A DNA stretch of 64,000 nt from Bdellovibrio bacteriovorus (GTDB lineage Bacteria > Bdellovibrionota > Bdellovibrionia > Bdellovibrionales > Bdellovibrionaceae), in NCBI RefSeq assembly GCF_001592745.1, contig NZ_LUKD01000001.1:1185384-1249383 (forward strand), written 5' to 3'. This document shows positions 1-64,000 of this stretch, piece by piece; positions within the stretch are counted from its first letter, which is position 1, and the number at the start of each line of letters is the position of its first letter. The notes beneath the pieces are model-generated. The model searched no databases. It was not told the DNA's origin and saw only the letters and a list, made by a program, of their open reading frames with translations. Both the position numbers and the translations under genes were made by a program.

Positions 1-865
1 GGGCCGCGCGATTTTCACTTAGAAACTGTCTTAAAAGAACAGGCTCTTTGTGCGCAAAATCTTTCACTGCTGTCGTCACGGATTGAAGACTTCCCTTTCT
101 TGCGGAAGCATCAAAGGTCATAAAAACTTGCGCCCAAGCTTCTGGAAGTCCGGATTTGATAAGAGCTCCTGCAAATTCTGAATCTGAAAGATCTTGATAA
201 CGAATCGTTTTACCTAAGACCTCGCTCAAAAGTTTCACAAGATCCTCATAACTAACAGCTTCGGAACCTGTGATATCGATGATTTTATTTTCATAGATCT
301 CTTCCGCCAATGCCCCCGCTGCGGCTTCGGCACAATCTGCACGACTGACGTAAGCGATTTTACCGGCGCCGGCAGAGCCGTATAAAGTACCCATCGCCAC
401 CGCACTTTTTAAAGACATTAGCAGGTTATCCATATACAGATTGTTGCGAAGGAACGTGTAGGTCAGTCCACTTTCTTTAATCGCTACTTCTGTCGCGTAA
501 TGATCTGGAGCTACCACGGAAGGACTGATTTCTGCCTGAGGAAGAGATGTATAAAGAATATGCTTCACACCGGCTTTCTTGGCTGCATTGACTGCATTTT
601 TGTGAGCCTTGATGCGATCTCCAATACGATCTGTACTAATCAATAATAAGCGGGACCCGCCTTTAAAAGCCGACTCTAGCGAGTTCACATCATCAAAGTC
701 TGCAAAACGCACATCCACCCCTTGTTGGACCAGATCCTTCAATTTATCAGGTGTTCGTGTAGTGACGATGATGCGATTTCCTGGCACCCGCTTTAAAAGA
801 GCTTTTAAAGTTAATTGACCTAAATTTCCGGAAGCGCCTGTAAGAATAAGTTTTCCTGAGTTCAT
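1..865 (-). CDS. NmrA-like/SDR-family NAD(P)-binding oxidoreductase (QOR2-like), 3' end cut by window
   Basis: The reading frame starts at ATG 863-865 on the minus strand and runs off the left edge, giving 288 visible residues. The N-terminus holds a Rossmann glycine motif (LTGASGNLG, residues 8-16). The layout matches atypical SDRs of the NmrA/QOR2 type (NAD(P)H:quinone oxidoreductase 2, YtfG-like): a TTRTPDKL segment after beta-2, an LLLIST segment, and a C-terminal half that looks like a substrate domain with a D-I-T-G-S motif. It has no YxxxK catalytic pair, as usual for this group. It is divergent from a LysR gene 100 bp away, so that regulator probably controls it. The exact substrate (quinone or other electrophile) is inferred. 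Confidence 0.8.
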   Translation of the reverse strand, partial: MNSGKLILTGASGNLGQLTLKALLKRVPGNRIIVTTRTPDKLKDLVQQGVDVRFADFDDVNSLESAFKGGSRLLLISTDRIGDRIKAHKNAVNAAKKAGVKHILYTSLPQAEISPSVVAPDHYATEVAIKESGLTYTFLRNNLYMDNLLMSLKSAVAMGTLYGSAGAGKIAYVSRADCAEAAAGALAEEIYENKIIDITGSEAVSYEDLVKLLSEVLGKTIRYQDLSDSEFAGALIKSGLPEAWAQVFMTFDASARKGSLQSVTTAVKDFAHKEPVLLRQFLSENRAA

Positions 866-936
866 ATTTATCTCCTTTTGACACCTTAAGTATGAACTAT
901 CTTCGCGGGCGCGATTAGACAGTAAAATCTGGAAAT

Positions 937-958
937 ATTATGCGGATATCCGTATAAT
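937..958. promoter_or_regulatory. 22-bp near-perfect palindrome in LysR/SDR divergent region
   Basis: The two half sites mirror each other around the centre GATATC; 10 of 11 base pairs are symmetric and only positions 942/953 break the symmetry. It lies 6 bp before the LysR start codon in the gap shared with the divergent SDR gene. This is the place expected for an autoregulatory LysR operator. Confidence 0.55.
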
Positions 959-964
959 GAGGGA

Positions 965-1852
965 ATGAACTTAGATGGAATAGACGTTTTTGTAAAAGTA
1001 GTTCAAGCAGGAAGCTTCACCGCAGCGGCGAAGTTATTAAATATGCCGACAACGACTGTCAGTGGAAAAGTAGCCCACTTAGAGCGGCGACTGGGAGTCA
1101 CTTTACTTCAGCGCACCACCCGCAAACTCAATCTGACTCAGGCCGGTAGCAAGTTTTTCTCTAGATGCGTAAAAGCTTTGGAGGAAGTAGAAGCGGGCGA
1201 AAGTGAACTCACTGCGATTAAGGCGGAACCTCAAGGACTTTTAAAAATCACCACGGTCGCGGATCTTGGGCACTCATTGATGCCGGATCTTATTCGCGGT
1301 TATTTGAAAAAATATCCCCAAATGCAGGTGGAGCTTATTCTTACAACTCGCGTAGTGGATCTTATCGGCGAGGGAATAGACCTCGCAATCCGTACCGGCA
1401 GTTTGGAGGACTCTACTCTGATAGCGAAGAAGTTTTATAATGATGAATTGGGACTGTGGGCCTCTCCGGCTTATTTAAAAAAGAACGGCATACCAAAAGC
1501 CGTGAAAGATCTTAAGAAACACCAATTCATTAAGTTTTCTTCTAGCCCCCGGCTGTTCAAAGCTATGAGCGACAAAGACTCTGAAAAGCTCGTTATGCCC
1601 AGCCGAATTTTCGTCGACGACATGGAAACAATGAAGGCTTTTGTGTTGGGTGGAGATGGCATTGGTACTCTTCCAGGCACATTGGCGGATAAGGAAGAAA
1701 AGGCGGGTAAAATCGTGCGCGTCCTACCGGGATGGAGATGGGGTGCCGCGAACTTTTACTTCGTCTATCCTCCTCAACGCTTTGTTTCTTTAAAGGTCCA
1801 AACTTTCATTGAACACGCTTTGCAAACCCGTGCAGAGCGCAAAGATCTATGA
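965..1852 (+). CDS. LysR family transcriptional regulator
   Basis: 295 aa, the usual LTTR length. Residues 1-60 form the winged helix-turn-helix (FTAAAKLLNMPTTTVSGKVA, then LERRLGVTLLQRTTRKLNLT), followed by a linker helix and the substrate-binding domain from about residue 90 (LLKITTVADLG; DLAIRTGSLEDS). It belongs to the DsdC/AaeR-like group with the LAIR(T/I)G motif. It is transcribed away from the NmrA-like oxidoreductase and probably regulates that gene and itself through the palindrome at 937-958. The start is ATG 965 with GGGA close upstream. The inducer cannot be read from sequence. Confidence 0.93.
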   Translation: MNLDGIDVFVKVVQAGSFTAAAKLLNMPTTTVSGKVAHLERRLGVTLLQRTTRKLNLTQAGSKFFSRCVKALEEVEAGESELTAIKAEPQGLLKITTVADLGHSLMPDLIRGYLKKYPQMQVELILTTRVVDLIGEGIDLAIRTGSLEDSTLIAKKFYNDELGLWASPAYLKKNGIPKAVKDLKKHQFIKFSSSPRLFKAMSDKDSEKLVMPSRIFVDDMETMKAFVLGGDGIGTLPGTLADKEEKAGKIVRVLPGWRWGAANFYFVYPPQRFVSLKVQTFIEHALQTRAERKDL

Positions 1853-1864
1853 TAGGTTGCAAGA

Positions 1865-2221
1865 ATGGAAAATCAAACTCACTGTCCTCAATGCAATTCT
1901 GAAAATATTTATGCCGATGGAAATCTTTGGATTTGTCCAGAGTGCGGTCACGAATGGAGTTCGTTTGCCGCCGCTGAAGGCACGGCGGAAAAAGTCGAAG
2001 ACACAAGTATTCGCGATGCTAATGGCAACGTCCTTAACGATGGGGACTCCATCACTGTTATCAAGGATCTGAAAGTGAAGGGCTCTTCATTGGTTGTAAA
2101 AGTGGGTTCAAAGGCTAAAAATATCCGCCTCGTTGACAGTGCTGATGGACATAATATCGCTTGTAAGATTGATGGTATCGGCGCGATCAATTTGAAGTCC
2201 GAATTTGTAAAGAAGGCCTAA
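1865..2221 (+). CDS. yjdM: YjdM/PhnA-like zinc-ribbon protein
   Basis: 118 aa. The N-terminus carries a zinc ribbon with paired cysteines (HCPQCNSE near residues 5-12 and ICPECGHEW near 23-31). The C-terminal half is the conserved PhnA domain ([23 protein letters not shown], then a GTKxKNIRLV-like segment). Length and order match E. coli YjdM, historically called PhnA and annotated as alkylphosphonate uptake. It is not a transporter, and its cellular role is unsettled. It lies 12 bp after the LysR gene on the same strand and may be co-transcribed. The SD is weak. Confidence 0.9.
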
Positions 2222-2297
2222 AAACCATTCTTTGATTCTTCACCAAATCTGCTTATTTATTTTCTCGGCCCGCCGTTGTCTATGATGATATCGGGCC

Positions 2298-3629
2298 ATG
2301 AATCAGTCATCACAATACACGTCACAAGTCCCGGGTTCCTCTCGCATTCTTCAAGAAATTGAAAAGAACGCCGTACCTCTGAAGGATAATCGGGATTTAG
2401 AAAAACTCATTAAAAATATCGCCGATAAAAAGATCGTTATGCTGGGAGAATCCAGCCACGGCACAGAAGAATTCTACAAATGGCGGCGCCTTCTTTCTCA
2501 AGAGCTTATTCAACACCACGGATTCAGCTTTATCGCAGTCGAGGGGGATTGGCCTCCCAGCGCGGAGCTCAATCGCTTTGTCCAAGGCGGCACTCGCACG
2601 AAAGCCCCCGAAGATGCTTTGAAGAGTTTCCAAAGATGGCCGACCTGGATGTGGGCAAATACCGAGATCGTACGATTGGCTCACTGGCTTAAGGATTATA
2701 ATAAGAAAGAAAAACAGAAAGTGGGATTCTTCGGACTGGATGTGTATTCACTATTTGAATCCATTGATGAAATTATTAAACAGCTCAACAGCATTGATCC
2801 TGATTTGGCTCACCATATCCAAACTCAGTACGCATGTTTCGATCCGTATCAAAGAGATGAAAGAACTTACGCCAGATCGCTGATTCAATTTCCGGAGGGC
2901 TGCGAGAAACAAGTCTTAAAAGCCTTAACCGATCTTCTTAATGTGCGACTGGATAAGATGACCCGTCATTCTGAAAAGTATTTCGACGCTCGTCAAAATG
3001 CGCGCATCGTGAAAAATGCCGAAAAATATTATCGTGCCATGATTCAAGGGGAAGAAGACTCCTGGAATGTCCGGGATCGTCACATGATTGAAACACTAGA
3101 TATTCTTCTAAACCGTCATGGAGAAAACTCAAAAGCCATCGTTTGGGCGCATAACACTCACATCGGTGATTACCGCGCCACACCCATGCTGCAGGAAGGA
3201 CAAGTGAATATCGGTGGACTGGCCCGCGAACAATGGGGTGCTGAAGAGGTCGCGCTTGTTGGATTCGGAACATATCAAGGCGAAGTCATCGCCTCTCATG
3301 CCTGGGATGGACCGATTGAAGTCATGAAAGTGCCGCCCGGAAGGGAACAGAGCTACGAAGCCTACTTTCATGAGGCCTCAAAACACCTTCGCGAAGATTC
3401 ATTTTACATTTGCTTGAATAACAGTGAAATTTTATCTGAAACTTACGGTCACCGAGCGATTGGTGTCGTCTATGATCCCGAACATGAACGCTTCGGGAAC
3501 TACGTGCCTTCTTCTTTGTCAAAGCGTTATGATGCCTTTGTTTTTATAGATAAAACGACGGCTCTCACCCCTCTTAAACAAGATTTTAAAAGGGACGAGA
3601 TTCCAGAGACGTGGCCCCGTGGAACTTAA
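2298..3629 (+). CDS. Erythromycin esterase family protein
   Basis: 443 aa covering the whole erythromycin esterase-like fold (EreA/Bcr135/Bcr136). The signature [13 protein letters not shown] (residues 48-60) supplies the conserved Glu51 and His54. Further conserved segments are VEGDWP, the helical insert with [11 protein letters not shown], and [14 protein letters not shown] around residue 282. No signal peptide is seen. Despite the family name, most members are not proven macrolide esterases, and several act on other ester or succinyl compounds. It overlaps the convergent chemoreceptor gene by 4 bp at its stop. Family assignment is sure; substrate is unknown. Confidence 0.92.
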
Positions 3630-5440
3630 GCTTCTGCTAAAATCTGAGAGGGCGAACTTGATTTTTGCAAGACCGCAGAGCGACCGCGAACATCCATTTC
3701 AAGTTGAGTTATAATTTCATTTAATAGATGAACCTGTGCAAAGACCTCGTCAGAAGCATCAGACACTTCTTTCATGCTGTCTTTATTTTCGTTGGTGGCT
3801 TTTTCGAAAGCACTAATAAGCTTTGAAATATGGATCAAGCCGACAGCTTGTTCTTTTGTAGCTCCCGCAATTTCTGTATTTAGGGCGGTCACTTTTTGCA
3901 CAGAAGAAACAATGTCGTGAAGAAGTTTTGCCGCCTGATCAGCCCGCGCCTGACTTGAATCGACTAAAGAGACATTCTCTTTAAGCAAAGAATTGATCTC
4001 TTTAGCCGAAGTCGCACTCTTCTGCGCCAAGGAACGAACGGCATCTGCGACAACAGCAAAACCTTTTCCTTGTTCACCGGCTCGGGCGGCTTCGACTGAA
4101 GCGTTCAAAGCTAAAAGATTTGTTTGAAATGCGATATCATCAATGACCGTGATTGTTTCAACGATCTTTTTAGAACTCATAGCGATATCTTTCATCGAAT
4201 TAAGCACTGCCATAATCTCGGCCTGACCGTTAACGGCGGATGCGTTCGCGTTTGTGGCGACGGCCGCCGCTTGTTGCGAACTTTCTGTGCTGACCTTGAG
4301 CATGCCATTAATTTCTTCGATGGACGCGGCGGTCTCTTCAATTGTGGCGGCTTGTTCGGTCACCTTTTGATGAACGCTCTGAGAAGCATTCTGCAATACG
4401 GCGCTGACTTCTTGAGATGTGTCGGCGGACTGTTTTAATCGTGTGATCGATTTCAAAATCGAGGTCAGGCTTTGGCCAATTGTGTTTCCAATATAAATGG
4501 AAATCAGAATCGTCACTAATAGCGCAAGGCCTGAATAAATCAAAGACTTTGCTCGCCCGTCTTGCAATGTCTGGATTCTGACTTTCAAAAGTACTTCCAG
4601 TTCGGCATTTGCAACGGTCCATGAGGCGAAGCTTTGATCAATGGCCTTCATCCCACTTTGAAATAGAGCGGTTCTTTCAACGCTTTCGCCTCGCGAGAGC
4701 GCTCTTAATTTTTCAATCACGTCCTTAACACTGTTTGACAGTATAGAGACTTCAGCCGGTATTCTTTCTTGTAAAGACGAAGAAGTTCCATAAAAGTTCG
4801 GGTCTTCATTGATTGCCGTTTGGCTGTCGGCAATGATGCGGTTTAGATCCGATTCCTCTAGCTGTGTGGCGTAGAGAGCCGCTTGAATACGACGATCAAC
4901 ATCGCTTCCGTTGACATAAAGGGCATCTAAGTTTCCGGTGATACTAGCAAGACGATCCTGCATTTGCGGTAGTGCCAATAAAGAAATATCCATCATGTAG
5001 TAACTGTCTAAATCGGGATCCAGGATTAAGTTGGAAGTGTCACCCAAATGTGTGATCGCTGTTTTCACAGAAGAAATAGCCTCACTCCATTTTTTCTCTT
5101 TAATCAAAGATGAAAGCTCTTGAAAGCTCGCGATTTCACGTTTTCTTTTTGCAAGCTCTGCATCTGAAAACTGTAAGAGCTCTTCGCGAAGATGATATTG
5201 CGCTTCTAACCTTTGCAATGAATCCTCCGGAGACTTGTCCGTAGTTCCCAGCTGCAGATGAACGAGCTCTTGCCACAAAGCCTCGTAAGACTTCTGCAAT
5301 TCGTTCCCCTCATATTCTTTCAAAGAAAAGTCGACGTTGACACTTTCAGATCTGTACATCAAGACCGTCAACACAACTATGGGAAGTGTGAAGATAAAAA
5401 TATTAATTATTAAGCGCCACTTTAAAGGGATCTTTTCCAC
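3626..5440 (-). CDS. Methyl-accepting chemotaxis protein
   Basis: 604 aa transmembrane chemoreceptor. TM1 is at residues 10-26 and TM2 at about 302-323, enclosing a periplasmic, mostly helical sensor of about 275 aa. The signalling domain has the conserved hairpin tip ([20 protein letters not shown], then [16 protein letters not shown]) that binds CheA/CheW. An E-E-T-A-A-S-I-E-E segment looks like a methylation site. No clear HAMP domain follows TM2, although the GNTIGQSL segment sits where it would start. The ligand is unknown. The protein lacks a CheB/CheR-tethering pentapeptide at the C-terminus. Confidence 0.95.
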
Positions 5441-5563
5441 AAAAACGTACCTATCTATTCTATGAGAACCGTCTCATGTTTTTATTGTGGAAATAAACAA
5501 AGGAGGCCGTCAACGAAGGAACAGACGCAAGGGCTTTGGGCCAGTGTTTTGGCCCGTACAGGG

Positions 5564-5596
5564 GGCGCTGATCCATAGAATTCTTGAATCAGCGCC
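5564..5596. terminator. Hairpin downstream of glutathione peroxidase gene
   Basis: A 9-bp perfect stem (GGCGCTGAT at 5564-5572, ATCAGCGCC at 5588-5596) encloses an inner AGAATTCT palindrome. A second hairpin (GGGCC...GGCCC) lies about 20 bp further downstream for the minus-strand gene. There is no clear U-tract, so termination is possible but not proven. Confidence 0.4.
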
Positions 5597-5606
5597 ATCA
5601 AAACGC

Positions 5607-6152
5607 CTAAAGAGCGGCTTCGATAGCCTGAATAATAATGGGATCTTCTGGAGTGATATCCGGAGAGAAGCGAGCAATCACTTCTCCATCACGGCCAATA
5701 AGGAATTTTTCGAAATTCCAAAGGATATCTTCTTTCTTTTCGCGGACGATGCCGTACTCTTTAAGCTGCTGTTCAAAGTTCACGCCTTCTTTCAAAGTAG
5801 CCACAGGCTTCTTTTCAATCAGAAAGCGATAAAGAGGATGTTGACCATCACCTTTCACCACGATTTTTTCAAACATGGGAAATTTAATACCAAATTTGCT
5901 TAGGGAGAAGTTTTGAATTTCGGCGTTACTACCGGGCTCTTGCGCGCCAAACTCATTTGCGGGGAATCCTAAAACTGCGAATCCCTTCTCTTGATACTTT
6001 TCATAAATCTTTTCCAAACCTTCATACTGCGGCGTCAGGCCGCACTCAGAGGCCACGTTCACCACCAACGCCACTTTTCCTTTGAAGTTTTCCAAAGGTG
6101 TGTTTTCACCACGGATGTTTTTCATCGTAAACGTATAAAAACTGGTACTCAT
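5607..6152 (-). CDS. Glutathione peroxidase (Cys type)
   Basis: 181 aa when begun at ATG 6150-6152, which has GAGGGAG upstream. The frame stays open 47 codons further 5', but that part does not resemble the family. The peroxidatic residue is Cys37 in NVASECGL (Cys, not Sec). The tetrad partners are Gln71 (FGAQEPG) and Trp136/Asn137 (ILWNFEKF), and GFPANEFGAQ is the classic motif. The KFGIKFPMFEKIVVKG segment is typical of bacterial GPx/BtuE, which often use thioredoxin rather than glutathione. No signal peptide, so a cytosolic peroxide-reducing role is expected. Confidence 0.94.
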   Translation of the reverse strand: MSTSFYTFTMKNIRGENTPLENFKGKVALVVNVASECGLTPQYEGLEKIYEKYQEKGFAVLGFPANEFGAQEPGSNAEIQNFSLSKFGIKFPMFEKIVVKGDGQHPLYRFLIEKKPVATLKEGVNFEQQLKEYGIVREKKEDILWNFEKFLIGRDGEVIARFSPDITPEDPIIIQAIEAAL

Positions 6153-6402
6153 AGCGAACTCCCTCGTAACTGAAAGTACTTCAAATTCTTGTCGACCTTC
6201 GACAGGATTTATTACGGCGATCAGACTCTCACTCCGATCATAAAGGTGCAAATAAGAATTTATTTTTAAACGCAGCATCCACCCAGGGTGCATTCCGCCC
6301 AGTTAATTTTTTTTGTTTGCAGCATTTTGAAATTCCTCCCGAACTATTCGCCAACCACCGCCACAACACGAACAGTGGCAACAACTCCACGGAGATGGGG
6401 AA

Positions 6403-7947
6403 ATGAAAAACACCAGTCTGAGTTTTAAAATGTACTTCGTTATGGGAATCTTGATTGCGGGATCTATTGTGATCGCCGCCATCGGCCTGAGCCGTATGAG
6501 AAAAATCAACGACACTCTTCATTCCATTGTGAATGAAAAGTCTGCGCGAGTCTCTATCGTCAAAGATATTCGCTCCACTTTTTATCTCCAACTGATGAAT
6601 GAAAGAAACTACATTCTAGAAACCGACCCGGAAAAAATGAAAAAGATCGATGCTCTCATGGAAACTCGCCATGACGAGATCTTAAAGCGTGTCGACGATC
6701 TGCACGCTGTATCTACGGAGATTGGCAAGGAAGAGGCTGCCAAGTTTAAAGCCGCTTATCAGGAATGGTGGAAAAACACGCAAGAGGTCAAAGCCTTCGT
6801 AGCCTCCGGCGATAAGACCAAGGCTTTACATCAAAGCCAGTCCGTGGGTCACGAAATTCGTCAAACAAGCGAGTCGATCATTAATGGCAACGTACAAAGA
6901 AATGAAGAGCGGATGTCTAAGGAAGCCATACAGGCAGAAAAAGATTATGAATCAGCCAAAGTTTTGATGCTGACCGCAAGTATCGGGACAATCCTTCTTG
7001 GTCTATCTATTGGTGGATTAATTTTGCGTTCGCTATCAAAATCGATTAACCAAATCATCGGAAATCTTTCTGCTTCGTCGAATCACGTATCAGCAGCGTC
7101 CCAACAAATTGCCTCCGCCTCTGTCGAACTTTCGGAAGCTACCACAGAACAGGCTTCTTCCCTGGAAGAAACCGTCGCGACCATTGAAGAGCTTTCATCA
7201 ATGGTCAAGGTCAACGCTGAAAATGCCGGCCAAGCGTCTTTGCTTTCGAGTCAAGCCAGCAATATCGTTTCTCGAGGCGAAAAAGAAATGGGTTCATTAA
7301 TCTCTTCCATGGGAGAGATTTCCCAAGATTCTAAAAAGATCTCGGACATTATCAATGTGATCGACGACATAGCCTTCCAAACAAATCTTTTGGCCTTAAA
7401 TGCGGCCGTAGAGGCGGCACGCGCCGGAGAACAAGGCAAAGGTTTTGCGGTGGTCGCCGAGGCTGTTCGAACCCTCGCCCAGCGCAGTTCGATTGCCGCT
7501 AAAGACATCGCGGAACTCATTAAGTCTAGCGTGGGCCGCATCGAACATGGCAGTGAGCAAGTAGAGAAAAGCAGCGCTGTCCTAACTGAGATATTGAGTG
7601 CGATCACGAAAGTGGCCCAACTCAATCAAGAGATTTCCGCTGCCAGCACTGAACAATCCAATGGAATTGCCCAGATCAGCAAAGCCATGAATCAGTTAGA
7701 TCAAGTGACGCAAGTTAATGCCGCATCGTCTGAAGAGGCCGCTGCCTCCGCAGAAGAACTTTCAGCACAAGCAGACAGCTTAAAGAATGTGATTTCAACA
7801 CTTGTCCAAGTTGTTAAAGGCAAATCCGAAACCCCAGAGGAAATGCCTGTCAGCAAGTTGCCGTCGAAAGTGCCGGTGAAAATGGGATCCACTAGACCAC
7901 CGACTTCACACAGTGAAGATTTGCTTCCGCTAAATTCTGCGGGCTAA
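6403..7947 (+). CDS. Methyl-accepting chemotaxis protein with four-helix-bundle sensor
   Basis: 514 aa. TM1 is near residues 9-27, followed by a 4HB_MCP-type sensor ([30 protein letters not shown]) and TM2 near 188-207. As in the other receptor here, there is no obvious HAMP. The signalling core contains [20 protein letters not shown] followed by [19 protein letters not shown] glutamate-rich [15 protein letters not shown] segment is a likely methylation helix, and another E-E-A-A-A-S-A-E-E segment follows the tip. SD GGAGATGGGG precedes ATG 6403. The two receptors point in opposite directions around the peroxidase gene. Confidence 0.95.
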
Positions 7948-7997
7948 TCGCTCTGGGAATTAACAGCAAGGTGTAGTTTCGCGTTGCCTCTTCTTTT

Positions 7998-8039
7998 TGC
8001 TCTGTAAAATCGGATTCCTATTTCAGAATTTACAGAGCA
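7998..8039 (+). promoter_or_regulatory. Leader hairpin just before the RBS of the BON gene
   Basis: An 11-bp perfect inverted repeat (TGCTCTGTAAA at 7998-8008 and TTTACAGAGCA at 8029-8039) ends one base before the SD GGGAGG of the next gene. There is no T-run after it, so it is not a typical terminator of the upstream receptor. It could be a 5'-UTR structure or an operator. Confidence 0.45.
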
Positions 8040-8052
8040 GGGAGGCTTTTTC

Positions 8053-8535
8053 ATGAAAGACACAAATCCACGATATCGTCATTTCACATCTGATAGCGTC
8101 GACTATGGATTAAGAACAAATGCCATTCATAATCCTTCTTCAGGTTACAGCTATTCCGAGGCTGAATCTTACGAGTGGGATCGTTCTATGAACCCCAATG
8201 TTCGTTACATTCCCGGAGAGAGCAATCGGGACCTTGCCCGTCGCGAACGAGACTATTCTGGAGTGGGTCCTAAAAATTACCGCCGCACCGATGAACGTAT
8301 CTATGAAGATGTGTGTGAAGTTTTGTCCCGACATCCCGATATTGATGCGAGCGAAATTGAAGTGTCTGTGCGCGACGGAATTGTTTTTTTAGATGGGACC
8401 GTTGAAACTCGTCGAGTTCGCCGACTTGCTCAAGAAATCATAGACGGACTGCCTGGAGTTGAAGACGTTGAAAACTATCTAGATGTTCCCGAAAGAGATC
8501 GCGACCGCCGTCGCATCGCACGCAGTTTAAGCTAA
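8053..8535 (+). CDS. BON-domain protein
   Basis: 160 aa without signal peptide. The first 80 residues are polar, low in hydrophobics and rich in Tyr, Ser, Asn and Arg. Residues 85-150 form a BON domain (DERIYEDVCEVLSRHPDID, then IEVSVRDGIVFLDGTVETRR, then LPGVEDVENYLDV). BON domains often bind phospholipid or stabilise envelopes; here the missing signal peptide leaves localisation open. The Arg-rich extreme C-terminus (ERDRDRRRIARSLS) is notable. SD GGGAGG. Similar proteins with a disordered N-terminus are annotated as osmotic or periplasmic stress factors, but that role is inference. Confidence 0.85.
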   Translation: MKDTNPRYRHFTSDSVDYGLRTNAIHNPSSGYSYSEAESYEWDRSMNPNVRYIPGESNRDLARRERDYSGVGPKNYRRTDERIYEDVCEVLSRHPDIDASEIEVSVRDGIVFLDGTVETRRVRRLAQEIIDGLPGVEDVENYLDVPERDRDRRRIARSLS

Positions 8536-8538
8536 AAC

Positions 8539-8562
8539 AAAAGGGGATACTCTCCCCTTTTT
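8539..8562. terminator. Bidirectional intrinsic terminator
   Basis: Stem AAAAGGGGA / TCCCCTTTT with loop TACTC and T-tracts on both strands. It lies exactly between the convergent BON and DUF1428 genes. Confidence 0.85.
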
Positions 8563-8563
8563 A

Positions 8564-8923
8564 CTATTTAACAGAAACGATGGTTTTAAATCCCCCGTAC
8601 GCCATTTTATGCATTTCAAACGGGCTGTCTTTGGGGTCGAAAGATGTCATAAAAGGATCCGCCATTACTTTTTTATTAACGGCATTGCGATGAGCTTTTG
8701 ATTTATAAACAATCCAAGAAAACACTACGGTTTCGCCGGATTTTGTTTTTGCAAGTTTCGTAAATGGCATCACTCCTTTTACTTTCAAATCATCACCCAC
8801 GGTTTCAATATATTCTAGAGCACCGTATTTCATCCATACTTTGGAAGCTTTCTTAGACATCTGCTGGTACTTTTTAAGCTTCGATTTTTTAATCGCAATC
8901 ACAAAGCCATCTACGTAAGCCAT
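8564..8923 (-). CDS. DUF1428 (YbaA-like) protein
   Basis: 119 aa, a typical length for DUF1428. It begins MAYVDGFVIAIKKSKL, the canonical start of YbaA-type proteins, with VMADPFMTSFDPKDSPFEMHKMAYGGFKTIV as the conserved C-terminus (the FD..R/MAYGGF box). It adopts a dimeric ferredoxin-like fold related to ABM/YciI proteins and no activity is established. It is a single gene ending at a shared terminator. SD is AAAGGAG before ATG 8921-8923. Confidence 0.9.
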   Translation of the reverse strand: MAYVDGFVIAIKKSKLKKYQQMSKKASKVWMKYGALEYIETVGDDLKVKGVMPFTKLAKTKSGETVVFSWIVYKSKAHRNAVNKKVMADPFMTSFDPKDSPFEMHKMAYGGFKTIVSVK

Positions 8924-9034
8924 GAGAACTCCTTTATGAAATTTGGTTTAGTTCATGATGGATTTTCTGGACTAAAAAGCCAAAGAAATTAAAAAACTTC
9001 CTCATTTTTGGACCAAACTATTGCTTTTTTCGTA

Positions 9035-9054
9035 TATGTAAATAATATGTAAAT
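9035..9054 (+). promoter_or_regulatory. Direct repeat TATGTAAAT immediately before radical SAM gene
   Basis: Two identical 9-bp copies of TATGTAAAT (9035-9043 and 9046-9054) with an 11-bp period end two bases before the start codon. No Shine-Dalgarno sequence is visible. The site may be an operator, or the gene may be read from a very short leader. Confidence 0.4.
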
Positions 9055-9056
9055 CA

Positions 9057-10328
9057 ATGGCTCTTCCCGACTGGAACTTATTAAAATCGAAGCTTTCTGT
9101 TTTAGCTGATGCCGCGAAGTACGATGCGTCCTGTTCAAGCAGCGGATCGCAACGCAAAAGAGATCCCAAAGGGATGGGAAATGTTGAAGGCATGGGAATT
9201 TGTCATAGTTATGCTCCGGATGGCCGATGTATCAGCCTTTTAAAAATTCTGATGACGAACTTTTGCATCTTCGACTGCAAATATTGCGTCAACCGCGTAT
9301 CAAGCGACGTTAAAAGAGCCAAGTTCAGTCCCGAAGAAATCGTCACTCTGACACTTGAGTTCTATCGTCGTAATTACATTGAAGGACTTTTCCTCAGTTC
9401 AGGTATTGTTGAAAGCTCAGACTCGACAATGGAAAAATTAATTTTAGTGGCAAAAACTTTGCGACAAGTTCATCGCTTTCAAGGATACATCCACTTAAAA
9501 GTTGTCGCTGGTGCTTCACAAGAGCTTATTGAAGAAGCCGGCTTATGGGCTGATAGAGTCAGTGCAAATATTGAAATGCCCGCGCAGCCGGATTTGGATC
9601 TTTTAGCTCCTGCTAAAACAATTGAATCCGCTACGACTTCCATGGATCAGATCGCAGAAAAAGTGAAAGAGACAAAAGAGGAGCAAAAGAAAACTTTCCG
9701 TGCTCCTCGTTTTGCTCCGGCGGGACAGACAACGCAGATGATAGTGGGAGCAACTCCCAGTTCGGATTCGTTAATTCTGCAGTCTTCGCAAAATTTGTAT
9801 AAGAAATATTCCTTACGACGGGTCTATTACTCTGCTTATAGTCCGATTCCTCACGCCGATGTTCTGCTTCCGACAGAGCAGCCGCCACTAATACGCGAAA
9901 ATAGACTTTACCAAGCCGACTGGCTTTTAAGGTTTTATAAATTCGACGCTTCAGAATTAACAAGTGCTGAGGATCCAAATCTTGCTTTGGACATGGACCC
10001 TAAAACAGCCTGGGCTCTGAAACATCGAGAGTATTTTCCGGTGAACGTGAACACGGCTTCTCGAGAACAGCTCTTGCGAGTTCCGGGATTTGGTGTACGC
10101 AACGTCGAAAGAATTCTTCAGATGCGGCCCTTTCGAAAGATCACTTTGATGGATCTCGCCAAACTGCGCGTTCCTTTAAAAAGAGCTCGTTATTTTGTTA
10201 TCACCTCAGATCACAACCCCGATGTGATGTTGCTAGACTCACAACACTTGAAAGAGTCCGTGGCACCGAGTTCGAACCAGCTTTCACTTTTTGACTTAGC
10301 CGTGACAGCAAAAACGGGCGAGCTATGA
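9057..10328 (+). CDS. Putative DNA modification/repair radical SAM protein (TIGR03916 type)
   Basis: 423 aa. The N-terminus KLSVLADAAKYDASCSSSGS and the GICHSYAPDGRC segment are signatures of this family. The radical-SAM cluster is C70-x3-C74-x2-C77 in FCIFDCKYCVNR. The C-terminal region (about 325-360) is a helix-hairpin-helix (VNTASREQLLRVPGFGVRNVERIL), consistent with DNA binding. It overlaps the DUF4130-UdgX gene by 4 bp (ATGA). This pairing is the known genomic association that gave the family its name; the reaction is unknown. Start 9057 is supported by the family N-terminus although no SD is present. Confidence 0.93.
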   Translation: MALPDWNLLKSKLSVLADAAKYDASCSSSGSQRKRDPKGMGNVEGMGICHSYAPDGRCISLLKILMTNFCIFDCKYCVNRVSSDVKRAKFSPEEIVTLTLEFYRRNYIEGLFLSSGIVESSDSTMEKLILVAKTLRQVHRFQGYIHLKVVAGASQELIEEAGLWADRVSANIEMPAQPDLDLLAPAKTIESATTSMDQIAEKVKETKEEQKKTFRAPRFAPAGQTTQMIVGATPSSDSLILQSSQNLYKKYSLRRVYYSAYSPIPHADVLLPTEQPPLIRENRLYQADWLLRFYKFDASELTSAEDPNLALDMDPKTAWALKHREYFPVNVNTASREQLLRVPGFGVRNVERILQMRPFRKITLMDLAKLRVPLKRARYFVITSDHNPDVMLLDSQHLKESVAPSSNQLSLFDLAVTAKTGEL

Positions 10329-11692
10329 GCTTAACTTTTGAATCGTGGCGATTAAAAGCCCGTGATCTTTTGATAAAAGGTGTTCCACCGAATCAAACTT
10401 ACTGGGATGAATCCCCTTCTCTTTTTAGTTTTGAAGAAACGGCTTTATTTGCTCCGGTCCCTCATCCAAAAGTTCCTAAGGAGTTTATGGAACTCGCCGA
10501 GGCTGTGGCCTGCGCGCGCGATCCTGAAAGATGGGCCTTGCTGTATCGACTGCTCTTCCGATTGAATCATGAAAATCAGAATCTTCTAAACATTGTTGTG
10601 GATGAGGATGTGCATAAAGCAAAACTACTTGCGAAATCGGTTCGCCACGATATTCACAAAATGCACGCCTTTGTTCGATTTAAAAAAGCAGACATTGACG
10701 GCGTCGAAACTTACGTTGCTTGGCATAAACCCGAGCACTTGATTCTTCCCTTGGCTACTCCGTTTTTTGTTCGACGCTTCGGAGATAAGCCTTGGTCTAT
10801 TTTTACACCTGACGGATCCGCTCACTGGAATTTACAAAACTTGTCTTTTTCTGAAGGCATGCCGCAAAACGAGTTTGACCATGAAGACCCCTTCGACGAA
10901 GTTTGGAAAACTTATTACCGGTCTATTTTTAATCCCGCTCGCTTAAAAATTAAAATGATGAAGGCCGAAATGTCGCCAAAGTATTGGTCCAGCCTTCCAG
11001 AGACCGAAATTATTCACGAGTTGATACGCAACACACCTAAACGATTGCAAGACATGGCCGAGGCTCCGCGCTTTAAAGCGGAAGTACCAAAGACAAGTTC
11101 TTGGGAAGAACTTCGTACAGCCGCTCTTTCTTGCAAAGCTTGTCCTATTGCTCAACACGCCAATCACACTGTATTCGGTGAAGGACCGTTACAGGCTGAT
11201 CTGATGATCGTGGGTGAGCAGCCGGGTGATGAAGAGGATCTTGCTGGTAAAGTCTTCATCGGCCCAGCGGGACAGATTTTATCACAAGCACTGGCATTAG
11301 CAGGTATCGACCGAGAATCCATCTATGTGACAAACGCCGTAAAACATTTTAAATGGACACAAGGAACAGAAAGCAAAGCGCGTATTCATAAAAAAGCCTC
11401 CGGAGCTGAAATGCACGCCTGCAAACCATGGCTTGAGTCTGAAATCGCTTTGGTTAAACCCAAAGTTATTCTAGCCTTAGGAGTGACGGCGGGTACGGCT
11501 CTTTACGGCCGCCTTGTGCAAATTCAATCTGAAAGAAATAAAGTAAATACCTCTAGTGCCTTTGCAAAAAGCCTTACGATCTCATGGCATCCATCTGCGA
11601 TTCTTCGCGCATTCAATGACGACGACCGCGAGCAAAAAATGAAGGACCTTGTAGAAGACTTAAAAAAGGCACATCACTTAAGCCAAACTTAA
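10325..11692 (+). CDS. DUF4130 - UdgX-type uracil-DNA glycosylase fusion
   Basis: 455 aa. Residues 1-240 match the DUF4130 'probable DNA metabolism protein' region (TIGR03915: ARDPERWALLYRLLFRLNHE, MHAFVRFK, WHKPEHLILPLATPFFVRRF). Residues 255-450 are a family 4/UdgX uracil-DNA glycosylase: motif A GEQPGDEEDLAGKVFIGPAG, Fe-S cysteines CKAC and HACKPWL, and motif B SWHPSAIL. The UdgX R-loop is present (SKARIHKKAS) with His355 at the position known to bond covalently to the uracil sugar in mycobacterial UdgX. It is coupled to the radical SAM gene. Its stop overlaps the convergent oxidoreductase stop (TTAA). Confidence 0.93.
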   Translation: MSLTFESWRLKARDLLIKGVPPNQTYWDESPSLFSFEETALFAPVPHPKVPKEFMELAEAVACARDPERWALLYRLLFRLNHENQNLLNIVVDEDVHKAKLLAKSVRHDIHKMHAFVRFKKADIDGVETYVAWHKPEHLILPLATPFFVRRFGDKPWSIFTPDGSAHWNLQNLSFSEGMPQNEFDHEDPFDEVWKTYYRSIFNPARLKIKMMKAEMSPKYWSSLPETEIIHELIRNTPKRLQDMAEAPRFKAEVPKTSSWEELRTAALSCKACPIAQHANHTVFGEGPLQADLMIVGEQPGDEEDLAGKVFIGPAGQILSQALALAGIDRESIYVTNAVKHFKWTQGTESKARIHKKASGAEMHACKPWLESEIALVKPKVILALGVTAGTALYGRLVQIQSERNKVNTSSAFAKSLTISWHPSAILRAFNDDDREQKMKDLVEDLKKAHHLSQT

Positions 11693-12621
11693 ATCTCATA
11701 AGAATTTCCCTTCAAAAAATCTTCGTTCACAAGCTCAAACACCGCTCCGGCTCCCGCCATGGAGCCACTTGCTGCGGCTTGAAGTACGGACTGCATCATC
11801 GTCATATTATCTCCCGCTGCAAAAACACCTGGGACCGAAGTCTGTTTCATTTCGTTGACTTGATAAAGTCCCATGTCGTTTTTTTCGCATCCCAGAGATT
11901 GACCAATATCTGACTTCATTTGAAACGGAAGAAGTGGAGTCGCAAATAAAGCGTCTCGCTCTTTCACCGTACCGTCTTCAAACTCAAGGCCTTGCAGACG
12001 CGTTCCCTCAAAAAGCAACTTCTTGATCTTCTTTTCAACGATCTCGATGCTGTTCTTCTTCATCTGAAGCTTCAGTTCTTCTGGAAAATCGGCAGGACCG
12101 TTTGTGAATACCACCACATCCTTAGAAAGCGCTGAAAACATCGGTATACCATGCGCAAGAAATTTGCCATTTCCCACGAGTCCCAACTTATGATTTCGCA
12201 CTTCAAAGCCATGACAATAAGGGCAATGAAAAACAGCTTTTCCCCATAATTCTTTTAACCCGGGAATTGCAGGGAGGCGATCTTGAATACCATAGGCAAG
12301 AATCACTTTTCGGAAATCCGTCACCTCTCCGGAAGAAAGTCGGGCGCGAAAAAAGTTCGTGTGTTTTTCGACCGAAGCGACCGAGCCTGAAAAAAATTGG
12401 ATAGTTTTATATTTTTCGAGATCGCGTCGGGCTTCTTTTCTCCACGTCGCCGGATGAATCCCGTCTTGTGTTGGAAAGTTATTAAGATGTTCTGAGGCCT
12501 CATTGCGAGGTCGCGCATCGTCACATACCAAAGCTGTCCGCCCGATTCTTCCTAAAGACATCGCCGCACTTAAACCCGCGGGTCCACCACCAATTATAAG
12601 CACATCCATAAGTTTATTCAT
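11689..12621 (-). CDS. Thioredoxin reductase-like FAD/NAD(P)-dependent oxidoreductase
   Basis: 310 aa from ATG 12619-12621, which has a good SD (GGAGG); a start 7 codons earlier lacks one. FAD motif GGGPAGLSAA is at residues 11-20. The redox-active pair is in FHCPYCHGFE, the NAD(P) motif is LGLVGNGKFLAHG, and the second FAD motif is VPGVFAAGDN. The length fits low-molecular-weight TrxR-like 'DUF/YumC or bacillithiol-disulfide reductase-like' proteins. The canonical CATC is replaced by CPYC, so the partner may not be thioredoxin. It is divergent from a LysR gene that probably controls it. Confidence 0.88.
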   Translation of the reverse strand: MNKLMDVLIIGGGPAGLSAAMSLGRIGRTALVCDDARPRNEASEHLNNFPTQDGIHPATWRKEARRDLEKYKTIQFFSGSVASVEKHTNFFRARLSSGEVTDFRKVILAYGIQDRLPAIPGLKELWGKAVFHCPYCHGFEVRNHKLGLVGNGKFLAHGIPMFSALSKDVVVFTNGPADFPEELKLQMKKNSIEIVEKKIKKLLFEGTRLQGLEFEDGTVKERDALFATPLLPFQMKSDIGQSLGCEKNDMGLYQVNEMKQTSVPGVFAAGDNMTMMQSVLQAAASGSMAGAGAVFELVNEDFLKGNSYEI

Positions 12622-12687
12622 GCGTCCTCCATACCATTTCATCCTAATAGATTCAGTGTGAAACGATAATTGCTAATGCGGTTGAAT

Positions 12688-12712
12688 TATTGATACTTTT
12701 TTGGTATCAATA
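12688..12712. promoter_or_regulatory. Palindrome between oxidoreductase and LysR genes
   Basis: Arms TATTGATAC (12688-12696) and GTATCAATA (12704-12712) are perfect complements separated by 7 bp. The site ends 4 bp before the LysR start and contains T-N11-A symmetry. It is a good candidate LysR operator for both divergent genes. Confidence 0.6.
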
Positions 12713-12716
12713 GGTA

Positions 12717-13634
12717 ATGGATCTATCTAAGCTTAAGGCCTTTGTCGTAGTTGCCGAAGAACTGAATTTTCGTAAGAGCGCTGAAATACTGGGAATGTCC
12801 CAACCTCCGCTCACCCGCCTTATTGCTTCATTTGAAGATGAATTAGGGACAGCTTTGTTTGAAAGGACCACACGCCAAGTGAAGCTCACGGGGGCCGGTG
12901 TCTTTCTTTTGAAAGAAGGAAAGGAAATCCTTTCGCGTGCGCAAGGGCTGGAATCCGAGATTAGAGCTTTAGGGAAAATGAAAACCGGAAAAATCAGCAT
13001 CGCCTTTTCCTCCACGGGATTTTTGGCAAATCTTCCTAAAATTATCCGCGAGTTTCAGGATAGATTCCCGAAAATTAAAATTGAGCTTCAACAAGAAACC
13101 CGCGCTGCGATTGTTAAAGGTCTTAAAAGCGGCCGATTTGATGTCGGATTTTTAGAGGGCAGCCTGAGGGATGAAAACTTCCAGTTTCATTCAGTCCAGG
13201 ATGAAAACCTGGGGGTTCTGCTTCCGAAGAATCACCCATTGAGCAAAAGAAAAGAAATCGAACTTAAAGAGCTCAGCGATGAAACAATCATTCTTCATCC
13301 GAAAAAGGACAACAAAGATTTTTACGAAACGATCTCTTACTTGTTTGTTCAAGCTGGCATTAAACCGCTAACTTATGTAAAGAAAGATCACGAAATCTGC
13401 CCGTTGCTTGTCGCTACGGGAAAGGGCGTATCTTTGACGATCGCCGCGACTCAAAATTTTGCTCCTGCAGAAACTCGATTCGTACCGATTAAAAAACTTT
13501 ATCTGCCGGTCAGCGTGTTTTGGGAAAATGAAAATACGAATGCATCCTTAAAGACATTCTTAAGCTTCGTCGTTGAAAATCATGCGCTTTCTAACGGGAA
13601 ACCAGAATGTCTTATGGACGTGATGAGACTTTAG
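12717..13634 (+). CDS. LysR family transcriptional regulator
   Basis: 305 aa. The N-terminal winged HTH has LNFRKSAEILGMSQPPLTRLIASFEDELG and ALFERTTRQVKLTGAG. The effector domain starts near residue 88 (GKISIAFSSTGFLANLPKII) and includes RFDVGFLEG. It fits the BenM/CatM/AlsR-like branch (SQPPLTR). It is transcribed away from the TrxR-like oxidoreductase across a 95-bp gap containing a palindromic site, so redox control of that enzyme is a reasonable inference. The 3' end overlaps the convergent coiled-coil gene by 4 bp. Confidence 0.93.
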   Translation: MDLSKLKAFVVVAEELNFRKSAEILGMSQPPLTRLIASFEDELGTALFERTTRQVKLTGAGVFLLKEGKEILSRAQGLESEIRALGKMKTGKISIAFSSTGFLANLPKIIREFQDRFPKIKIELQQETRAAIVKGLKSGRFDVGFLEGSLRDENFQFHSVQDENLGVLLPKNHPLSKRKEIELKELSDETIILHPKKDNKDFYETISYLFVQAGIKPLTYVKKDHEICPLLVATGKGVSLTIAATQNFAPAETRFVPIKKLYLPVSVFWENENTNASLKTFLSFVVENHALSNGKPECLMDVMRL

Positions 13635-14233
13635 TGAGATGTAAATTCAGAGTTAAACGCGTGAATACGACGACCAATCGCCGTTAAGCTTTGCTCCAAG
13701 GAATCTGCACCTTGTTCGAGTGTTTTCAATCTAGAAACTTGTGCCTCTTTTTTTAAAGTTCGAGCTTCATCAATAAGTGGCTCAAGCTGTAATTGGAACG
13801 CCGCTAGGCGCATGGCAACTTTACTTTGCTCTTCATCAGAAACCTTTTCGCCCTCGGGACGTTTCAAGTCATTCAACGACAAAGTCAGCTCACGAACCTT
13901 TTCGCCGAGCGCACGAAATTGTTCCATCTTTTGTTGGTGTTGATTTTGACGAGCCTCCAACATTTCAGCCTTTGCAGCGACCAATGCAGCCGCTTTTTCC
14001 GCCTCGGCACGAGCCTCATTGAGAGATGTGGAAAGATGAACAACTTCATCAGAAACACCCAAACCACATTCAGTGAAACGATTCATCAATCGCTGAACTT
14101 GTTCAAAGTCGAAATCTGATTTTAATTCCATCTCGTCGATCTTCGCACCTAAGCGAACAATCTCAGAAAGATAGTTATCAAGTTTTAAAGCGGCTTCTAC
14201 CAATGCAGAGGGATTTTTGATTTTGTTTGTCAT
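13631..14233 (-). CDS. Coiled-coil protein of unknown function
   Basis: 200 aa from ATG 14231-14233; an upstream in-frame TTG at 14269 is less likely. I do not recognise a family. The sequence is almost entirely predicted helix with long heptad-like runs (ARAEAEKAAALVAAKAEML; TLSLNDLKRPEGEKV; TLKKEAQVSRLKTLEQGADS), is charged, and has no signal peptide or membrane segment. A cytoplasmic scaffold or filament-associated protein is possible, but nothing shows it. It is convergent with the LysR gene and lies downstream of a strong hairpin that separates it from DUF2239. Confidence 0.75.
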   Translation of the reverse strand: MTNKIKNPSALVEAALKLDNYLSEIVRLGAKIDEMELKSDFDFEQVQRLMNRFTECGLGVSDEVVHLSTSLNEARAEAEKAAALVAAKAEMLEARQNQHQQKMEQFRALGEKVRELTLSLNDLKRPEGEKVSDEEQSKVAMRLAAFQLQLEPLIDEARTLKKEAQVSRLKTLEQGADSLEQSLTAIGRRIHAFNSEFTSH

Positions 14234-14308
14234 GCCCGGGGTTATGTCACAGGCCGATTTTAAAGCCAAATTTTTCGGACGCAGTTTCCGTTACAAGTTC
14301 GCCATAAT

Positions 14309-14335
14309 AGCAGGGGTCTGCAGAAGACCCCTGCT
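14309..14335. terminator. Strong hairpin between DUF2239 and coiled-coil genes
   Basis: An 11-bp perfect stem (AGCAGGGGTCT / AGACCCCTGCT) with a 5-nt loop lies just after the DUF2239 stop. The T-rich side faces the plus strand, so on the minus strand it lacks a clean U-tract. It probably ends the MFS-DUF2239 transcript. Confidence 0.6.
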
Positions 14336-14343
14336 TTATTTTC

Positions 14344-14925
14344 TTATAAGCTAGGCTCGGCTAGCATATTAATATGAGCCCGCACATCTTCAGGCCACTT
14401 CGAGATCAGTTTTTTAAACTTCTCTGCATCTTTCGCATAAAGAGCTCTAAGCGCTTCTTCATAGTCTGGAAGATCCCCGGCCATCACAGTCATAAATTTA
14501 TAGGTGGCATCTTGAGATTGGCGGATCAAATCCTTTGCAGCGTTTTTCTTTTTCGCCTCATCTACAAGTCTTCGCAACGTCACCGAAGCTCCGCCCGGTT
14601 GTTTTGCCAACCAGTCCCAGTGTTGCGGTAAAAGTGTGACTTCTTTTGAAGTGACACCCAACTTAGGACGGCCCGGACCGCCTTTGGCCGGCTCTTCTTC
14701 TTTGATCAAGCCTGATTTTTCAAGACGCTTAAGAACGGCATCGACCGTTCCCCGCAAGTCCAATTCCACTTGCTGACTTGTTTGATTATCAAAGATCAGA
14801 ATGGCTGCTTGGGGATGATCTTCTAAATGCTCTTTCACTTTTAGAGCGACATCTTTTATGCTACCGCTCGCGATTCTTTGTGAACTGCTGAATGCTGTGC
14901 AGGTTTGCAAATTACTTTGCTGCAT
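14344..14925 (-). CDS. DUF2239 family protein
   Basis: 193 aa, complete DUF2239. The diagnostic block is GPGRPKLGVTSKEVTLLPQHWDWL followed by QPGGASVTLRRLVDEAKK (residues about 83-128). The N-terminal part (FSSSQRIASGSIKDVALKVKEHL; ILIFDNQTSQQVELDLRGT) is also typical. Function is unknown; the family resembles a ribbon-helix-helix or 'AraC-associated' small regulator only loosely. It overlaps the upstream MFS gene by 14 bp, so the two are co-translated. That link suggests a role tied to export or resistance. Confidence 0.88.
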   Translation of the reverse strand: MQQSNLQTCTAFSSSQRIASGSIKDVALKVKEHLEDHPQAAILIFDNQTSQQVELDLRGTVDAVLKRLEKSGLIKEEEPAKGGPGRPKLGVTSKEVTLLPQHWDWLAKQPGGASVTLRRLVDEAKKKNAAKDLIRQSQDATYKFMTVMAGDLPDYEEALRALYAKDAEKFKKLISKWPEDVRAHINMLAEPSL

Positions 14926-16144
14926 AAACGTTTCCTTTCAATGACTTCGCAATAAGCCACATCATAAATAAAGTTATAAGGGAGCTTGCAATCACGACGT
15001 AACCAACAACATCATAATGTTCTAAAACCCCTTGAGGTCCTTCAACAACGATGAGTCCGGCTACCACAGAAGCACATCCTCCCGCCACTTGCTGAATGGA
15101 AGATCCCACCGACATGAATGCTCCACGATTGGATACGGAAGGAATGCCTGACATCAAAGTCTGTGAAGGAATCATGCGCGAGAAAACTCCAACGAACATC
15201 AAGACGTTGACCAAAATCACAAGGCCCAAAGGCGTAATTCCAAGATGAGTATAAATCGCCACCATAATGATTCCTAAAATCGTTCCAAACAGAAAGACCT
15301 TGAAGTTTCCAAACGTGTCACACGCTCTTCCAACCAGGGGTCCAATGAGGATCGAGGCAAAACCAGAAATCAGATAAATCATCGGAAGCTGATTTTGAGA
15401 AATTCCTAAATTGTTCACGGTGAACGCGGTACCAAAAGGCATCAGCATAAAGCCACCGATCGAAAGAAGTGCTGTCGCGCCAAAGGCCATAAGGTATTTA
15501 GGCGTGGCGACGGTAGATACTAAATGCGCGACGGGGCTATGCTCTGTTTGAACTTTTAAGTGTTCATCAATGGGCTTAAGATAAGCGAAAATGCCGATGC
15601 CCGCGATCGTACTCACAACAACTAGCATGATAAACGGGGCTTTCCATCCCCAAAGATTTGAGAAATAAAGTCCCGCTGGCAAACCCAGGATTTGGCTAGC
15701 AGCAAAAGCTGTTTGCACAAAACCCATTACGCGACCGCGTTTTTCCATCGGAAATAAATCGGTGATGATCGCAAAGACGATCGACCCAATCACTCCCCCA
15801 AAGATTCCCGTGATCAGTCTGGCGGCAACAAGCCACTCAAAAGTATTCACAAGACCACACATCAAGGTTCCTAAAACGAAGCCCGTGTAAAAAAATAAAA
15901 GCAATTTCTTACGATCGAAACGATCCGCAAAACCCGCCGCTAGAAATCCGGAAACTCCGGCACTAAAGGCATACCCTGAGACCACGATCCCAAATTGTGC
16001 GGGTGTGATCTTCAGCGCCGGCATTAAGACCGCACCTAAAGGAGAAACAATCATAAAGTCTAAAATGATTGTGAATTGAAGAAAGGCCAATAGGGCCACA
16101 ACAAATTTTTGGTAGCCCGTGAAAGGCTCGATTCGTTTTTCCAT
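14912..16144 (-). CDS. MFS transporter (DHA family drug/metabolite exporter)
   Basis: 410 aa with 12 predicted TM segments. The motif between TM2 and TM3 is AAGFADRFDRKKLLLF (the GxxxDRxGRR consensus). A short variant of motif C, QILGLPAGLYFSNLWGWKAPF, lies in TM5. This composition is typical of 12-TM drug:H+ antiporters related to arabinose efflux permeases (YdhP/AraJ type). First gene of a two-gene operon with DUF2239. Its promoter region carries two copies of a TTATCCGGGTAA-like site, pointing to control by a dimeric repressor not encoded next to it. Confidence 0.92.
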   Translation of the reverse strand: MEKRIEPFTGYQKFVVALLAFLQFTIILDFMIVSPLGAVLMPALKITPAQFGIVVSGYAFSAGVSGFLAAGFADRFDRKKLLLFFYTGFVLGTLMCGLVNTFEWLVAARLITGIFGGVIGSIVFAIITDLFPMEKRGRVMGFVQTAFAASQILGLPAGLYFSNLWGWKAPFIMLVVVSTIAGIGIFAYLKPIDEHLKVQTEHSPVAHLVSTVATPKYLMAFGATALLSIGGFMLMPFGTAFTVNNLGISQNQLPMIYLISGFASILIGPLVGRACDTFGNFKVFLFGTILGIIMVAIYTHLGITPLGLVILVNVLMFVGVFSRMIPSQTLMSGIPSVSNRGAFMSVGSSIQQVAGGCASVVAGLIVVEGPQGVLEHYDVVGYVVIASSLITLFMMWLIAKSLKGNVYAAK

Positions 16145-16153
16145 GAAATCAAT

Positions 16154-16194
16154 TATACCCGGATAAAATAAAAATGCAATATTATCCGGGTAAT
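16154..16194 (-). promoter_or_regulatory. Two inverted copies of a pseudo-palindromic TTATCCGGGTAA operator
   Basis: TACCCGGATAA (16156-16166) and TTATCCGGGTA (16182-16192) are exact reverse complements, and each is itself nearly palindromic around CCGG. They sit 12-50 bp upstream of the MFS start, where a promoter would lie. They look like a tandem repressor site of the MarR/HxlR/TetR kind. Confidence 0.6.
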
Positions 16195-16251
16195 ATTATA
16201 CGTTTAATAAAAATCTAGCTATTTCAACAGCTTACACCAACAATAGATATA

Positions 16252-17607
16252 TCACAGGTTGTTTCTACGTCGAATTTCTTGAATCTGCGCCTTCTGATAA
16301 GACCCAAATACATCATTGAACAGACATCGAATCAGGGGGTCCTCAACGATGTCGGCATATTGAATTTCTTCTTCTATTTTTGCTGTAAAACGAAAGTCAT
16401 TAATACGAACATACATAGATGTCAGTGACTCGCCCAACTCAAGGGCGGCATACACTTTAAATAAAGGAACTTCTGTCACCCAAGCGACTGGAATCTGAGA
16501 AGATTCCTCAAGGATTTCTGCCGTTGAGTCTTTTAACAAATAATGAAAATCAAAAGCCTTACCATCGTGATCAAAAAGGGTCAGTCGCCAGCGGCGAGCT
16601 TTTAGAAAATAATCATCCTGAGGCGGATCCATAGATTCAAATTTCTCTATGAGACCTTTTCGACAATACTCTAACACCACCCGCTTTTCGGTATCTGAAA
16701 GTTTCGGAAATTTTCGTGCAATCTCTGCTGTCGGTGGCGGGATTAGAGAAGGATCAAATTTATAATCGACATTCTGTTCACCGATCGGCTTGATCCATCG
16801 CAAGGGTTCAGAGTGTTTTATGCCACTCTTACAAAGTTCAATCGAAACGCCAGGATTTAAACGAACAGTCTCTGTGTCTTGCAAAACATCGGAAATTTCT
16901 TTTTGAAACTGCTTATAAGTAATGGGAAAGAAAGCCTGATTATACCAAGACCAGGGCTCAAGCTGGAACTGGCAAGAGCTTGGTACAATGTACTTTGGAT
17001 TAAGCTCTTTAATCTGTTCGATCCACTCTGGAGGAAGACTTCGTGAAACTTCGGGCGCACGAGAAGGCGCAATCACATCCAGTTCCCGCATTGTTTGAAA
17101 AGGCCAAAGCACCATGTCCCAAGAGCCCTCTTTTTTTAAAAGGTCCAAGGTGGAATAATCGATCCACGAATCAACAACATTTAGAATGTTGAAACCCTGA
17201 TGCTTGATTTGAAAAAGAGAATCGACGTCCTGATCCAAAGCGCGACGGGGAATGATTTCGATATCGCCGATTTGTACACTTTCATTGAGGCTTAAAGAAA
17301 AGACGTTTCTAAATCCCAGCTCACGAATCAAAGAAAACATCTCTTCATGAACGCAAAACATGTAAAGCGGCGTCTCTTTATCTAAAAGATTCAGACTTTC
17401 CATTGAACAATGATCATCATGGTAGTGGGAAATAAAAATAGCCGAAAGTTTTAGCTTAGAAACTTCTTTTAAATCGAATTCAATAGAAGGATACGCGTGA
17501 CAGTTACGACTGAAAGGATTTTCAAAAATAGGATCAAACGCGATTTTAGCTGCGCCCGTTTCAAAAATATAACCTGCATGCAAAATTCGAGAGATTTTTA
17601 AAGACAC
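16252..17607 (-). CDS. MBL-fold metallohydrolase
   Basis: 451 aa. The metal motif HxHxDH is at residues 61-66 (SHYHDDH), and residues 1-230 form a beta-lactamase fold with further metal-site candidates in IIPRRALDQD and NVVDSW. The second half (about 270-451) has no recognised domain and contains a predicted helical region (KLSDTEKRVVLEYCRKGLIEK). The N-terminal half recalls UlaG/CMP-Neu5Ac hydroxylase-like MBL proteins, but the substrate cannot be assigned. It starts 14 bp after the SRPBCC gene, so the two form an operon. Confidence 0.82.
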   Translation of the reverse strand: MSLKISRILHAGYIFETGAAKIAFDPIFENPFSRNCHAYPSIEFDLKEVSKLKLSAIFISHYHDDHCSMESLNLLDKETPLYMFCVHEEMFSLIRELGFRNVFSLSLNESVQIGDIEIIPRRALDQDVDSLFQIKHQGFNILNVVDSWIDYSTLDLLKKEGSWDMVLWPFQTMRELDVIAPSRAPEVSRSLPPEWIEQIKELNPKYIVPSSCQFQLEPWSWYNQAFFPITYKQFQKEISDVLQDTETVRLNPGVSIELCKSGIKHSEPLRWIKPIGEQNVDYKFDPSLIPPPTAEIARKFPKLSDTEKRVVLEYCRKGLIEKFESMDPPQDDYFLKARRWRLTLFDHDGKAFDFHYLLKDSTAEILEESSQIPVAWVTEVPLFKVYAALELGESLTSMYVRINDFRFTAKIEEEIQYADIVEDPLIRCLFNDVFGSYQKAQIQEIRRRNNL

Positions 17608-17621
17608 GGGCGCATCATATT

Positions 17622-18140
17622 TTATTTTGCAGACTCTACCAAGCTTTTAAAATTCTGAAGTCCTTTATCAAATATGGGGCTCATCATAAAATCCATCATG
17701 ATCCCAAGGTAGCGTTTAAAGTAGGGAAGGTTTTGTTCATAGGACCACGTCAGCGTCGTTGTGGTCTCGCCGGAAGCGGCAACAATCCAGTGAGCCATAG
17801 CCTCACCCGGCATAGGCTTGTAAAAATCCATGCGCAGGTCCACTGACTTATCCGGAACGGCATTCACAATGGTCATCTTGCCTTCACCTGATTTTTCACC
17901 TGAATAGGTCATCGTAGAGCCAACACCCGTTCCGACCACTTCTGTTTTTGAAGTGGGATCACTTTCACTGAAAGGATTCCATTTCACAAATTCATTCAGG
18001 TCAGTGAGGCGTGGGTAAACCGCATTAAGGGGGGCGTTGATTTCGATGCTTCGAGCTAATTGGTATTGGGCGGGCATCAACACAGGCGCGATCAGTAGCA
18101 CAATGACCAAGGCGACAAGAAAATACATGGCTGTTTTCAT
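17622..18140 (-). CDS. SRPBCC (polyketide cyclase/START-like) protein with N-terminal membrane anchor
   Basis: 172 aa. A hydrophobic segment at residues 4-22 (MYFLVALVIVLLIAPVLM) is followed by the SRPBCC fold: SIEINAPLNAVYPRLTDLNEFVKWNPF, GTGVGSTMTYSGEK, and a C-terminal helix. This is the typical bacterial 'polyketide cyclase' with one TM helix. A hydrophobic ligand-binding role is expected from the fold; no catalytic residue is evident. First gene of an operon with the MBL-fold protein. Confidence 0.88.
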   Translation of the reverse strand: MKTAMYFLVALVIVLLIAPVLMPAQYQLARSIEINAPLNAVYPRLTDLNEFVKWNPFSESDPTSKTEVVGTGVGSTMTYSGEKSGEGKMTIVNAVPDKSVDLRMDFYKPMPGEAMAHWIVAASGETTTTLTWSYEQNLPYFKRYLGIMMDFMMSPIFDKGLQNFKSLVESAK

Positions 18141-18258
18141 AAAACTCCTCTCATTTTCCTAACACAAAGTCTGTCTACGCGAGACAAAACTGTCACGCGC
18201 AAAAGTGAGTCGTTCTGTGATCAAGACTAGGAAGCATCCAAAGACCATGTCAAAATAG

Positions 18259-18873
18259 ATGTCTATGTTAAAATCATTCTTTCCCGACCGCGATCACAAA
18301 GCCCTTTTATTTGATTTCGATGGCACTGTTGCTGACACCATGGGTGCGCACTTAAAGGCATGGAATATTGGCCTAGCTTCTTACAATCTCACTTTAAGTA
18401 AAGAACAACACCAGGCGTGGGCGGGCCGCCCGACAAGAAAAATTGTCGAGATGCTTAATGAAATGCACAAAGTGCAGATCCCGGCAGACGTCTTCTTGAA
18501 AGAAAAAGAAGTTCACTACTTTTCAGCAATCAACGAAATTAAAGAAATCAAGGCTGTCATGGATGTGATCAAGCACTATCATCGCAGACTCCCGATGGCG
18601 ATCGTAACCGGCAGCCGTCGACATCCCGTTGAAACAACATTAAAGCATTTAGGGATTACTCAATACTTCGAGCATTTGATTTGCGCTGAAGATTACCAAA
18701 ACGGAAAACCGGCACCAGACTGCTTTCTTTTAGGCGCGGAAAAGCTGGGGATTGATCCTGCCGAATGCCTAGTTTTTGAGGATGCGCACTTAGGAATCGA
18801 AGCCGCTCGTAATGCGCAGATGGATTGTTTGAAAGTGGACGAGTTTCAAAATCTCGTCCTAGTTAAATACTAA
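18259..18873 (+). CDS. HAD-IA family hydrolase (beta-phosphoglucomutase-like)
   Basis: 204 aa. HAD motif I is FDFDGTVADT (near residue 17), motif II VTGS (about 117), motif III lysine in GKPAPDCFLLGAEKLGI, and motif IV VFEDAHLGIEAA. The cap is helical (C1 subclass), and the AWAGRPTRKIVEML segment is shared with beta-phosphoglucomutase/YqaB (fructose-1-phosphatase-like) proteins. A sugar-phosphate phosphatase is the best guess. A start at ATG 18265 is equally possible because neither ATG has a good SD. Confidence 0.92.
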   Translation: MSMLKSFFPDRDHKALLFDFDGTVADTMGAHLKAWNIGLASYNLTLSKEQHQAWAGRPTRKIVEMLNEMHKVQIPADVFLKEKEVHYFSAINEIKEIKAVMDVIKHYHRRLPMAIVTGSRRHPVETTLKHLGITQYFEHLICAEDYQNGKPAPDCFLLGAEKLGIDPAECLVFEDAHLGIEAARNAQMDCLKVDEFQNLVLVKY

Positions 18874-19376
18874 TCTGGCTTGTAGCTGCTGATATTTTCA
18901 AAAAGCTTCGAGATTTTATGATAAAGCTCTGAGATATTTTTCTCAGGGCTTTTTCCAGATAAGTTTGAGGCATCTTCAATTTTTTCAATACAGCGCAAAT
19001 CTTGGCAGATGTAGTAAGAGCTACTGACATCTGAGCTCATGTTCACCGTTAGCATTCCAATATCTTCGGAGGTGCCGTAGGCATGGCACCAACTGCAAAG
19101 CCCTCCCACCGGATCACCCGTCGCAGCAGTCTTTTTGAAAGCGACTCCACGTGGAAGATCCCAGTTAGGCATTTTAAATACAAGATAAGTGTAAACGCCC
19201 GAGGGCTCTCTCCACGTAAAGTAGGAACTCACATTTAGCGGATACTTAAGACTTTCAGGAAGAACGAGTTTTTTCTGATCGCGTTTACGAAAGGCCTGAA
19301 GCAGCTCCTCTTCAGAAGCGATAGAAAACACATGTTCTTTTTGGAAGTTATTAATTTGCGATAGCACCTTACTCAC
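18870..19376 (-). CDS. FBP/EF-G-binding family protein (FusB-like, treble-clef zinc finger)
   Basis: 168 aa. The C-terminal half carries the FBP zinc finger: GGLCSWCHAYG near residue 92 and YICQDLRCIEKIED near 122, supplying four Cys ligands with the spacing seen in FusB/FusC. The N-terminal helical part also fits. FusB proteins bind EF-G and free stalled ribosomes, giving fusidic acid resistance; members in other bacteria are less understood. It starts with GTG (19374-19376); a second GTG at 19367 has a better SD (AGAGG). It overlaps an unusual open frame upstream (see 19369-19569). Confidence 0.85.
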   Translation of the reverse strand: MSKVLSQINNFQKEHVFSIASEEELLQAFRKRDQKKLVLPESLKYPLNVSSYFTWREPSGVYTYLVFKMPNWDLPRGVAFKKTAATGDPVGGLCSWCHAYGTSEDIGMLTVNMSSDVSSSYYICQDLRCIEKIEDASNLSGKSPEKNISELYHKISKLFENISSYKPD

Positions 19377-19569
19377 CTCTTCTTGCTAATTTTAGGTCAG
19401 ATGTTACGAAAACAAAAGACTCAATTTCTAGGTCGGGCTTCTTTTCAGAGAGTGACTCAAATAAAGCTTTCAAACCAGTGATGTTTACCAAAGATGTGTC
19501 AAAGGCGTCACCGTCTGTATCTAGGTGATCTAAAATAGAATCGTGCCCTTTAAGGGCGAAAGGATGACT
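19369..19569 (-). other. Protein-like open frame without a standard start, upstream of FBP gene
   Basis: On the minus strand a 66-codon frame is open from 19569 to a TAA at 19369-19371, which overlaps the start of the FBP gene. Its translation is protein-like (ILDHLDTDGDAFDTSLVN, then ALFESLSEKKPDLEIESFVF). There is no ATG or GTG; the first TTG is at 19491. It might be a gene remnant, a small protein with a rare start (ATT), or chance. It fills most of the gap between the FBP and CBS genes. Confidence 0.3.
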
Positions 19570-19571
19570 TT

Positions 19572-20057
19572 ATGAAAGCAAAATTTACTTCCCCCGAATC
19601 CGATCGAAGAACCCACCGTCCCCATCTGGAATGGGAAAAAACTGAAATCATCTCTATTGATCCGGAGGCCTCTCTCACTGAAGCAGCTGAACTCATGAAA
19701 GAATATCAAATCGGTGATGTTTTAGTTATGCATGAAGATGGACATGGCTCACTTCTTGGAATTCTGACCGACCGGGATATAGCTATGTGCATCGCCGATG
19801 GTGCCAATCCGGATCGTGTGCGCGTAAGTCGTGTGATGTCGCGCTCGCCAGTCACGGCTAGATCCGAAGACGATGTTTTTACGATGATATCTTTAATGAA
19901 ACGTTCGGGCGTGACTCGCTTGCCTCTTTTAGACCGCCGAGGCCGCCTTACGGGAGTCATCACCGCGAAGAACATGATTGAAATTTTAACGGGCGCTCTT
20001 TTCGATCTGACTCAGATCGGAGAAACGCAGCACGATAATGAGTGGCAGAAACATTAG
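19572..20057 (+). CDS. CBS-domain pair protein
   Basis: 161 aa made of one Bateman module: CBS1 about residues 25-80 (ISIDPEASLTEAAELMKEY; GILTDRDIAMCIADG) and CBS2 about 88-145 (VMSRSPVTARSEDDVFTM; RLPLLDRRGRLTGVITAKNM). Such proteins bind adenine nucleotides or other ligands and act as sensors; no output domain is attached. An acidic tail follows. SD AAGGATG precedes ATG 19572. The DUF4440 gene follows after 9 bp, so the two are probably one transcript. Confidence 0.93.
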   Translation: MKAKFTSPESDRRTHRPHLEWEKTEIISIDPEASLTEAAELMKEYQIGDVLVMHEDGHGSLLGILTDRDIAMCIADGANPDRVRVSRVMSRSPVTARSEDDVFTMISLMKRSGVTRLPLLDRRGRLTGVITAKNMIEILTGALFDLTQIGETQHDNEWQKH

Positions 20058-20066
20058 GAGGTTTTT

Positions 20067-20429
20067 ATGAATGCTCCGAACAAAGAAGAGATATTGAATC
20101 TAGAAAATCAGTATTGGGATGCAATGAAGACGAAGGACGTCGAGGCGGCTGTGTCTTTAACAAAGTTTCCCTGTATCGTCACAGGCCCAGAGGGCGTGCG
20201 TAGTATCGACGAAGAACAGTATCGCCAAATGATGAATGCGATGACTTCCACTGATCGCTTTAAAGATATCGAAATTAACGAGCCCCAATTAACTATACTT
20301 AACGAGGATGCGGCTTTGCTTACTTACAATATTGAAGTGAGCGGAATGAAGATGCTCGATGTATCAACTTGGGTGCGCGAAAATGGCAAATGGGTCTGCG
20401 CCTATCACTCTGAAAACCCTGTGCACTAA
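20067..20429 (+). CDS. NTF2-like/DUF4440 protein
   Basis: 120 aa, one cone-shaped SnoaL/NTF2-like domain (ILNLENQYWDAMKTKDVEA, then VSTWVRENGKWVCAYHSENP, the typical end of DUF4440). No signal peptide. Members bind small ligands or act as isomerases, and no catalytic residues can be assigned here. SD GGAGG in the short gap behind the CBS gene; a terminator follows directly. Confidence 0.88.
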   Translation: MNAPNKEEILNLENQYWDAMKTKDVEAAVSLTKFPCIVTGPEGVRSIDEEQYRQMMNAMTSTDRFKDIEINEPQLTILNEDAALLTYNIEVSGMKMLDVSTWVRENGKWVCAYHSENPVH

Positions 20430-20436
20430 TTTTCAC

Positions 20437-20459
20437 CGGAGTCGCCCACGGCGACTCCG
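20437..20459. terminator. Hairpin between convergent DUF4440 and SDR genes
   Basis: A 10-bp perfect stem CGGAGTCGCC / GGCGACTCCG with a 3-nt loop. TATTTT lies on the plus-strand 3' side and AAAATT on the other, allowing bidirectional termination. It ends one base before the SDR stop codon. Confidence 0.8.
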
Positions 20460-20460
20460 A

Positions 20461-21396
20461 CTATTTTAAAAAGTCTGCCACGTTGGGATGAAGTCCCTTT
20501 TCTTCTGCATCCATGTAAGACCAGACATCCGGTTGTGTTCCATTGATGTCGCGAACTCCATATTCTTTGGCAAGCTGTCCTGAATTGACGGAACGCTGAT
20601 TCCAGCGTGAGCGCTCTGAATCTGCGGCCACCGCCGCAATACATCTTCCAACAAATCTTGGCGATTCAGATAAAAGAAATCCTGGAGGCGCCTTCGCGTC
20701 TTTCCAGTTCGCTTCAGTCACGCCGAAATGCTCAAGCATCATTTCAGATCGTAACCAACCTGGTGATACCGTCATTGCGGTGGCGCCAAACTGCTTAAGC
20801 TCATGACCTTGAGAAAACCCCAAGCGATTGATCGAAACTTTCGCCAAATCGTAAAAAACAGAGATGCGGTAATTCTTAAGGTTGTATTCTAAAGTCCCGT
20901 CCGTAACTTCCACAAGAAGTCCACCGGGCTTGCGTAAAAGCGGCGACAGAAAAAAAGATGTGATCAAGTGAGTATCTACGGCTAAACGCAACATGCGAAG
21001 ACCTTGATTAAGATCAAGCTCCCACAGAGGTTTATTCCAGGTATCCGGGGAACCAACCATGGCTTCGCCACCCCAAATATCATTCACCAGAATATCAAGG
21101 CCACCAAAGTCTTTAGAGATGCGGTCGGCAAGATTTTTTACTTCATCTTGATTCAAATGATCAGTGGGAATGGCAATTCCGTTACCACCTAAACTTGTTA
21201 CAAGCTCTGCGGTTTCTTCGATAGTTTCTGATCTTTTATAATCAGAACGCGCCGAGCCTTCAGCCCGAGTTGTTCGGCCTGTGCAGATCACAGTCGCGCC
21301 CGCCTCGCCCAAAGCCGTTGCAATTCCGCGACCCGCGCCACGAGTCGCACCAGCGACAACGGCAATTTTATTCCTAAGAGGTTTTGATGTGTTCAT
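20461..21396 (-). CDS. SDR family oxidoreductase
   Basis: 311 aa, a long classical SDR. The cofactor motif is AGATRGAGRGIA (residues 15-26, TGxxxGxG type), followed by TGRTTRAE, which favours NADP(H). The active site Tyr-Lys is in FYDLAKVSINRLG, and the NNAG-equivalent is VNDIWGGE. The C-terminal extension (about 255-311) with SGQLAKEYGVRDINGTQPD occurs in a subgroup of SDRs annotated as dehydrogenases of unknown substrate. The gene stands alone and its regulation is not visible. Confidence 0.9.
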   Translation of the reverse strand: MNTSKPLRNKIAVVAGATRGAGRGIATALGEAGATVICTGRTTRAEGSARSDYKRSETIEETAELVTSLGGNGIAIPTDHLNQDEVKNLADRISKDFGGLDILVNDIWGGEAMVGSPDTWNKPLWELDLNQGLRMLRLAVDTHLITSFFLSPLLRKPGGLLVEVTDGTLEYNLKNYRISVFYDLAKVSINRLGFSQGHELKQFGATAMTVSPGWLRSEMMLEHFGVTEANWKDAKAPPGFLLSESPRFVGRCIAAVAADSERSRWNQRSVNSGQLAKEYGVRDINGTQPDVWSYMDAEEKGLHPNVADFLK

Positions 21397-21497
21397 TGAT
21401 AACCGGCCCTATTGAAAACTAAGTGCTAAAACCTGCGCCTTGCACACCATATTCCAAGATATCTTCATCAATCTTGTCAACGAGTCGGTTGTAGGGG

Positions 21498-21929
21498 CTA
21501 AAAATACTTTAGTTTGATGTCCAATGTTTTTGTTTCCGAGGATTTAAAGGCAGCGCGTTTAAAACTGGGGGCTCCAAAATAGACTCGGGGGTTCATAGAA
21601 AATCCAAAACCTTCTTGCGGCAGTCCGACAAAATTTGTCTTAAATTTTTTATCTTCGTCTTCATCGTGCATGACCGCAACGGCATATGTGTCATCGTCAA
21701 GATCATCGACATCAATGCTCAATTCTTTTTTACCTTCGAGCTTGAGATAAAATGTTTTAGTCGCCTGTTCTGCTTTGCCTGGAAAACTTTCCTTCTGCTT
21801 TTCTGAAAAAATGCTGACGGCCAGATATCCATTTCCGTTTCGCAAGTTTGAAAAATTTAATGTCAGTGACCACGCAGGCAAAGAAAGTAAAATGATGACA
21901 TAGGCACATAAAAATTTAAGCTTCGACAT
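21498..21929 (-). CDS. DUF2141 exported protein, last gene of carotenoid operon
   Basis: 143 aa with a signal peptide (FLCAYVIILLSLPAWS, cleavage near residue 21) followed by a beta-rich DUF2141 domain (LTLNFSNLRNGNGYLAVSIF; DTYAVAVMHDEDEDKKF; GFGFSMNPRVYFGAPSF). DUF2141 genes often sit beside carotenoid glycosyltransferases; the role is unknown. It overlaps the preceding GT2 gene by 14 bp and is therefore part of the crt transcription unit. Confidence 0.88.
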   Translation of the reverse strand: MSKLKFLCAYVIILLSLPAWSLTLNFSNLRNGNGYLAVSIFSEKQKESFPGKAEQATKTFYLKLEGKKELSIDVDDLDDDTYAVAVMHDEDEDKKFKTNFVGLPQEGFGFSMNPRVYFGAPSFKRAAFKSSETKTLDIKLKYF

Positions 21930-22953
21930 AATCTCTCTCCTGCCAAGTTACTTTTTTCTTTCTCAGTGTCTCTAAAACTCCGGCCATGGATATCACAGCA
22001 AAAAGAATTAGGCTCAATGGCGCTAAAAGAACTCCCCACCAAGAAAATCGCCCGTGTTGACGTTGAATGAAACCAAGAAACAAAAGTCCGACGATAGTAA
22101 TCCAAGTGAACTGAAAAAAGAGGCAGTAGACTAGAGTAATTTCAAGAAAGGCTGCAAAAGAAACCTTCTTCATTCCGAGCCTTAGAAGACGTATCCATCC
22201 ACGCCAAAACTCTTTAGCAGTATCGTACATCTGAACTTCATAAAGGGAGGTCTTGGGAAAAATGCGGTACTTTAATCCTTTTTCTAAGACTCCTTTTGCC
22301 ATATCAATGTCTTCGGTAAGTGAAGAACGAAGTGCTTCATGACCGCCTATAGAGTTATAAGCCGCCTTTGAAATTAAAAGATACTGCCCGATGGCGTAGA
22401 TGCGCGAGGTGCCTTTGCTTTGCGGAAAACCAGCCGCGATTAAAGGAAGAAGATGAAATAAACCTAAACCCTGCTCCCACCAGTTCAAGCAACGGTGGTG
22501 CGGAGGTGCTGAAATGAGGTCCGCTTTTTCCTGCAAAAGAAAACCTAAAGCTTGGGATAAGGAATCGGGCCTGTGACGAGTGTCTGCATCAGTAAAAAGG
22601 AAGTAATCACCTTGCGCTAACTGCGCGCCATAAGCACAAGCCCATGACTTTCCTACCCAGCCCTCGGGTTTGGGCGGAGCTTTTAAAACTCGCACGTTCT
22701 CCCTTGCCGCCACTTCGAAAGTTTTATCCGTAGAGCTGTCATCGACAACTAAGATCTCTGCTTGCACCCCCGACAATCTTTGCAAACTCTGAAGCAAAGG
22801 CCCGATGTTGTGCTCTTCATTTCGGCAGGGAACGATAATTGAAACCAGCGGCAATTTTTTAACATTCAAGTTAGTTGCGTGCCGACGCCATGATCTCGTG
22901 CGGATAATTAAAACAAAAAGCCCCGCCGTAGATAAAAGCAGATTAAGAATCAC
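21916..22953 (-). CDS. GT2 glycosyltransferase (CrtQ-like)
   Basis: 345 aa. An N-terminal TM helix (residues 2-18) precedes the GT-A domain: VSIIVPCRNEEHNIGPLL, the DDSS nucleotide site VVDDSSTDKT, the metal motif DADTRH, and EDIDMAKGVLEKG as catalytic base region. Two or three C-terminal TM helices (from about 263) follow. This layout matches carotenoid glycosyltransferases such as staphyloxanthin CrtQ and hopene-associated GTs. Position inside the crt operon supports glycosylation of a hydroxylated or carboxylated carotenoid. It overlaps both neighbours. Confidence 0.87.
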   Translation of the reverse strand: MILNLLLSTAGLFVLIIRTRSWRRHATNLNVKKLPLVSIIVPCRNEEHNIGPLLQSLQRLSGVQAEILVVDDSSTDKTFEVAARENVRVLKAPPKPEGWVGKSWACAYGAQLAQGDYFLFTDADTRHRPDSLSQALGFLLQEKADLISAPPHHRCLNWWEQGLGLFHLLPLIAAGFPQSKGTSRIYAIGQYLLISKAAYNSIGGHEALRSSLTEDIDMAKGVLEKGLKYRIFPKTSLYEVQMYDTAKEFWRGWIRLLRLGMKKVSFAAFLEITLVYCLFFQFTWITIVGLLFLGFIQRQHGRFSWWGVLLAPLSLILFAVISMAGVLETLRKKKVTWQERDYVEA

Positions 22954-23540
22954 TTTAAAACCGCCAGAGTCTCTTTCACTCCAGGATAACCTTCAACAAA
23001 CCAAGTCCACCAGGCTGTGATCATTATCAAATGACCGACAAGGATAAAAAAGTGACTCCACATCTCTACTCGATCTGATTTCTGAGTAAAATAGCGATGC
23101 CAGTGCATACCTTCGTCAACCAGGCTGTAAACGATGCTTAGGAATATCAGCACCAAGGCTGGAATTTTCATAAAGCTAGGATTTTCATAAGCCAAGCACA
23201 GCGCCAGCACACTTGAAATACCGGCCGCAATTGTGATGTGATGAACTAAGGCTTCTCCACGTTGAAGCGCCTCTTTATAGACGGTGCGGTGGCCAATCGT
23301 ATCAAAGGCGATTGCGGCAGTGAAAATAAATGTGCCTACCGGAATATTCCAAGCATAGCCCGGGTATTCAATTCCGTTGATATAACCCACGCTGAAAAAA
23401 GCGGCGATGACTGAAAAAAGACCTAGCATCATGCCAACCCACACCGTGTAAACCAGCCAGTCTTTTAAATCAAACTGACGAATACGCATGACGTAAACAA
23501 TGGAATCTTCAAGAAATGTAGTTTGCTCAGGCTTTTGCAT
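22950..23540 (-). CDS. Unknown multi-pass membrane protein in carotenoid operon
   Basis: 196 aa with five or six predicted TM helices. I do not recognise the family. Several polar residues repeat near the membrane: FDTIGHRTVYKEAL, EALVHHITIAAG, EGMHWHRYF and WSHFFILVGHLIM. Seven or more histidines placed like this resemble integral-membrane di-iron hydroxylases/ketolases (CrtZ/CrtW group), but the canonical HxxxH/HxxHH order is absent. It overlaps crtB by 14 bp and the glycosyltransferase by 4 bp, with SD GGAGG. A carotenoid-tailoring step, needed to give the glycosyltransferase a hydroxyl, is the obvious guess. Confidence 0.75.
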   Translation of the reverse strand: MQKPEQTTFLEDSIVYVMRIRQFDLKDWLVYTVWVGMMLGLFSVIAAFFSVGYINGIEYPGYAWNIPVGTFIFTAAIAFDTIGHRTVYKEALQRGEALVHHITIAAGISSVLALCLAYENPSFMKIPALVLIFLSIVYSLVDEGMHWHRYFTQKSDRVEMWSHFFILVGHLIMITAWWTWFVEGYPGVKETLAVLK

Positions 23541-24393
23541 TGGACCTCCATAAAACTATACGCCCGGTTAACGAAGACATCACCCAGAATATTCCAAGAC
23601 CAACGAGCCAGATCTTGTGCGGGAAAGAAACATATATACGCGAATCCAAAGACGTGGGGCCCAGGCGTAAGATTTTAGATCCGATCTGTGAATACACGGC
23701 AGCCGCAATCGCGACAGCCAAAGCAGAGCGTAGCGGAAGGTATTTTAGTCCTTCGCGACCCTCGCGATATAATCCATCTGCCTTTTTTAATAGCCTCTGA
23801 ACCACGGTGTACACTTGCTCTCTCTGTTCGATAGCAAGAAGGCGCTCGGTGTTCACACCGGCCTCATCCAACCAAGATTGAGGCAGATAGATACGGCCTT
23901 TTTCAAAGTCTTCTTTCACGTCGCGCGCGATGTTCGTCAGTTGCATCGCATTTCCCATACTAATGGCAGCTTGTTGTGCTAATGCCAGATTGGCTTTCAT
24001 CAGGTAACACATCATAACGCCGACAACACCTGCAACCTGATAGGCATACACATCCAGCTCGGCCTCGTTTTTGATACGAACGGCTTGAGTGTCTTTTTGA
24101 AATCCTGCAAGAAGCTCAAAAGGATGCTCTGCTGGGATCGAGTGCTTTCGACACACTTTTCCTAAAGAAGAAAAAATTGCGTGCGTGTTTTCGCCACGCA
24201 GACCTTTGAGGGTGTTGGTTTGCAATTCTTCAAGCTCACGAAGATTTCCGCCATTGTCGATCACATCATCGCAATGCCGACACCAACGATACAACACCCA
24301 ACAGTCATGCTTAGTTTCTTGAGAGAAAAAGAGACTTGCAAGATAAAAACTCTTTGAGCCTTTTTCTATCGCCTGTTCAGCGTCTTGGATCAT
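23527..24393 (-). CDS. crtB: Phytoene synthase
   Basis: 288 aa squalene/phytoene synthase. First Asp-rich motif HCDDVIDN (about residue 40) and second NIARDVKEDFEKGRIYLP (about 152-169) bind diphosphate-Mg. FYLASLFF near the start is also typical (SFYLAS). It condenses two GGPP molecules to phytoene and works at the membrane face. A C-terminal hydrophobic stretch (KIWLVGLGIFWVMS) may anchor it. The start overlaps the crtI stop by 4 bp. Confidence 0.96.
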   Translation of the reverse strand: MIQDAEQAIEKGSKSFYLASLFFSQETKHDCWVLYRWCRHCDDVIDNGGNLRELEELQTNTLKGLRGENTHAIFSSLGKVCRKHSIPAEHPFELLAGFQKDTQAVRIKNEAELDVYAYQVAGVVGVMMCYLMKANLALAQQAAISMGNAMQLTNIARDVKEDFEKGRIYLPQSWLDEAGVNTERLLAIEQREQVYTVVQRLLKKADGLYREGREGLKYLPLRSALAVAIAAAVYSQIGSKILRLGPTSLDSRIYVSFPHKIWLVGLGIFWVMSSLTGRIVLWRSNAKA

Positions 24394-25880
24394 AATCTCC
24401 CCATGTCTTCCTGAATAACACTGACTGTGGCCTTAGCTGAGGAAATGACTCCAGGTACTCCTGCCCCCGGATGAGTTCCCGCTCCTACAAAGTACAAACC
24501 CTTCACCGAAGCATCACGATTGTGAGTTCTGAAGTAAGCACTTTGGTGCAGAACCGGCTCTAAAGAAAAGGCCGAGCCGACGTGGGCATTCAAGTCTTTT
24601 TTAAAATCATCCGGAGTTACAATTTTTTGTACGACCAGATTTTCCTTAAGGCCCGGAAGATATTTCTCTTCCAAATAGTTCATAATCTTTTCGGCGTATT
24701 TAGGACCTTCCACGGACCAATCAACTTTGAGATTTCCTAAATGCGCGACGGGAGACAACACATAGAAGCACTCATGCCCTGCCGGAGCCAAAGAAGCATC
24801 AGTGCGCGTGGGTGCGTGCAAATAAAGAGAGAAGTCATCCGGAAGTTTTCCGCGCTTAAAGATGTCATCAAGAAGACCGCGGTAACGAGGTCCAAATATC
24901 ACGTTATGATGAGCCAGTTCGGGATAAGTTTTCTTCGTTCCAAAGTAGATCAAGAATAACGCCATACTGTGGCGCATGCTTTCAACCCGGCGAGCGGTTT
25001 CTTTCGTCGCCTTTTCAGAGCGCAAAAGGTGCTTGTACGTATGGACAACGTCACCATTACTTACAACCAAGTCGAACTTTTGTGTGCGACCATCTTTTAA
25101 CTTTAAACCTGTGACCTTTTGCCCGGTAGTGAGAATTTCATCCACCTCGCAAGAAAGCTCAATCTTTCCACCCAATTCTTTAAAGAGTTTTACCAATGCT
25201 TGCACTAAGGCACCCGTTCCTCCGCGAGGAAAATAGACGCCGCCTTTTCTTTCAAGGTAGTGAATCAAAGTATAGATACTTGACGTAGAAAAAGGATTTC
25301 CACCTACAAGCAAGCTATGAAAGCTAAAGGCCTGGCGAAGATGTTCATTTTTAATGTAGCGACCAACAGTATCATAAACACTGCGGTCGGCGCGAAGTCG
25401 CATCAGCTGAGGCGCGGTTTTTACCATGCTCCATACATTTAAAAAAGGTTTTGCCGCTAATTTTTCATAACCTTCGTGGTATACGTCCTTCGAGTAAGAA
25501 AGAAACTTACGATACCCTTCTGCATCCGACGGAGAAATTTTCTTGATCTGGCCAATAGTGTCTTCGACATCACCACCATAATCAAATTGCACACCGTCGT
25601 GCCAGAACAGCTTATAAAAAGGCTCCACTTTCATAAGTTCGACGTAGTCTTCAATTTTGCGACCACTGATCGAGAATAATTCCGTTAATGTTTCTGGAGC
25701 CGTGATGACCGTAGGGCCTGCATCGAAAGTAAATCCGTTTTCTTTAAAGACGTAAGCTCTTCCGCCTGGCAAATCGCGTTTTTCAAATATCGTGACATCA
25801 AAACCTGCCGTTTGCAGTCGTATTGCCGATGCCAGTCCACCAAATCCACTGCCAATAACCGCAGCCTTTTTTCTATTCAT
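24390..25880 (-). CDS. crtI: Phytoene desaturase
   Basis: 496 aa, CrtI-type. N-terminal FAD dinucleotide motif AVIGSGFGGLASAIRLQTAG (residues 7-26). The C-terminal bacterial phytoene dehydrogenase signature is in residues about 455-490 (GLYFVGAGTHPGAGVPGVIS). It converts phytoene to lycopene (or fewer double bonds) in the membrane. It overlaps the GGPP synthase gene by 8 bp. The number of desaturation steps cannot be read from sequence; the neighbouring lycopene cyclase suggests lycopene. Confidence 0.96.
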   Translation of the reverse strand: MNRKKAAVIGSGFGGLASAIRLQTAGFDVTIFEKRDLPGGRAYVFKENGFTFDAGPTVITAPETLTELFSISGRKIEDYVELMKVEPFYKLFWHDGVQFDYGGDVEDTIGQIKKISPSDAEGYRKFLSYSKDVYHEGYEKLAAKPFLNVWSMVKTAPQLMRLRADRSVYDTVGRYIKNEHLRQAFSFHSLLVGGNPFSTSSIYTLIHYLERKGGVYFPRGGTGALVQALVKLFKELGGKIELSCEVDEILTTGQKVTGLKLKDGRTQKFDLVVSNGDVVHTYKHLLRSEKATKETARRVESMRHSMALFLIYFGTKKTYPELAHHNVIFGPRYRGLLDDIFKRGKLPDDFSLYLHAPTRTDASLAPAGHECFYVLSPVAHLGNLKVDWSVEGPKYAEKIMNYLEEKYLPGLKENLVVQKIVTPDDFKKDLNAHVGSAFSLEPVLHQSAYFRTHNRDASVKGLYFVGAGTHPGAGVPGVISSAKATVSVIQEDMGRL

Positions 25881-26901
25881 AAGCTTTCATCAGTTTGTGC
25901 TGAAGCCCTTCTATTGTACTTTTTTGTTCTGATGTTAAAAGGACGGCGCTCTCAAGATCATTGAGGGCCGACTGAAGATAAGAATTTGCCCGAGCCTTGG
26001 CCGTAGCCACAACCCCGGCGTGAATAAGAAACTCGCGCACTTTTTTAAAATTCTGGTCCGAATCATTCGCAAGCTCTTTTAGCTCTGCATAGTTATCTGT
26101 TGAAAGAATTTCGGCCGCCGTCGCGATAACAAAGGTCAATCGTTTCAGACGTGTGTCTTCGATCCACTTTTTTTCATTGTTCGACGAACAAACATTTCCG
26201 ATATCGTCGAACATCTGCAAAGCAATTCCGAATTTTTTGCCAAATGCCCCCAAACTTTGAATGAGAGCTGACTCAACTTCACAGGCGACGGGCCCGAATT
26301 TGCTCGCTAATTCAGATAGCGCTCCTGTTTTTAGCTCCATGGAGGCCATCGAGATTTCGGGTATTCTTCCCTGGGGCAAAGCACTCCACTCAGTGCCTAC
26401 GTCAATCGCTTGACCATAGTGAGCTCTTAATAAAACATTTTGCAATTCTTCGGACAATCCTTGTCTAGCTTTATCCGAAACGGGCATACCGCTGATAATT
26501 TTAAAAGGAAGGAAGTACATCCAGTTCCCGGCATTCAAAGCCACGGGAAGCCCATAAAGAATATGGACTGCCGGAGCCCCCCGTCTTTCCGTGCTTCCAT
26601 CTTGAATATCATCAATCACCAAAGAACCCGTATGCAGAATTTCTAAGACAGCACGAGCTTCTTTAGCAATTGAGTGCAGCTGCTCATCAGAAATTTTTCC
26701 CTGATTTTTAGCGATCGAAATTCCCAGGTCCACAAGAGTGGACCGCAAATTCTTGCGCGGTCGCGATAGCAAGTTCTTGAGGGGCGCTGTAAGAGCTCCC
26801 TCGAGCAAATCGTCGACAGTAGCATTGTTACTGAGCTGAAGAAGACTCCTCAGGCGGGCCCCTTGCGGAAACTCGATATCAGATTCAGATGAAAGATTCA
26901 T
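25873..26901 (-). CDS. crtE: Polyprenyl (geranylgeranyl) diphosphate synthase
   Basis: 342 aa trans-isoprenyl diphosphate synthase. The first Asp-rich motif is DDIQDGSTERRG (about residue 98), the type seen in GGPP synthases, and the second is FDDIGN (about 238). KNLLSRPRKNLRS supplies the IPP-binding Lys/Arg region. Position between crtI and crtY supports GGPP supply for carotenoids, so the symbol rests on context. It overlaps crtY by 4 bp. Product chain length is inferred. Confidence 0.9.
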   Translation of the reverse strand: MNLSSESDIEFPQGARLRSLLQLSNNATVDDLLEGALTAPLKNLLSRPRKNLRSTLVDLGISIAKNQGKISDEQLHSIAKEARAVLEILHTGSLVIDDIQDGSTERRGAPAVHILYGLPVALNAGNWMYFLPFKIISGMPVSDKARQGLSEELQNVLLRAHYGQAIDVGTEWSALPQGRIPEISMASMELKTGALSELASKFGPVACEVESALIQSLGAFGKKFGIALQMFDDIGNVCSSNNEKKWIEDTRLKRLTFVIATAAEILSTDNYAELKELANDSDQNFKKVREFLIHAGVVATAKARANSYLQSALNDLESAVLLTSEQKSTIEGLQHKLMKAYE

Positions 26902-28043
26902 AAAGCCTCTTTTACCTTTCTAGAGAACACCGCACGCAATGCAGGTCCTATATTCACCGGAGGTCTTCCGCTTAAAATTCTAATTCTGTCTAAATACGTC
27001 GTATTGCCCGCATAGAAGCGCTCAATCACGGATTGAGGCATGCGATAGAAGTGCTCAAAAACTTTTCTTCTTTCTAAATCCGGTGCCGCTAAGAACAACA
27101 TACGGTTCAGTAGAAAATAAAACTGTCTGCGCTTCATCTGCTCTGATCGATAGGCTTCAATTGTCGCTAGCAAAGTCTTTCGATTTAGTTGAGATAAAGC
27201 AGAAATACGATCAGCCAATCGGACACTGTCGGGTAAAGAGTAACCCGTCACCGGATGAAAAAAACCGGCCGCCATTCCCGTCTTAAAACAATTAGAGGTC
27301 GGAGTTTCCGCGTCTAGCGGAATGGGAAGAACTCCGCTTTCGGTTTTTAGGATACGCTCGATCTTCCAGCCACGTCTTTCAATATAGGAGCTGATCTCCC
27401 GGGTGAGATCTTCCTGATTCAGGTGCGAATTGCGCGAATACCGAGTGTCTTCAATCAAAAATTCGGTTTCAGAAAAGGGTAGAATATAAAAGAACCGGTA
27501 ACCATCAAGCTGTGGGACTGTCGCATCCATCAGGAGGGGGACTTGCAGACCATGAGGTTTGCTCAGTCGAACACACTGTCCTAGAAATTTCTGATACCCC
27601 AATCTAGCAGAAGAGGAAGTAAATCCTCTTCCGTCCACAACAGCTTCGAAAAACAGAGTTCTCCCGTCACTGAGCGCGACATGATCGTGCGCTACAGTTT
27701 GCACAGGTGAAAGAAATTGTAGGTCGACACCCGCATTTAGAAGTTCTCGCTGAAGTTTTTCAGGGGTGATAGTGGCATACGTCGAATCGTAACGCTTTTT
27801 ATACAAGGGAAAGGAAACTTCGTAACCGTTCCAACTATGAGCAATCAGCTCTTGCAGCACTGCGAAGTTGGCTTCACCTACGTCCGTTTTATGAAAGGAC
27901 CATGTTCGGCCCTCATCGATGCGAGATTTAGACTCATAAATTACTATATTGAGATCAGGATGCCGCTTACGCAGAAACCAGGCCAAAATACCGTTCCCCA
28001 GGCCCGCGCCAACTAAACAAAGAGTGCTTTCTTGCGTCGTCAT
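26898..28043 (-). CDS. crtY: Lycopene beta-cyclase
   Basis: 381 aa CrtY-type flavoprotein. The FAD motif LVGAGLGNGILAWFLR is at residues 10-25. Cyclase motifs include RTWSFH, DGRGF, FYILPFSETEFLIEDTRYS and AAGFFHPVTGYSLP. It forms beta-ionone rings on lycopene, so beta-carotene or a derivative is expected. First gene of the seven-gene minus-strand operon, divergent from a B12-binding MerR regulator. The start is ATG 28041-28043; no strong SD is visible. Confidence 0.95.
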   Translation of the reverse strand: MTTQESTLCLVGAGLGNGILAWFLRKRHPDLNIVIYESKSRIDEGRTWSFHKTDVGEANFAVLQELIAHSWNGYEVSFPLYKKRYDSTYATITPEKLQRELLNAGVDLQFLSPVQTVAHDHVALSDGRTLFFEAVVDGRGFTSSSARLGYQKFLGQCVRLSKPHGLQVPLLMDATVPQLDGYRFFYILPFSETEFLIEDTRYSRNSHLNQEDLTREISSYIERRGWKIERILKTESGVLPIPLDAETPTSNCFKTGMAAGFFHPVTGYSLPDSVRLADRISALSQLNRKTLLATIEAYRSEQMKRRQFYFLLNRMLFLAAPDLERRKVFEHFYRMPQSVIERFYAGNTTYLDRIRILSGRPPVNIGPALRAVFSRKVKEAL

Positions 28044-28105
28044 GGTCCAGAATGTCTAATATTTGTATAGGTTCCGTCAAGTATGCTTATAATATATGCA
28101 AGACC

Positions 28106-28121
28106 ATTGTATTTATACAAT
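28106..28121. promoter_or_regulatory. Palindromic operator candidate between crtY and MerR gene
   Basis: ATTGTAT (28106-28112) and ATACAAT (28115-28121) are perfect inverted arms with a 2-bp spacer. Related pieces (TTTGTATAGG near 28062, TAGACAAT near 28125) surround it. Such A/T-rich TGTA/TACA sites are the kind bound by CarA/CarH/LitR regulators. Confidence 0.55.
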
Positions 28122-28135
28122 ACTTAGACAATGAT

Positions 28136-28164
28136 TTGACTACTGGCATACCTTGAACTATGTC
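28136..28164 (+). promoter_or_regulatory. Putative promoter of the MerR-type regulator
   Basis: TTGACT (28136-28141), a 17-bp spacer and TATGTC (28159-28164) precede the regulator start by about 17 bp. The -35 is good and the -10 is weak. Confidence 0.3.
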
Positions 28165-28181
28165 TGTCATTTGGAGTGACT

Positions 28182-29090
28182 ATGGAAGTATTTAGCATCG
28201 GCATCGTCGCAAAGATGACCGGCCTTACCGAGTTTACTCTTCGCGCTTGGGAAAGACGTTACGGCGTCCCTCTTCCAAATCGAAGTGATACCGGACGGCG
28301 CGTGTATGCACTTCGCGAAATCGAGAAGCTTAAGATATTAAAGCTCCTAACAGAGAGCGGTCACTCTATTGGTGAGATCGCCCATCTTGAGCTGCCAAAA
28401 CTCAATGCTTTAGTGAAGCAAAGCGTGGAAAATTCGGCCACAACTCAAACAGTTCTGAAATTAGTGGCCGCAACCTCAGAGTGCGATCTTCCCCGGCTCT
28501 CCGCCCTATTAAAATCAGCTCAATTGGAAAATGACACCCGAACACTGTTAGTGGAAGTTATCAGCCCCACCCTAGCCGAAATCGGTCGAAGAGTTTTCGA
28601 CGGCGAGCTTGATGTCTATCACGAGCATGCGGCCTCCTCGGTGATTCGAAATCTTCTTTCGGGGATTCTCTATTCTATAGAACAACTGCCGGATAAGAAC
28701 GAAACAAAAACCATTATTCTAGCAACTCCAGAAGGCGAGCATCACGAATTCGGAGTTCTTATTTCTGCCATTCTAGCAGCGCTTCGAGGAAATAAGGTTT
28801 TATACCTCGGCCCCAATATGCCCGCTATTTCTTTTGCCCGCGCCATTAAAAACGCCAACGCCGCAGTGGCGGTTGTTGGGTGCTCAGCTCCCCAAGAAGC
28901 TTTATCAACGTCTCGGTACAAAGACTTTGTGAATCAGCTTTCAGCGGAGGTGGATAACTCGGTTCCCTTCTGGTTTGGGGGCTTTCGAAATGAGGATATT
29001 GAAAAGCTCTCCTGTCTGACCAAAAGAGATGTTGTTTTCATGAACCGCTACCAGGATCTGGAGCGAGCCTTAAGAGAACTTTCTAAATAG
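28182..29090 (+). CDS. MerR-type regulator with B12-binding domain (CarH/LitR family)
   Basis: 302 aa from ATG 28182, chosen over GTG 28176 because GGAG lies 5 bp before it. Residues 1-70 are a MerR DNA-binding domain (IGIVAKMTGLTEFTLRAWERRYG). A helical cap domain and a Rossmann B12-binding domain follow. The cobalamin-ligand motif ExHxxG is present as E186-H-H188-E-F-G191. The light-sensing cap motif W-x9-EH is only partly kept: EH is at 148-149 but the Trp position is Val138. In the family, adenosylcobalamin-bound tetramers repress carotenoid genes in the dark. Divergent position strongly suggests it controls the crt operon. Confidence 0.92.
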   Translation: MEVFSIGIVAKMTGLTEFTLRAWERRYGVPLPNRSDTGRRVYALREIEKLKILKLLTESGHSIGEIAHLELPKLNALVKQSVENSATTQTVLKLVAATSECDLPRLSALLKSAQLENDTRTLLVEVISPTLAEIGRRVFDGELDVYHEHAASSVIRNLLSGILYSIEQLPDKNETKTIILATPEGEHHEFGVLISAILAALRGNKVLYLGPNMPAISFARAIKNANAAVAVVGCSAPQEALSTSRYKDFVNQLSAEVDNSVPFWFGGFRNEDIEKLSCLTKRDVVFMNRYQDLERALRELSK

Positions 29091-29101
29091 CTTAAAACTT
29101 T

Positions 29102-29127
29102 AAGGCCCCAGAAATGGGGCCTTTCCA
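29102..29127 (+). terminator. Intrinsic terminator after MerR gene
   Basis: A 9-bp stem AAGGCCCCA / TGGGGCCTT with GAAA tetraloop is followed by TCCATTT. Confidence 0.8.
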
Positions 29128-29173
29128 TTTATTAAATAATTTATACGGACCTGGTTTTTCGTTTACAAATTAC

Positions 29174-29185
29174 GTAACTAGTTAC
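29174..29185. promoter_or_regulatory. 12-bp perfect palindrome before MarR-GNAT gene
   Basis: GTAACTAGTTAC lies 12 bp upstream of the start codon in an A/T-rich region. Its size and position fit autoregulation by the MarR domain encoded downstream. Confidence 0.5.
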
Positions 29186-29197
29186 ATATATCTCATC

Positions 29198-30151
29198 ATG
29201 AAGATATTTGAACAGCTCGGCCGTGTTGCCTTAGGAACTCGTGTGCGCTTTTTCGGCGAAAGATTCGCCGATGATGCCACAAAGATTTATGGTCTTTATG
29301 ACATTGATATGAACCCCAAGTGGTTCCCGGTGTTTTACGTACTTTCTCAGGACGAGGAAAGAACGATCACCTCTATTGCAGAAGAGATCGGACACTCCCA
29401 CGCCTCCGTCAGCAAGATCGTCAAAGAGATGATTAATGCCCGGCTAATTCTAGAAAAAACGAGCAGTGCAGATAAACGTCGCACGCTGGTCAGTCTTTCG
29501 AAAAGCGGTAAGGACATGGCACGCAAGATTGAAGCCCAGTATCTGGATGTCAAAGCCGCTGTCGAAGAACTTTCCGCCCAGTCGAAAAATGATCTTTGGA
29601 AAGCATTGGAAGAGTGGGAATATCTTTTCGCGCAGAAGTCCTTATTTGCCCGGGTTGCTGAACAAAAAAAGAAGCGCGAATCAGCGCATGTTGAGATCGT
29701 TCCCTACTCACGAAAATACCGTTCAGCCTTTTTAGAGCTGAATGAAGAGTGGATTCGCACTTACTTTAAAATAGAACAAGCGGATCGAGACGCCTTAGGG
29801 GACCCAGAAGGTTATATTCTAAAGCGCGGCGGTCATATCTTCGTCGCACTTTTAAATAATAAACCCGTTGGCGTGTGTGCTTTGATTAAACGCGATGACC
29901 CAACTTATCCCTATGAGTTAGCAAAGATGGCCGTGGCGCCTGAAGCCCGAGGAAAAAACATCGGTTGGCTTTTGGGAAATGCCATTGTGGATAAGGCCAA
30001 AGAACTAAAGGCAAAAAAATTGTTTTTAGAAAGCAATACCATTTTAAAGCCTGCCATCTCTCTGTATGAAAAATTGGGGTTTAAAAAAGTCGTGGGTCCT
30101 CCTACACCCTATGAAAGATGCAATATTCAGATGGAACTGAAGTTAAAATAA
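29198..30151 (+). CDS. MarR-GNAT fusion: regulator with acetyltransferase domain
   Basis: 317 aa from ATG 29198; an upstream in-frame start at 29114 would overlap the terminator and adds no family sequence. Residues about 1-150 are a MarR winged helix (ITSIAEEIGHSHASVSKIVKEM; SADKRRTLVSLSKSGKDMA). Residues about 160-317 are a GNAT acetyltransferase with the acetyl-CoA loop VAPEARGKNIGWLLGNAIV and LYEKLGFKKV. Such bifunctional proteins are common in bacteria, but the acetyl acceptor is unknown. No SD; a palindrome lies just upstream. Confidence 0.9.
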   Translation: MKIFEQLGRVALGTRVRFFGERFADDATKIYGLYDIDMNPKWFPVFYVLSQDEERTITSIAEEIGHSHASVSKIVKEMINARLILEKTSSADKRRTLVSLSKSGKDMARKIEAQYLDVKAAVEELSAQSKNDLWKALEEWEYLFAQKSLFARVAEQKKKRESAHVEIVPYSRKYRSAFLELNEEWIRTYFKIEQADRDALGDPEGYILKRGGHIFVALLNNKPVGVCALIKRDDPTYPYELAKMAVAPEARGKNIGWLLGNAIVDKAKELKAKKLFLESNTILKPAISLYEKLGFKKVVGPPTPYERCNIQMELKLK

Positions 30152-30243
30152 GCTCCATAAGATTTATCTTGCGCGAAAACAGCCGTTCTTAATTTGACTG
30201 GTTTATTTTCCGAAATAGAATCGAAGTCACGACGGAGAACTCT

Positions 30244-30906
30244 ATGCGCAAGATTATTGGCGGTGTCTTTCAATCTCTCGATGGTGTTATTCAAGCTCCC
30301 GGAGGCCCCGAAGAAGACCCCACGGGCAGCTTCAAGTACGGTGGTTGGTCCACTTCATTTTGGGATGAACGCATGAACGCTGCTATGGGAGCGGTCTTTG
30401 ATCAACCCTTTGATCTTTTGCTGGGCCGACGGACTTATGACATATTCGCGGCGCATTGGGGTTATCTTGGCGACAGCGATCCCATCGCCGCTTCTTTTAC
30501 GAAGTGCGCGAAGTATGTTCTGACCCACGGTGATCAATCTTTAGATTGGAAAAACTCGCATCGCGTTTCCAGCATGGAAGAACTAAAAAAAATCAAAAGT
30601 GCGGAAGGACCTGATCTTTTGATACAGGGAAGTTCGACACTTTACCCGGCGCTTTTTGCTGAAAGCTTAATTGATCGTCTTTTCGTCATGACCTTTCCGG
30701 TGGTCCTTGGAAAAGGCAAACGCTTGTTCGGTGAAGGAACTCCCGGTGGCAGACTGAAGATGGTGCAAAGTGATATTTCTTCCACGGGAGTTATCATTGC
30801 GACTTACGAACCTGACGGCAAAGTTCCCATAGGAGATTTTGGTCTTTCAAAACCAAGCCCCGCAGAACTTCAGCGCAGAGAAAAAATTAAAAAGGGTCAG
30901 TGGTAA
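30244..30906 (+). CDS. Dihydrofolate reductase family (RibD C-terminal domain-like) protein
   Basis: 220 aa. MRKIIGGVFQSLDGVIQAPGG is the standard start of YyaP/YwjB-like RibD-C proteins. LLGRRTYDIFAAHW and LLIQGSSTLYPALFAESLIDRL match the NADPH-binding region. It is a paralogue group of DHFR with no established substrate; it is not the folate enzyme FolA. The C-terminal 30 residues (GLSKPSPAELQRREKIKKGQW) are an extension often seen in this subgroup. The start codon follows a GAGAAC SD. Confidence 0.9.
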   Translation: MRKIIGGVFQSLDGVIQAPGGPEEDPTGSFKYGGWSTSFWDERMNAAMGAVFDQPFDLLLGRRTYDIFAAHWGYLGDSDPIAASFTKCAKYVLTHGDQSLDWKNSHRVSSMEELKKIKSAEGPDLLIQGSSTLYPALFAESLIDRLFVMTFPVVLGKGKRLFGEGTPGGRLKMVQSDISSTGVIIATYEPDGKVPIGDFGLSKPSPAELQRREKIKKGQW

Positions 30907-30984
30907 GAATCCGTCTTTATTCTTGATCCTAACTTTCAACAGTGGTCTGCTTGGTGAGTAGAGTTTTTACTACCGAGGGGACGA

Positions 30985-32529
30985 ATGAGTACAGATGTTC
31001 AGGCCGCAGACAATCGACTGTTGAATAGAATTCTTTTAAAAGTTGAAAAAGCCGGAAACGCCTTGCCACAACCGGCGCTGATGTTTTTACTTTTGGCGTT
31101 CATCGTCGTCATTGTTTCAGCTATTTTGGCTGCGATGGGAATTGAAGCGACAAATCCCGTCACTAAAGCCGTCATCAAACCAGTGAATCTTCTCTCTGTG
31201 AGCGGACTGCATATCATTCTTACGGACATGGTAAAAAACTTCACAAGCTTTGCGCCATTGGGAACTGTGTTAGTGGCCATGCTGGGTTTTAGTTTGGCAG
31301 AGAAAAGTGGACTTTTAAGTGCGATTCTTCGCTTGGTCGTGACTAAATCTCCGCGAGCTCTTTTAATTCCCGCTATTTTACTTGCAGGTATTCTTTCGCA
31401 TACGGCAGGTGATATCGGGTATGTTCTTTTAATTCCCCTTGCTGCGATGGTATTTCACAGTGTGGGTATGCATCCTTTGGCGGGACTCGCTATTTGTTTT
31501 GCCGGAGTCTCTGGTGGATTTGCGGCAAATTTTATCATTAGCTCTATTGATCCTTTGTTAGCCGGTCTTTCTCAAGAAGCTGCGCGCGTGATGGATCCGA
31601 ACTATGTTGTGACTCCGGTTGTAAACTGGTACTTCATGTCGGCTTCTTCGCTTTTGATTATTGTCGTGGGTACCATCATTGGAAAGAAAATCACCATTCC
31701 GTATCTAGGAAAATATCAAGGAGATGCTCCGCATGCGGGACCAACAGAACTTAATGCCTATGAGCGCCGCGGTCTTTTATGGTCCGGAGTTGTTTTTGCG
31801 ATTTTATTAGTTATGCTTCTTCTGGGAACAGTTCCCTCAAATGGTTTTTTAAGAAACCCAGAAAATGGTTCGGTGCTTGATTCTCCCTTCTTAAAAGGCA
31901 CAATCGCGATCATTTTCATTTTCGGTATCTTAACGGGCCTTGCTTACGGCTTTGGCGCAAAAACATTTAAAAGCCAAACCGATATCACCAATGCCCTTCA
32001 AGATTCGATGGCAACTATGGCGCCTTATCTTGTCATGGTGTTCTTCGCCTCCCAGTTTATCGCCTTGTTTGCGGCTTCCAATGTCGGTCTTATTTTAGCG
32101 GTGAATGGTTCCGATTTGCTTAAATCAATGGGACTTTCGGCGATTCCGTTGATGATTGGTTTTATTATTCTGATCTGTGTTTTAGATATTTTTATCGGGA
32201 GTGCTTCCGCAAAGTGGGCTTTAACTGCCCCCGTTTTTGTTCCCATGTTCATGCTTTTGGGTCTTTCACCAGAGCTGACACAAGCATCTTACCGTGTGGC
32301 GGATTCCGTGGTGAATATTATTTCTCCGCTGATGCCTTACTTCCCTTTGATTCTAGCATTTGCGAATAAGTATGATCCTAAAGCTCGCGTCGGTACTTTG
32401 ATCGCGCTGATGATTCCTTACTCAATTGCATTCTTAATCACTTGGTCCATTATGCTCTTTGTTTGGATCGGCTTTGATTTGCCGCTAGGACCAGGAGCCC
32501 ACTTAAAATATATTATTCCTGGACAATAG
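30985..32529 (+). CDS. abgT: AbgT family transporter
   Basis: 514 aa with about 12-13 predicted TM helices. Family segments include PQPALMFLLLAFIVVI near residue 29, GDIGYVLLIPLAAMVFHSVG, CFAGVSGGFAANFIIS, DIFIGSASAKWALTAP and VNIISPLMPYFPLIL. AbgT transporters take up p-aminobenzoyl-glutamate (E. coli) or export sulphonamides/PABA (MtrF, YdaH) with the proton-motive force. No abgAB hydrolase is adjacent, so the transport direction and substrate are open. SD GAGGGG precedes the start. A strong terminator follows. Confidence 0.95.
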   Translation: MSTDVQAADNRLLNRILLKVEKAGNALPQPALMFLLLAFIVVIVSAILAAMGIEATNPVTKAVIKPVNLLSVSGLHIILTDMVKNFTSFAPLGTVLVAMLGFSLAEKSGLLSAILRLVVTKSPRALLIPAILLAGILSHTAGDIGYVLLIPLAAMVFHSVGMHPLAGLAICFAGVSGGFAANFIISSIDPLLAGLSQEAARVMDPNYVVTPVVNWYFMSASSLLIIVVGTIIGKKITIPYLGKYQGDAPHAGPTELNAYERRGLLWSGVVFAILLVMLLLGTVPSNGFLRNPENGSVLDSPFLKGTIAIIFIFGILTGLAYGFGAKTFKSQTDITNALQDSMATMAPYLVMVFFASQFIALFAASNVGLILAVNGSDLLKSMGLSAIPLMIGFIILICVLDIFIGSASAKWALTAPVFVPMFMLLGLSPELTQASYRVADSVVNIISPLMPYFPLILAFANKYDPKARVGTLIALMIPYSIAFLITWSIMLFVWIGFDLPLGPGAHLKYIIPGQ

Positions 32530-32539
32530 GAATAAAACG

Positions 32540-32577
32540 AAAGGTCCCATCGCTTCTGCCATGGGACCTTTTTTTTA
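32540..32577. terminator. Terminator between convergent abgT and katG
   Basis: An 11-bp perfect stem AAAGGTCCCAT / ATGGGACCTTT with a 10-nt loop and a run of T residues at 32569-32576. It serves abgT, and A-runs on the other side may help katG. Confidence 0.85.
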
Positions 32578-32578
32578 T

Positions 32579-34807
<2,229 letters not shown>

Positions 34808-34895
34808 TCAAAAGTTTTTTAAATTGGAAAGGCTTTAGTATCAGAAGCCTGCGAACATTGTGTTTACACATGTCCGCAAGTAAATGATCATGTTT

Positions 34896-35249
34896 TTACC
34901 AGTATTGTTCCGCAGGACGAATTTCAATCGCTCCACCAAGACGAGCCGCGGGAATTCTAGAAGCTACGGCTACTGCGGCTTCGATATTATCCGCCTCTAA
35001 AATACAGTATCCACCGACGCCTTCAGGCATGTATGTTCCAGTTTTTATTTCTAGCTTGCCGTTGCGAACTTGCACCGTTTTCGCAACATTCGGAAGCCCC
35101 AGCGGGAGACCCGATACAAGGCCGGCAGTTTTATTAAACTCGGCATAGTCGGCGTAAATGGCCTTTTGCTCTTCATTAGATAAGGCATTCCATTCCTTTG
35201 TCCCTGGGAGTGGCGAATATCCCTGGTAAATTAATAATACGAACTTCAT
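34896..35249 (-). CDS. YciI/DGPF-domain protein, ECF-controlled
   Basis: 117 aa. MKFVLLIYQGYSPLPG at the start and GYCILEADNIEAAVAVASRIP followed by GGAIEIRPAEQYW are the YCII/DGPF domain (PCP reductase-like PhnB/YciI group). SD GGAGG. It is divergent from an ECF sigma factor, a pairing typical for DGPF proteins with ECF sigmas. Its upstream DNA contains a minus-strand promoter of the same type as the sigma gene's own (35349-35375). Enzymatic role is not established. Confidence 0.92.
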   Translation of the reverse strand: MKFVLLIYQGYSPLPGTKEWNALSNEEQKAIYADYAEFNKTAGLVSGLPLGLPNVAKTVQVRNGKLEIKTGTYMPEGVGGYCILEADNIEAAVAVASRIPAARLGGAIEIRPAEQYW

Positions 35250-35313
35250 AAATAGCCTCCTTTTATTCGTGATTCCAATGGGTTAGGATATAGCAAAAAT
35301 AATTGCAGTATCC

Positions 35314-35340
35314 TGTCACATTCTGTAGTGCCCATTCGTC
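35314..35340 (+). promoter_or_regulatory. ECF41-type promoter of the sigma factor gene
   Basis: TGTCACA (35314-35320), a 16-bp spacer and CGTC (35337-35340) match the motif described for ECF41 sigma factors. It reads toward the sigma gene at 35401 and implies a leader of about 55 nt and autoregulation. Confidence 0.75.
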
Positions 35341-35348
35341 ATCCTTGT

Positions 35349-35375
35349 GACGAATGAAAGTTCACCGATGTGACA
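35349..35375 (-). promoter_or_regulatory. ECF41-type promoter of the YciI gene
   Basis: On the minus strand TGTCACA (35375-35369), 16 bp and CGTC (35352-35349) read toward the YciI gene. Spacing and both boxes are identical to the opposing promoter, whose -10 lies only 8 bp away. Confidence 0.75.
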
Positions 35376-35400
35376 AAAAAAAATAAAATGTTGGCGGAGC

Positions 35401-36303
35401 ATGGATAAAAAAGACGGGCTTACAAAAAATTTCGAAGACACGCGCACTCACTTAAAAGCCGTGGCTTATAAAATGTTAGGTTCTGCCGGCGAAGCGGAAG
35501 ACGCCGTTCAAGAGGCGTGGATTCGATTGAATCATTCTGAATCCGAAAAAATTGAAAATCTAAATGGTTGGTTAACAACCGTTGTCGCCCGAGTTTGCCT
35601 AGATATGCTTCGCTCGCGCAAATCGCGCCGAGAAGAGGCTTTGGATCAAGACGACTCAAAAATGCAGATTCAGGATCCGGAAAACTTAGAAGCGAAATTT
35701 CTTATCGCGGATTCGGTCGGACCAGCTCTGCTAGTCGTACTAGATCATCTAACACCGAGTGAAAGAATTGCTTTTGTACTTCATGATCTTTTTGAAGTTC
35801 CTTTTGAAGACATCGCTCCTATTATTGACCGCACAGAAGAAGCCACAAGACAGCTTGCCAGCCGAGCACGTCGGCGCATCCGCGGCGTCAGTCATTCGCA
35901 ACAGGATATCGAACGCCAACAAGAAGTTGTGGCGGCGTTTTTAGCGGCATCGCGCGAAGGAAACTTTGAAGCCCTTCTTCGCGTTCTTCATCCAGATGCT
36001 GTTCTTCGTGCGGATGAAACAGCGATTAAAGTCGCTGAGATGAATAAAGCTAGGGGCGCACCGCAATTCAAAAAAGAGATCAAAGGTGCTGCCGGTGTGG
36101 CAAACACTCTTAAAGGAAAAGCATCAGAGGCAAGATTGGCGTTAATTAACGGCGTTCCGGGACTGACTTGGGTTCCTGGTGGAAAACCCGTCGTGGCGTT
36201 TTGTTTCTCTGTCGAGGACGAAAAAATTTCCGCCATCGATATTGTTATGGATAAAGATAAGCTTACAAATATTGAAATTGAAATCATCGAAGCAGGAGAA
36301 TAA
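35401..36303 (+). CDS. ECF sigma factor with C-terminal SnoaL-like domain (ECF41 group)
   Basis: 300 aa. Region sigma-2 is at about residues 12-75 (AVAYKMLGSAGEAEDAVQEAWIRL; GWLTTVVARVCLDMLRSRKSRREE). Sigma-4 is at about 110-160 (LTPSERIAFVLHDLFEVPFEDIA). Residues about 175-300 form an NTF2/SnoaL-like domain with LHPDAVLRAD and INGVPGLTW. That extension and the NGxPG element define ECF41, where the C-terminal domain replaces an anti-sigma factor. The usual DGGGK loop is changed (RADETAIK). The gene has its own cognate promoter upstream. A DoxX-like gene follows 2 bp later. Confidence 0.93.
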   Translation: MDKKDGLTKNFEDTRTHLKAVAYKMLGSAGEAEDAVQEAWIRLNHSESEKIENLNGWLTTVVARVCLDMLRSRKSRREEALDQDDSKMQIQDPENLEAKFLIADSVGPALLVVLDHLTPSERIAFVLHDLFEVPFEDIAPIIDRTEEATRQLASRARRRIRGVSHSQQDIERQQEVVAAFLAASREGNFEALLRVLHPDAVLRADETAIKVAEMNKARGAPQFKKEIKGAAGVANTLKGKASEARLALINGVPGLTWVPGGKPVVAFCFSVEDEKISAIDIVMDKDKLTNIEIEIIEAGE

Positions 36304-36305
36304 GC

Positions 36306-36677
36306 ATGAGCATTTTTTTATGGGTCCTTCAGTTTGCACTCGCATTTCATACGATCATCGGTGCAGTTTGGAAGTTTTCAAACACCGCAGAAGCCACGAT
36401 GCCGACCTTAGCTTCCATTCCTCAAGGGGCCTGGATGGCCCTGGCGGTTGTGGAGATCATCGCGGGACTTTGTTTGATCCTGCCTCTGTTTAAAAGAAAT
36501 CTTGCGAAAGTCGCACCTATGGCGGCAGGCCTTATTGCCGTAGAGATGTTAGCGTTCTGCGCTCTTCATTTATTTTCGGGCAGTTCAGAATATGGTCCGA
36601 TGATTTATTGGTTGATCGTTGCAGCACTCTGCGGATTCATCATTTATGGTCGCTTAGTACTAAGACCTATCAAGTAA
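36306..36677 (+). CDS. DoxX-like four-TM membrane protein
   Basis: 123 aa with four TM helices (about 3-20, 42-62, 71-92, 98-116). VLQFALAFHTIIGAVWKF and VEIIAGLCLILPLF are typical of DoxX/DoxX-like (SURF4) proteins. It starts 2 bp after the ECF sigma stop, so it is co-transcribed. DoxX-like proteins are frequent ECF41 partners. The role is unproven; a redox-linked membrane function is often proposed. Confidence 0.85.
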   Translation: MSIFLWVLQFALAFHTIIGAVWKFSNTAEATMPTLASIPQGAWMALAVVEIIAGLCLILPLFKRNLAKVAPMAAGLIAVEMLAFCALHLFSGSSEYGPMIYWLIVAALCGFIIYGRLVLRPIK

Positions 36678-36797
36678 ATTTGTCATTCATCGGCGACGAA
36701 TTTGTGTATAAGCAATGAGGTCGCGAATATGTCCTCCTTTGGTTGAGCTTTTCTAGAGTCAAAAATAAAATGACTCAAAACAATCAAGGAGGAACAA

Positions 36798-37256
36798 ATG
36801 CGTTTAGCAATTCTTGTGACTACGGCCATTTTAGGACTTTCTCTTCCTGCACTTGCCGAAAAAGTTTCTGAAGGAAAAATGAAAGAGAATTTAACCAAGC
36901 TCGTGCCTGAATCTAAAGTTGTAAAGCAAGACGGAGATGAATTCGAAGTCTCTACAGCGAAACAAACTATCGTTGAAGTGGAATTCAACCGTGATGGAAC
37001 GGTGGAAGAGGCTTCCGGAGACGCCGCCGTGGCGGGTGACGTTTTCACTCCCGGAAACAATATGATCACTTTGCAACAAGCCGTCGATTCATTGAAAAAA
37101 GCCGGTAAAACTCCAAAAGGTGATTGGTCCTATAAGAAGTCCTTCACGAATGGATGGGTTTATGAATTTGAAGGCGTTGAAAACGGCAAAGACATGGAAT
37201 ACGCCGTGAGCGCTAAGGACGGTAAGATCGTCAAAGACAACCGTGATCTGCTTTAA
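36798..37256 (+). CDS. Exported PepSY-like protein
   Basis: 152 aa. A clear signal peptide (LAILVTTAILGLSLPALA, cleaved after residue 20) is followed by two beta-alpha-beta stretches that look like PepSY or BLIP-like repeats (KMKENLTKLVPESKVVKQDG; LKKAGKTPKGDWSYKKSFTNG; YEFEGVENGKDMEYAVSAKDGKI). SD AAGGAGG. Periplasmic, function unknown. It stands alone with its own terminator. Confidence 0.78.
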   Translation: MRLAILVTTAILGLSLPALAEKVSEGKMKENLTKLVPESKVVKQDGDEFEVSTAKQTIVEVEFNRDGTVEEASGDAAVAGDVFTPGNNMITLQQAVDSLKKAGKTPKGDWSYKKSFTNGWVYEFEGVENGKDMEYAVSAKDGKIVKDNRDLL

Positions 37257-37264
37257 TATTTACT

Positions 37265-37308
37265 AAGCAAAGTCTTTTCATCTTCGCGTGAGAAGACTTT
37301 GCTTTTTG
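37265..37308. terminator. Terminator between convergent PepSY-like and NTF2-like genes
   Basis: A 12-bp perfect stem AAGCAAAGTCTT / AAGACTTTGCTT with a 16-nt loop ends in TTTTTG. Confidence 0.85.
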
Positions 37309-37318
37309 TCTATTCAGA

Positions 37319-37801
37319 TCAATCTGCTTTAGACCCTTCAAACATTGTATTTCCGTTTGCCGTTTCCGCAGGAACAGGTTGAACGACATCAAAGTGCTCA
37401 ACGATCTTTCCATTTTCGACTCTGAAAATATCCACGATGGCTCGGCCTAAATCTTTTTCATCCTTCTTTGAATGAAGATGAAGCGCCACCAAATCACCGT
37501 CAGCAAGGGCGCGATAGATTTTTACATGAGACTTAGGATTTTCTTTAAAGTAGCCCTCGAAGTAATTGTAAAAGGCGGCCGCTCCATTGGGAACTTGCGG
37601 ATTGTGTTGGATGTATTTATCACCGATGTATTTCTTTGCGGCCTCAGTGGGCTTGTGTTTGTTGAACGCAAGTTCGTAGAATTCCGTGACTAACTTTTTA
37701 TTAGCCTCTTCAGTTTTTTGGGCATTTTGAGTTTTAGCCCCAAGTGCCGTGACGGAAAAGAACAATACGGAGAAGATGCATAGGACTTTTTTGATATTCA
37801 T
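37319..37801 (-). CDS. Exported SnoaL/NTF2-like protein
   Basis: 160 aa. Signal peptide VLCIFSVLFFSVTALGA (cleavage near residue 22). The mature part is a SnoaL-like polyketide cyclase fold: KKLVTEFYELAFNKHKPTEA, KYIGDKYIQHNPQVPNGAAAF, VALHLHSKKDEKD and the end VDIFRVENGKIVEHFDVVQPVP. This is the 'predicted SnoaL-like aldol condensation-catalysing' group (YesE-like). The export signal is noteworthy because most homologues are cytosolic. The ligand is unknown. Confidence 0.9.
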   Translation of the reverse strand: MNIKKVLCIFSVLFFSVTALGAKTQNAQKTEEANKKLVTEFYELAFNKHKPTEAAKKYIGDKYIQHNPQVPNGAAAFYNYFEGYFKENPKSHVKIYRALADGDLVALHLHSKKDEKDLGRAIVDIFRVENGKIVEHFDVVQPVPAETANGNTMFEGSKAD

Positions 37802-38023
37802 TTCAATGCTCCTGTTAAAATTTTTGTTTCGATTTATTTCACCATAGGGAATTTCAAGTGACTAGCCCCTGCGGTCTTCAGTTTGTATATGAACATCAAT
37901 TAGGACCTATACCGCTGCTTATGCCCCGCTGGAAAAGCAACAGGTGGATTAAGTTAACCAAGCTTCGAAGGTTGGAAGGTTGGATTACTAAATATTCTTA
38001 ATATAGAGATGTATAATAGATTA

Positions 38024-38063
38024 ATACTCAATTCTCGTAAGACATCTTGCGGAATTCGAGTAT
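38024..38063. other. Hairpin in the 320-bp gap 37802-38123
   Basis: The gap between the exported NTF2-like gene and ArsR holds no convincing gene. Its main structure is an 11-bp stem with one bulge (ATACTC-AATTC, 38024-38034, with GAATT-C-GAGTAT, 38052-38063). It may be a terminator remnant or part of the ArsR regulatory region. Confidence 0.35.
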
Positions 38064-38123
38064 GAGGTCAAAATATGCCGCTATCTGGACAAAATTCATC
38101 ATTTCCAGTATGATCACTATATT

Positions 38124-38420
38124 ATGACGACAAAAACAGTTCGCTTAACAGACAAACAGTTTGAGCAAATCGGGAAGGCCCTAGCGGAGCCTCGTCGTTA
38201 TATGATCTTAAAGCAGATTGGCTCTTGTAAGAACGACGGCGCGATGTCTTGTAGCGCCCTCCAGGAAGTGCATGAAATTTCCGCCGCCACTCTTTCCCAT
38301 CACATCAAGGAACTTGAAACGGCAGGTCTTATTGAGATCACTCGCGAAGGCAAGTTCATGCGTATGTCCATTCAACGTGAAGTTTTACATGCCTATTTAG
38401 ATAAGCTCGCAAAGATTTAA
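38124..38420 (+). CDS. ArsR-type winged-helix regulator
   Basis: 98 aa. The winged HTH is [26 protein letters not shown] (the recognition helix [10 protein letters not shown] is typical of ArsR/HTH_20). It resembles transcriptional regulators of the YxaD type. Two cysteines ([11 protein letters not shown], near residues 35-43) could sense metal or oxidant, but no classic CxCxxC site is present. No SD. It lies 194 bp before an SDR gene on the same strand, whose promoter is bracketed by repeats that could be its operator. Confidence 0.85.
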
Positions 38421-38501
38421 TTCGCACCCCATTGCATTTTTAAACATCCCTTCAATTTCTAAGACATTTATATCTATTTGATTTAACTGAGCTTTATAGA
38501 A

Positions 38502-38569
38502 CATTTCGATAATTATCTAATCGTCGTATTGACAAAATAAATTTCATTTCGATATTTGTCTAAGTGTCG
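38502..38569 (+). promoter_or_regulatory. Promoter of SDR gene bracketed by a 25-bp direct repeat
   Basis: TTGACA (38529-38534), a 16-17 bp spacer and a -10 of GATATT (38551-38556). Two copies of CATTTCGATA-N4-TCTAA-N3-TCG (38502-38526 and 38545-38569; 43-bp offset) lie upstream of the -35 and over the -10. They look like regulator binding sites, most likely for the ArsR-type protein. Confidence 0.6.
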
Positions 38570-38614
38570 AACAATAAACCCGGTTTCATCCGGACCAATC
38601 AATGGAGTTCTTAA

Positions 38615-39364
38615 ATGAAGAAGTTAAACGGAAAAGTTGCAGTAGTAACTGGAGCCTCTAAAGGCATTGGCGCGGCGATCGCAAAAGAATACGCCGCCCA
38701 CGGCGCTTCGGTGGTGGTGAATTACTCATCCAGTAAAGAAGACGCGGATCGCGTGGTTAAAGAAATCATCGCTAATGATGGCAAAGCTATCGCCGTTCAA
38801 GGTAGCGTTGCCAACGAGAGCGACGTTAAAAGAATTTTTGAACAGACCAAGCAGGCTTTCGGAAAATTAGACATTCTAGTTAATAATGCCGGCGTTTATA
38901 AATTTGGCTCCATCGAAGAAGTTACCGAAGAAGAATTCCACCGCCAGTTCAACATCAATGTTTTGGGAATCCTTCTATCTACCCGCGAAGCTGTGAAATA
39001 TTTTACCAAAGAAGGCGGAAGTATCATCAATGTCAGCTCCGTCGTGAGCACCAGCCCGATTCCAGGCACAGTGATTTATGCTGCCACCAAAGGCGCCGTT
39101 GATACGATGACCATCGGACTTGCTCGTGAGCTTGCTCCACGCAAGATTCGCGTCAACAACATTGCTCCGGGTGGCGTCGAAACTGAAGGTTCCATCACAC
39201 TAGGTATGATCGGTTCCGACTTAGAAAAACAGATCGTTGCTCAAACACCACTCGGACGTATCGGCCAACCACAAGATATTGCAAAAATCGCGTTATTCTT
39301 AGCTTCCGACGAAGCTGGTTGGGTTACTGGTGAGCGCATTCATGGCTCCGGTGGCGCCCGTTAA
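38615..39364 (+). CDS. SDR family oxidoreductase (FabG-like)
   Basis: 249 aa classical SDR. Cofactor motif TGASKGIGAAIAKEYA (residues 12-27), NNAG (VNNAGVYKFG), catalytic Ser in NVSSVVS, YxxxK in VIYAATKGAVD, and the C-terminal GWVTGERIHGSGGAR. VNYSSSKEDA after beta-2 favours NADP(H). It is closest in type to 3-oxoacyl-ACP reductase/glucose dehydrogenase-like proteins, but context (ArsR control, no fab genes) argues for a detoxification role. SD GGAG. The following 250 bp (39365-39618) hold nothing recognisable. Confidence 0.93.
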   Translation: MKKLNGKVAVVTGASKGIGAAIAKEYAAHGASVVVNYSSSKEDADRVVKEIIANDGKAIAVQGSVANESDVKRIFEQTKQAFGKLDILVNNAGVYKFGSIEEVTEEEFHRQFNINVLGILLSTREAVKYFTKEGGSIINVSSVVSTSPIPGTVIYAATKGAVDTMTIGLARELAPRKIRVNNIAPGGVETEGSITLGMIGSDLEKQIVAQTPLGRIGQPQDIAKIALFLASDEAGWVTGERIHGSGGAR

Positions 39365-39618
39365 TTAATTTTTTTTTCGGACTCGAAGAGGTGCAGGTTG
39401 GAACATTTCAGTAGCGAAAACTTAATAGTGATTTTGTTAGCGGGATTTTCCTTCTTGGACCTCTTCAAGCGCAGTGTGGTGCGGATACTTTCTTTTTATA
39501 GGAAAAACAATGTCCCTTGAATTCGACGTCGCACATTTATCAACAATCGGGGAATACCGCTCGAAAGAAGAATCAAAAGATTGAATTTTTAGAATAGCGT
39601 CAATGAAATCAACTCATC

Positions 39619-40542
39619 TCAAATAAGCCGAGTTGTGGTTTTTAATTCAGGATTATGGTGAAACGCCTTTACGATGCTAGTTAACGCCACCGTACGCTGA
39701 AAAGCGTACGGATCCGGATTTATAACAATAAGTTCTTTGCTACGTGTTGAATAAGTTGCAATCAAGGCGCTAATATCTGCATCATAATCTCCAAGCGAAT
39801 AGCCCCAAACTATAAGACGCTTTGCGCTGCCTATCCATTCGGATGCTTTCACGTGAGCTTCAATCAATGGATGCATAGATCCATATCTATAAGTACGTTT
39901 AACCAACTTTTGGAATTTTTCAGAGGTGCCCTTAAGATCTTCGACAAAAGGTCCTAAATCGAATGCTGTATCCTCGATTACCAACTCAGTGGGAAATACT
40001 AAGCTATCGGAAAAATCACATCGGCCATGCAGATGTACAACGTTTTTAAACCTGTTGGAGTTCCAAAGTGTATTATCCCAGTTTGTTGTAATGAATCTCG
40101 CGTTTGTTCCTATTAAACTATTTATTACTTTAGATTCTCTCAAAGCCAATTTAGCTTGGTCTTTTTTATACTCATTTGCAATAGCATCTCTTAAGGTAAG
40201 AAATCCCTGGATTTGGCTAGCAAGCCCCTCTTTTTCAGTGTCAGCAATACTCATTCCATTTTTTGAACCATTTTTAGATCGAGTCCACTGGGCAAAATGG
40301 TATCCTCGGTGAATTTTATATTTATATGATAATATTGATAACTGATGAAATGCCTCTGAGTTTCTTCGTCTAAGATTTTGAACGATATCAGGGATATTTT
40401 TATCAGCGACAATCCATTTATCTAATACGTTTCTGAGTGGCCCCCAACCGTTCTCAACTGCACCATTGCCTAACAAAACTACTGTCTCTGAAGATTTATT
40501 GTCCGTACGAATTAGCTGATCCGAATTTATTTTCTTCGACAC
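39619..40542 (-). CDS. SIR2-like domain protein, third gene of a methylase operon
   Basis: 307 aa from GTG 40540-40542. SIR2-like elements appear in order: nucleotide loop VVLLGNGAVENGWGPL (21-36), FITTNWDNTLW (150-160, the TTNxD box), VVHLHGRCD with the catalytic-type His170, WGYSLGDYDADI (246-257) and ELIVINPDP (270-278). In anti-phage systems (Thoeris, DSR, SIR2-HerA, pAgo) such domains degrade NAD+. It lies 9 bp after the Dam-type methylase gene. A toxic NADase effector gated by DNA methylation status is an inference. It is A/T-rich compared with the flanks. Confidence 0.85.
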   Translation of the reverse strand: MSKKINSDQLIRTDNKSSETVVLLGNGAVENGWGPLRNVLDKWIVADKNIPDIVQNLRRRNSEAFHQLSILSYKYKIHRGYHFAQWTRSKNGSKNGMSIADTEKEGLASQIQGFLTLRDAIANEYKKDQAKLALRESKVINSLIGTNARFITTNWDNTLWNSNRFKNVVHLHGRCDFSDSLVFPTELVIEDTAFDLGPFVEDLKGTSEKFQKLVKRTYRYGSMHPLIEAHVKASEWIGSAKRLIVWGYSLGDYDADISALIATYSTRSKELIVINPDPYAFQRTVALTSIVKAFHHNPELKTTTRLI

Positions 40543-40551
40543 GATATAACC

Positions 40552-41409
40552 CTATTTGCATATTTCCTTTAGTGCACGCTTCGAAACACAAAGATTTTCC
40601 GAAAAGAACATCACCTCTTTTCCCTTACCTACTTTTGCAGCACTATAATTTAGATAATATGTGGCTTTCCTGTACTTCTTATATAGTGTCTTAATTGGCT
40701 TTACATCATCATAAGTTACTATCCAGCGAGGTTTTTTTAACTTATCGATTTCTTCAACAATCATTTGATGATCGTCACTTTCATAGAAGTTCAAATAAAG
40801 ATCTTTGCCTTTGACGTAATATGGAGGATCAAAATATATCAAAGTTTTTTCAGGAAGCGTTGGCCTGAGGAATCTTATTAACTCAACGGCATCAAGATTA
40901 TAAATTTCAATGCGATCTTTATATTCACCTATTTTTTGAATTCTCTTCATTAAGGTTTCTTTGTAATAACGAGCATCCATCTTCCATTTGCCATTTTGAG
41001 CAACACCACCAATTACGCCCGCATCCAATATTCCAGACCTATTGGTTCTATTTAGAAAAAATGTGGCAAAGCCAACTTTTAATAGACCATATTTTTTTCC
41101 TGCCCTGTAGATCTCCAATTGTTTTCGCCATGACTTCATATTCACCGGCGTCGTTTCTATTAACTTGCAGAATGCCTTAGGTCTGTTAACTACAGAGTGC
41201 CAGAACGCATAGATACGATAATCGATGTCGTTGATTACGATTTTTTGTACATAGTCATTAAACAATAGTGAAAGTGCAACAGATGCCCCCCCAGCATAGG
41301 GTTCAACATAGGTTCCACCATAAAGGAGATTATCCTTTATAACACCCTTGAAATAATCAGCCATTTTTCCCTTACCGCCCGGATACCTTAAAGGAGAATA
41401 GTGTTCCAT
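40552..41409 (-). CDS. Dam-type (D12 class) DNA N6-adenine methyltransferase
   Basis: 285 aa. Motif X/N-terminal PLRYPGGKGKMADYF (residues 6-20), AdoMet motif I YVEPYAGGASVALSLL (34-49) and catalytic motif IV DPPY (194-197). This is the MethyltransfD12 fold that methylates adenine in short sites such as GATC. It shares TAATG with the upstream ParB-like gene and is followed by SIR2 after 9 bp, with no cognate restriction endonuclease. The recognition sequence cannot be read. It may protect self DNA or mark it for the ParB-like partner. Confidence 0.93.
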   Translation of the reverse strand: MEHYSPLRYPGGKGKMADYFKGVIKDNLLYGGTYVEPYAGGASVALSLLFNDYVQKIVINDIDYRIYAFWHSVVNRPKAFCKLIETTPVNMKSWRKQLEIYRAGKKYGLLKVGFATFFLNRTNRSGILDAGVIGGVAQNGKWKMDARYYKETLMKRIQKIGEYKDRIEIYNLDAVELIRFLRPTLPEKTLIYFDPPYYVKGKDLYLNFYESDDHQMIVEEIDKLKKPRWIVTYDDVKPIKTLYKKYRKATYYLNYSAAKVGKGKEVMFFSENLCVSKRALKEICK

Positions 41410-42773
41410 TACTTAATGTTCTCCCAAAGAATTTCCATGAGTTTTTGAACATTGTCCCAGGCTGTAATCAGATCTTTAGGCTTCGGAGCATAACGATTAC
41501 TATGAATATACGCATGTAAAGTTTCAATACCCAAAAATCCGCTATAGTCCTTCATAGCATCTCGCATACCCTTTGAAATAACTTTATCAATTTTTCCCGT
41601 ATTCGTTAAATGATCAATTACTCCTAATACTTTCTTCTGAAGTGAAGCTGAGTCGCCTCCAGACGAAGATGCTTTAGATAACTTGTGTTCATCTCTATAG
41701 CAATCTGCACTCAATTCAATGAAGACCCTTAGCAGAACGGCGCAAGCGTTTACATATTCATCCACTTTTATCTTCTGAAGCTCTTTGTAAATTGCGTTTA
41801 CCTTGGGGTTGGTAATATGCAGATTGCAGTTTTTTGGAATTAAATTGTTGCGCTCAGTAAAAGTAGATTTTTTACTTGCGCCTACCTTAACACTCGGCTG
41901 AGTACGATTTCCAGATTCGCCAGGACGCCATGCTTTTTTTGCTACGATAGATTTATCTGGAATACTGCTCTTAGGAAAATCAGAAATATAGTCTTTACGA
42001 TCATCTTTGAAGTATATTTTATTTACATTGAAGTCTGGCTTTAATAAATCTTTTGCAACTTGAACTAAGCCCTTCATAACTTCTTTTTTCTCAATATTAG
42101 ACTCAAGTTGACCATCATGAAGAGTAATACCAAGAAATTCCCTGACATATGGATCTGAAATCAGCCTGTCTAAATTGGTCAGAGGAATATCCCCCAACTT
42201 ATTTTTAACACTGGCAGGAGTTTCTTTAGAAGCGTTAAGCATTTTAATGACTTGAAGCGCGGTAGAGGTTTTCCCTTCCACTTTTTCATTAAATCGTTCG
42301 ATTTGTTGTCTATTCCAGTCAACGGTGCCTATTCCATTGTTCTCACCTGTGTGTTTAAGCTTAATCCACTTATTCGCATCTTCTGGATTCTCGTAAACTA
42401 CACAGTTTACCTCTGTTATGGGATCTTGCTTAAATTGTTCATTAAGCTTTTTGAACTTTTTCTTTAAAGGTTCATGAGCTTGATTATCGATAAGATTGGG
42501 GTTCGCGAGTAGCTTGAGAGAGATCGTTCTTCTATTTCCCTCAAGGACATTATACATCCCTTTATCATGTGCTGATGGTGAAACAATCATAACTGCTGAT
42601 GGATCCATTCCATTTTCAGCAATATGAGATCCTAGATGAAAAAGCTTTTCATTCAAGGCATCCAACATTTTATCAATTGCTTCTTTTTGCCCTGATAGAG
42701 GTTCAAAGCGGAAGTTTTCTGTATTTACCAACAGATCATTAACTTTAATTGATTTTACTTTTACCATTAGCAT
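41409..42773 (-). CDS. ParB/Srx-like protein, first gene of the methylase-SIR2 operon
   Basis: 454 aa. Residues 1-110 resemble the ParB/sulfiredoxin N-domain: IKVNDLLVNTENFR, then YNVLEGNRRTISLKLL with EGNRR at 78-82, equivalent to the nucleotide-binding GxxR motif of ParB-like CTPases/nucleases. Residues about 330-454 are helical (YVNACAVLLRVFIELSADCYRD; ETLHAYIHSN), like the HEPN-ish C-terminal part of other 'ParB N-terminal domain-containing' defence proteins. The start is ATG 42771-42773 or 42767. No SMC or ParA gene is adjacent, so this is not chromosome partition. It is probably a DNA-bound switch or nuclease. Confidence 0.75.
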   Translation of the reverse strand: MLMVKVKSIKVNDLLVNTENFRFEPLSGQKEAIDKMLDALNEKLFHLGSHIAENGMDPSAVMIVSPSAHDKGMYNVLEGNRRTISLKLLANPNLIDNQAHEPLKKKFKKLNEQFKQDPITEVNCVVYENPEDANKWIKLKHTGENNGIGTVDWNRQQIERFNEKVEGKTSTALQVIKMLNASKETPASVKNKLGDIPLTNLDRLISDPYVREFLGITLHDGQLESNIEKKEVMKGLVQVAKDLLKPDFNVNKIYFKDDRKDYISDFPKSSIPDKSIVAKKAWRPGESGNRTQPSVKVGASKKSTFTERNNLIPKNCNLHITNPKVNAIYKELQKIKVDEYVNACAVLLRVFIELSADCYRDEHKLSKASSSGGDSASLQKKVLGVIDHLTNTGKIDKVISKGMRDAMKDYSGFLGIETLHAYIHSNRYAPKPKDLITAWDNVQKLMEILWENIK

Positions 42774-42961
42774 CCATACGAAGATTGTTTGTGTATGCTA
42801 AAAGTATATATATTCGCAATTGTTTATGTAAACTTATTTGAGTGTTTCAGCCGTCATGCCTTAGAGACAAGACAATCGTCTTGCTTATTTGAAGTTTAGA
42901 AAACAAAAACACAATTTATCTTTAGAACCCATTCCGGATTTCATGGATGGTCATCTAGTCA

Positions 42962-43510
42962 CTACTGGCTCTGTTGCATAAAAGAATTGAAGTGAGCCTC
43001 CACTTCAATTCCCGTAAGCTCGTCCTTCTTATACAACTCTTCAGCTAAGAACTTTATCAGTGGTCCTAAAGGGGCTAGTGCTTTAGCGCACTCTGGTATC
43101 ATGTGATGGATGTATGCCCGAACTTGCAAATTCTGAATCTCGTCCAATGGACCTGGTTCTGGAACTGGCAGAACATCCATCCAACTTCTGTACTCTTCAA
43201 CTTGCAGAAGACTCTCTGCCCATCTGGCTGCAGTTGCTAGGTCATCACCACCAGGAGTGCATACTTCAAAAAACAAAATCTCGCTGGCATAACCTCCCAA
43301 AGAGATCATAATCTTGCGACTGGCATCATTAACGGTGAACTCAGCTTTCTGTTCAGTTGGTTCAAGCGTCATAAATCCAAGATACCTCTCGGTTCCACCA
43401 GGTGAGTCCATTTCTTTGAGCGAGACTTTCTGAACGCCTTGGCCACGGAACAATGCCATGACCGCATGGCCTATTTCATGTACCGCGATTTTCAATCTTC
43501 TCTGATCCAC
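42962..43510 (-). CDS. Stand-alone FtsH-like (M41) metalloprotease domain
   Basis: 182 aa from GTG 43508-43510. Only the protease part of FtsH is present: zinc motif HEIGH at residues 11-15 (VHEIGHAVMALFRG) and the third-ligand region GGDDLATAARWAESLL (Asp89/90). No AAA+ ATPase, membrane segment or signal peptide. FtsH normally needs its ATPase to feed substrates, so this must act on short or unfolded targets or with a partner. It stands between the methylase operon and the unknown operon in the accessory region. Family assignment is firm, function is not. Confidence 0.83.
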   Translation of the reverse strand: MDQRRLKIAVHEIGHAVMALFRGQGVQKVSLKEMDSPGGTERYLGFMTLEPTEQKAEFTVNDASRKIMISLGGYASEILFFEVCTPGGDDLATAARWAESLLQVEEYRSWMDVLPVPEPGPLDEIQNLQVRAYIHHMIPECAKALAPLGPLIKFLAEELYKKDELTGIEVEAHFNSFMQQSQ

Positions 43511-43668
43511 ACTTTAATCTCTTCTGATTGGTTCAACTTCAAGCTAACGTGGTAACGATATGAAGAAGTGTCAAGGAACCCCAAGAACCTTGGAACCTGG
43601 GCTCTTTCCCCAGGAGGGGCAGTATCTAATCATTTCAATTATTTAGAACCATTTCCAGGTTCCGAAAT

Positions 43669-43713
43669 TGGTGGAGGCGGGAACACGATTGTCGAACCCA
43701 CGTGTCCGCATCC
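43669..43713 (-). other. Degenerate ssrA 3'-end copy, possible attachment site
   Basis: Read on the minus strand, this site ends in TTCCCGCC-TCCACCA, and tmRNA ends TTCCCGCC-GCC-TCCACCA. The segment before it also matches a T-arm-like part (GTGGGTTCGA against GCGGGTTCAA). Orientation is the same as ssrA at 54199. It lies in the 230-bp gap 43511-43743, which also has an inverted pair GGAACCTGG/CCAGGTTCC but no gene. A diverged attachment-site copy is likely. Confidence 0.5.
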
Positions 43714-43743
43714 GTGTGATGAAAACATCGCTCTTAACTTTAT

Positions 43744-44118
43744 CTATCTTAGATCAAGATGGCATATTTTGTAAACATCAGATACTCCGCCCGTAGCTGG
43801 ATCAAAAACATGAAGGATTCGGGCTCGTTTCCAGCCAGAATGCGTATGGTGCCATCCAACACCCTTATCATTCCAAATTTTCATCTGGGTGTCGCGCATC
43901 AATGTAGCCGTTGCAACCCTTGAGTCCAAAGGTTTGAGATCTATACCCGCTCTGACTGTCAGCTCGTCCCCTTGGTTGTATCGTCGGCGGAGACTCCAGA
44001 TCGCCTTCCACTCATTGCCAAATTGGCCCAGAGGGGCCCAATATATTGCAACGCCCGCCAAAAGACCTACGGCAGTTCCAATTCCCAACCAGATAATTTC
44101 ATTCCATCCTATCGTCAT
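43744..44118 (-). CDS. Unknown small membrane protein, last gene of four-gene operon
   Basis: 124 aa. One TM helix near the N-terminus (IIWLGIGTAVGLLAGVAIYW, residues 8-27) is followed by a soluble part with positively charged and aromatic residues (RRRYNQGDELTVRAGIDLKP; GWHHTHSGWKRARIL; VYKICHLDLR). I know no family. It overlaps the 427-aa gene by 4 bp (ATGA), so it is translated with it. In a defence-like operon a membrane partner could be the effector, but that is speculation. Confidence 0.65.
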   Translation of the reverse strand: MTIGWNEIIWLGIGTAVGLLAGVAIYWAPLGQFGNEWKAIWSLRRRYNQGDELTVRAGIDLKPLDSRVATATLMRDTQMKIWNDKGVGWHHTHSGWKRARILHVFDPATGGVSDVYKICHLDLR

Positions 44119-45398
44119 TTGAGCTCCTGATTTTGATTATTTTTCTTTACAGGTCGCAAGAATATACTCAAATCACCACTATTCTCCATTCCCTCAATGA
44201 CCTTTGCGATATTTTGGGAGTATTCTTCGTCACTCATTAAATCAATTTTTTCCGAGGCACCCTCTACGCCAGAAAATATATCCTTGAGATGATTTTTTAA
44301 AGTCTTTTTGGAGACGCCCTGACGAACTCGCCGCGCCGGTAACCACTCTCTAGTCACATGTGGAAGCAAGGGCCTTGCGAGATACCTGACTTTAAATGAG
44401 CAATAGCCGTAATCGCTAAACTTTTTATCCTCAATCAGGCAAACACTATCGCCATAGGCTAGTGCAAGGTCACCAACTTCAATTTCGGGGTTGGAAATTG
44501 ATCTGAATAATTCTTCACTTGTTTTCTCACCCGCCATGGATTGTTCAAACAGTAACGCATCACCTGTAGGTTGAACATCGCAAAGCTTATGGGCCACCGA
44601 GACTATATGCATGGCAATAAGGCTTCCACGAATAAATTCCTGTTCAATTCTGGCAGATGTTATTTGATTTGAAATGCCTCCAACACTTAGGTGAATGGAT
44701 CTACTAGGGGATGAGTAACCCGAATCATAGCTCACGCCTAAAGCAAGCTTTTGTTGATCGTTAGCAAGGTTTAAAGCCTTTTTGTAAAGGGCCCTCGCGC
44801 TCGCCAAGGCAACTTTCTTTTTATTAAGATCAACATCCGCAAAAAGCCAGAATTTGTCTGAATCTGCAGTCTTTAAGAGATTTTCAAGCTCTTTCAGACA
44901 GTCATCAATGGAGTGCTGAGTGTTTTCATTTTCTATCGAATAAAATTCTTTAAAGTCACTTTGAACTCTTAGATATTGATCTAGATATATACCTAGAAGA
45001 TATAACTGATAAAAATTTTTATCGTTTGTCGAAGTAAAAAGAATTAAATGAGAAAGAAGCTCATTGAATTTTCTTGCCCACATCTGCTGTTCATCTGCAA
45101 CCGACTCCATAGTTGCACGATAAATTACCTTTGCCGCTTCAAGATCTGATTTATCGATCTCGTCCTCATTCCCACCCAAGAACTCATTCCATCTAATACA
45201 GGCCGTAGTAAACTTAGTCACTTCATCAAGGCACGCATATATGAAATATGCCTTTGGATCTGCCTGTGCAAAGCCAATTACGCTATTATAGTTAAGTTCG
45301 TCGATATTCAAGGAAGCCCTAAGAGAGTGGGCAGCTCTCAATGGCGTCGTTATAAATATACTTCTTCGTTCTTTTCCCGCCTGTATTTCTGCACTCAC
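44115..45398 (-). CDS. Unknown 427-aa protein of four-gene operon
   Basis: 427 aa from GTG 45396-45398 (AGGA 5-6 bp upstream). No recognised family. The first 230 residues are mainly helical (YFIYACLDEVTKFTTACIRW; DEQQMWARKFNELLSHLILF; KKKVALASARALYKKALNLA). A serine/glycine-rich stretch follows (GVSYDSGYSSPSRSIHLSVGG), and then a beta-rich part with VGDLALAYGDSVCLIEDKKF. No signal peptide. It overlaps the small membrane protein downstream by 4 bp and lies 71 bp after the 932-aa gene. Strict co-linearity suggests the proteins act together. Confidence 0.7.
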   Translation of the reverse strand: MSAEIQAGKERRSIFITTPLRAAHSLRASLNIDELNYNSVIGFAQADPKAYFIYACLDEVTKFTTACIRWNEFLGGNEDEIDKSDLEAAKVIYRATMESVADEQQMWARKFNELLSHLILFTSTNDKNFYQLYLLGIYLDQYLRVQSDFKEFYSIENENTQHSIDDCLKELENLLKTADSDKFWLFADVDLNKKKVALASARALYKKALNLANDQQKLALGVSYDSGYSSPSRSIHLSVGGISNQITSARIEQEFIRGSLIAMHIVSVAHKLCDVQPTGDALLFEQSMAGEKTSEELFRSISNPEIEVGDLALAYGDSVCLIEDKKFSDYGYCSFKVRYLARPLLPHVTREWLPARRVRQGVSKKTLKNHLKDIFSGVEGASEKIDLMSDEEYSQNIAKVIEGMENSGDLSIFLRPVKKNNQNQELK

Positions 45399-45469
45399 TT
45401 TTTGTCCTTTTTTAAAATGAAAAAAAACACTTTTAGGAACGTAAGCTTATCGACCAATCTATCCCACAT

Positions 45470-48268
45470 CTATTTCAAATCTTTCAGCAATGCTCCAAAC
45501 TGATTTAGACCGTATGCACCCAATTTATGTATGGTTTTGATCGCCGTTTCCCGAGCATCAGTCTTTAAAAGCTTCGGTAAAAGAATTTTAGCTTTTTCCA
45601 ACCAGCCATAAAATCCATGGTCTGCGACTCGGCAATCGACCATAAGGCGAAATACCTCTGCAACTTTTTGTGGATACTTATCAGCCAAATCCAATAATCG
45701 CTCCATCACCATGTAGTCGGGAGTGATGTAGTTACAAAGATTTAAAACGACTATTGCTTGGTCCAATGACCATTCATCATCAAATTGCGCAGATTTGAAC
45801 CACCAACCAAATTCGGCCAATTCAATTCTATCCTTTGGCTCTTTTATCTTTTTGCATTCTTCGACTCTAAAGTCCCAAAAGCTAACAGATCGTTTCACAA
45901 TATCCGGATCAGGAGCGTGTTTTTCACTTGCGAGTCCTCTGCCAATCATGTCCAACGCTCTTTTCTTAAGATTTGAATCAAGCTTGGAGTACAATTTAGC
46001 CATAATTTCAGAGTCGAGCGCAAATTCACCGTACAGATAAAGGGCGATAAGGTGGTCAACCAATCTCTCATCTATCTTTTCTAGTTTCTCATCCTCGCTT
46101 AGCTCAAAACGATCTATTGCCAGAGAATAGTGATCTTTAAGTTCTTTAAAGACATTTGTATATGGTTGATTGAAAAGTATGTTCGCGTCCCACGCTGCCG
46201 CCCAGTATCCTTTTAGATCATCCTTCGGAAGAATACTTTCTTTGGCGGACTGAAACCACTGCCTATTCAAGGGGAGTAGCCACGGAATCCAACGACCGTA
46301 AACAGACCGAACAGATTTTGATTGTTCAAAACGCAAATCAAGGTGTTTGTCTAACGCAGAGAAAAGCTCGGGAGCTTTATCAATCGGTAGCTCAGCTTTA
46401 GCCAGGTCAAGGTTTCTTCTCACCCAAAATCCATAGTGAACCGCCGTCTCTAAGGCAACTCCACGAATACTATTGATAGCTGTCTGATAGTAGCCTCGGT
46501 CGGATGTGTATTTGTCTTCTACTTCAACTTTAGGATGAATATCGGACAGTCCTAGTGAAATAATACTCCATACCTTTTGTCTCAAAGAGAATGGGATCTC
46601 GTTTGTTTCTGAAAGAAGGCCGCGCTCTATAAGCCTACATGCAGCCTGCCGAGACCAGCCCCAACTGGGATCTTTGTCGCCTCCGGGCTTAAACGCATCC
46701 TCCTCAGACTCGTCTTGTTGACCACTTGCCCACAAAAGGAAATCAACCACCTTCTCCCATTTTAACGACTTCTTTTCAGCTAGAGCCTTAGCAAAACCTT
46801 CTATAATTGCGCGAACATAAGTTTTTTCTAGAAACTGTAGCTGATCTAAGTTGTCAACAAATTCATCTAAGCGCGCAAGTACAACAACTTCCAACTCCCG
46901 TCCTAGCCCTTCAATTGATGGACCAAAATTCCACTTGTCTGGTGGAGCCCATTCGTCCAAAAACTTTTTTAACTCGTTGATAGGAAGTGACTTCAATTCA
47001 TCTGTAGTTTTGGGACTTGTGGGGCCAACCCAACCGGAGCTCATATGATAATGAAAGGTAGGATTCTCGGGGTTGCCGATTTTTGCATGCAGGCGTTCAA
47101 AAATTCTTTTATCTTCCCCATGGAGATAATTGCGAATCATATAATAATAATGATACCTAGAGCGTTCATTGGCGTCCTCGTCAATCTCAGACGGGGATTT
47201 GTTTTTATTTTGAAATGAAATGTCTGCTGCAATCATGGCAAGGAATTTCTTTTGCTCCGTATTTGATAGCATTGGATAGCCAGCTTCAATCAAAAGCGCA
47301 TATTCGTGCCAGACATCCAAGCAGTCGAAAAGTTGCTGATCGAGGATAAACTTTGAAGCCAAATCAGCTCTTTCACTCATACGGGCTATGTGAAGTCCAA
47401 GACGGCTGAAAATAGGAAAGACTCCTGCGCGAAAATAGTCGCAAAGAGATGCCACAAGGTCAGGATCTTCAGTTAATAGCTCTTCTGATAAGTCTCTTAT
47501 CCAGTTTATTATGGTATCTTTAATTCCATCATCGCGGTTTTGATCTGAGTTTTCAATTGAGCCTCTCCACATGTAGCTTAGATCTCTAAACTCCCGGTCC
47601 TCCTCACGCTCTTCAAACAGAATTGCTTGACGTAATTTTTCACAAAGAAGTTTTATCAATTCTACTTTGTCGTCTTTTTGAAAAGAGGGAGTGATCTCTT
47701 TTAGAACTTCATCGTATTCCCATTCGCTTCGTACAATGGGTTGTGCGCGCTTGAAGAAGCTGTCTCCTTCAATTTCTTTTTCAGATTCTCTAAGACCAAG
47801 TAAGAAGCTAGAGGTCTCTAATGCTTCCTTTGCAAACCCACCGGCCTTTAACTGCGCAATATAGGTAGCAATCTTAGAGGGTAAAAGAAGAAAGTTTACA
47901 TCAGGAGACCCAAGCCACTCGATTATCTTTTTATTGAGTTTAACTGAAATCTCAGGTGGCATCTTGAGGGCGGCATCTACAAAATCTTCATGTACTCTAG
48001 GATTTTCAGTGGCCGGTACCTTCAAAATTACCTGCATCACTTTGTCTGGCTTCTCAGAGGCAATCTTAACAAGATATCTTGCCGGAGGCCAAAAAGGATA
48101 CCGTACAGAGTTACCTTCTTTCAAAGGCTCGCTTGGTCGATCGAACTGCTTTAGCTCATCTAAAGGTTCAAGCCAGTCTGGCGACTTTAAATTTTCAAAA
48201 AAGAAATCATAGTCAGCTGTTCTTTGGATTTTACTGAGGGCAGCTTGTACATGTTCTTTAGTCGGCAT
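45470..48268 (-). CDS. Large helical-repeat protein, candidate defence component
   Basis: 932 aa from ATG 48266-48268 (SD GGGAG, 6 bp); the frame continues 29 codons upstream inside the preceding gene. It is almost all alpha-helical. Segments such as WGWSRQAACRLIERGLL, INSIRGVALETAVHYGFWV, YWAAAWDANILFNQPY and AEFGWWFKSAQFDDEWSL resemble, from memory, the C-terminal repeat half of very large STAND/ATPase anti-phage proteins. There is no Walker A/B, nuclease or TIR motif. It may be a target-recognition half split from its NTPase, or a scaffold. It overlaps the 223-aa gene by 11 bp. Homology needs a profile search. Confidence 0.65.
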   Translation of the reverse strand: MPTKEHVQAALSKIQRTADYDFFFENLKSPDWLEPLDELKQFDRPSEPLKEGNSVRYPFWPPARYLVKIASEKPDKVMQVILKVPATENPRVHEDFVDAALKMPPEISVKLNKKIIEWLGSPDVNFLLLPSKIATYIAQLKAGGFAKEALETSSFLLGLRESEKEIEGDSFFKRAQPIVRSEWEYDEVLKEITPSFQKDDKVELIKLLCEKLRQAILFEEREEDREFRDLSYMWRGSIENSDQNRDDGIKDTIINWIRDLSEELLTEDPDLVASLCDYFRAGVFPIFSRLGLHIARMSERADLASKFILDQQLFDCLDVWHEYALLIEAGYPMLSNTEQKKFLAMIAADISFQNKNKSPSEIDEDANERSRYHYYYMIRNYLHGEDKRIFERLHAKIGNPENPTFHYHMSSGWVGPTSPKTTDELKSLPINELKKFLDEWAPPDKWNFGPSIEGLGRELEVVVLARLDEFVDNLDQLQFLEKTYVRAIIEGFAKALAEKKSLKWEKVVDFLLWASGQQDESEEDAFKPGGDKDPSWGWSRQAACRLIERGLLSETNEIPFSLRQKVWSIISLGLSDIHPKVEVEDKYTSDRGYYQTAINSIRGVALETAVHYGFWVRRNLDLAKAELPIDKAPELFSALDKHLDLRFEQSKSVRSVYGRWIPWLLPLNRQWFQSAKESILPKDDLKGYWAAAWDANILFNQPYTNVFKELKDHYSLAIDRFELSEDEKLEKIDERLVDHLIALYLYGEFALDSEIMAKLYSKLDSNLKKRALDMIGRGLASEKHAPDPDIVKRSVSFWDFRVEECKKIKEPKDRIELAEFGWWFKSAQFDDEWSLDQAIVVLNLCNYITPDYMVMERLLDLADKYPQKVAEVFRLMVDCRVADHGFYGWLEKAKILLPKLLKTDARETAIKTIHKLGAYGLNQFGALLKDLK

Positions 48269-48929
48269 TCGACTCTCCCGCTTCGATAATCTTTTTAATA
48301 TCGTCTTGCACTTCAAAAGTTCTCGGCTCAAGCCAGTTAAGAAGAAGATATTCAAAGTGCCTTAGGTAGCTTAAAAAAGTTGGCTCATCAGTCGGACCAA
48401 AATGAGCAGTTGTAGTGAAATAATCCTGATACTTGATCCATTCTTTTGTTTTTAGGTCTTCAATATCGCTGGGCAGGGGAACGGAGCTAAAGTTTTGCTT
48501 TCTTATGACAGCTTGTACTGCATTTCTGCGACCTCTCTTAATTTTTACCTCTGCGCCAAGCATAGATTCAATTTTTACAAGAAACTTTCTTAGGACTCCG
48601 TCAACTTCTCCGTTCCATTTCGGATCTCCAGGCCAACGACCCTGTGCGCACATATTTGTCCATTCTTGGTTTACATTATTGACGAAGTCCCCAAGTCTTT
48701 GCTTCGCGCCGTCCTCAATAGGAACATCAATCACGTCTGGAAGCTTGCCCATCATCTCCCGAATGGCATGTGCAGTTAAATGTATACGATCTTCGTTGTC
48801 ACTTTGAGAAAACACCTTAATGGCGGACATATATATTCGAGCTAGAGCTTCACTCTTAACCCTCAAAGCTTTATGAAGTTGAATTTGCATTGGCTCTAAG
48901 ATTACAGCCGCACTTTCACCACTTGCCAT
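48258..48929 (-). CDS. Unknown helical protein, first gene of four-gene operon
   Basis: 223 aa from ATG 48927-48929, which has GGAGAT 7 bp upstream; in-frame ATGs at 48944 and 48974 lack an SD. The protein is helical (IQLHKALRVKSEALARIYMSAI; IHLTAHAIREMMGKLPDVI), and the AHAIREMMGKLP segment recalls HEPN-like helices, although no R-x4-H nuclease motif is certain. The middle is basic (VKIKRGRRNAVQAVIRKQ), suggesting nucleic acid contact. No signal peptide. It opens the overlapping operon with the 932-, 427- and 124-aa proteins. Confidence 0.65.
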   Translation of the reverse strand: MASGESAAVILEPMQIQLHKALRVKSEALARIYMSAIKVFSQSDNEDRIHLTAHAIREMMGKLPDVIDVPIEDGAKQRLGDFVNNVNQEWTNMCAQGRWPGDPKWNGEVDGVLRKFLVKIESMLGAEVKIKRGRRNAVQAVIRKQNFSSVPLPSDIEDLKTKEWIKYQDYFTTTAHFGPTDEPTFLSYLRHFEYLLLNWLEPRTFEVQDDIKKIIEAGESNAD

Positions 48930-49128
48930 CTGATCTATCTCCATTGGCGCAAATAAACATCCCAGTGTTAACATTATTTAAGACAAAAGGCAGCTCCGTT
49001 ATGAGGGTTTAGATCTATATCTTAAAGGAAATCAGCGTGTCGCTAGAGGCTTCGCACGGTGGGGCAAGTTATATGGCGTTGGGGGAATTGTTGTTGCATC
49101 TGCCCAATGTCGTAAGGAACAAGGCTGG

Positions 49129-49389
49129 TTAACTAAGACGTTCAAAGTAGGTAGTAGAACGAACTCCGTAAGTGTGAATGAGCCGCTTCAACTTATCACC
49201 TCGGGGGGCATCCATGCGCCCGGTTTCAACGTGGGCTATGGAGCTATCAGAAACACCTATGAGGGCGGCGGTTTTTATCATCGAAAGGCCACTCTCGTTA
49301 CGAAGTTGCTTCAGGAGTCTCGCCGCTGGAGTCATTACGATCCGGTCACTTCGTTTTTTGGTTCTATACTTTCTCGTCTCACTCATCAT
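49129..49389 (-). CDS. XRE-family helix-turn-helix protein
   Basis: 86 aa from ATG 49387-49389, chosen for its SD (GGGGGC). The frame is open to 49527 but that part is not family-like. The HTH_3 domain is LKQLRNESGLSMIKTAALIGVSDSSIAHVETGRMDAP, followed by a dimer-like helix (DKLKRLIHTYGV). Small XRE proteins next to accessory modules often repress them. It is transcribed in the same direction as the unknown four-gene operon, whose first gene starts 200 bp downstream. Confidence 0.8.
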   Translation of the reverse strand: MMSETRKYRTKKRSDRIVMTPAARLLKQLRNESGLSMIKTAALIGVSDSSIAHVETGRMDAPRGDKLKRLIHTYGVRSTTYFERLS

Positions 49390-49582
49390 TTTGCCCCCTT
49401 TGTCAGGTTTTTTGTCTAAGTTCTTAGATACGTCCGCAGACAGCCGTTTGGCACTGCAAAAACATGCTAAAAATCGCTGCGGAAGCGCGTTGATAGGGCC
49501 GAGATGAACCAAAGGTTGAGCAGTCACTCTGGTGTTCTCAACGCAGATAACTTGTTAAAATCCGTGATGTTGTCTGAAAAAA

Positions 49583-49619
49583 GAAAACCCAAATATCCTC
49601 AGCGGAAATCTGGGTTCTC
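49583..49619. other. Hairpin upstream of recombinase-like gene
   Basis: 10 of 12 base pairs form a stem between 49583-49594 (core AACCCA) and 49608-49619 (core TGGGTT). The gap 49390-49650 holds this structure and otherwise nothing recognisable. Confidence 0.35.
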
Positions 49620-49650
49620 AAACTTGTGAATTGGTGGAGGTGAAGTATCG

Positions 49651-50130
49651 ATAAGCGAACTCCACTATCATCATGACTTTATTGAACTTTCTGTAAAAAC
49701 ACCAGCGCGAATATTTGAAAAATGTGCTCCTCTTTACGAAAGCGGACTCTCTATTCGAGATATAGAGGAGCGAACAGGCATTCCAAAATCCACCGTGTGC
49801 GAAACTTTGAAAAAGAACGGAATGGCGTTGAGAAATCCTCTCAATGGAAATGCAATCCACATAGATCGACTACATACGAAGCGCGGTGGTCACACGCCAT
49901 ACGGCTATGCCTACCTTGATGGAAAGCTTCTCATTGATCCAAAAGAACAAATTATTGTCAGAAAAATTTTGAAGCTTCACCAATCAGGGCTTTCAGGGAA
50001 TGCCATTGCAAAAGAATTGAATCGCCAAAAGATTCCAAGTCGAACTGGCAAATCATGGAGTCCGTGTGTGGTCAGAAGAATTATTAAAATTAACCAATCC
50101 AACAAACCAAACAATAGGAGGACTAAATGA
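49651..50130 (+). CDS. Recombinase-domain protein lacking the resolvase catalytic domain
   Basis: Up to 160 aa. An HTH (LYESGLSIRDIEERTGIPKSTVCETL) is followed by the zinc-ribbon-less 'Recombinase' region of large serine recombinases (RGGHTPYGYAYLDGKLLID; ILKLHQSGLSGNAIAKELNRQKIPSRTGKSW). The N-terminal resolvase domain with the catalytic Ser is absent, and too little DNA lies upstream for it. No ATG, GTG or TTG precedes the HTH in frame; ATA 49651 follows a GGAGGTGAAG SD and is offered as start. GTG 49795 is the first standard one. It overlaps the next small gene by 4 bp. A DNA-binding relic or a regulator is likely. Confidence 0.6.
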   Translation: MSELHYHHDFIELSVKTPARIFEKCAPLYESGLSIRDIEERTGIPKSTVCETLKKNGMALRNPLNGNAIHIDRLHTKRGGHTPYGYAYLDGKLLIDPKEQIIVRKILKLHQSGLSGNAIAKELNRQKIPSRTGKSWSPCVVRRIIKINQSNKPNNRRTK

Positions 50131-50291
50131 ACAGTCTTATCAAAATCGCAGTCGTATTAACTTTTGCCGCCGTTGCCAGTGGCAATCTTCCAGCCGTCAT
50201 CAACCAAGTCCGCAAAGGCACAGTTTCAGCTTCAAGAATCCAAGGCATCGAAGTGGCCAAAAGCTATGCGCATGCCTACCGATTGAAATAA
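50127..50291 (+). CDS. Small secreted peptide of 54 aa
   Basis: 54 aa, ATG 50127 with SD GGAGG, overlapping the recombinase-like stop (ATGA). The N-terminus is a signal-like segment (LIKIAVVLTFAAVASG). The rest is basic and polar (VINQVRKGTVSASRIQGIEVA, then YAHAYRLK). No family is known to me. Coupling to the recombinase-like gene suggests a fixed pair. Confidence 0.6.
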   Translation: MNSLIKIAVVLTFAAVASGNLPAVINQVRKGTVSASRIQGIEVAKSYAHAYRLK

Positions 50292-50340
50292 AAGAAGAGA
50301 GTAAAAACATTCAAGATGGGAAGCGCGTCTTGTTATAGAG

Positions 50341-50372
50341 CGGCCCTTGGTAGTGAGCAAAGGCCGTTTTTA
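50341..50372 (+). terminator. Terminator after the small peptide gene
   Basis: Stem CGGCC(c)TTG / CAA(a)GGCCG with one mismatch, then TTTTT. It stands between the peptide and the convergent NmrA-like gene. Confidence 0.7.
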
Positions 50373-50382
50373 AATTACAATT

Positions 50383-51405
50383 CTAACGAATGCCCGCTTT
50401 TCTTCGATCCACCAAGTCCTTTAAAACCGGACGAAACGCACCGTCGTATTTAACTTTACGCATCCACTCCTCCAGAGAACGCACACGATCAGGCAAAATG
50501 TTGTCCAGCATTTCGTAATCGCGAGTCACGATGTCATCATGCCATGCGGACCACCAGCCAGAAAAATTCTCCCAATAAGTTTGTCCTGTCGTCACTTTGG
50601 CGTCAGGTGTTTGCGCCCAGGCCGCAGGCGCATCTTTTGGCATTGGAGATTTCGCAAAAAAATCCTGCAAGCTTAAGTCGATAAACACGGCCTTTTTCCC
50701 GGTAACTCGCTGCACACAATCGACAAGATTTTTCCAACCGACATGTTCTGTTGCGACCTCTAAGTCAAGACCGTCTGATTTTTGTGGGTGATCGAAAATC
50801 CAGCGTGCATATTTACCGATATCTTCCAAATGTACCATCGGCACATGTCCCTTGCCGATCGGATGCGCGTAGATAAGTGTGCCATCTTCTTGCAACTTTG
50901 GCACAAACACGCCATCAAACAACATTTCCATGTACGGACCTGATGTCAGAACAGAAACTTTCATCGTCTTTGTTTTATTCTGCAAAATAAAATCAGCAAC
51001 GCGTCCCTTTGCATCGTAGTGCCCACAACGATATTTAGAATTGTAACCGCCTTTTTTAACTAAATAATCAAGACTGCCCCACACATAATGCTTTATGCCA
51101 GTTTCAATAGCGATCTCAAAAGTCCTGATTCCCCAATAAGTTTCATTAATTTCACCAATCGCAAACCCATCAAGATTGCAGTAGACCCCATCGACCTGTC
51201 TGAAGGCCGCGTAAATATCTTTTTCATTCAGCGTGTTCCCTTGAAATGCGGAGACACCTGGAAGGCTTAATAGTTCCTGTGCATGCTCTGAAGACAGATT
51301 GCGCGTAAAGATGACCACTTCATACTTTTTATCATGCACCAGGGCTCTGACGACCGTAGAACCCTGTGCTCCTGTAGCCCCAATGACGAGGATCTTCTTA
51401 ATCAT
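50383..51405 (-). CDS. NmrA-family NAD(P)-binding protein
   Basis: 340 aa. Glycine-rich motif VIGATGAQGSTVVRAL (residues 7-22) is that of NmrA/HSCARG atypical SDRs. No YxxxK pair. The C-terminal half has DLEVATEHVGWKNLVDCVQRV and long helical parts (FSGWWSAWHDDIVTRDYEML). NmrA-like proteins often sense NADP/NADPH ratio rather than catalyse. SD GGAG. The upstream 250 bp (51406-51654) contain no clear gene. Confidence 0.9.
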   Translation of the reverse strand: MIKKILVIGATGAQGSTVVRALVHDKKYEVVIFTRNLSSEHAQELLSLPGVSAFQGNTLNEKDIYAAFRQVDGVYCNLDGFAIGEINETYWGIRTFEIAIETGIKHYVWGSLDYLVKKGGYNSKYRCGHYDAKGRVADFILQNKTKTMKVSVLTSGPYMEMLFDGVFVPKLQEDGTLIYAHPIGKGHVPMVHLEDIGKYARWIFDHPQKSDGLDLEVATEHVGWKNLVDCVQRVTGKKAVFIDLSLQDFFAKSPMPKDAPAAWAQTPDAKVTTGQTYWENFSGWWSAWHDDIVTRDYEMLDNILPDRVRSLEEWMRKVKYDGAFRPVLKDLVDRRKAGIR

Positions 51406-51654
51406 AAATTGAACTCCTTATTGAAATAAGACGTCTTTGTCTCAAATACTTATAAAGTTGTAGAGCACAATTAACAATGTGAGCCGCAGTTTTCAGGCTG
51501 AGGCTACATACTTAAGCCATTTCAGAAAAATTACACGCTCTTCTTTTTGTCAACAGGCTTAGAGATAAAATTGTTCATCTCACTTGCCAAAGTCTTTTCA
51601 CAATCTCTCGCCCCAAGAAGACAACTGGCAAGATCAAGGGCAAGTGACTGGGCC

Positions 51655-52584
51655 TTAAAACTCTTTCTGATCAAGGAAGTCGACAAAGTTTTCACCACAA
51701 AGTTCTGGGTACTGAAACAAAAATCCATGTCCCGAATCAGGATAAAGAACCAATTGTGCGTTCGGTGCCAGCTGAAACAGGTTATAAGAATTGATCGTAG
51801 GCATGCGAATGTCATCTTTTCCGTTCGCAATTAGAATAGAATTTTTCACATTGCTCATTCGCTTGTCAGGACTTACAGTTTGAGTTCCCCAATCTTGTCG
51901 AGCAATCGCTTGCGCTTTCACAGCTTGCATTGAAACCGGTTTATCCAAATCAGATTTTCTGATTTTAATTCTTTCCAAGTACTGACGACCTAGTTTTTGA
52001 CTGGAAGGAGTTTGAGCAAAAAACGCATAGAGAATATCATCATCAGTAAATTCTTTTTTCGTGCTGACCGACTTAGATTTTTCCGACAAATCATTGACGC
52101 CAACACCACCCCTGGCGCTTGAACCCGCGACGATGGCCTTTCTGATCAGATCATTGTGGCGAATGAGCAATTCTTGCGCAACGGCGCCACCAATCGAAAA
52201 TCCTAAAAGATCCACCTTATTGAATCCGAGAGCTTTAATAATAAGAGCGGCGTCATCCGCCATCTCTGCAAAAGATTCGGGTGCATTTCCGCTAGACAGT
52301 CCGACACCACGATTATCAAACGCAATCACCTGGCGATTTTTAGCAAGAATATCTAGCAACGTCGGATCCCAACCATCCATATTACCGCGAGTGTGCATCA
52401 GTAAGAAAATCGGCGTCCCCGTTCCCGATGTTGAACCATACATGCGGTAGGCAATCTTTGAACCGTTCACCTCGACATACTTGGTTTTAGCGTTCACGTA
52501 AGAGTCCGCCCACGCCGTCATTGAGGTTAAAACCGTAACTACGAAAATAAGCAAATTTTTGATATTAAGAATGATTGATTTCAT
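51655..52584 (-). CDS. Exported alpha/beta hydrolase
   Basis: 309 aa. N-terminal signal peptide (LLIFVVTVLTSMTAWA, cleaved near residue 26). The fold shows oxyanion region LLMHTRGNMDGWDPTLL, the FDNRGVGLSSG strand, nucleophile elbow GFSIGG (Ser near 130), acid in NGKDDIRMP and His in PDSGHGF. It resembles haloperoxidase/proline iminopeptidase-like lipases. Its start lies 18 bp from the divergent EamA gene, with a perfect palindrome between them. The substrate is unknown. Confidence 0.92.
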   Translation of the reverse strand: MKSIILNIKNLLIFVVTVLTSMTAWADSYVNAKTKYVEVNGSKIAYRMYGSTSGTGTPIFLLMHTRGNMDGWDPTLLDILAKNRQVIAFDNRGVGLSSGNAPESFAEMADDAALIIKALGFNKVDLLGFSIGGAVAQELLIRHNDLIRKAIVAGSSARGGVGVNDLSEKSKSVSTKKEFTDDDILYAFFAQTPSSQKLGRQYLERIKIRKSDLDKPVSMQAVKAQAIARQDWGTQTVSPDKRMSNVKNSILIANGKDDIRMPTINSYNLFQLAPNAQLVLYPDSGHGFLFQYPELCGENFVDFLDQKEF

Positions 52585-52586
52585 AT

Positions 52587-52604
52587 ATGATGTATATACA
52601 TCAT
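52587..52604. promoter_or_regulatory. 18-bp perfect palindrome between divergent start codons
   Basis: ATGATGTATATACATCAT fills the whole 18-bp gap between the hydrolase and EamA start codons. It resembles MarR operators (ATGTATATACAT core), and the MarR gene downstream of EamA is the likely ligand. Confidence 0.7.
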
Positions 52605-53508
52605 GAAAATTAGTAATAGAACATTAAATTATAACTATGTCGTATACTGGATTTTAGGCTTGCTCTGGGGCTCTAATTTTCTCTTTATGAAAATGGCCGT
52701 TGAAGTCATTCAACCGGCGCAAGTTGCTTTGCTGCGAATTATCTTCGGTATGATGCCGATCATTGCCTTTGGTTTAATTAATAAATCTCTAAACCTCGAG
52801 CATCTTCGCCACTCTCGGCATTTTCTCGCTATGGGTCTTTTGGCAGTAGTCGTTCCTTACTTGGGATTTATTAAAGGAACACAACTTTTGGCGTCTGGTG
52901 CCGCCGGTGCGATTAGTGGAATCATTCCCCTTATGACGGCACTATTTGCAGCTCTTTTTCTGCCAACTGATCGCATGAATTCTAAAAAGTTTATTGGACT
53001 GCTTTTAGGATCTATCGGGGTGGCATTCATCGCACATCTGGATCGTTTGTTTAACTACTCTGCCCATGATGCCGCTTATGGTGCTGGATATATGCTTCTT
53101 GGTTCACTTGGATATGCAGCAGCGATGATTTATGCGCGGAAGTTTATCACGCCACTGAACCTAAGCTCACTCGCGTTAGCTTGTTATCAAATCATAGCGG
53201 CCGCCATCATACTTTCATTAGTAGTGCCCATGCGTGGAGCCGAAATCATTCTTCAACACCCAAAAGCCTTTCTTGCGACAAGTGTCGGCTTAGGGTTTCT
53301 AGGTACCGGGCTTGCTTTTGTTTTATACTACCGAATTATTGAAAAACTTGGCGCAGTTACGGCCTCATCCGTTTTCTATATTCCGCCGGTGTTGGCGCTC
53401 ATCATTGGAGCCCTGATCGTAAAGGAAGAGATCGGAACCGCACAATACGCCGGAGTTCTTATGATTCTAGTTGGAGTGTCACTGACAAGAAAGGGAGATA
53501 CAAAATGA
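52603..53508 (+). CDS. EamA/DMT superfamily transporter
   Basis: 301 aa with ten TM helices in two EamA repeats. Repeat 1 starts WILGLLWGSNFLFMKMAVEVIQPAQVALLRI, and repeat 2 includes YMLLGSLGYAAAMIYARKFI and ASSVFYIPPVLALIIGALIVKEEI. Likely metabolite or drug exporter; the substrate is unknown. The start overlaps the palindrome, so its promoter must lie inside the divergent hydrolase gene. The stop overlaps the MarR gene by 4 bp. Confidence 0.93.
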   Translation: MKISNRTLNYNYVVYWILGLLWGSNFLFMKMAVEVIQPAQVALLRIIFGMMPIIAFGLINKSLNLEHLRHSRHFLAMGLLAVVVPYLGFIKGTQLLASGAAGAISGIIPLMTALFAALFLPTDRMNSKKFIGLLLGSIGVAFIAHLDRLFNYSAHDAAYGAGYMLLGSLGYAAAMIYARKFITPLNLSSLALACYQIIAAAIILSLVVPMRGAEIILQHPKAFLATSVGLGFLGTGLAFVLYYRIIEKLGAVTASSVFYIPPVLALIIGALIVKEEIGTAQYAGVLMILVGVSLTRKGDTK

Positions 53509-53948
53509 AGAACAAATCATCACAAGAACTTGAACCGATTCGATGTGTCTGCACAAATATCAAAATGACTTCTCGAGCGGTGGGCCGCGCGTTTGATGCC
53601 GCAATTGAAGAATCAGGCGTTAACGTTGTTCAGTACTCGATCTTGATTAATATTTTTCGCTATCAACCTATCGAACAAATGCGCCTAGCGGAACACTTGG
53701 ATATGGAGCGCACAACTTTGTATCGAGCACTAGATGTCCTTGCGAGACGCAAGTTAGTAAAAATCAGCCCCGCGGACGGTCTTTCAAAGGTTGTCGAGCT
53801 GACAGAAATGGGACGCAAGGTCACAAAAGAAGCACAGAAAAAATGGAGAGGCCTTCATCAAGGTTTCATCGACAAGTTTGGGATGAAACAACTCGAAGAG
53901 CTCAATGAACTTCTACAGCATATTCGGAATCATTTTAGGGATATATAG
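53505..53948 (+). CDS. MarR family transcriptional regulator
   Basis: 147 aa winged-helix MarR: LAEHLDMERTTLYRALDVLARRKLVKI with wing SPADGLSKVVELTEMGRKV. N-terminal cysteines (IRCVCTNIKM, residues 13 and 15) may confer redox sensing. Encoded after EamA (4-bp overlap), so it probably regulates the exporter and hydrolase through the palindrome at 52587. Confidence 0.92.
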   Translation: MKNKSSQELEPIRCVCTNIKMTSRAVGRAFDAAIEESGVNVVQYSILINIFRYQPIEQMRLAEHLDMERTTLYRALDVLARRKLVKISPADGLSKVVELTEMGRKVTKEAQKKWRGLHQGFIDKFGMKQLEELNELLQHIRNHFRDI

Positions 53949-54077
53949 GTTTGAGGTTCTTGGCTTTAAAAATTATCGATTGGAATTGTACATGTCTGTT
54001 GCTGATGAATGCAGTGATTTCCACTATCAAGTGAGTAGAACCGTAGAACCATGTATATTCAGAAGAACAAAAAAACT

Positions 54078-54100
54078 GGTTCGATTCCCACCACCATCTA
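54078..54100 (+). other. Inverted copy of the ssrA 3' end
   Basis: GGTTCGATTCCC-ACCACCATCTA matches the 3' end of tmRNA plus 4 flanking bases (GGTTCAATTCCC ... CCACCATCTA) with a short internal deletion. It is in the opposite orientation to ssrA, about 100 bp beyond its end. There is no matching 5' half, so it is not a tRNA. The gap 53949-54198 has no gene. Confidence 0.5.
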
Positions 54101-54198
54101 ACCTTCCCAATGGACAGGCGAACACCATATACAAAAATATAGTTGAATGATTTTAAACAATTACGAACCACTCAAATCGAGTGGTTCGCTTAAATAGA

Positions 54199-54544
54199 TG
54201 GTGGAGGCGGCGGGAATTGAACCCGCGTCCGCAAGAGATCCACGATAAGGCGCTACATACTTAGTCAGTGTTTTAGTTTGTCTGTACAGCTTCCCCTGAC
54301 AAAATCAGCACAGACACTCCCCCAGTAAATTTAAGCGAGTCTGCTGGAGAAAACCCAACTCACCGAGGTCCCTAAATGACGATCAATCCAAGCGCGGAAC
54401 CACCGCAAGGTTGATCGTGCGAGCTAATTAAGCTGCAAGTGCGTAATCGTTGCCAATTACAAAATGGACGTTTTTAACGAGGTCCTCATCCGCCCCGGTA
54501 TGCTCCTTATGCTTCAGCACCCACGTCGAAGCCAGTACGCCCCC
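54199..54544 (-). ncRNA. ssrA: Transfer-messenger RNA
   Basis: 346 nt on the minus strand. The 5' end GGGGGCGUACUGGCUUCGACG and 3' end GCGGGUUCAAUUCCCGCC ... UCCACCA are standard; GGGGGCG pairs with CGCCUCC as acceptor stem. The tag reading frame (54454-54428) encodes GNDYALAA followed by UAA. The internal region has room for the pseudoknots. tmRNA rescues stalled ribosomes with SmpB and marks proteins for ClpP-type proteases. The CCA is encoded. Its 3' end borders the accessory region. Confidence 0.97.
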
Positions 54545-54734
54545 ATGTGTGAAAAACATCTTTTCATTCTACCACAAGATTCGCGGCAAAATGAAAATCG
54601 TTTATCCTTCCGATTTTGCACCTCACATTCAATGATTAAATTTTTCGTGACGCAGTACTTTGGTCTTGGTGAACTGGTGTCATCCTAACAAGATCTTAAT
54701 GTTAGCAAGAGACAATTTACGCCAAAAGGTCGAG

Positions 54735-54775
54735 ATATCCACCATTTATGGGTGTATTCCACAGACTTATCCACA
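54735..54775 (+). promoter_or_regulatory. Cluster of DnaA-box-like 9-mers
   Basis: TTATCCACA at 54767-54775 is a perfect DnaA box. TATTCCACA (54755-54763) and ATATCCACC (54735-54743) are near matches, all in the same direction within 41 bp. They lie in the 344-bp gene-free stretch upstream of ssrA, which holds nothing else recognised besides the 54838 hairpin. Confidence 0.4.
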
Positions 54776-54837
54776 TTGCATCCGCAAATTCGGGGCAGAA
54801 ATGACACTGAAATTTAAGAATCTTAAATTTTCGCGAG

Positions 54838-54862
54838 AGGCTTTCGCGTTTGTCGAAAGCCT
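54838..54862. terminator. Hairpin after TIGR02147 gene
   Basis: A 9-bp stem AGGCTTTCG / CGAAAGCCT with a 7-nt loop. A second A/T hairpin (AAATTTAAG / CTTAAATTT) follows on the minus strand. Likely transcription end of the TIGR02147 gene. Confidence 0.55.
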
Positions 54863-54888
54863 TTGTTGCGGTGGGACATAACGAAGTT

Positions 54889-56001
54889 TTAACGGAAAAG
54901 ATCAGCTGCGGAAGCAGCTGTTGCGGCCAACGAACTCACATTTGCACGTGAATCTTTGTCAGCAGGAGCAGCCGTTACAGGTGCCGCTTCAACTACTGGA
55001 GCCGCCATCACCGGAGCTGGTGTTTCAATGATCGCTGTCTCGGTTTTGATATCAAGAGCAGGCTTGATCACTGGAGTTTTCTCTACACCCTCAACAGCGT
55101 TTGTGACCGGGAACAATTGAATGTTCAACTGATACACGCGCTCACCCTTTTGCTTCATACGAGCAATCGAGTTGTCTTTGTGAAGAGCTTTTCTCATCTG
55201 ACGAAGTTTGAATTTGATCTCTTCAAACTCTGACTTTGTTAAAGACAAAGTCAAAGTCCCGAACTCACGCTCTGTCGGTTGATCTTGATACAAAGACTCT
55301 AAGCCTAAGTACATAAGTTGAGATTGAAGCTTGCGCACAAGAGCCACAGGAATCTCTTCTGGAGATTCAATCAAGCTGCGGTTCTTTTTAAGCTCGCCCG
55401 TCACTTCGTCACGACGAAGTTCACCAGAAGCTAGCAAAGTATTTAAAGCCGCTTCGATCTCATCTTCAGACGCTTTTCCGCGAAGAAGAGCTTTCAACGC
55501 CGATGTATCAAAGCTGACGCCCTCTTGATCCACCATCGCATAGATGATCCAAGCAACCCAGTTCGGAACTTTTTCCCAAGTTTTGCGATCGATCTCGCCG
55601 GATTTTAATTTTCCAGCCACACGATGTTCGCTGAGCTTCTTAAGATACATATTACGTTCAGCAGGATCTGTTGCTTGAGTGAAGTGCACAAGCAAACGGA
55701 ACTCTTCAGTTTGATCTTTCATAAAGCTCAGCGCTTTACCGAACTTGCCAATCATATCGTCGGAAAGATTTCTTTTTCCTTCGATGATCATTTTTAAGTA
55801 ATTCGGAGATTTGATATTTGCTGCCGCAGAAAAAACTGCATAGTTGTAGGCGCGCAAAGAGCCTTTTGAACTCTTACGTTTGAACTGATAAAAATCAGCC
55901 AAGAACTGGCGATAGTTCATGTAATCAGATAGCACCGGAGCAATCACGGAAGCTGTTGAAATTTCTTTGCCTTTGTTAAACTCAGGATGATTGTTTTGCA
56001 T
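54889..56001 (-). CDS. TIGR02147 family protein
   Basis: 370 aa. VLSDYMNYRQFLADFYQFKRKSS (about 24-46), a YAVFSAAANIKSPNYLKMIIEGKRNLSDDMI block that looks like a divergent HTH, and FRLLVHFTQATDPAERNMYL are TIGR02147 signatures. The family is expanded in Bdellovibrio and Fibrobacter; it is thought to be regulatory but unproven. The C-terminal 75 residues are Ala/Pro/Val-rich and likely disordered (VEAAPVTAAPADKDSRANVS). This gene is a main reason for the taxonomic guess. Confidence 0.9.
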   Translation of the reverse strand: MQNNHPEFNKGKEISTASVIAPVLSDYMNYRQFLADFYQFKRKSSKGSLRAYNYAVFSAAANIKSPNYLKMIIEGKRNLSDDMIGKFGKALSFMKDQTEEFRLLVHFTQATDPAERNMYLKKLSEHRVAGKLKSGEIDRKTWEKVPNWVAWIIYAMVDQEGVSFDTSALKALLRGKASEDEIEAALNTLLASGELRRDEVTGELKKNRSLIESPEEIPVALVRKLQSQLMYLGLESLYQDQPTEREFGTLTLSLTKSEFEEIKFKLRQMRKALHKDNSIARMKQKGERVYQLNIQLFPVTNAVEGVEKTPVIKPALDIKTETAIIETPAPVMAAPVVEAAPVTAAPADKDSRANVSSLAATAASAADLFR

Positions 56002-56120
56002 AGAAATCGGATCTCCTTTGTACTGGAATAGTTCACCCGATTTAAATTCTCAAAACAAGCGGATTCGTTAGATGCGACCCTTAACTTATTGCAAGGCATT
56101 ATCTAAAGCCTCGCAGAAAT

Positions 56121-56149
56121 AAAAAAAGGACTCTGGGTAGAGTCCTTTT
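56121..56149 (-). terminator. Intrinsic terminator of the repeat-domain exported protein
   Basis: An 11-bp stem AAAAGGACTCT / AGAGTCCTTTT with a 4-nt loop is followed on the minus strand by seven T residues. It lies 28 bp after the stop codon. Confidence 0.88.
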
Positions 56150-56176
56150 AAGTCGTCGAATTTTAAAACTTATTTA

Positions 56177-57034
56177 CTAGCGAGCAGACAATCTTAAAGT
56201 CACGCGATGGATATCAAGATCTCCACGAGTGTAAAGAACGATGCTGTCCGCTCCGTACCCGATCACTGCATTTTGCGGAACAACAGTCTGCCGAGTGTTA
56301 TAGCGATCCACTTGCAAAGTTTGGCCTTGATTGAATCCGTTAATAAGAACATCGATCAAAGCAGTATTGTAAGCCGGAGTTGCTTCAATCACGATCTGCT
56401 GGATTCTGTAACCACGGTAGCGTTGAGCATCGAGGTATTGGGAAAGATCTAAGCGATCATTTCCATACATGCGACGTGACACATAAAGTGGAACATCAAT
56501 ACCGCGATCAGGACGGCCTGGGCGATCCGGGCGACCGATGCGATCACCTTCTCTTAAAGAGATGCGAATCGAAGCAATATCGGCGTTACCACGAACTAAA
56601 AGCTGCAAAGTGCGGATATCTTCGCCGATGGTAGCTCTGTAACGAGGACGAAGAAGAATAGATCCTTGCGGAGAGTAAGAAGTTTCATCCACGCGACCAT
56701 CTGTTAGCAAAGAAATTTCAGCGCGAGGTCCGCTGCGATTGATTTCAACTTCTACGGACTCGACTTCATAACCACGGTAGCTTTCACCGATACCGGCAAG
56801 TTGACGAAGTTCTAAAGTCTCATTTGAAACGCGGCGACCGACATAGATGATTCTTTGATCTAAACGACCACTGCCGTTTCCGAAATCATCTTGTCCTGGA
56901 AAAGGAAATTCAGGCCCCACATCAGGACGTGGAATGGGCGCAGGCCCGCGACCTGGAACGATATAAGCTTCCGCGATAGCCGCAGTCAGAGTGATGGCAG
57001 AGAAGGCAACTAACAAACTAGATTTAAAAGTCAT
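56177..57034 (-). CDS. Exported protein with two beta-rich repeats
   Basis: 285 aa from ATG 57032-57034 (SD GGGGGAT; the ATG 12 bp upstream overlaps that SD). Signal peptide SSLLVAFSAITLTAAIAEA. A Pro-rich linker (PGRGPAPIPRPDVGPEFPFPG) precedes two copies of about 100 aa: repeat 1 IIYVGRRVSNETLELRQL ... LQLLVRGNADIASIRISLR and repeat 2 PLYVSRRMYGNDRLDLSQY ... IVLYTRGDLDIHRVTLRL. They are joined by a Gly-Arg-Pro-Asp rich hinge. No Pfam name known to me. Periplasmic or surface binding seems likely. Confidence 0.78.
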   Translation of the reverse strand: MTFKSSLLVAFSAITLTAAIAEAYIVPGRGPAPIPRPDVGPEFPFPGQDDFGNGSGRLDQRIIYVGRRVSNETLELRQLAGIGESYRGYEVESVEVEINRSGPRAEISLLTDGRVDETSYSPQGSILLRPRYRATIGEDIRTLQLLVRGNADIASIRISLREGDRIGRPDRPGRPDRGIDVPLYVSRRMYGNDRLDLSQYLDAQRYRGYRIQQIVIEATPAYNTALIDVLINGFNQGQTLQVDRYNTRQTVVPQNAVIGYGADSIVLYTRGDLDIHRVTLRLSAR

Positions 57035-57275
57035 TGTATCCCCCAAAAAGATTCAGTGATTCCCCACTGACCGCTAAAGCAACCAGCGTACCAAATGTTT
57101 CAAGGTCACTTCGACACCAGATTCGCGCGGTATAACAGCGTTTAATTGCAATTGAAGGTTCAAACAGCCAAAAAGTGGGACCTGGCAAAATCTTGAGCGT
57201 TTCTGAAACTAAAAAGAACACCGGCCGGTGCGGTTCTGACCTTGCAGTAAAAAATGCCATTAACAGGAGACTTAT

Positions 57276-57563
57276 ATGAAAAGTGCCATGATCGCGATTT
57301 CCGTATTCTTTGCTTCTATGACTGTAGCCCAAGCCGGCGAATATAGCGGACTTGTTCAAAGACAGGTTCGTCAGATCACCGAGCAAAAAGCCCTTATTCA
57401 GCAGTTAAACCACGAACAAAACGGCGAAAAAGAAAATCTTTGCGGATATTTCTTAGAAAATCTGATTGAGCAAAAAAACTCTGCCGTTAAGCTTGCTGCC
57501 ACGTTGGGCGAAGACCCCTCCGAGCTTCTGCAAATCGAAATTGATTCGAACCTTTGCAGATAA
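57276..57563 (+). CDS. Small exported protein of unknown function
   Basis: 95 aa. Signal peptide (MIAISVFFASMTVAQA, cut near residue 20); the mature part is helical (LVQRQVRQITEQKALIQQLN) with two cysteines (LCGYF and NLCR) that may form a disulfide. SD AGGAGA. I do not recognise it. The strong hairpin after its stop mainly serves the opposite gene. Confidence 0.72.
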   Translation: MKSAMIAISVFFASMTVAQAGEYSGLVQRQVRQITEQKALIQQLNHEQNGEKENLCGYFLENLIEQKNSAVKLAATLGEDPSELLQIEIDSNLCR

Positions 57564-57569
57564 AAAAAA

Positions 57570-57597
57570 GGGACCACGGTTGGAGGTCCGTGGTCCC
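57570..57597 (-). terminator. Intrinsic terminator of the lipoprotein gene
   Basis: A 10-bp perfect stem GGGACCACGG / CCGTGGTCCC; on the minus strand it is followed by eight T residues. It lies between the convergent small exported protein and the lipoprotein. Confidence 0.9.
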
Positions 57598-57625
57598 AGG
57601 GAAGATCTATTTATATAGGAACAAA

Positions 57626-59047
57626 TTACTTCAAGTTATCGTCAGTCAAATCCACAAGAGGTTTGATTCTTCTCATGAAAGTGATCGCAAGTTGATCTTG
57701 AGCGTAAGCGCCACGCTTTCTCATTTTCAACGCGATACGAACCTGACCTAAACCATTATTCGCAATCAAACGCGCTTCACCAATGTAGTTTGCATAGTTC
57801 AATTTCGTGTTGTTCAAAGAGATCAAATCCAAAGTGTCTTCTTGATCTTTCGCGATACGAGAAAGATTGATGTTCACACCCGTACCCGCTTCAGGAGCAA
57901 GCAATGGACCCGCGAAAGCCAGAAGCTCTTGGTTCACGCCTTTTAAAGATACATTAAAACCAGAGCGACCGTTCACAACTTCCCATGAAGAGATTTTTGA
58001 AGTCTTCACTTTGTTTTCAACATTCAATCTTTGGATCGTGCTTAAAGCAAACTCTTGGATCAACAAGAACTCTGGGTTGTCAGAGTGAGCCCCTTGAGCC
58101 GGCAAGTGGAAATACAAATCAGCAGGTGAGTTTCTGAAAACCAAGTTGATGATCGCTGTATTTGGAGAAGTACCAATTTGAAGTCTTACGAAAGTAGTTT
58201 CACAACCACCATCAAGATCCAAACATTTCAAAGTACCAGAAAGAGCGCGTGCTCCTGTGGATTTTTCTCCGTTACCAGCGCGAACTGATTTAACTGGAGA
58301 TGCGTAACCACCGTTCACACTTGCGCCGGCTACGTTATAAACTTTAACGTCACGGCCTTCTTGAACTTTCAAAGTCACAACCGCGTCGCCAGACAAACCG
58401 TCTACAGACATTTTTGCAGACAAGATAGAAGCAGCTGCCGCCAAATTAGCACGACGAGATTCAGCGCCGACTTTTTCGTTACGAGCTCTAAGATAAGTTA
58501 AAAGATCATCTGTTGAAGAAGAGGTATAAACCAAACCATCCTCAGTCACTGCACCCGTCATACGTTTAGAAAGTGCATCGTTCGTCGCATTTGAAGCGTC
58601 GTTTGAACGATAGTCTGAAGGCAAACGATTTGTGCCTGGAGCTGGAACCGGAAGAGTGTCCACAACAGGAGGAGTTTGCTTAGGAATCTCTGTTGTTGGA
58701 GGAGGAGGAACCGGCGTCGACGGTTTAGAAGGAGCACCACCACCTGTAGAAGGAGGAGTTGTCGTTTTTGGTGGGTTCGCTTTCGGTGGATTTGCCTTAG
58801 GCGGATTCACTTTTGTATCAGGGATCGGCTCTGGAAGAGGCGGCAAAGTATCATTCGGATTGCTAGGATCTGGCAATTCACCTTGACCATTTGTATTTGA
58901 AGTTTCGGAATCGGAACCCGTCTTTTGTGTAGTTTGCTGCTCTGTCGGAGGAGCAAGAACGTCTTTTTTCTTACCGCAAGCAGTAAGACTTAATGATGCA
59001 AGCAAAGCTGCGGTAATCACAGTGTGCTTATGAAGCATTGGTAACAT
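57626..59047 (-). CDS. Proline-rich-linker lipoprotein of unknown function
   Basis: 473 aa from ATG 59045-59047, chosen for SD GGAGG 6 bp upstream. A lipoprotein signal ends in the lipobox LSLTAC-GKKK. Residues about 30-140 are a Pro/Thr/Ser-rich spacer with near repeats NPPKA-NPPKA-NPPKT. The folded part (about 150-473) is beta-rich with one Cys pair (LKCLDLDGGCET). No family recognised. Probably attached to the outer membrane with the spacer crossing peptidoglycan or the cell surface. Confidence 0.78.
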   Translation of the reverse strand: MLPMLHKHTVITAALLASLSLTACGKKKDVLAPPTEQQTTQKTGSDSETSNTNGQGELPDPSNPNDTLPPLPEPIPDTKVNPPKANPPKANPPKTTTPPSTGGGAPSKPSTPVPPPPTTEIPKQTPPVVDTLPVPAPGTNRLPSDYRSNDASNATNDALSKRMTGAVTEDGLVYTSSSTDDLLTYLRARNEKVGAESRRANLAAAASILSAKMSVDGLSGDAVVTLKVQEGRDVKVYNVAGASVNGGYASPVKSVRAGNGEKSTGARALSGTLKCLDLDGGCETTFVRLQIGTSPNTAIINLVFRNSPADLYFHLPAQGAHSDNPEFLLIQEFALSTIQRLNVENKVKTSKISSWEVVNGRSGFNVSLKGVNQELLAFAGPLLAPEAGTGVNINLSRIAKDQEDTLDLISLNNTKLNYANYIGEARLIANNGLGQVRIALKMRKRGAYAQDQLAITFMRRIKPLVDLTDDNLK

Positions 59048-59171
59048 GAAAAACCTCCAAGTATTCTGTCGCTGGACCAATAAGCAAGCCTTGGGCCAGT
59101 TTTCGTCACCCCTCATCAGGGCTTGTATTGCAATACGGTTACGTTTTAGACTCTGCTTTGGAAGGAATTAC

Positions 59172-59864
59172 ATGCCTGTACAACAATTCGGCGAGCTCGT
59201 CGGCGACCCTCAAAAACTGACAAAACATATTATCAAAGTCATTCTTGGCTCATTCATTTTAGCTATTTTGGCGATGTATTTGTTCGACCAAAACCTTTCT
59301 TTATACTTCGCGAATGAGCAAGTTAGAACCGCATTAAGAGAACCTGCACGGGAGCTGACTGATGTTGCGCTTTCAGAATACTGGTTCGTATTGGCGTTAG
59401 CGACTTGGGGATTTGCAGCGTGGATTGCTCCACGTATTTCGGCTTTTCGCAAGCACTCAAATACAGTCGATTTCTTTCGTCGCTGGGGTCTTAATTTTTT
59501 TGTTTCCCTGATCGTGTGTGGAATCATCACGCACATTATTAAGTTTACAGTGGGACGTCAGCGCCCACATAAAACTCCGGATTTTGATCCTTTCATCTTC
59601 ACACCAATGACGACACATTGGCATTGGCATTCGTTTTCTTCAGGACACTCACAAGTGATCTTCACTGTAGCGACAATGATGACTGTGGCCTTTCCGAAGA
59701 TGCGTTGGTTTTGGATTCCTGCGGCAGTGATGATTTGCCTGACTCGCGTTGTGGTTCACGATCACTTCTTAAGTGACACTATCTTCGGTGCTTGCGTCGG
59801 TTATGTGGGAACATTGCTTGCGATGTCCTTGATGCGCGCAAAAACAGCGAACGGTCTTTATTAG
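59172..59864 (+). CDS. PAP2 superfamily phosphatase
   Basis: 230 aa from ATG 59172 (SD GGAAGGAA); an upstream ATG at 59046 would overlap the divergent lipoprotein gene. Six TM helices are predicted. The three phosphatase motifs are KFTVGRQRP, SFSSGHS and RVVVHDHFLSD. Lipid phosphates (undecaprenyl or phosphatidyl-glycerol phosphate) are usual substrates. The stop overlaps the YgjP-like gene by 4 bp. Confidence 0.93.
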   Translation: MPVQQFGELVGDPQKLTKHIIKVILGSFILAILAMYLFDQNLSLYFANEQVRTALREPARELTDVALSEYWFVLALATWGFAAWIAPRISAFRKHSNTVDFFRRWGLNFFVSLIVCGIITHIIKFTVGRQRPHKTPDFDPFIFTPMTTHWHWHSFSSGHSQVIFTVATMMTVAFPKMRWFWIPAAVMICLTRVVVHDHFLSDTIFGACVGYVGTLLAMSLMRAKTANGLY

Positions 59865-60640
59865 TTTTGTTCAGATAAAAATTCGACTAAGTACTGCGAC
59901 TCTTTAAGGGATTTCATAATCCCTTTATAGTCTGCCACATACTTTTCTACTAAAGACCAAAAGCGATCCGAGTGATTCATGTGCTGCAAATGTGCCAACT
60001 CGTGCACGATCACATAATCAATGATTTCTTGATTAAACACGATTAAACGCCAATTCAGATTGATGATCTTACGAGACGAGCAACTCCCCCAGCGGGTGCG
60101 TTGCTCGCGGAACTTCACTTGCGCTGGATGCAGGTTCATTTGTTCAGCCCAGAACTTGATTCTTTCAGACAATAATTGAACGGCTTCGCGTTTATAGAAA
60201 TGGCGGATTTCTGTCAGTGCCGTGGGATGCTCTTCTATCAACGAGTTTGCACTCCAATCGTTTCTTGGAATATGCAAAAGAAGATTTTCTTCTGTCACGG
60301 ACACGAACGGTTTTTTATTCAAGGTGATGACAACCTTGAGCTTGCGGTCTTTCCCTAAGAAAGGAAAGTTTTCGTAGGCCTTGATCTTCTTTTCAGGGAA
60401 TTTTTCAGCGATCTCAGAAAACTTTTCGAAGTTCTTTTCGATCCAGTCCTTTTTCGCCATCAAAAAGTCGGTGATCACTTTTTGCGATGTGCTTTTCGCC
60501 GCTACGACCTTAATAGGCTTATTAGGATAAAGATAAATCGAAACCGAGCGACGAAAGTTGCGCCGATGCACTTCAACAGGCCATTTAGCAAAGAGGAAAG
60601 TTTCTTTATCGCTCATCCAGTCAGAGAATGACTTACCCAC
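59861..60640 (-). CDS. YgjP-like (DUF45) metallopeptidase
   Basis: 259 aa from GTG 60638-60640; ATG 60616 is an alternative. Zinc motif HELAHLQHMNHSDRFW (HExxH plus downstream H) and the typical RTRWGSCSSRKIINLNWRL identify YgjP/UTP pyrophosphatase-annotated M48-like proteins. Cytosolic. A UTP-hydrolysing role was reported for a homologue, but the family is mostly unassigned. It is divergent from the SrkA-like kinase across a region containing a perfect hairpin. Confidence 0.9.
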   Translation of the reverse strand: MGKSFSDWMSDKETFLFAKWPVEVHRRNFRRSVSIYLYPNKPIKVVAAKSTSQKVITDFLMAKKDWIEKNFEKFSEIAEKFPEKKIKAYENFPFLGKDRKLKVVITLNKKPFVSVTEENLLLHIPRNDWSANSLIEEHPTALTEIRHFYKREAVQLLSERIKFWAEQMNLHPAQVKFREQRTRWGSCSSRKIINLNWRLIVFNQEIIDYVIVHELAHLQHMNHSDRFWSLVEKYVADYKGIMKSLKESQYLVEFLSEQN

Positions 60641-60656
60641 AAAAAACTGGCAAGAA

Positions 60657-60702
60657 AAAGGTACCTGCTTCCCTTTGTGAAGAAAAGGAAGCAGGTACCT
60701 TT
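60657..60702. repeat. Large perfect inverted repeat between divergent genes
   Basis: AAAGGTACCTGCTTCC (60657-60672) and GGAAGCAGGTACCTTT (60687-60702) are 16-bp perfect arms; three more pairs inside leave a 6-nt loop. It looks like an intrinsic terminator but lies upstream of both genes, so it may be a dispersed repeat, a leader structure or an operator. Confidence 0.6.
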
Positions 60703-60711
60703 GGGAGCAAA

Positions 60712-61689
60712 ATGGATAAAACCTCTTCTTTCTATAGTTTAGATCCTGAAAAAGTTCTGCAAGCGGCGGAAAATGCAGGGTTTTATCCGACGGGAGAGTT
60801 CACTCAGTTAAATTCCTATGAGAATCGCGTTTTTGATATCAAGCTAGAAGAAGCGCCCGAACCAAATGGCTCTACTAAGAACGTCATTGCCAAGTTCTAT
60901 CGCCCCAATCGCTGGAGCAAGGACGCCATTTTAGAAGAGCACGAGTTTCTGCTTTCCTTAAAAAATGAAGGCATTCCTGCCGTCGCTCCCCTTTTTCAAG
61001 GGCATGACAGCACGGTTTCTGAAGTTGATGGAATGTATGTCGCGTTTTTTCCAAAAGTTTTAGGAAGAATGCCGCAAGAGTTTCTAGACGGAGAACTTAA
61101 AAAAGTCGGCCGCCTGATGGCGCAAGTCCATAACATCGGCGCAAAGAAAAAAGCTCTTCATCGTCCGACGTTAGATACTAGCTATTATGGCGGTTGGGAT
61201 ACGATTGATTATTTGCATGACTGGATCATCCCCGAAGTTCGCAATCGTTACCTTACGGCGGCGGAAGACATTCTTTATGCTATCGACGATAGTTTTAATC
61301 CCTCTGAATTCATTCGCATCCACGGCGACTGCCATAAGGGAAATCTTTTAAATAACGGAAAAGAATTTTTCTTAGTCGACTTCGACGATTTCGTGAACGG
61401 CCCGGTGATTCAAGATTTCTGGATGCTTCTTTCCGGAGACAACGACACTTTGGATGAAGAGAAGTTTCAAATCATCGAAGGTTATGAAGAGCTGCGCGAG
61501 TTCCCAGATCACCAATGGTCCTGGATTCCACTATTACGCGGTCTTCGTATCATTTCTTACGCGGGATGGATTGCAAAGCGCTGGGAAGATCCAAGCTTCC
61601 CCCGTCTTTTCCCTGAGTTCAATACGTACAGATATTGGGCCGAAGAGGTCGAAGCTTTAGAAAAAATCGCCTGGCAAATTCAAGGATGA
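60712..61689 (+). CDS. srkA: SrkA/YihE-like protein kinase
   Basis: 325 aa from ATG 60712 (SD GGGAGC); an upstream frame would run through the hairpin. Length matches E. coli SrkA (328 aa). APH-like kinase features: FYRPNRWSKDAILEEHEFL (catalytic Lys region), HGDCHKGNLL catalytic loop and LVDFDDF metal site. SrkA is a stress-response Ser/Thr kinase that counters MazEF-linked death in E. coli. Overlaps the convergent esterase stop by 10 bp. Confidence 0.92.
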   Translation: MDKTSSFYSLDPEKVLQAAENAGFYPTGEFTQLNSYENRVFDIKLEEAPEPNGSTKNVIAKFYRPNRWSKDAILEEHEFLLSLKNEGIPAVAPLFQGHDSTVSEVDGMYVAFFPKVLGRMPQEFLDGELKKVGRLMAQVHNIGAKKKALHRPTLDTSYYGGWDTIDYLHDWIIPEVRNRYLTAAEDILYAIDDSFNPSEFIRIHGDCHKGNLLNNGKEFFLVDFDDFVNGPVIQDFWMLLSGDNDTLDEEKFQIIEGYEELREFPDHQWSWIPLLRGLRIISYAGWIAKRWEDPSFPRLFPEFNTYRYWAEEVEALEKIAWQIQG

Positions 61690-62477
61690 TCTAAAAACCA
61701 TTGAGTGATGAGTTCAGGTGCCTGCTCTAACCACTGATGTCTTGCTGTGGGATCAACAAAAAATTCTGTATCGATACCGTGAGCCTTTAATGTCTCGAAG
61801 TAGGGATACATGGTTCCCACTGGAACAACGGTATCTAGTTCCCCGTGTAAGAAAAGTGTTGGAGGATGATTTTCTGGAATCGCCGTTGGAACAAAACAAA
61901 CAGGCCCTTTGCAATCCGCAAAGGATGCGGATTCCACGGCCAAGGCCTTAAAGACACCTGGAAAACTGACAGCCATGCGGCTTGAATGATAGCCTCCGCT
62001 AGAGATACCGGTGGCATAAAGTCGCTTCATGTTTAATTTACCGAAACTCCCCTTTTTCATTTCTGAAAGCATCTCGGTAATAAAATAGAAATCTTCCGAC
62101 GTTTCGTAGTCAACGCCGATGAGATTTGTCATCCAAGCAACACCAGCAATGGCTCGGGGAGCAACGACGGCAAAGCCGCTGTCTAATAAAGATTGAATTA
62201 GACGGATCTCGTTATAACCGCCAAAAGGCATAAGCTTTTGTCTTGAAAACTCAACATCAAAAAAACTTCCTTGATAAAGAACGACTGTCGGCCATCCTCC
62301 ACGCGGAGTTTTACCTTTTGGAAGGGCGTAGCGAACTTCGCGAGTTAGGTGCGGGCCCGAAATCTCAAGAGTTTGAGACGGACATGTGATGCGATCCAAA
62401 ACCCCGCTAGTCTCACAGTTTGAAGCCTGCGCATTTACAGAGAACGCTGCGATTAAAGTTAAGAATGCGAATTTCAT
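61680..62477 (-). CDS. Exported alpha/beta hydrolase/esterase
   Basis: 265 aa from ATG 62475-62477 (SD GGAGG). Signal peptide FAFLTLIAAFSVNAQA. Nucleophile elbow GISSGGYHSSRMA, aspartate in LHGELDTVVPVG and His in ARHQWLEQ. Resembles PHB-depolymerase/poly(aspartic)-like esterases with a single alpha/beta domain. Cysteines CETSG, RITCPS, DCKGPVC suggest disulfides. Substrate unknown; secreted hydrolases are common in predatory bacteria. Confidence 0.88.
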   Translation of the reverse strand: MKFAFLTLIAAFSVNAQASNCETSGVLDRITCPSQTLEISGPHLTREVRYALPKGKTPRGGWPTVVLYQGSFFDVEFSRQKLMPFGGYNEIRLIQSLLDSGFAVVAPRAIAGVAWMTNLIGVDYETSEDFYFITEMLSEMKKGSFGKLNMKRLYATGISSGGYHSSRMAVSFPGVFKALAVESASFADCKGPVCFVPTAIPENHPPTLFLHGELDTVVPVGTMYPYFETLKAHGIDTEFFVDPTARHQWLEQAPELITQWFLDHP

Positions 62478-62682
62478 CCGGGCCGCCTCCATCAAAAGTT
62501 CCAAGGCTTTTATAGGAGAAAGAAAATACTTTGTCCCTTAAATCAGTTGACGGTTTCGCCGAGTATTTGTCAAAAGTGGTCTTAATAGAGGTCCACAATT
62601 ACCGTTACGTCTGTGAAAAACAGCGCACAAAGGCCTGACAAGCTCAAAGACTTTGGTAGTATCGGCCTCTTTGGGAGGACCT

Positions 62683-63342
62683 ATGAAATCAGTATTAATC
62701 ATGGCTGCATTACTTTTCACTTCTTTGGCGCAAGCAAACAGTGGCGTTTTGGGCGAATACAAGGGGACCTTGAAAGGTCAACTTCAATACAATCCCGCAA
62801 AAGGATCTAGCACTCTTCGTGATATTCAATGCGACTCTGCTTTAAACATTGAACTGACCGAGCAAGGTCTTTCTATTCCTTTTTCTTACTATTCTTGTAG
62901 CGACGATATCTTTAACGAATTCTTGGCTTACGTATTTGATGGAAACGACATTTACGTGGCCGATCGAAATGGAAAAGCCGATACCGCTAAAGGTGTCGTG
63001 GGCACGATAGAGCAAGATGGAACAATTCGCATCGCACATCCGACACAACGTCAGTTTCGTTTAGAAACAGGTTACATCAAAGAACCTTACTGCAATTTGC
63101 ACATGGGTGTGAATAAGTTCACTTATACTTTGCACACGACTTTGACGATGGTGCTTAAGAAGACTTCGACGAACTCATACTATTTTGAAAGAACCCAATT
63201 AGCAGAGAATATCCACACGGTTTACATGGGCCTTCCACCAAGAACAGAGCGTGTCGCCTGTGAGAAGATTCGCAAATCTTTGTCTCGCGAAAATCTTGTT
63301 TCTACGCAGCTTCGTGCGATCTCTGGTACACTCGTAAAGTAA
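62683..63342 (+). CDS. Exported protein of unknown function
   Basis: 219 aa from ATG 62683 (SD GGGAGG). Signal peptide VLIMAALLFTSLAQA. The mature protein is beta-rich with six or so cysteines (IQCDSA, YSCSDD, PYCNLH, RVACEKI), which points to disulfides in the periplasm. No family recognised. Confidence 0.75.
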   Translation: MKSVLIMAALLFTSLAQANSGVLGEYKGTLKGQLQYNPAKGSSTLRDIQCDSALNIELTEQGLSIPFSYYSCSDDIFNEFLAYVFDGNDIYVADRNGKADTAKGVVGTIEQDGTIRIAHPTQRQFRLETGYIKEPYCNLHMGVNKFTYTLHTTLTMVLKKTSTNSYYFERTQLAENIHTVYMGLPPRTERVACEKIRKSLSRENLVSTQLRAISGTLVK

Positions 63343-63357
63343 TTTTCATTTTAAGCT

Positions 63358-63388
63358 GGCGATAGGCCTTCCATTAAGACCTATCGCC
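63358..63388. terminator. Terminator between convergent exported-protein genes
   Basis: GGCGATAGG (63358-63366) pairs with CCTATCGCC (63380-63388); the stem extends inward after one mismatch. T-rich sequence follows on the plus strand. Confidence 0.65.
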
Positions 63389-63403
63389 CTTGATCTTTCT
63401 TCC

Positions 63404-63901
63404 CTAGTTATGGGAAACAAGCTGACATTTTAAAGTTGAACTGATGTCAGACTTTTTTTGCCCTCTTAAAGTCAAAGATTTCAAATTTACATTTGAGCCG
63501 TTAATTTCATAAACAGCTTCAAAATCATTTGCAGGGTTCGTTGCACTCTTTAGGTAAATGTGATGGATGCCTTCTTCATTCTGATTGTAGAACGCTGTCG
63601 CATCTACATTATTAATGCTTGTACCACTATGGTTGTAATACTGAGTAGAACCGCAGTTTCTTGAAGGGCATTTACCTGCAATCGCAAAGACTGCGCTGTA
63701 TTCCAGATCATAACTCACTTGATGCAAGCGTGGTGCAGAGAGTTCCGTTGCAATCACTTTAAAGGATACGTCAGAGAGTCCATAAGAAACATCTGCGGCT
63801 TCTACGCATTTAATTTCTTGCTCACTCACTGACTTTTCCACAAGTGCATGTGCATAACTTCCGACGAACAACGCTGCGATCAACAAGATTTTTACTTTCA
63901 T
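63404..63901 (-). CDS. Exported protein of unknown function
   Basis: 165 aa. Signal peptide ILLIAALFVGSYAHA; mature part beta-rich with four cysteines (IKCVEA, GKCPSRNCGS, LKCQLV). No family recognised. Start ATG 63899-63901 has SD AGGAGG. The last 99 bp of the window (63902-64000) are its upstream region, A/T-rich, without another gene. Confidence 0.75.
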   Translation of the reverse strand: MKVKILLIAALFVGSYAHALVEKSVSEQEIKCVEAADVSYGLSDVSFKVIATELSAPRLHQVSYDLEYSAVFAIAGKCPSRNCGSTQYYNHSGTSINNVDATAFYNQNEEGIHHIYLKSATNPANDFEAVYEINGSNVNLKSLTLRGQKKSDISSTLKCQLVSHN

Positions 63902-64000
63902 TTTTCCTCCTAGGATTTGTTCCTACATTTAGTGTCTATGTTGCGTTGATCTTAAATATTCTTAAATTATGTATTTGTATAATTCATATATTTCAGTTTA

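Follow-up and report, generated by a model that had tools for sequence, protein, structure and literature searches.

ECF41 sigma factors regulate their own genes and a single target locus through the promoter motif TGTCACA-N16-CGTC (Wecke et al., 2012; PMC3426412). Among the 55 divergent ECF41 loci of that study, the motif preceded the sigma gene in 36 and the target in 41, and the targets were carboxymuconolactone decarboxylase (CMD), oxidoreductase or epimerase genes. YCII partners are absent from the text of the paper, which also mentions no overlap, palindrome or symmetry, bidirectionality or fixed gap of the promoters. Bidirectional promoters have been described for the housekeeping sigma70, where a symmetric -10 region in pseudo-symmetric DNA gives divergent starts ~10, 18 or 23 bp apart and polymerases are mutually exclusive (Warman et al., 2026; PMC12825309). 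At such promoters the polymerases compete only at high activity, and their interference lowers noise (Warman et al., 2026). Finally, M. tuberculosis SigJ (5xe7) and S. tsukubaensis SigG1/ECF56 (7qh5) join sigma2-sigma4 to a C-terminal SnoaL/NTF2-like domain, as the sigma factor considered here is predicted to do.

The locus that we analyzed in Bdellovibrio bacteriovorus carries the ECF41 motif and, like ECF41 loci, is predicted to combine sigma autoregulation with a single target locus. Its 62-bp promoter element also resembles the bidirectional promoters: the CGTCA-N6-TGACG core is pseudo-symmetric DNA with a -10 region serving both strands, as in the definition of Warman, Grainger and colleagues; divergent starts are predicted in or beside common -10 DNA, and polymerases are predicted to exclude each other. 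Unlike those promoters, it has a strict -35 and -10 on both sides for an ECF sigma factor, that sigma factor would read its own gene together with the target, and the layout of the 62 bp is the same in several phyla. The literature that we covered on ECF sigma factors and on bidirectional or overlapping promoters, which did not extend to the 2021 ECF reclassification or the SigJ structure paper, held no description of a fixed face-to-face ECF pair. The element appears to be an undescribed ECF version of the known bidirectional promoters, of which an earlier description may exist.

Two ECF41-type promoters face to face

The window, by which we mean the whole stretch of 64,000 nucleotides that was analyzed, holds the element between a YciI gene and a divergent sigma gene, with the following features.

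35314..35340, plus strand: forward ECF41-type promoter, an exact match (-35 TGTCACA at 35314-35320, N16, -10 CGTC at 35337-35340)
35349..35375, minus strand: reverse ECF41-type promoter, an exact match (-35 TGTCACA at 35375-35369, N16, -10 CGTC at 35352-35349)
35341..35348, no strand assigned: 8-bp core ATCCTTGT separating the -10 boxes, with which it makes CGTCA-N6-TGACG
34896..35249, minus strand: YCII-domain (DGPF-type) protein of 117 aa, the presumed divergent target (Pfam PF03795)
35401..36303, plus strand: ECF sigma factor of 300 aa with a C-terminal SnoaL/NTF2-like extension (Pfam Sigma70_r2, Sigma70_r4_2)
36306..36677, plus strand: DoxX-like membrane protein (Pfam PF13564), starting 2 bp past the sigma gene

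The forward promoter reads TGTCACA-TTCTGTAGTGCCCATT-CGTC on the plus strand (35314-35340) and the reverse promoter TGTCACA-TCGGTGAACTTTCATT-CGTC on the minus strand (35375-35349), so that the whole is a two-strand inverted repeat of 62 bp with CGTCA-N6-TGACG at its center. The original prediction, that the motif occurs on both strands with the -10 boxes 8 bp apart and is the one reported for ECF41 sigma factors, can thus be read directly from the DNA, the motif being identical to that of Wecke et al. (2012). The promoters face each other, and the genes they would drive point apart. The forward promoter probably drives the sigma gene and DoxX, which probably form one operon, and the reverse promoter probably drives the YciI gene; in relatives the forward promoter is kept upstream of the sigma gene.

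TGTCACA-N16-CGTC occurs twice in the window, both times in the element, against a mean of 0.12 and a maximum of 1 in shuffled windows. A search of the 3.76-Mb genome, which had been proposed as a way to define the regulon, returned no further promoter site: the one exact copy beyond the pair lies inside a coding ORF for a substrate-binding protein and was rejected as the promoter of a wider regulon. When the motif is extended by the bases at -1 and +1 (GTCACA-N16-CGTCA-N6-Y-R), these two sites are the only matches genome-wide. The regulon of this sigma factor is therefore probably this locus alone, as has been reported for ECF41 sigma factors (PMC3426412).

Several other features lie nearby. 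Directly upstream of the forward -35 is an AT-rich stretch, AGCAAAAATAATTGCAGT (35287-35312), near-identical in one relative only (L008; loci are cited by L number where they must be told apart). No sigma70 promoter was recognized in this stretch, and upstream of the sigma gene a sigma70 promoter was rejected, the single weak match being no more than shuffles gave. A KatG-type catalase-peroxidase gene (32579-34777) adjoins the YCII gene, likewise in L008 and L011, and may point to oxidative stress as the context of the locus. Downstream, 37319-39364 encodes a SnoaL-like, secreted-looking protein, an ArsR-type regulator and an SDR oxidoreductase, possibly a separate redox or metabolite-response cluster.

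The sigma factor is ECF41-like in architecture and promoter and is not a canonical member by motif. Its sigma regions are 2 and 4 only, followed by a C-terminal extension of at least 100 aa, and it has the TGTCACA-N16-CGTC promoter at its own locus. In a predicted model (mean pLDDT 84, above 90 for most of residues 170-290) the extension folds separately and matches SigJ, SigG1 and ketosteroid-isomerase folds, in keeping with a SnoaL/NTF2-like fold. The best matches among solved structures were SigJ (5xe7, the closest) and SigG1 (7qh5). Relative to SigJ, the protein is 29-30% identical over the structural alignment and is without the SigJ/ECF41 linker and extension motifs. Pfam sequence models found no SnoaL domain in it, and the NCBIfam SigJ and SigX4 models matched below cut-off. 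Conserved motifs of the ECF41 extension include DGGGR and NPDKL. Wecke et al. (2012; PMC3426412) name the sigma2-sigma4 linker motif WLPEP and state that the extension has three motifs. WLPEP, with up to one mismatch allowed, is absent from the sigma factor and its near relatives. DGGGR and NPDK are absent from 85 of the 88 sigma loci described below, including this one; the exceptions are L012-L014. These three, from the same genus, encode a second, more canonical ECF41-type sigma factor (TWLPD as a variant of WLPEP, DGGGK, NPDKL) behind separate back-to-back promoters. The linked genes differ as well, being YCII and DoxX here and not CMD, oxidoreductase or epimerase, with CMD found in many relatives. 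The earlier description of the extension as an ECF41-type SnoaL domain thus holds for the predicted fold and fails for the Pfam SnoaL domain and the WLPEP, DGGGR and NPDK motifs.

Conservation of the gap between the -10 boxes

We gathered 88 loci solely by similarity of the sigma protein and scanned the 300 bp upstream on both strands. The forward motif was present in 70 of the 88 and both motifs in 46. Overlapping face-to-face pairs occurred at 37 loci; the CGTC-to-CGTC gap was 8 in 34 of them and 9 in the other three (L071, L087 and L092), and no other gap in the range 0-30 was found in face-to-face pairs of the 88 loci. When the downstream part was shuffled (500 rounds, 70 loci), 0 gap-8 partners were reproduced. 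The remaining two-motif pairs were mostly ordinary back-to-back promoters. Overlap is not obligatory, because many divergent sigma loci (among them L012-L014, L036 and L038) have separate, non-overlapping promoters. Three rhizobial-type loci (L035, L041 and L048) have an extra GACG-N16 before TGTCACA, ~20 bp upstream of the forward -35, and give weak overlapping reverse matches at gap -47.

A second set of searches was blind to the sigma factor: whole genomes were scanned for GTCACA-N16-CGTC-N{0,30}-GACG-N16-TGTGAC, with the reversed pattern as control. Three sites were found in 192 genomes of the window's phylum (3/3 at gap 8), three in 385 genomes of the class of Rhizobium (two at gap 8, of which one is from the seed genome, and one at gap 17) and 18 in 297 genomes of the actinomycete class of Nonomuraea (17 at gap 8, one at gap 20). 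The control pattern gave zero sites. Once near-identical sequences were merged, 16 distinct sites had gap 8 and 2 had another gap (p ~2e-22 if all gaps were equally likely). A gene of the sigma family abuts the site in all 22 gap-8 loci that were read; at the gap-17 site there is no gene of this family.

Besides the window's genus, the gap-8 state is found in candidate division FCPU426, Alphaproteobacteria, Actinomycetota and Thermomicrobiota; a quick sigma tree shows at least 16 changes of arrangement state. Within the window's genus, elements agree at 21-22 of 22 bases and spacers at 15-27 of 40. Between phyla, spacers agree at 4-22 of 38 bases, without an indel across the 62 bp; the identity of the element at this distance comes partly from how sites were selected, which is not so for its length. 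The divergent partner is YCII in the window's genus (in L008, L009, L010 and L011 as well as in the window) and CMD in most rhizobia; elsewhere it is an MMPL, MFS, APH, VOC, NmrA-like, FAD-binding or small cysteine-containing protein, the gap remaining unchanged. At L111-L114 and L119-L125 a small conserved gene of ~75-80 aa (MKTMTCQDLGGPC...), presumably of DUF1059 type, stands opposite the sigma gene in the genus of L111 and its relatives, which ruled out loss of the divergent gene at L111-L114.

Could the arrangement be an inherited coincidence, two ordinary ECF41 promoters having overlapped once in an ancestor and the functionless overlap having spread by descent and transfer? The element does travel with one sigma family, close relatives have it in common, and the tree is compatible with an early origin followed by losses. 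However, spacer similarity is nearly all lost between phyla, yet the gap of 8 persists without an indel; partners as different as YciI, CMD, VOC, MMPL, MFS, APH, NmrA and small DUF-like proteins all stand at the same gap; and lengths beyond the 62 bp vary freely. We consider this history rather improbable. The recurrence of the exact spacing across phyla suggests that a shared start site has been selected and is not an accident.

A different constraint could come from translation: many actinomycete and rhizobial loci have the reverse -35 next to the start codon of the sigma gene, and translation could account for some of its conservation in these loci. The reverse -35 and the start codon are far apart in the window's genus, in FCPU426 and in some Streptomyces loci. 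The reverse half was accordingly rejected as a general by-product of the sigma ribosome-binding region: in the window and in L008, L010, L011, L018, L034 and L074 it is far from the start codon, and the geometry is the same.

DoxX adjoins the sigma gene in L008, L010, L015 and L016 and is found on the opposite, divergent side in L009 and L018; both sides therefore behave as one regulon. At L009, whose sigma factor is 72% identical, decay of the reverse half is accompanied by a separate GGTCACA-N16-CGTC promoter nearer the YCII gene; the target's need for an ECF promoter outlasts the loss of overlap there. At four loci (L023, L094, L106 and L115) the reverse half is retained with an upstream gene that is oriented toward the sigma gene; a divergent gene was looked for at these loci and none was found. 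These loci may be recent rearrangements; otherwise the reverse half may itself affect the sigma gene, through antisense transcription or non-productive binding. The latter would fit a role mainly as a brake, in which a backward polymerase, non-productive or making antisense RNA, limits autoactivation and the divergent gene is secondary. Against this, the upstream gene is divergent in most gap-8 loci where it could be resolved, and at L009, with its decayed reverse half, YciI has a promoter of its own. We regard a role mainly as a brake as unlikely.

Predicted start sites and the spacing of 8

The S. meliloti ECF41 promoter SMb20029-rpoE9, which has the TGTCACA-N16-CGTC motif, has a mapped start 9 nt after CGTC (PMC3616915; sequence in PMC6180224), and a G start has been reported in two other species (Wecke et al., 2012; PMC3426412). 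Applied to the window, the 9-nt distance predicts two divergent starts 9 bp apart.

35349, plus strand: predicted start (G) of the sigma mRNA, with a 5' UTR of 52 nt
35340, minus strand: predicted start (G) of the YciI mRNA, with a 5' UTR of 91 nt

Base preferences at promoters without a mirror half are consistent with this placement: A directly follows CGTC in 88%, the eighth base is T in 70% and the ninth a purine in 72%. The forward promoters in this 'single' set may include decayed pairs, and the reverse set is the cleaner control; in 8 reverse promoters that are non-overlapping or lone, +8 is a pyrimidine in 8/8 and +9 a purine in 7/8. With a gap of 8, both predicted starts fall on a G that pairs with the final C of the opposing CGTC. 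The T(-1)G(+1) of one promoter is complementary to the C-A at the end of the opposite CGTCA, and this overlap would explain the number 8 and predicts the starts at 35349 (+) and 35340 (-). At L012-L014 the sigma ATG lies exactly 9 nt after CGTC (the site being ~25-60 bp upstream of the matched sigma region), and therefore that sigma mRNA is predicted to be leaderless.

An operator for a dimeric DNA-binding protein, or for a free sigma dimer, would also be expected to show perfect symmetry and a fixed length, and SigJ reportedly binds promoter DNA without polymerase. But each half is exactly the published ECF41 promoter, including its spacer and start-site bases, and half-sites occur singly in other loci. 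That the palindrome is an operator and not two promoters strikes us as very unlikely.

A probable bidirectional promoter for one sigma factor

The reading we prefer, at a probability of roughly 70%, is that the 62 bp act as one bidirectional promoter, used by one alternative sigma factor, from which sigma-DoxX and the divergent YciI gene are expressed at a constant ratio. The original prediction of two face-to-face ECF41-type promoters, with the sigma gene and the divergent gene as probable targets, is supported in this respect. The holoenzyme of sigma factor and RNA polymerase would bind either way, with TGTCACA and CGTCA of one strand or the other serving as its -35 and -10, and both orientations would melt the same ~16 bp, the CGTCA-N6-TGACG core. 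The -10 box of one promoter would, on the other strand, be the initiation site of the other, so that RNAs would start at 35349 (rightward, sigma-DoxX) and 35340 (leftward, YciI) and then diverge. Only one polymerase would be loaded at a time, and both directions would require the same holoenzyme. As in SigJ and ECF41 sigma factors, the SnoaL-like extension probably controls the activity of the sigma factor. Once active, the sigma factor would increase its own expression and that of its target in parallel, the two half-sites determining the ratio, and the overlap would cap total output and damp the positive autoregulatory loop. Because both sides need the same sigma factor, the output ratio would be independent of the sigma level; in a simple occupancy calculation the ratio is constant at a shared site, and separate promoters converge toward equal output at saturation.

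That two polymerases would not be bound together, as had been proposed, finds support in the overlapping bidirectional promoters of Warman et al. (2026; PMC12825309). The further proposal that the arrangement forces a one-or-other choice fares less well. Mutual occlusion might in principle split cells into those that express the sigma operon and those that express the YciI gene, as overlapping polymerases cannot co-bind and, in E. coli, strong activation in one direction represses the other (PMC12825309). Here, however, the half-sites are near-identical and use the same sigma factor, which leaves no separate signal to favor one side, and binding would be brief and the orientation chosen anew each time. 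Such a switch is most improbable because the target side cannot run without the sigma factor: silencing the sigma gene would silence YciI too. With the same holoenzyme used in both directions, the two outputs, averaged over time, should increase in step and keep their ratio.

More tentatively, and with some doubt, we suggest that the bidirectional promoter is self-throttling as well as ratio-locked. The orientation of the holoenzyme would be a coin toss at each initiation that fixes the stoichiometry of sigma factor to target and limits runaway autoactivation, and this role would matter enough for the reverse half to be kept even where there is no divergent gene.

Bidirectional promoters have been recognized only recently and have mostly been studied as loose sigma70 symmetry; the geometry here is exact and recurs in several phyla. 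Its tie to one regulator family that would control itself and one target makes selection for mutual exclusion testable by single-base changes in spacing. CGTCA-N6-TGACG between two TGTCACA boxes offers a simple rule for finding such regulons, and the element would be a natural design for expressing two genes in a fixed ratio.
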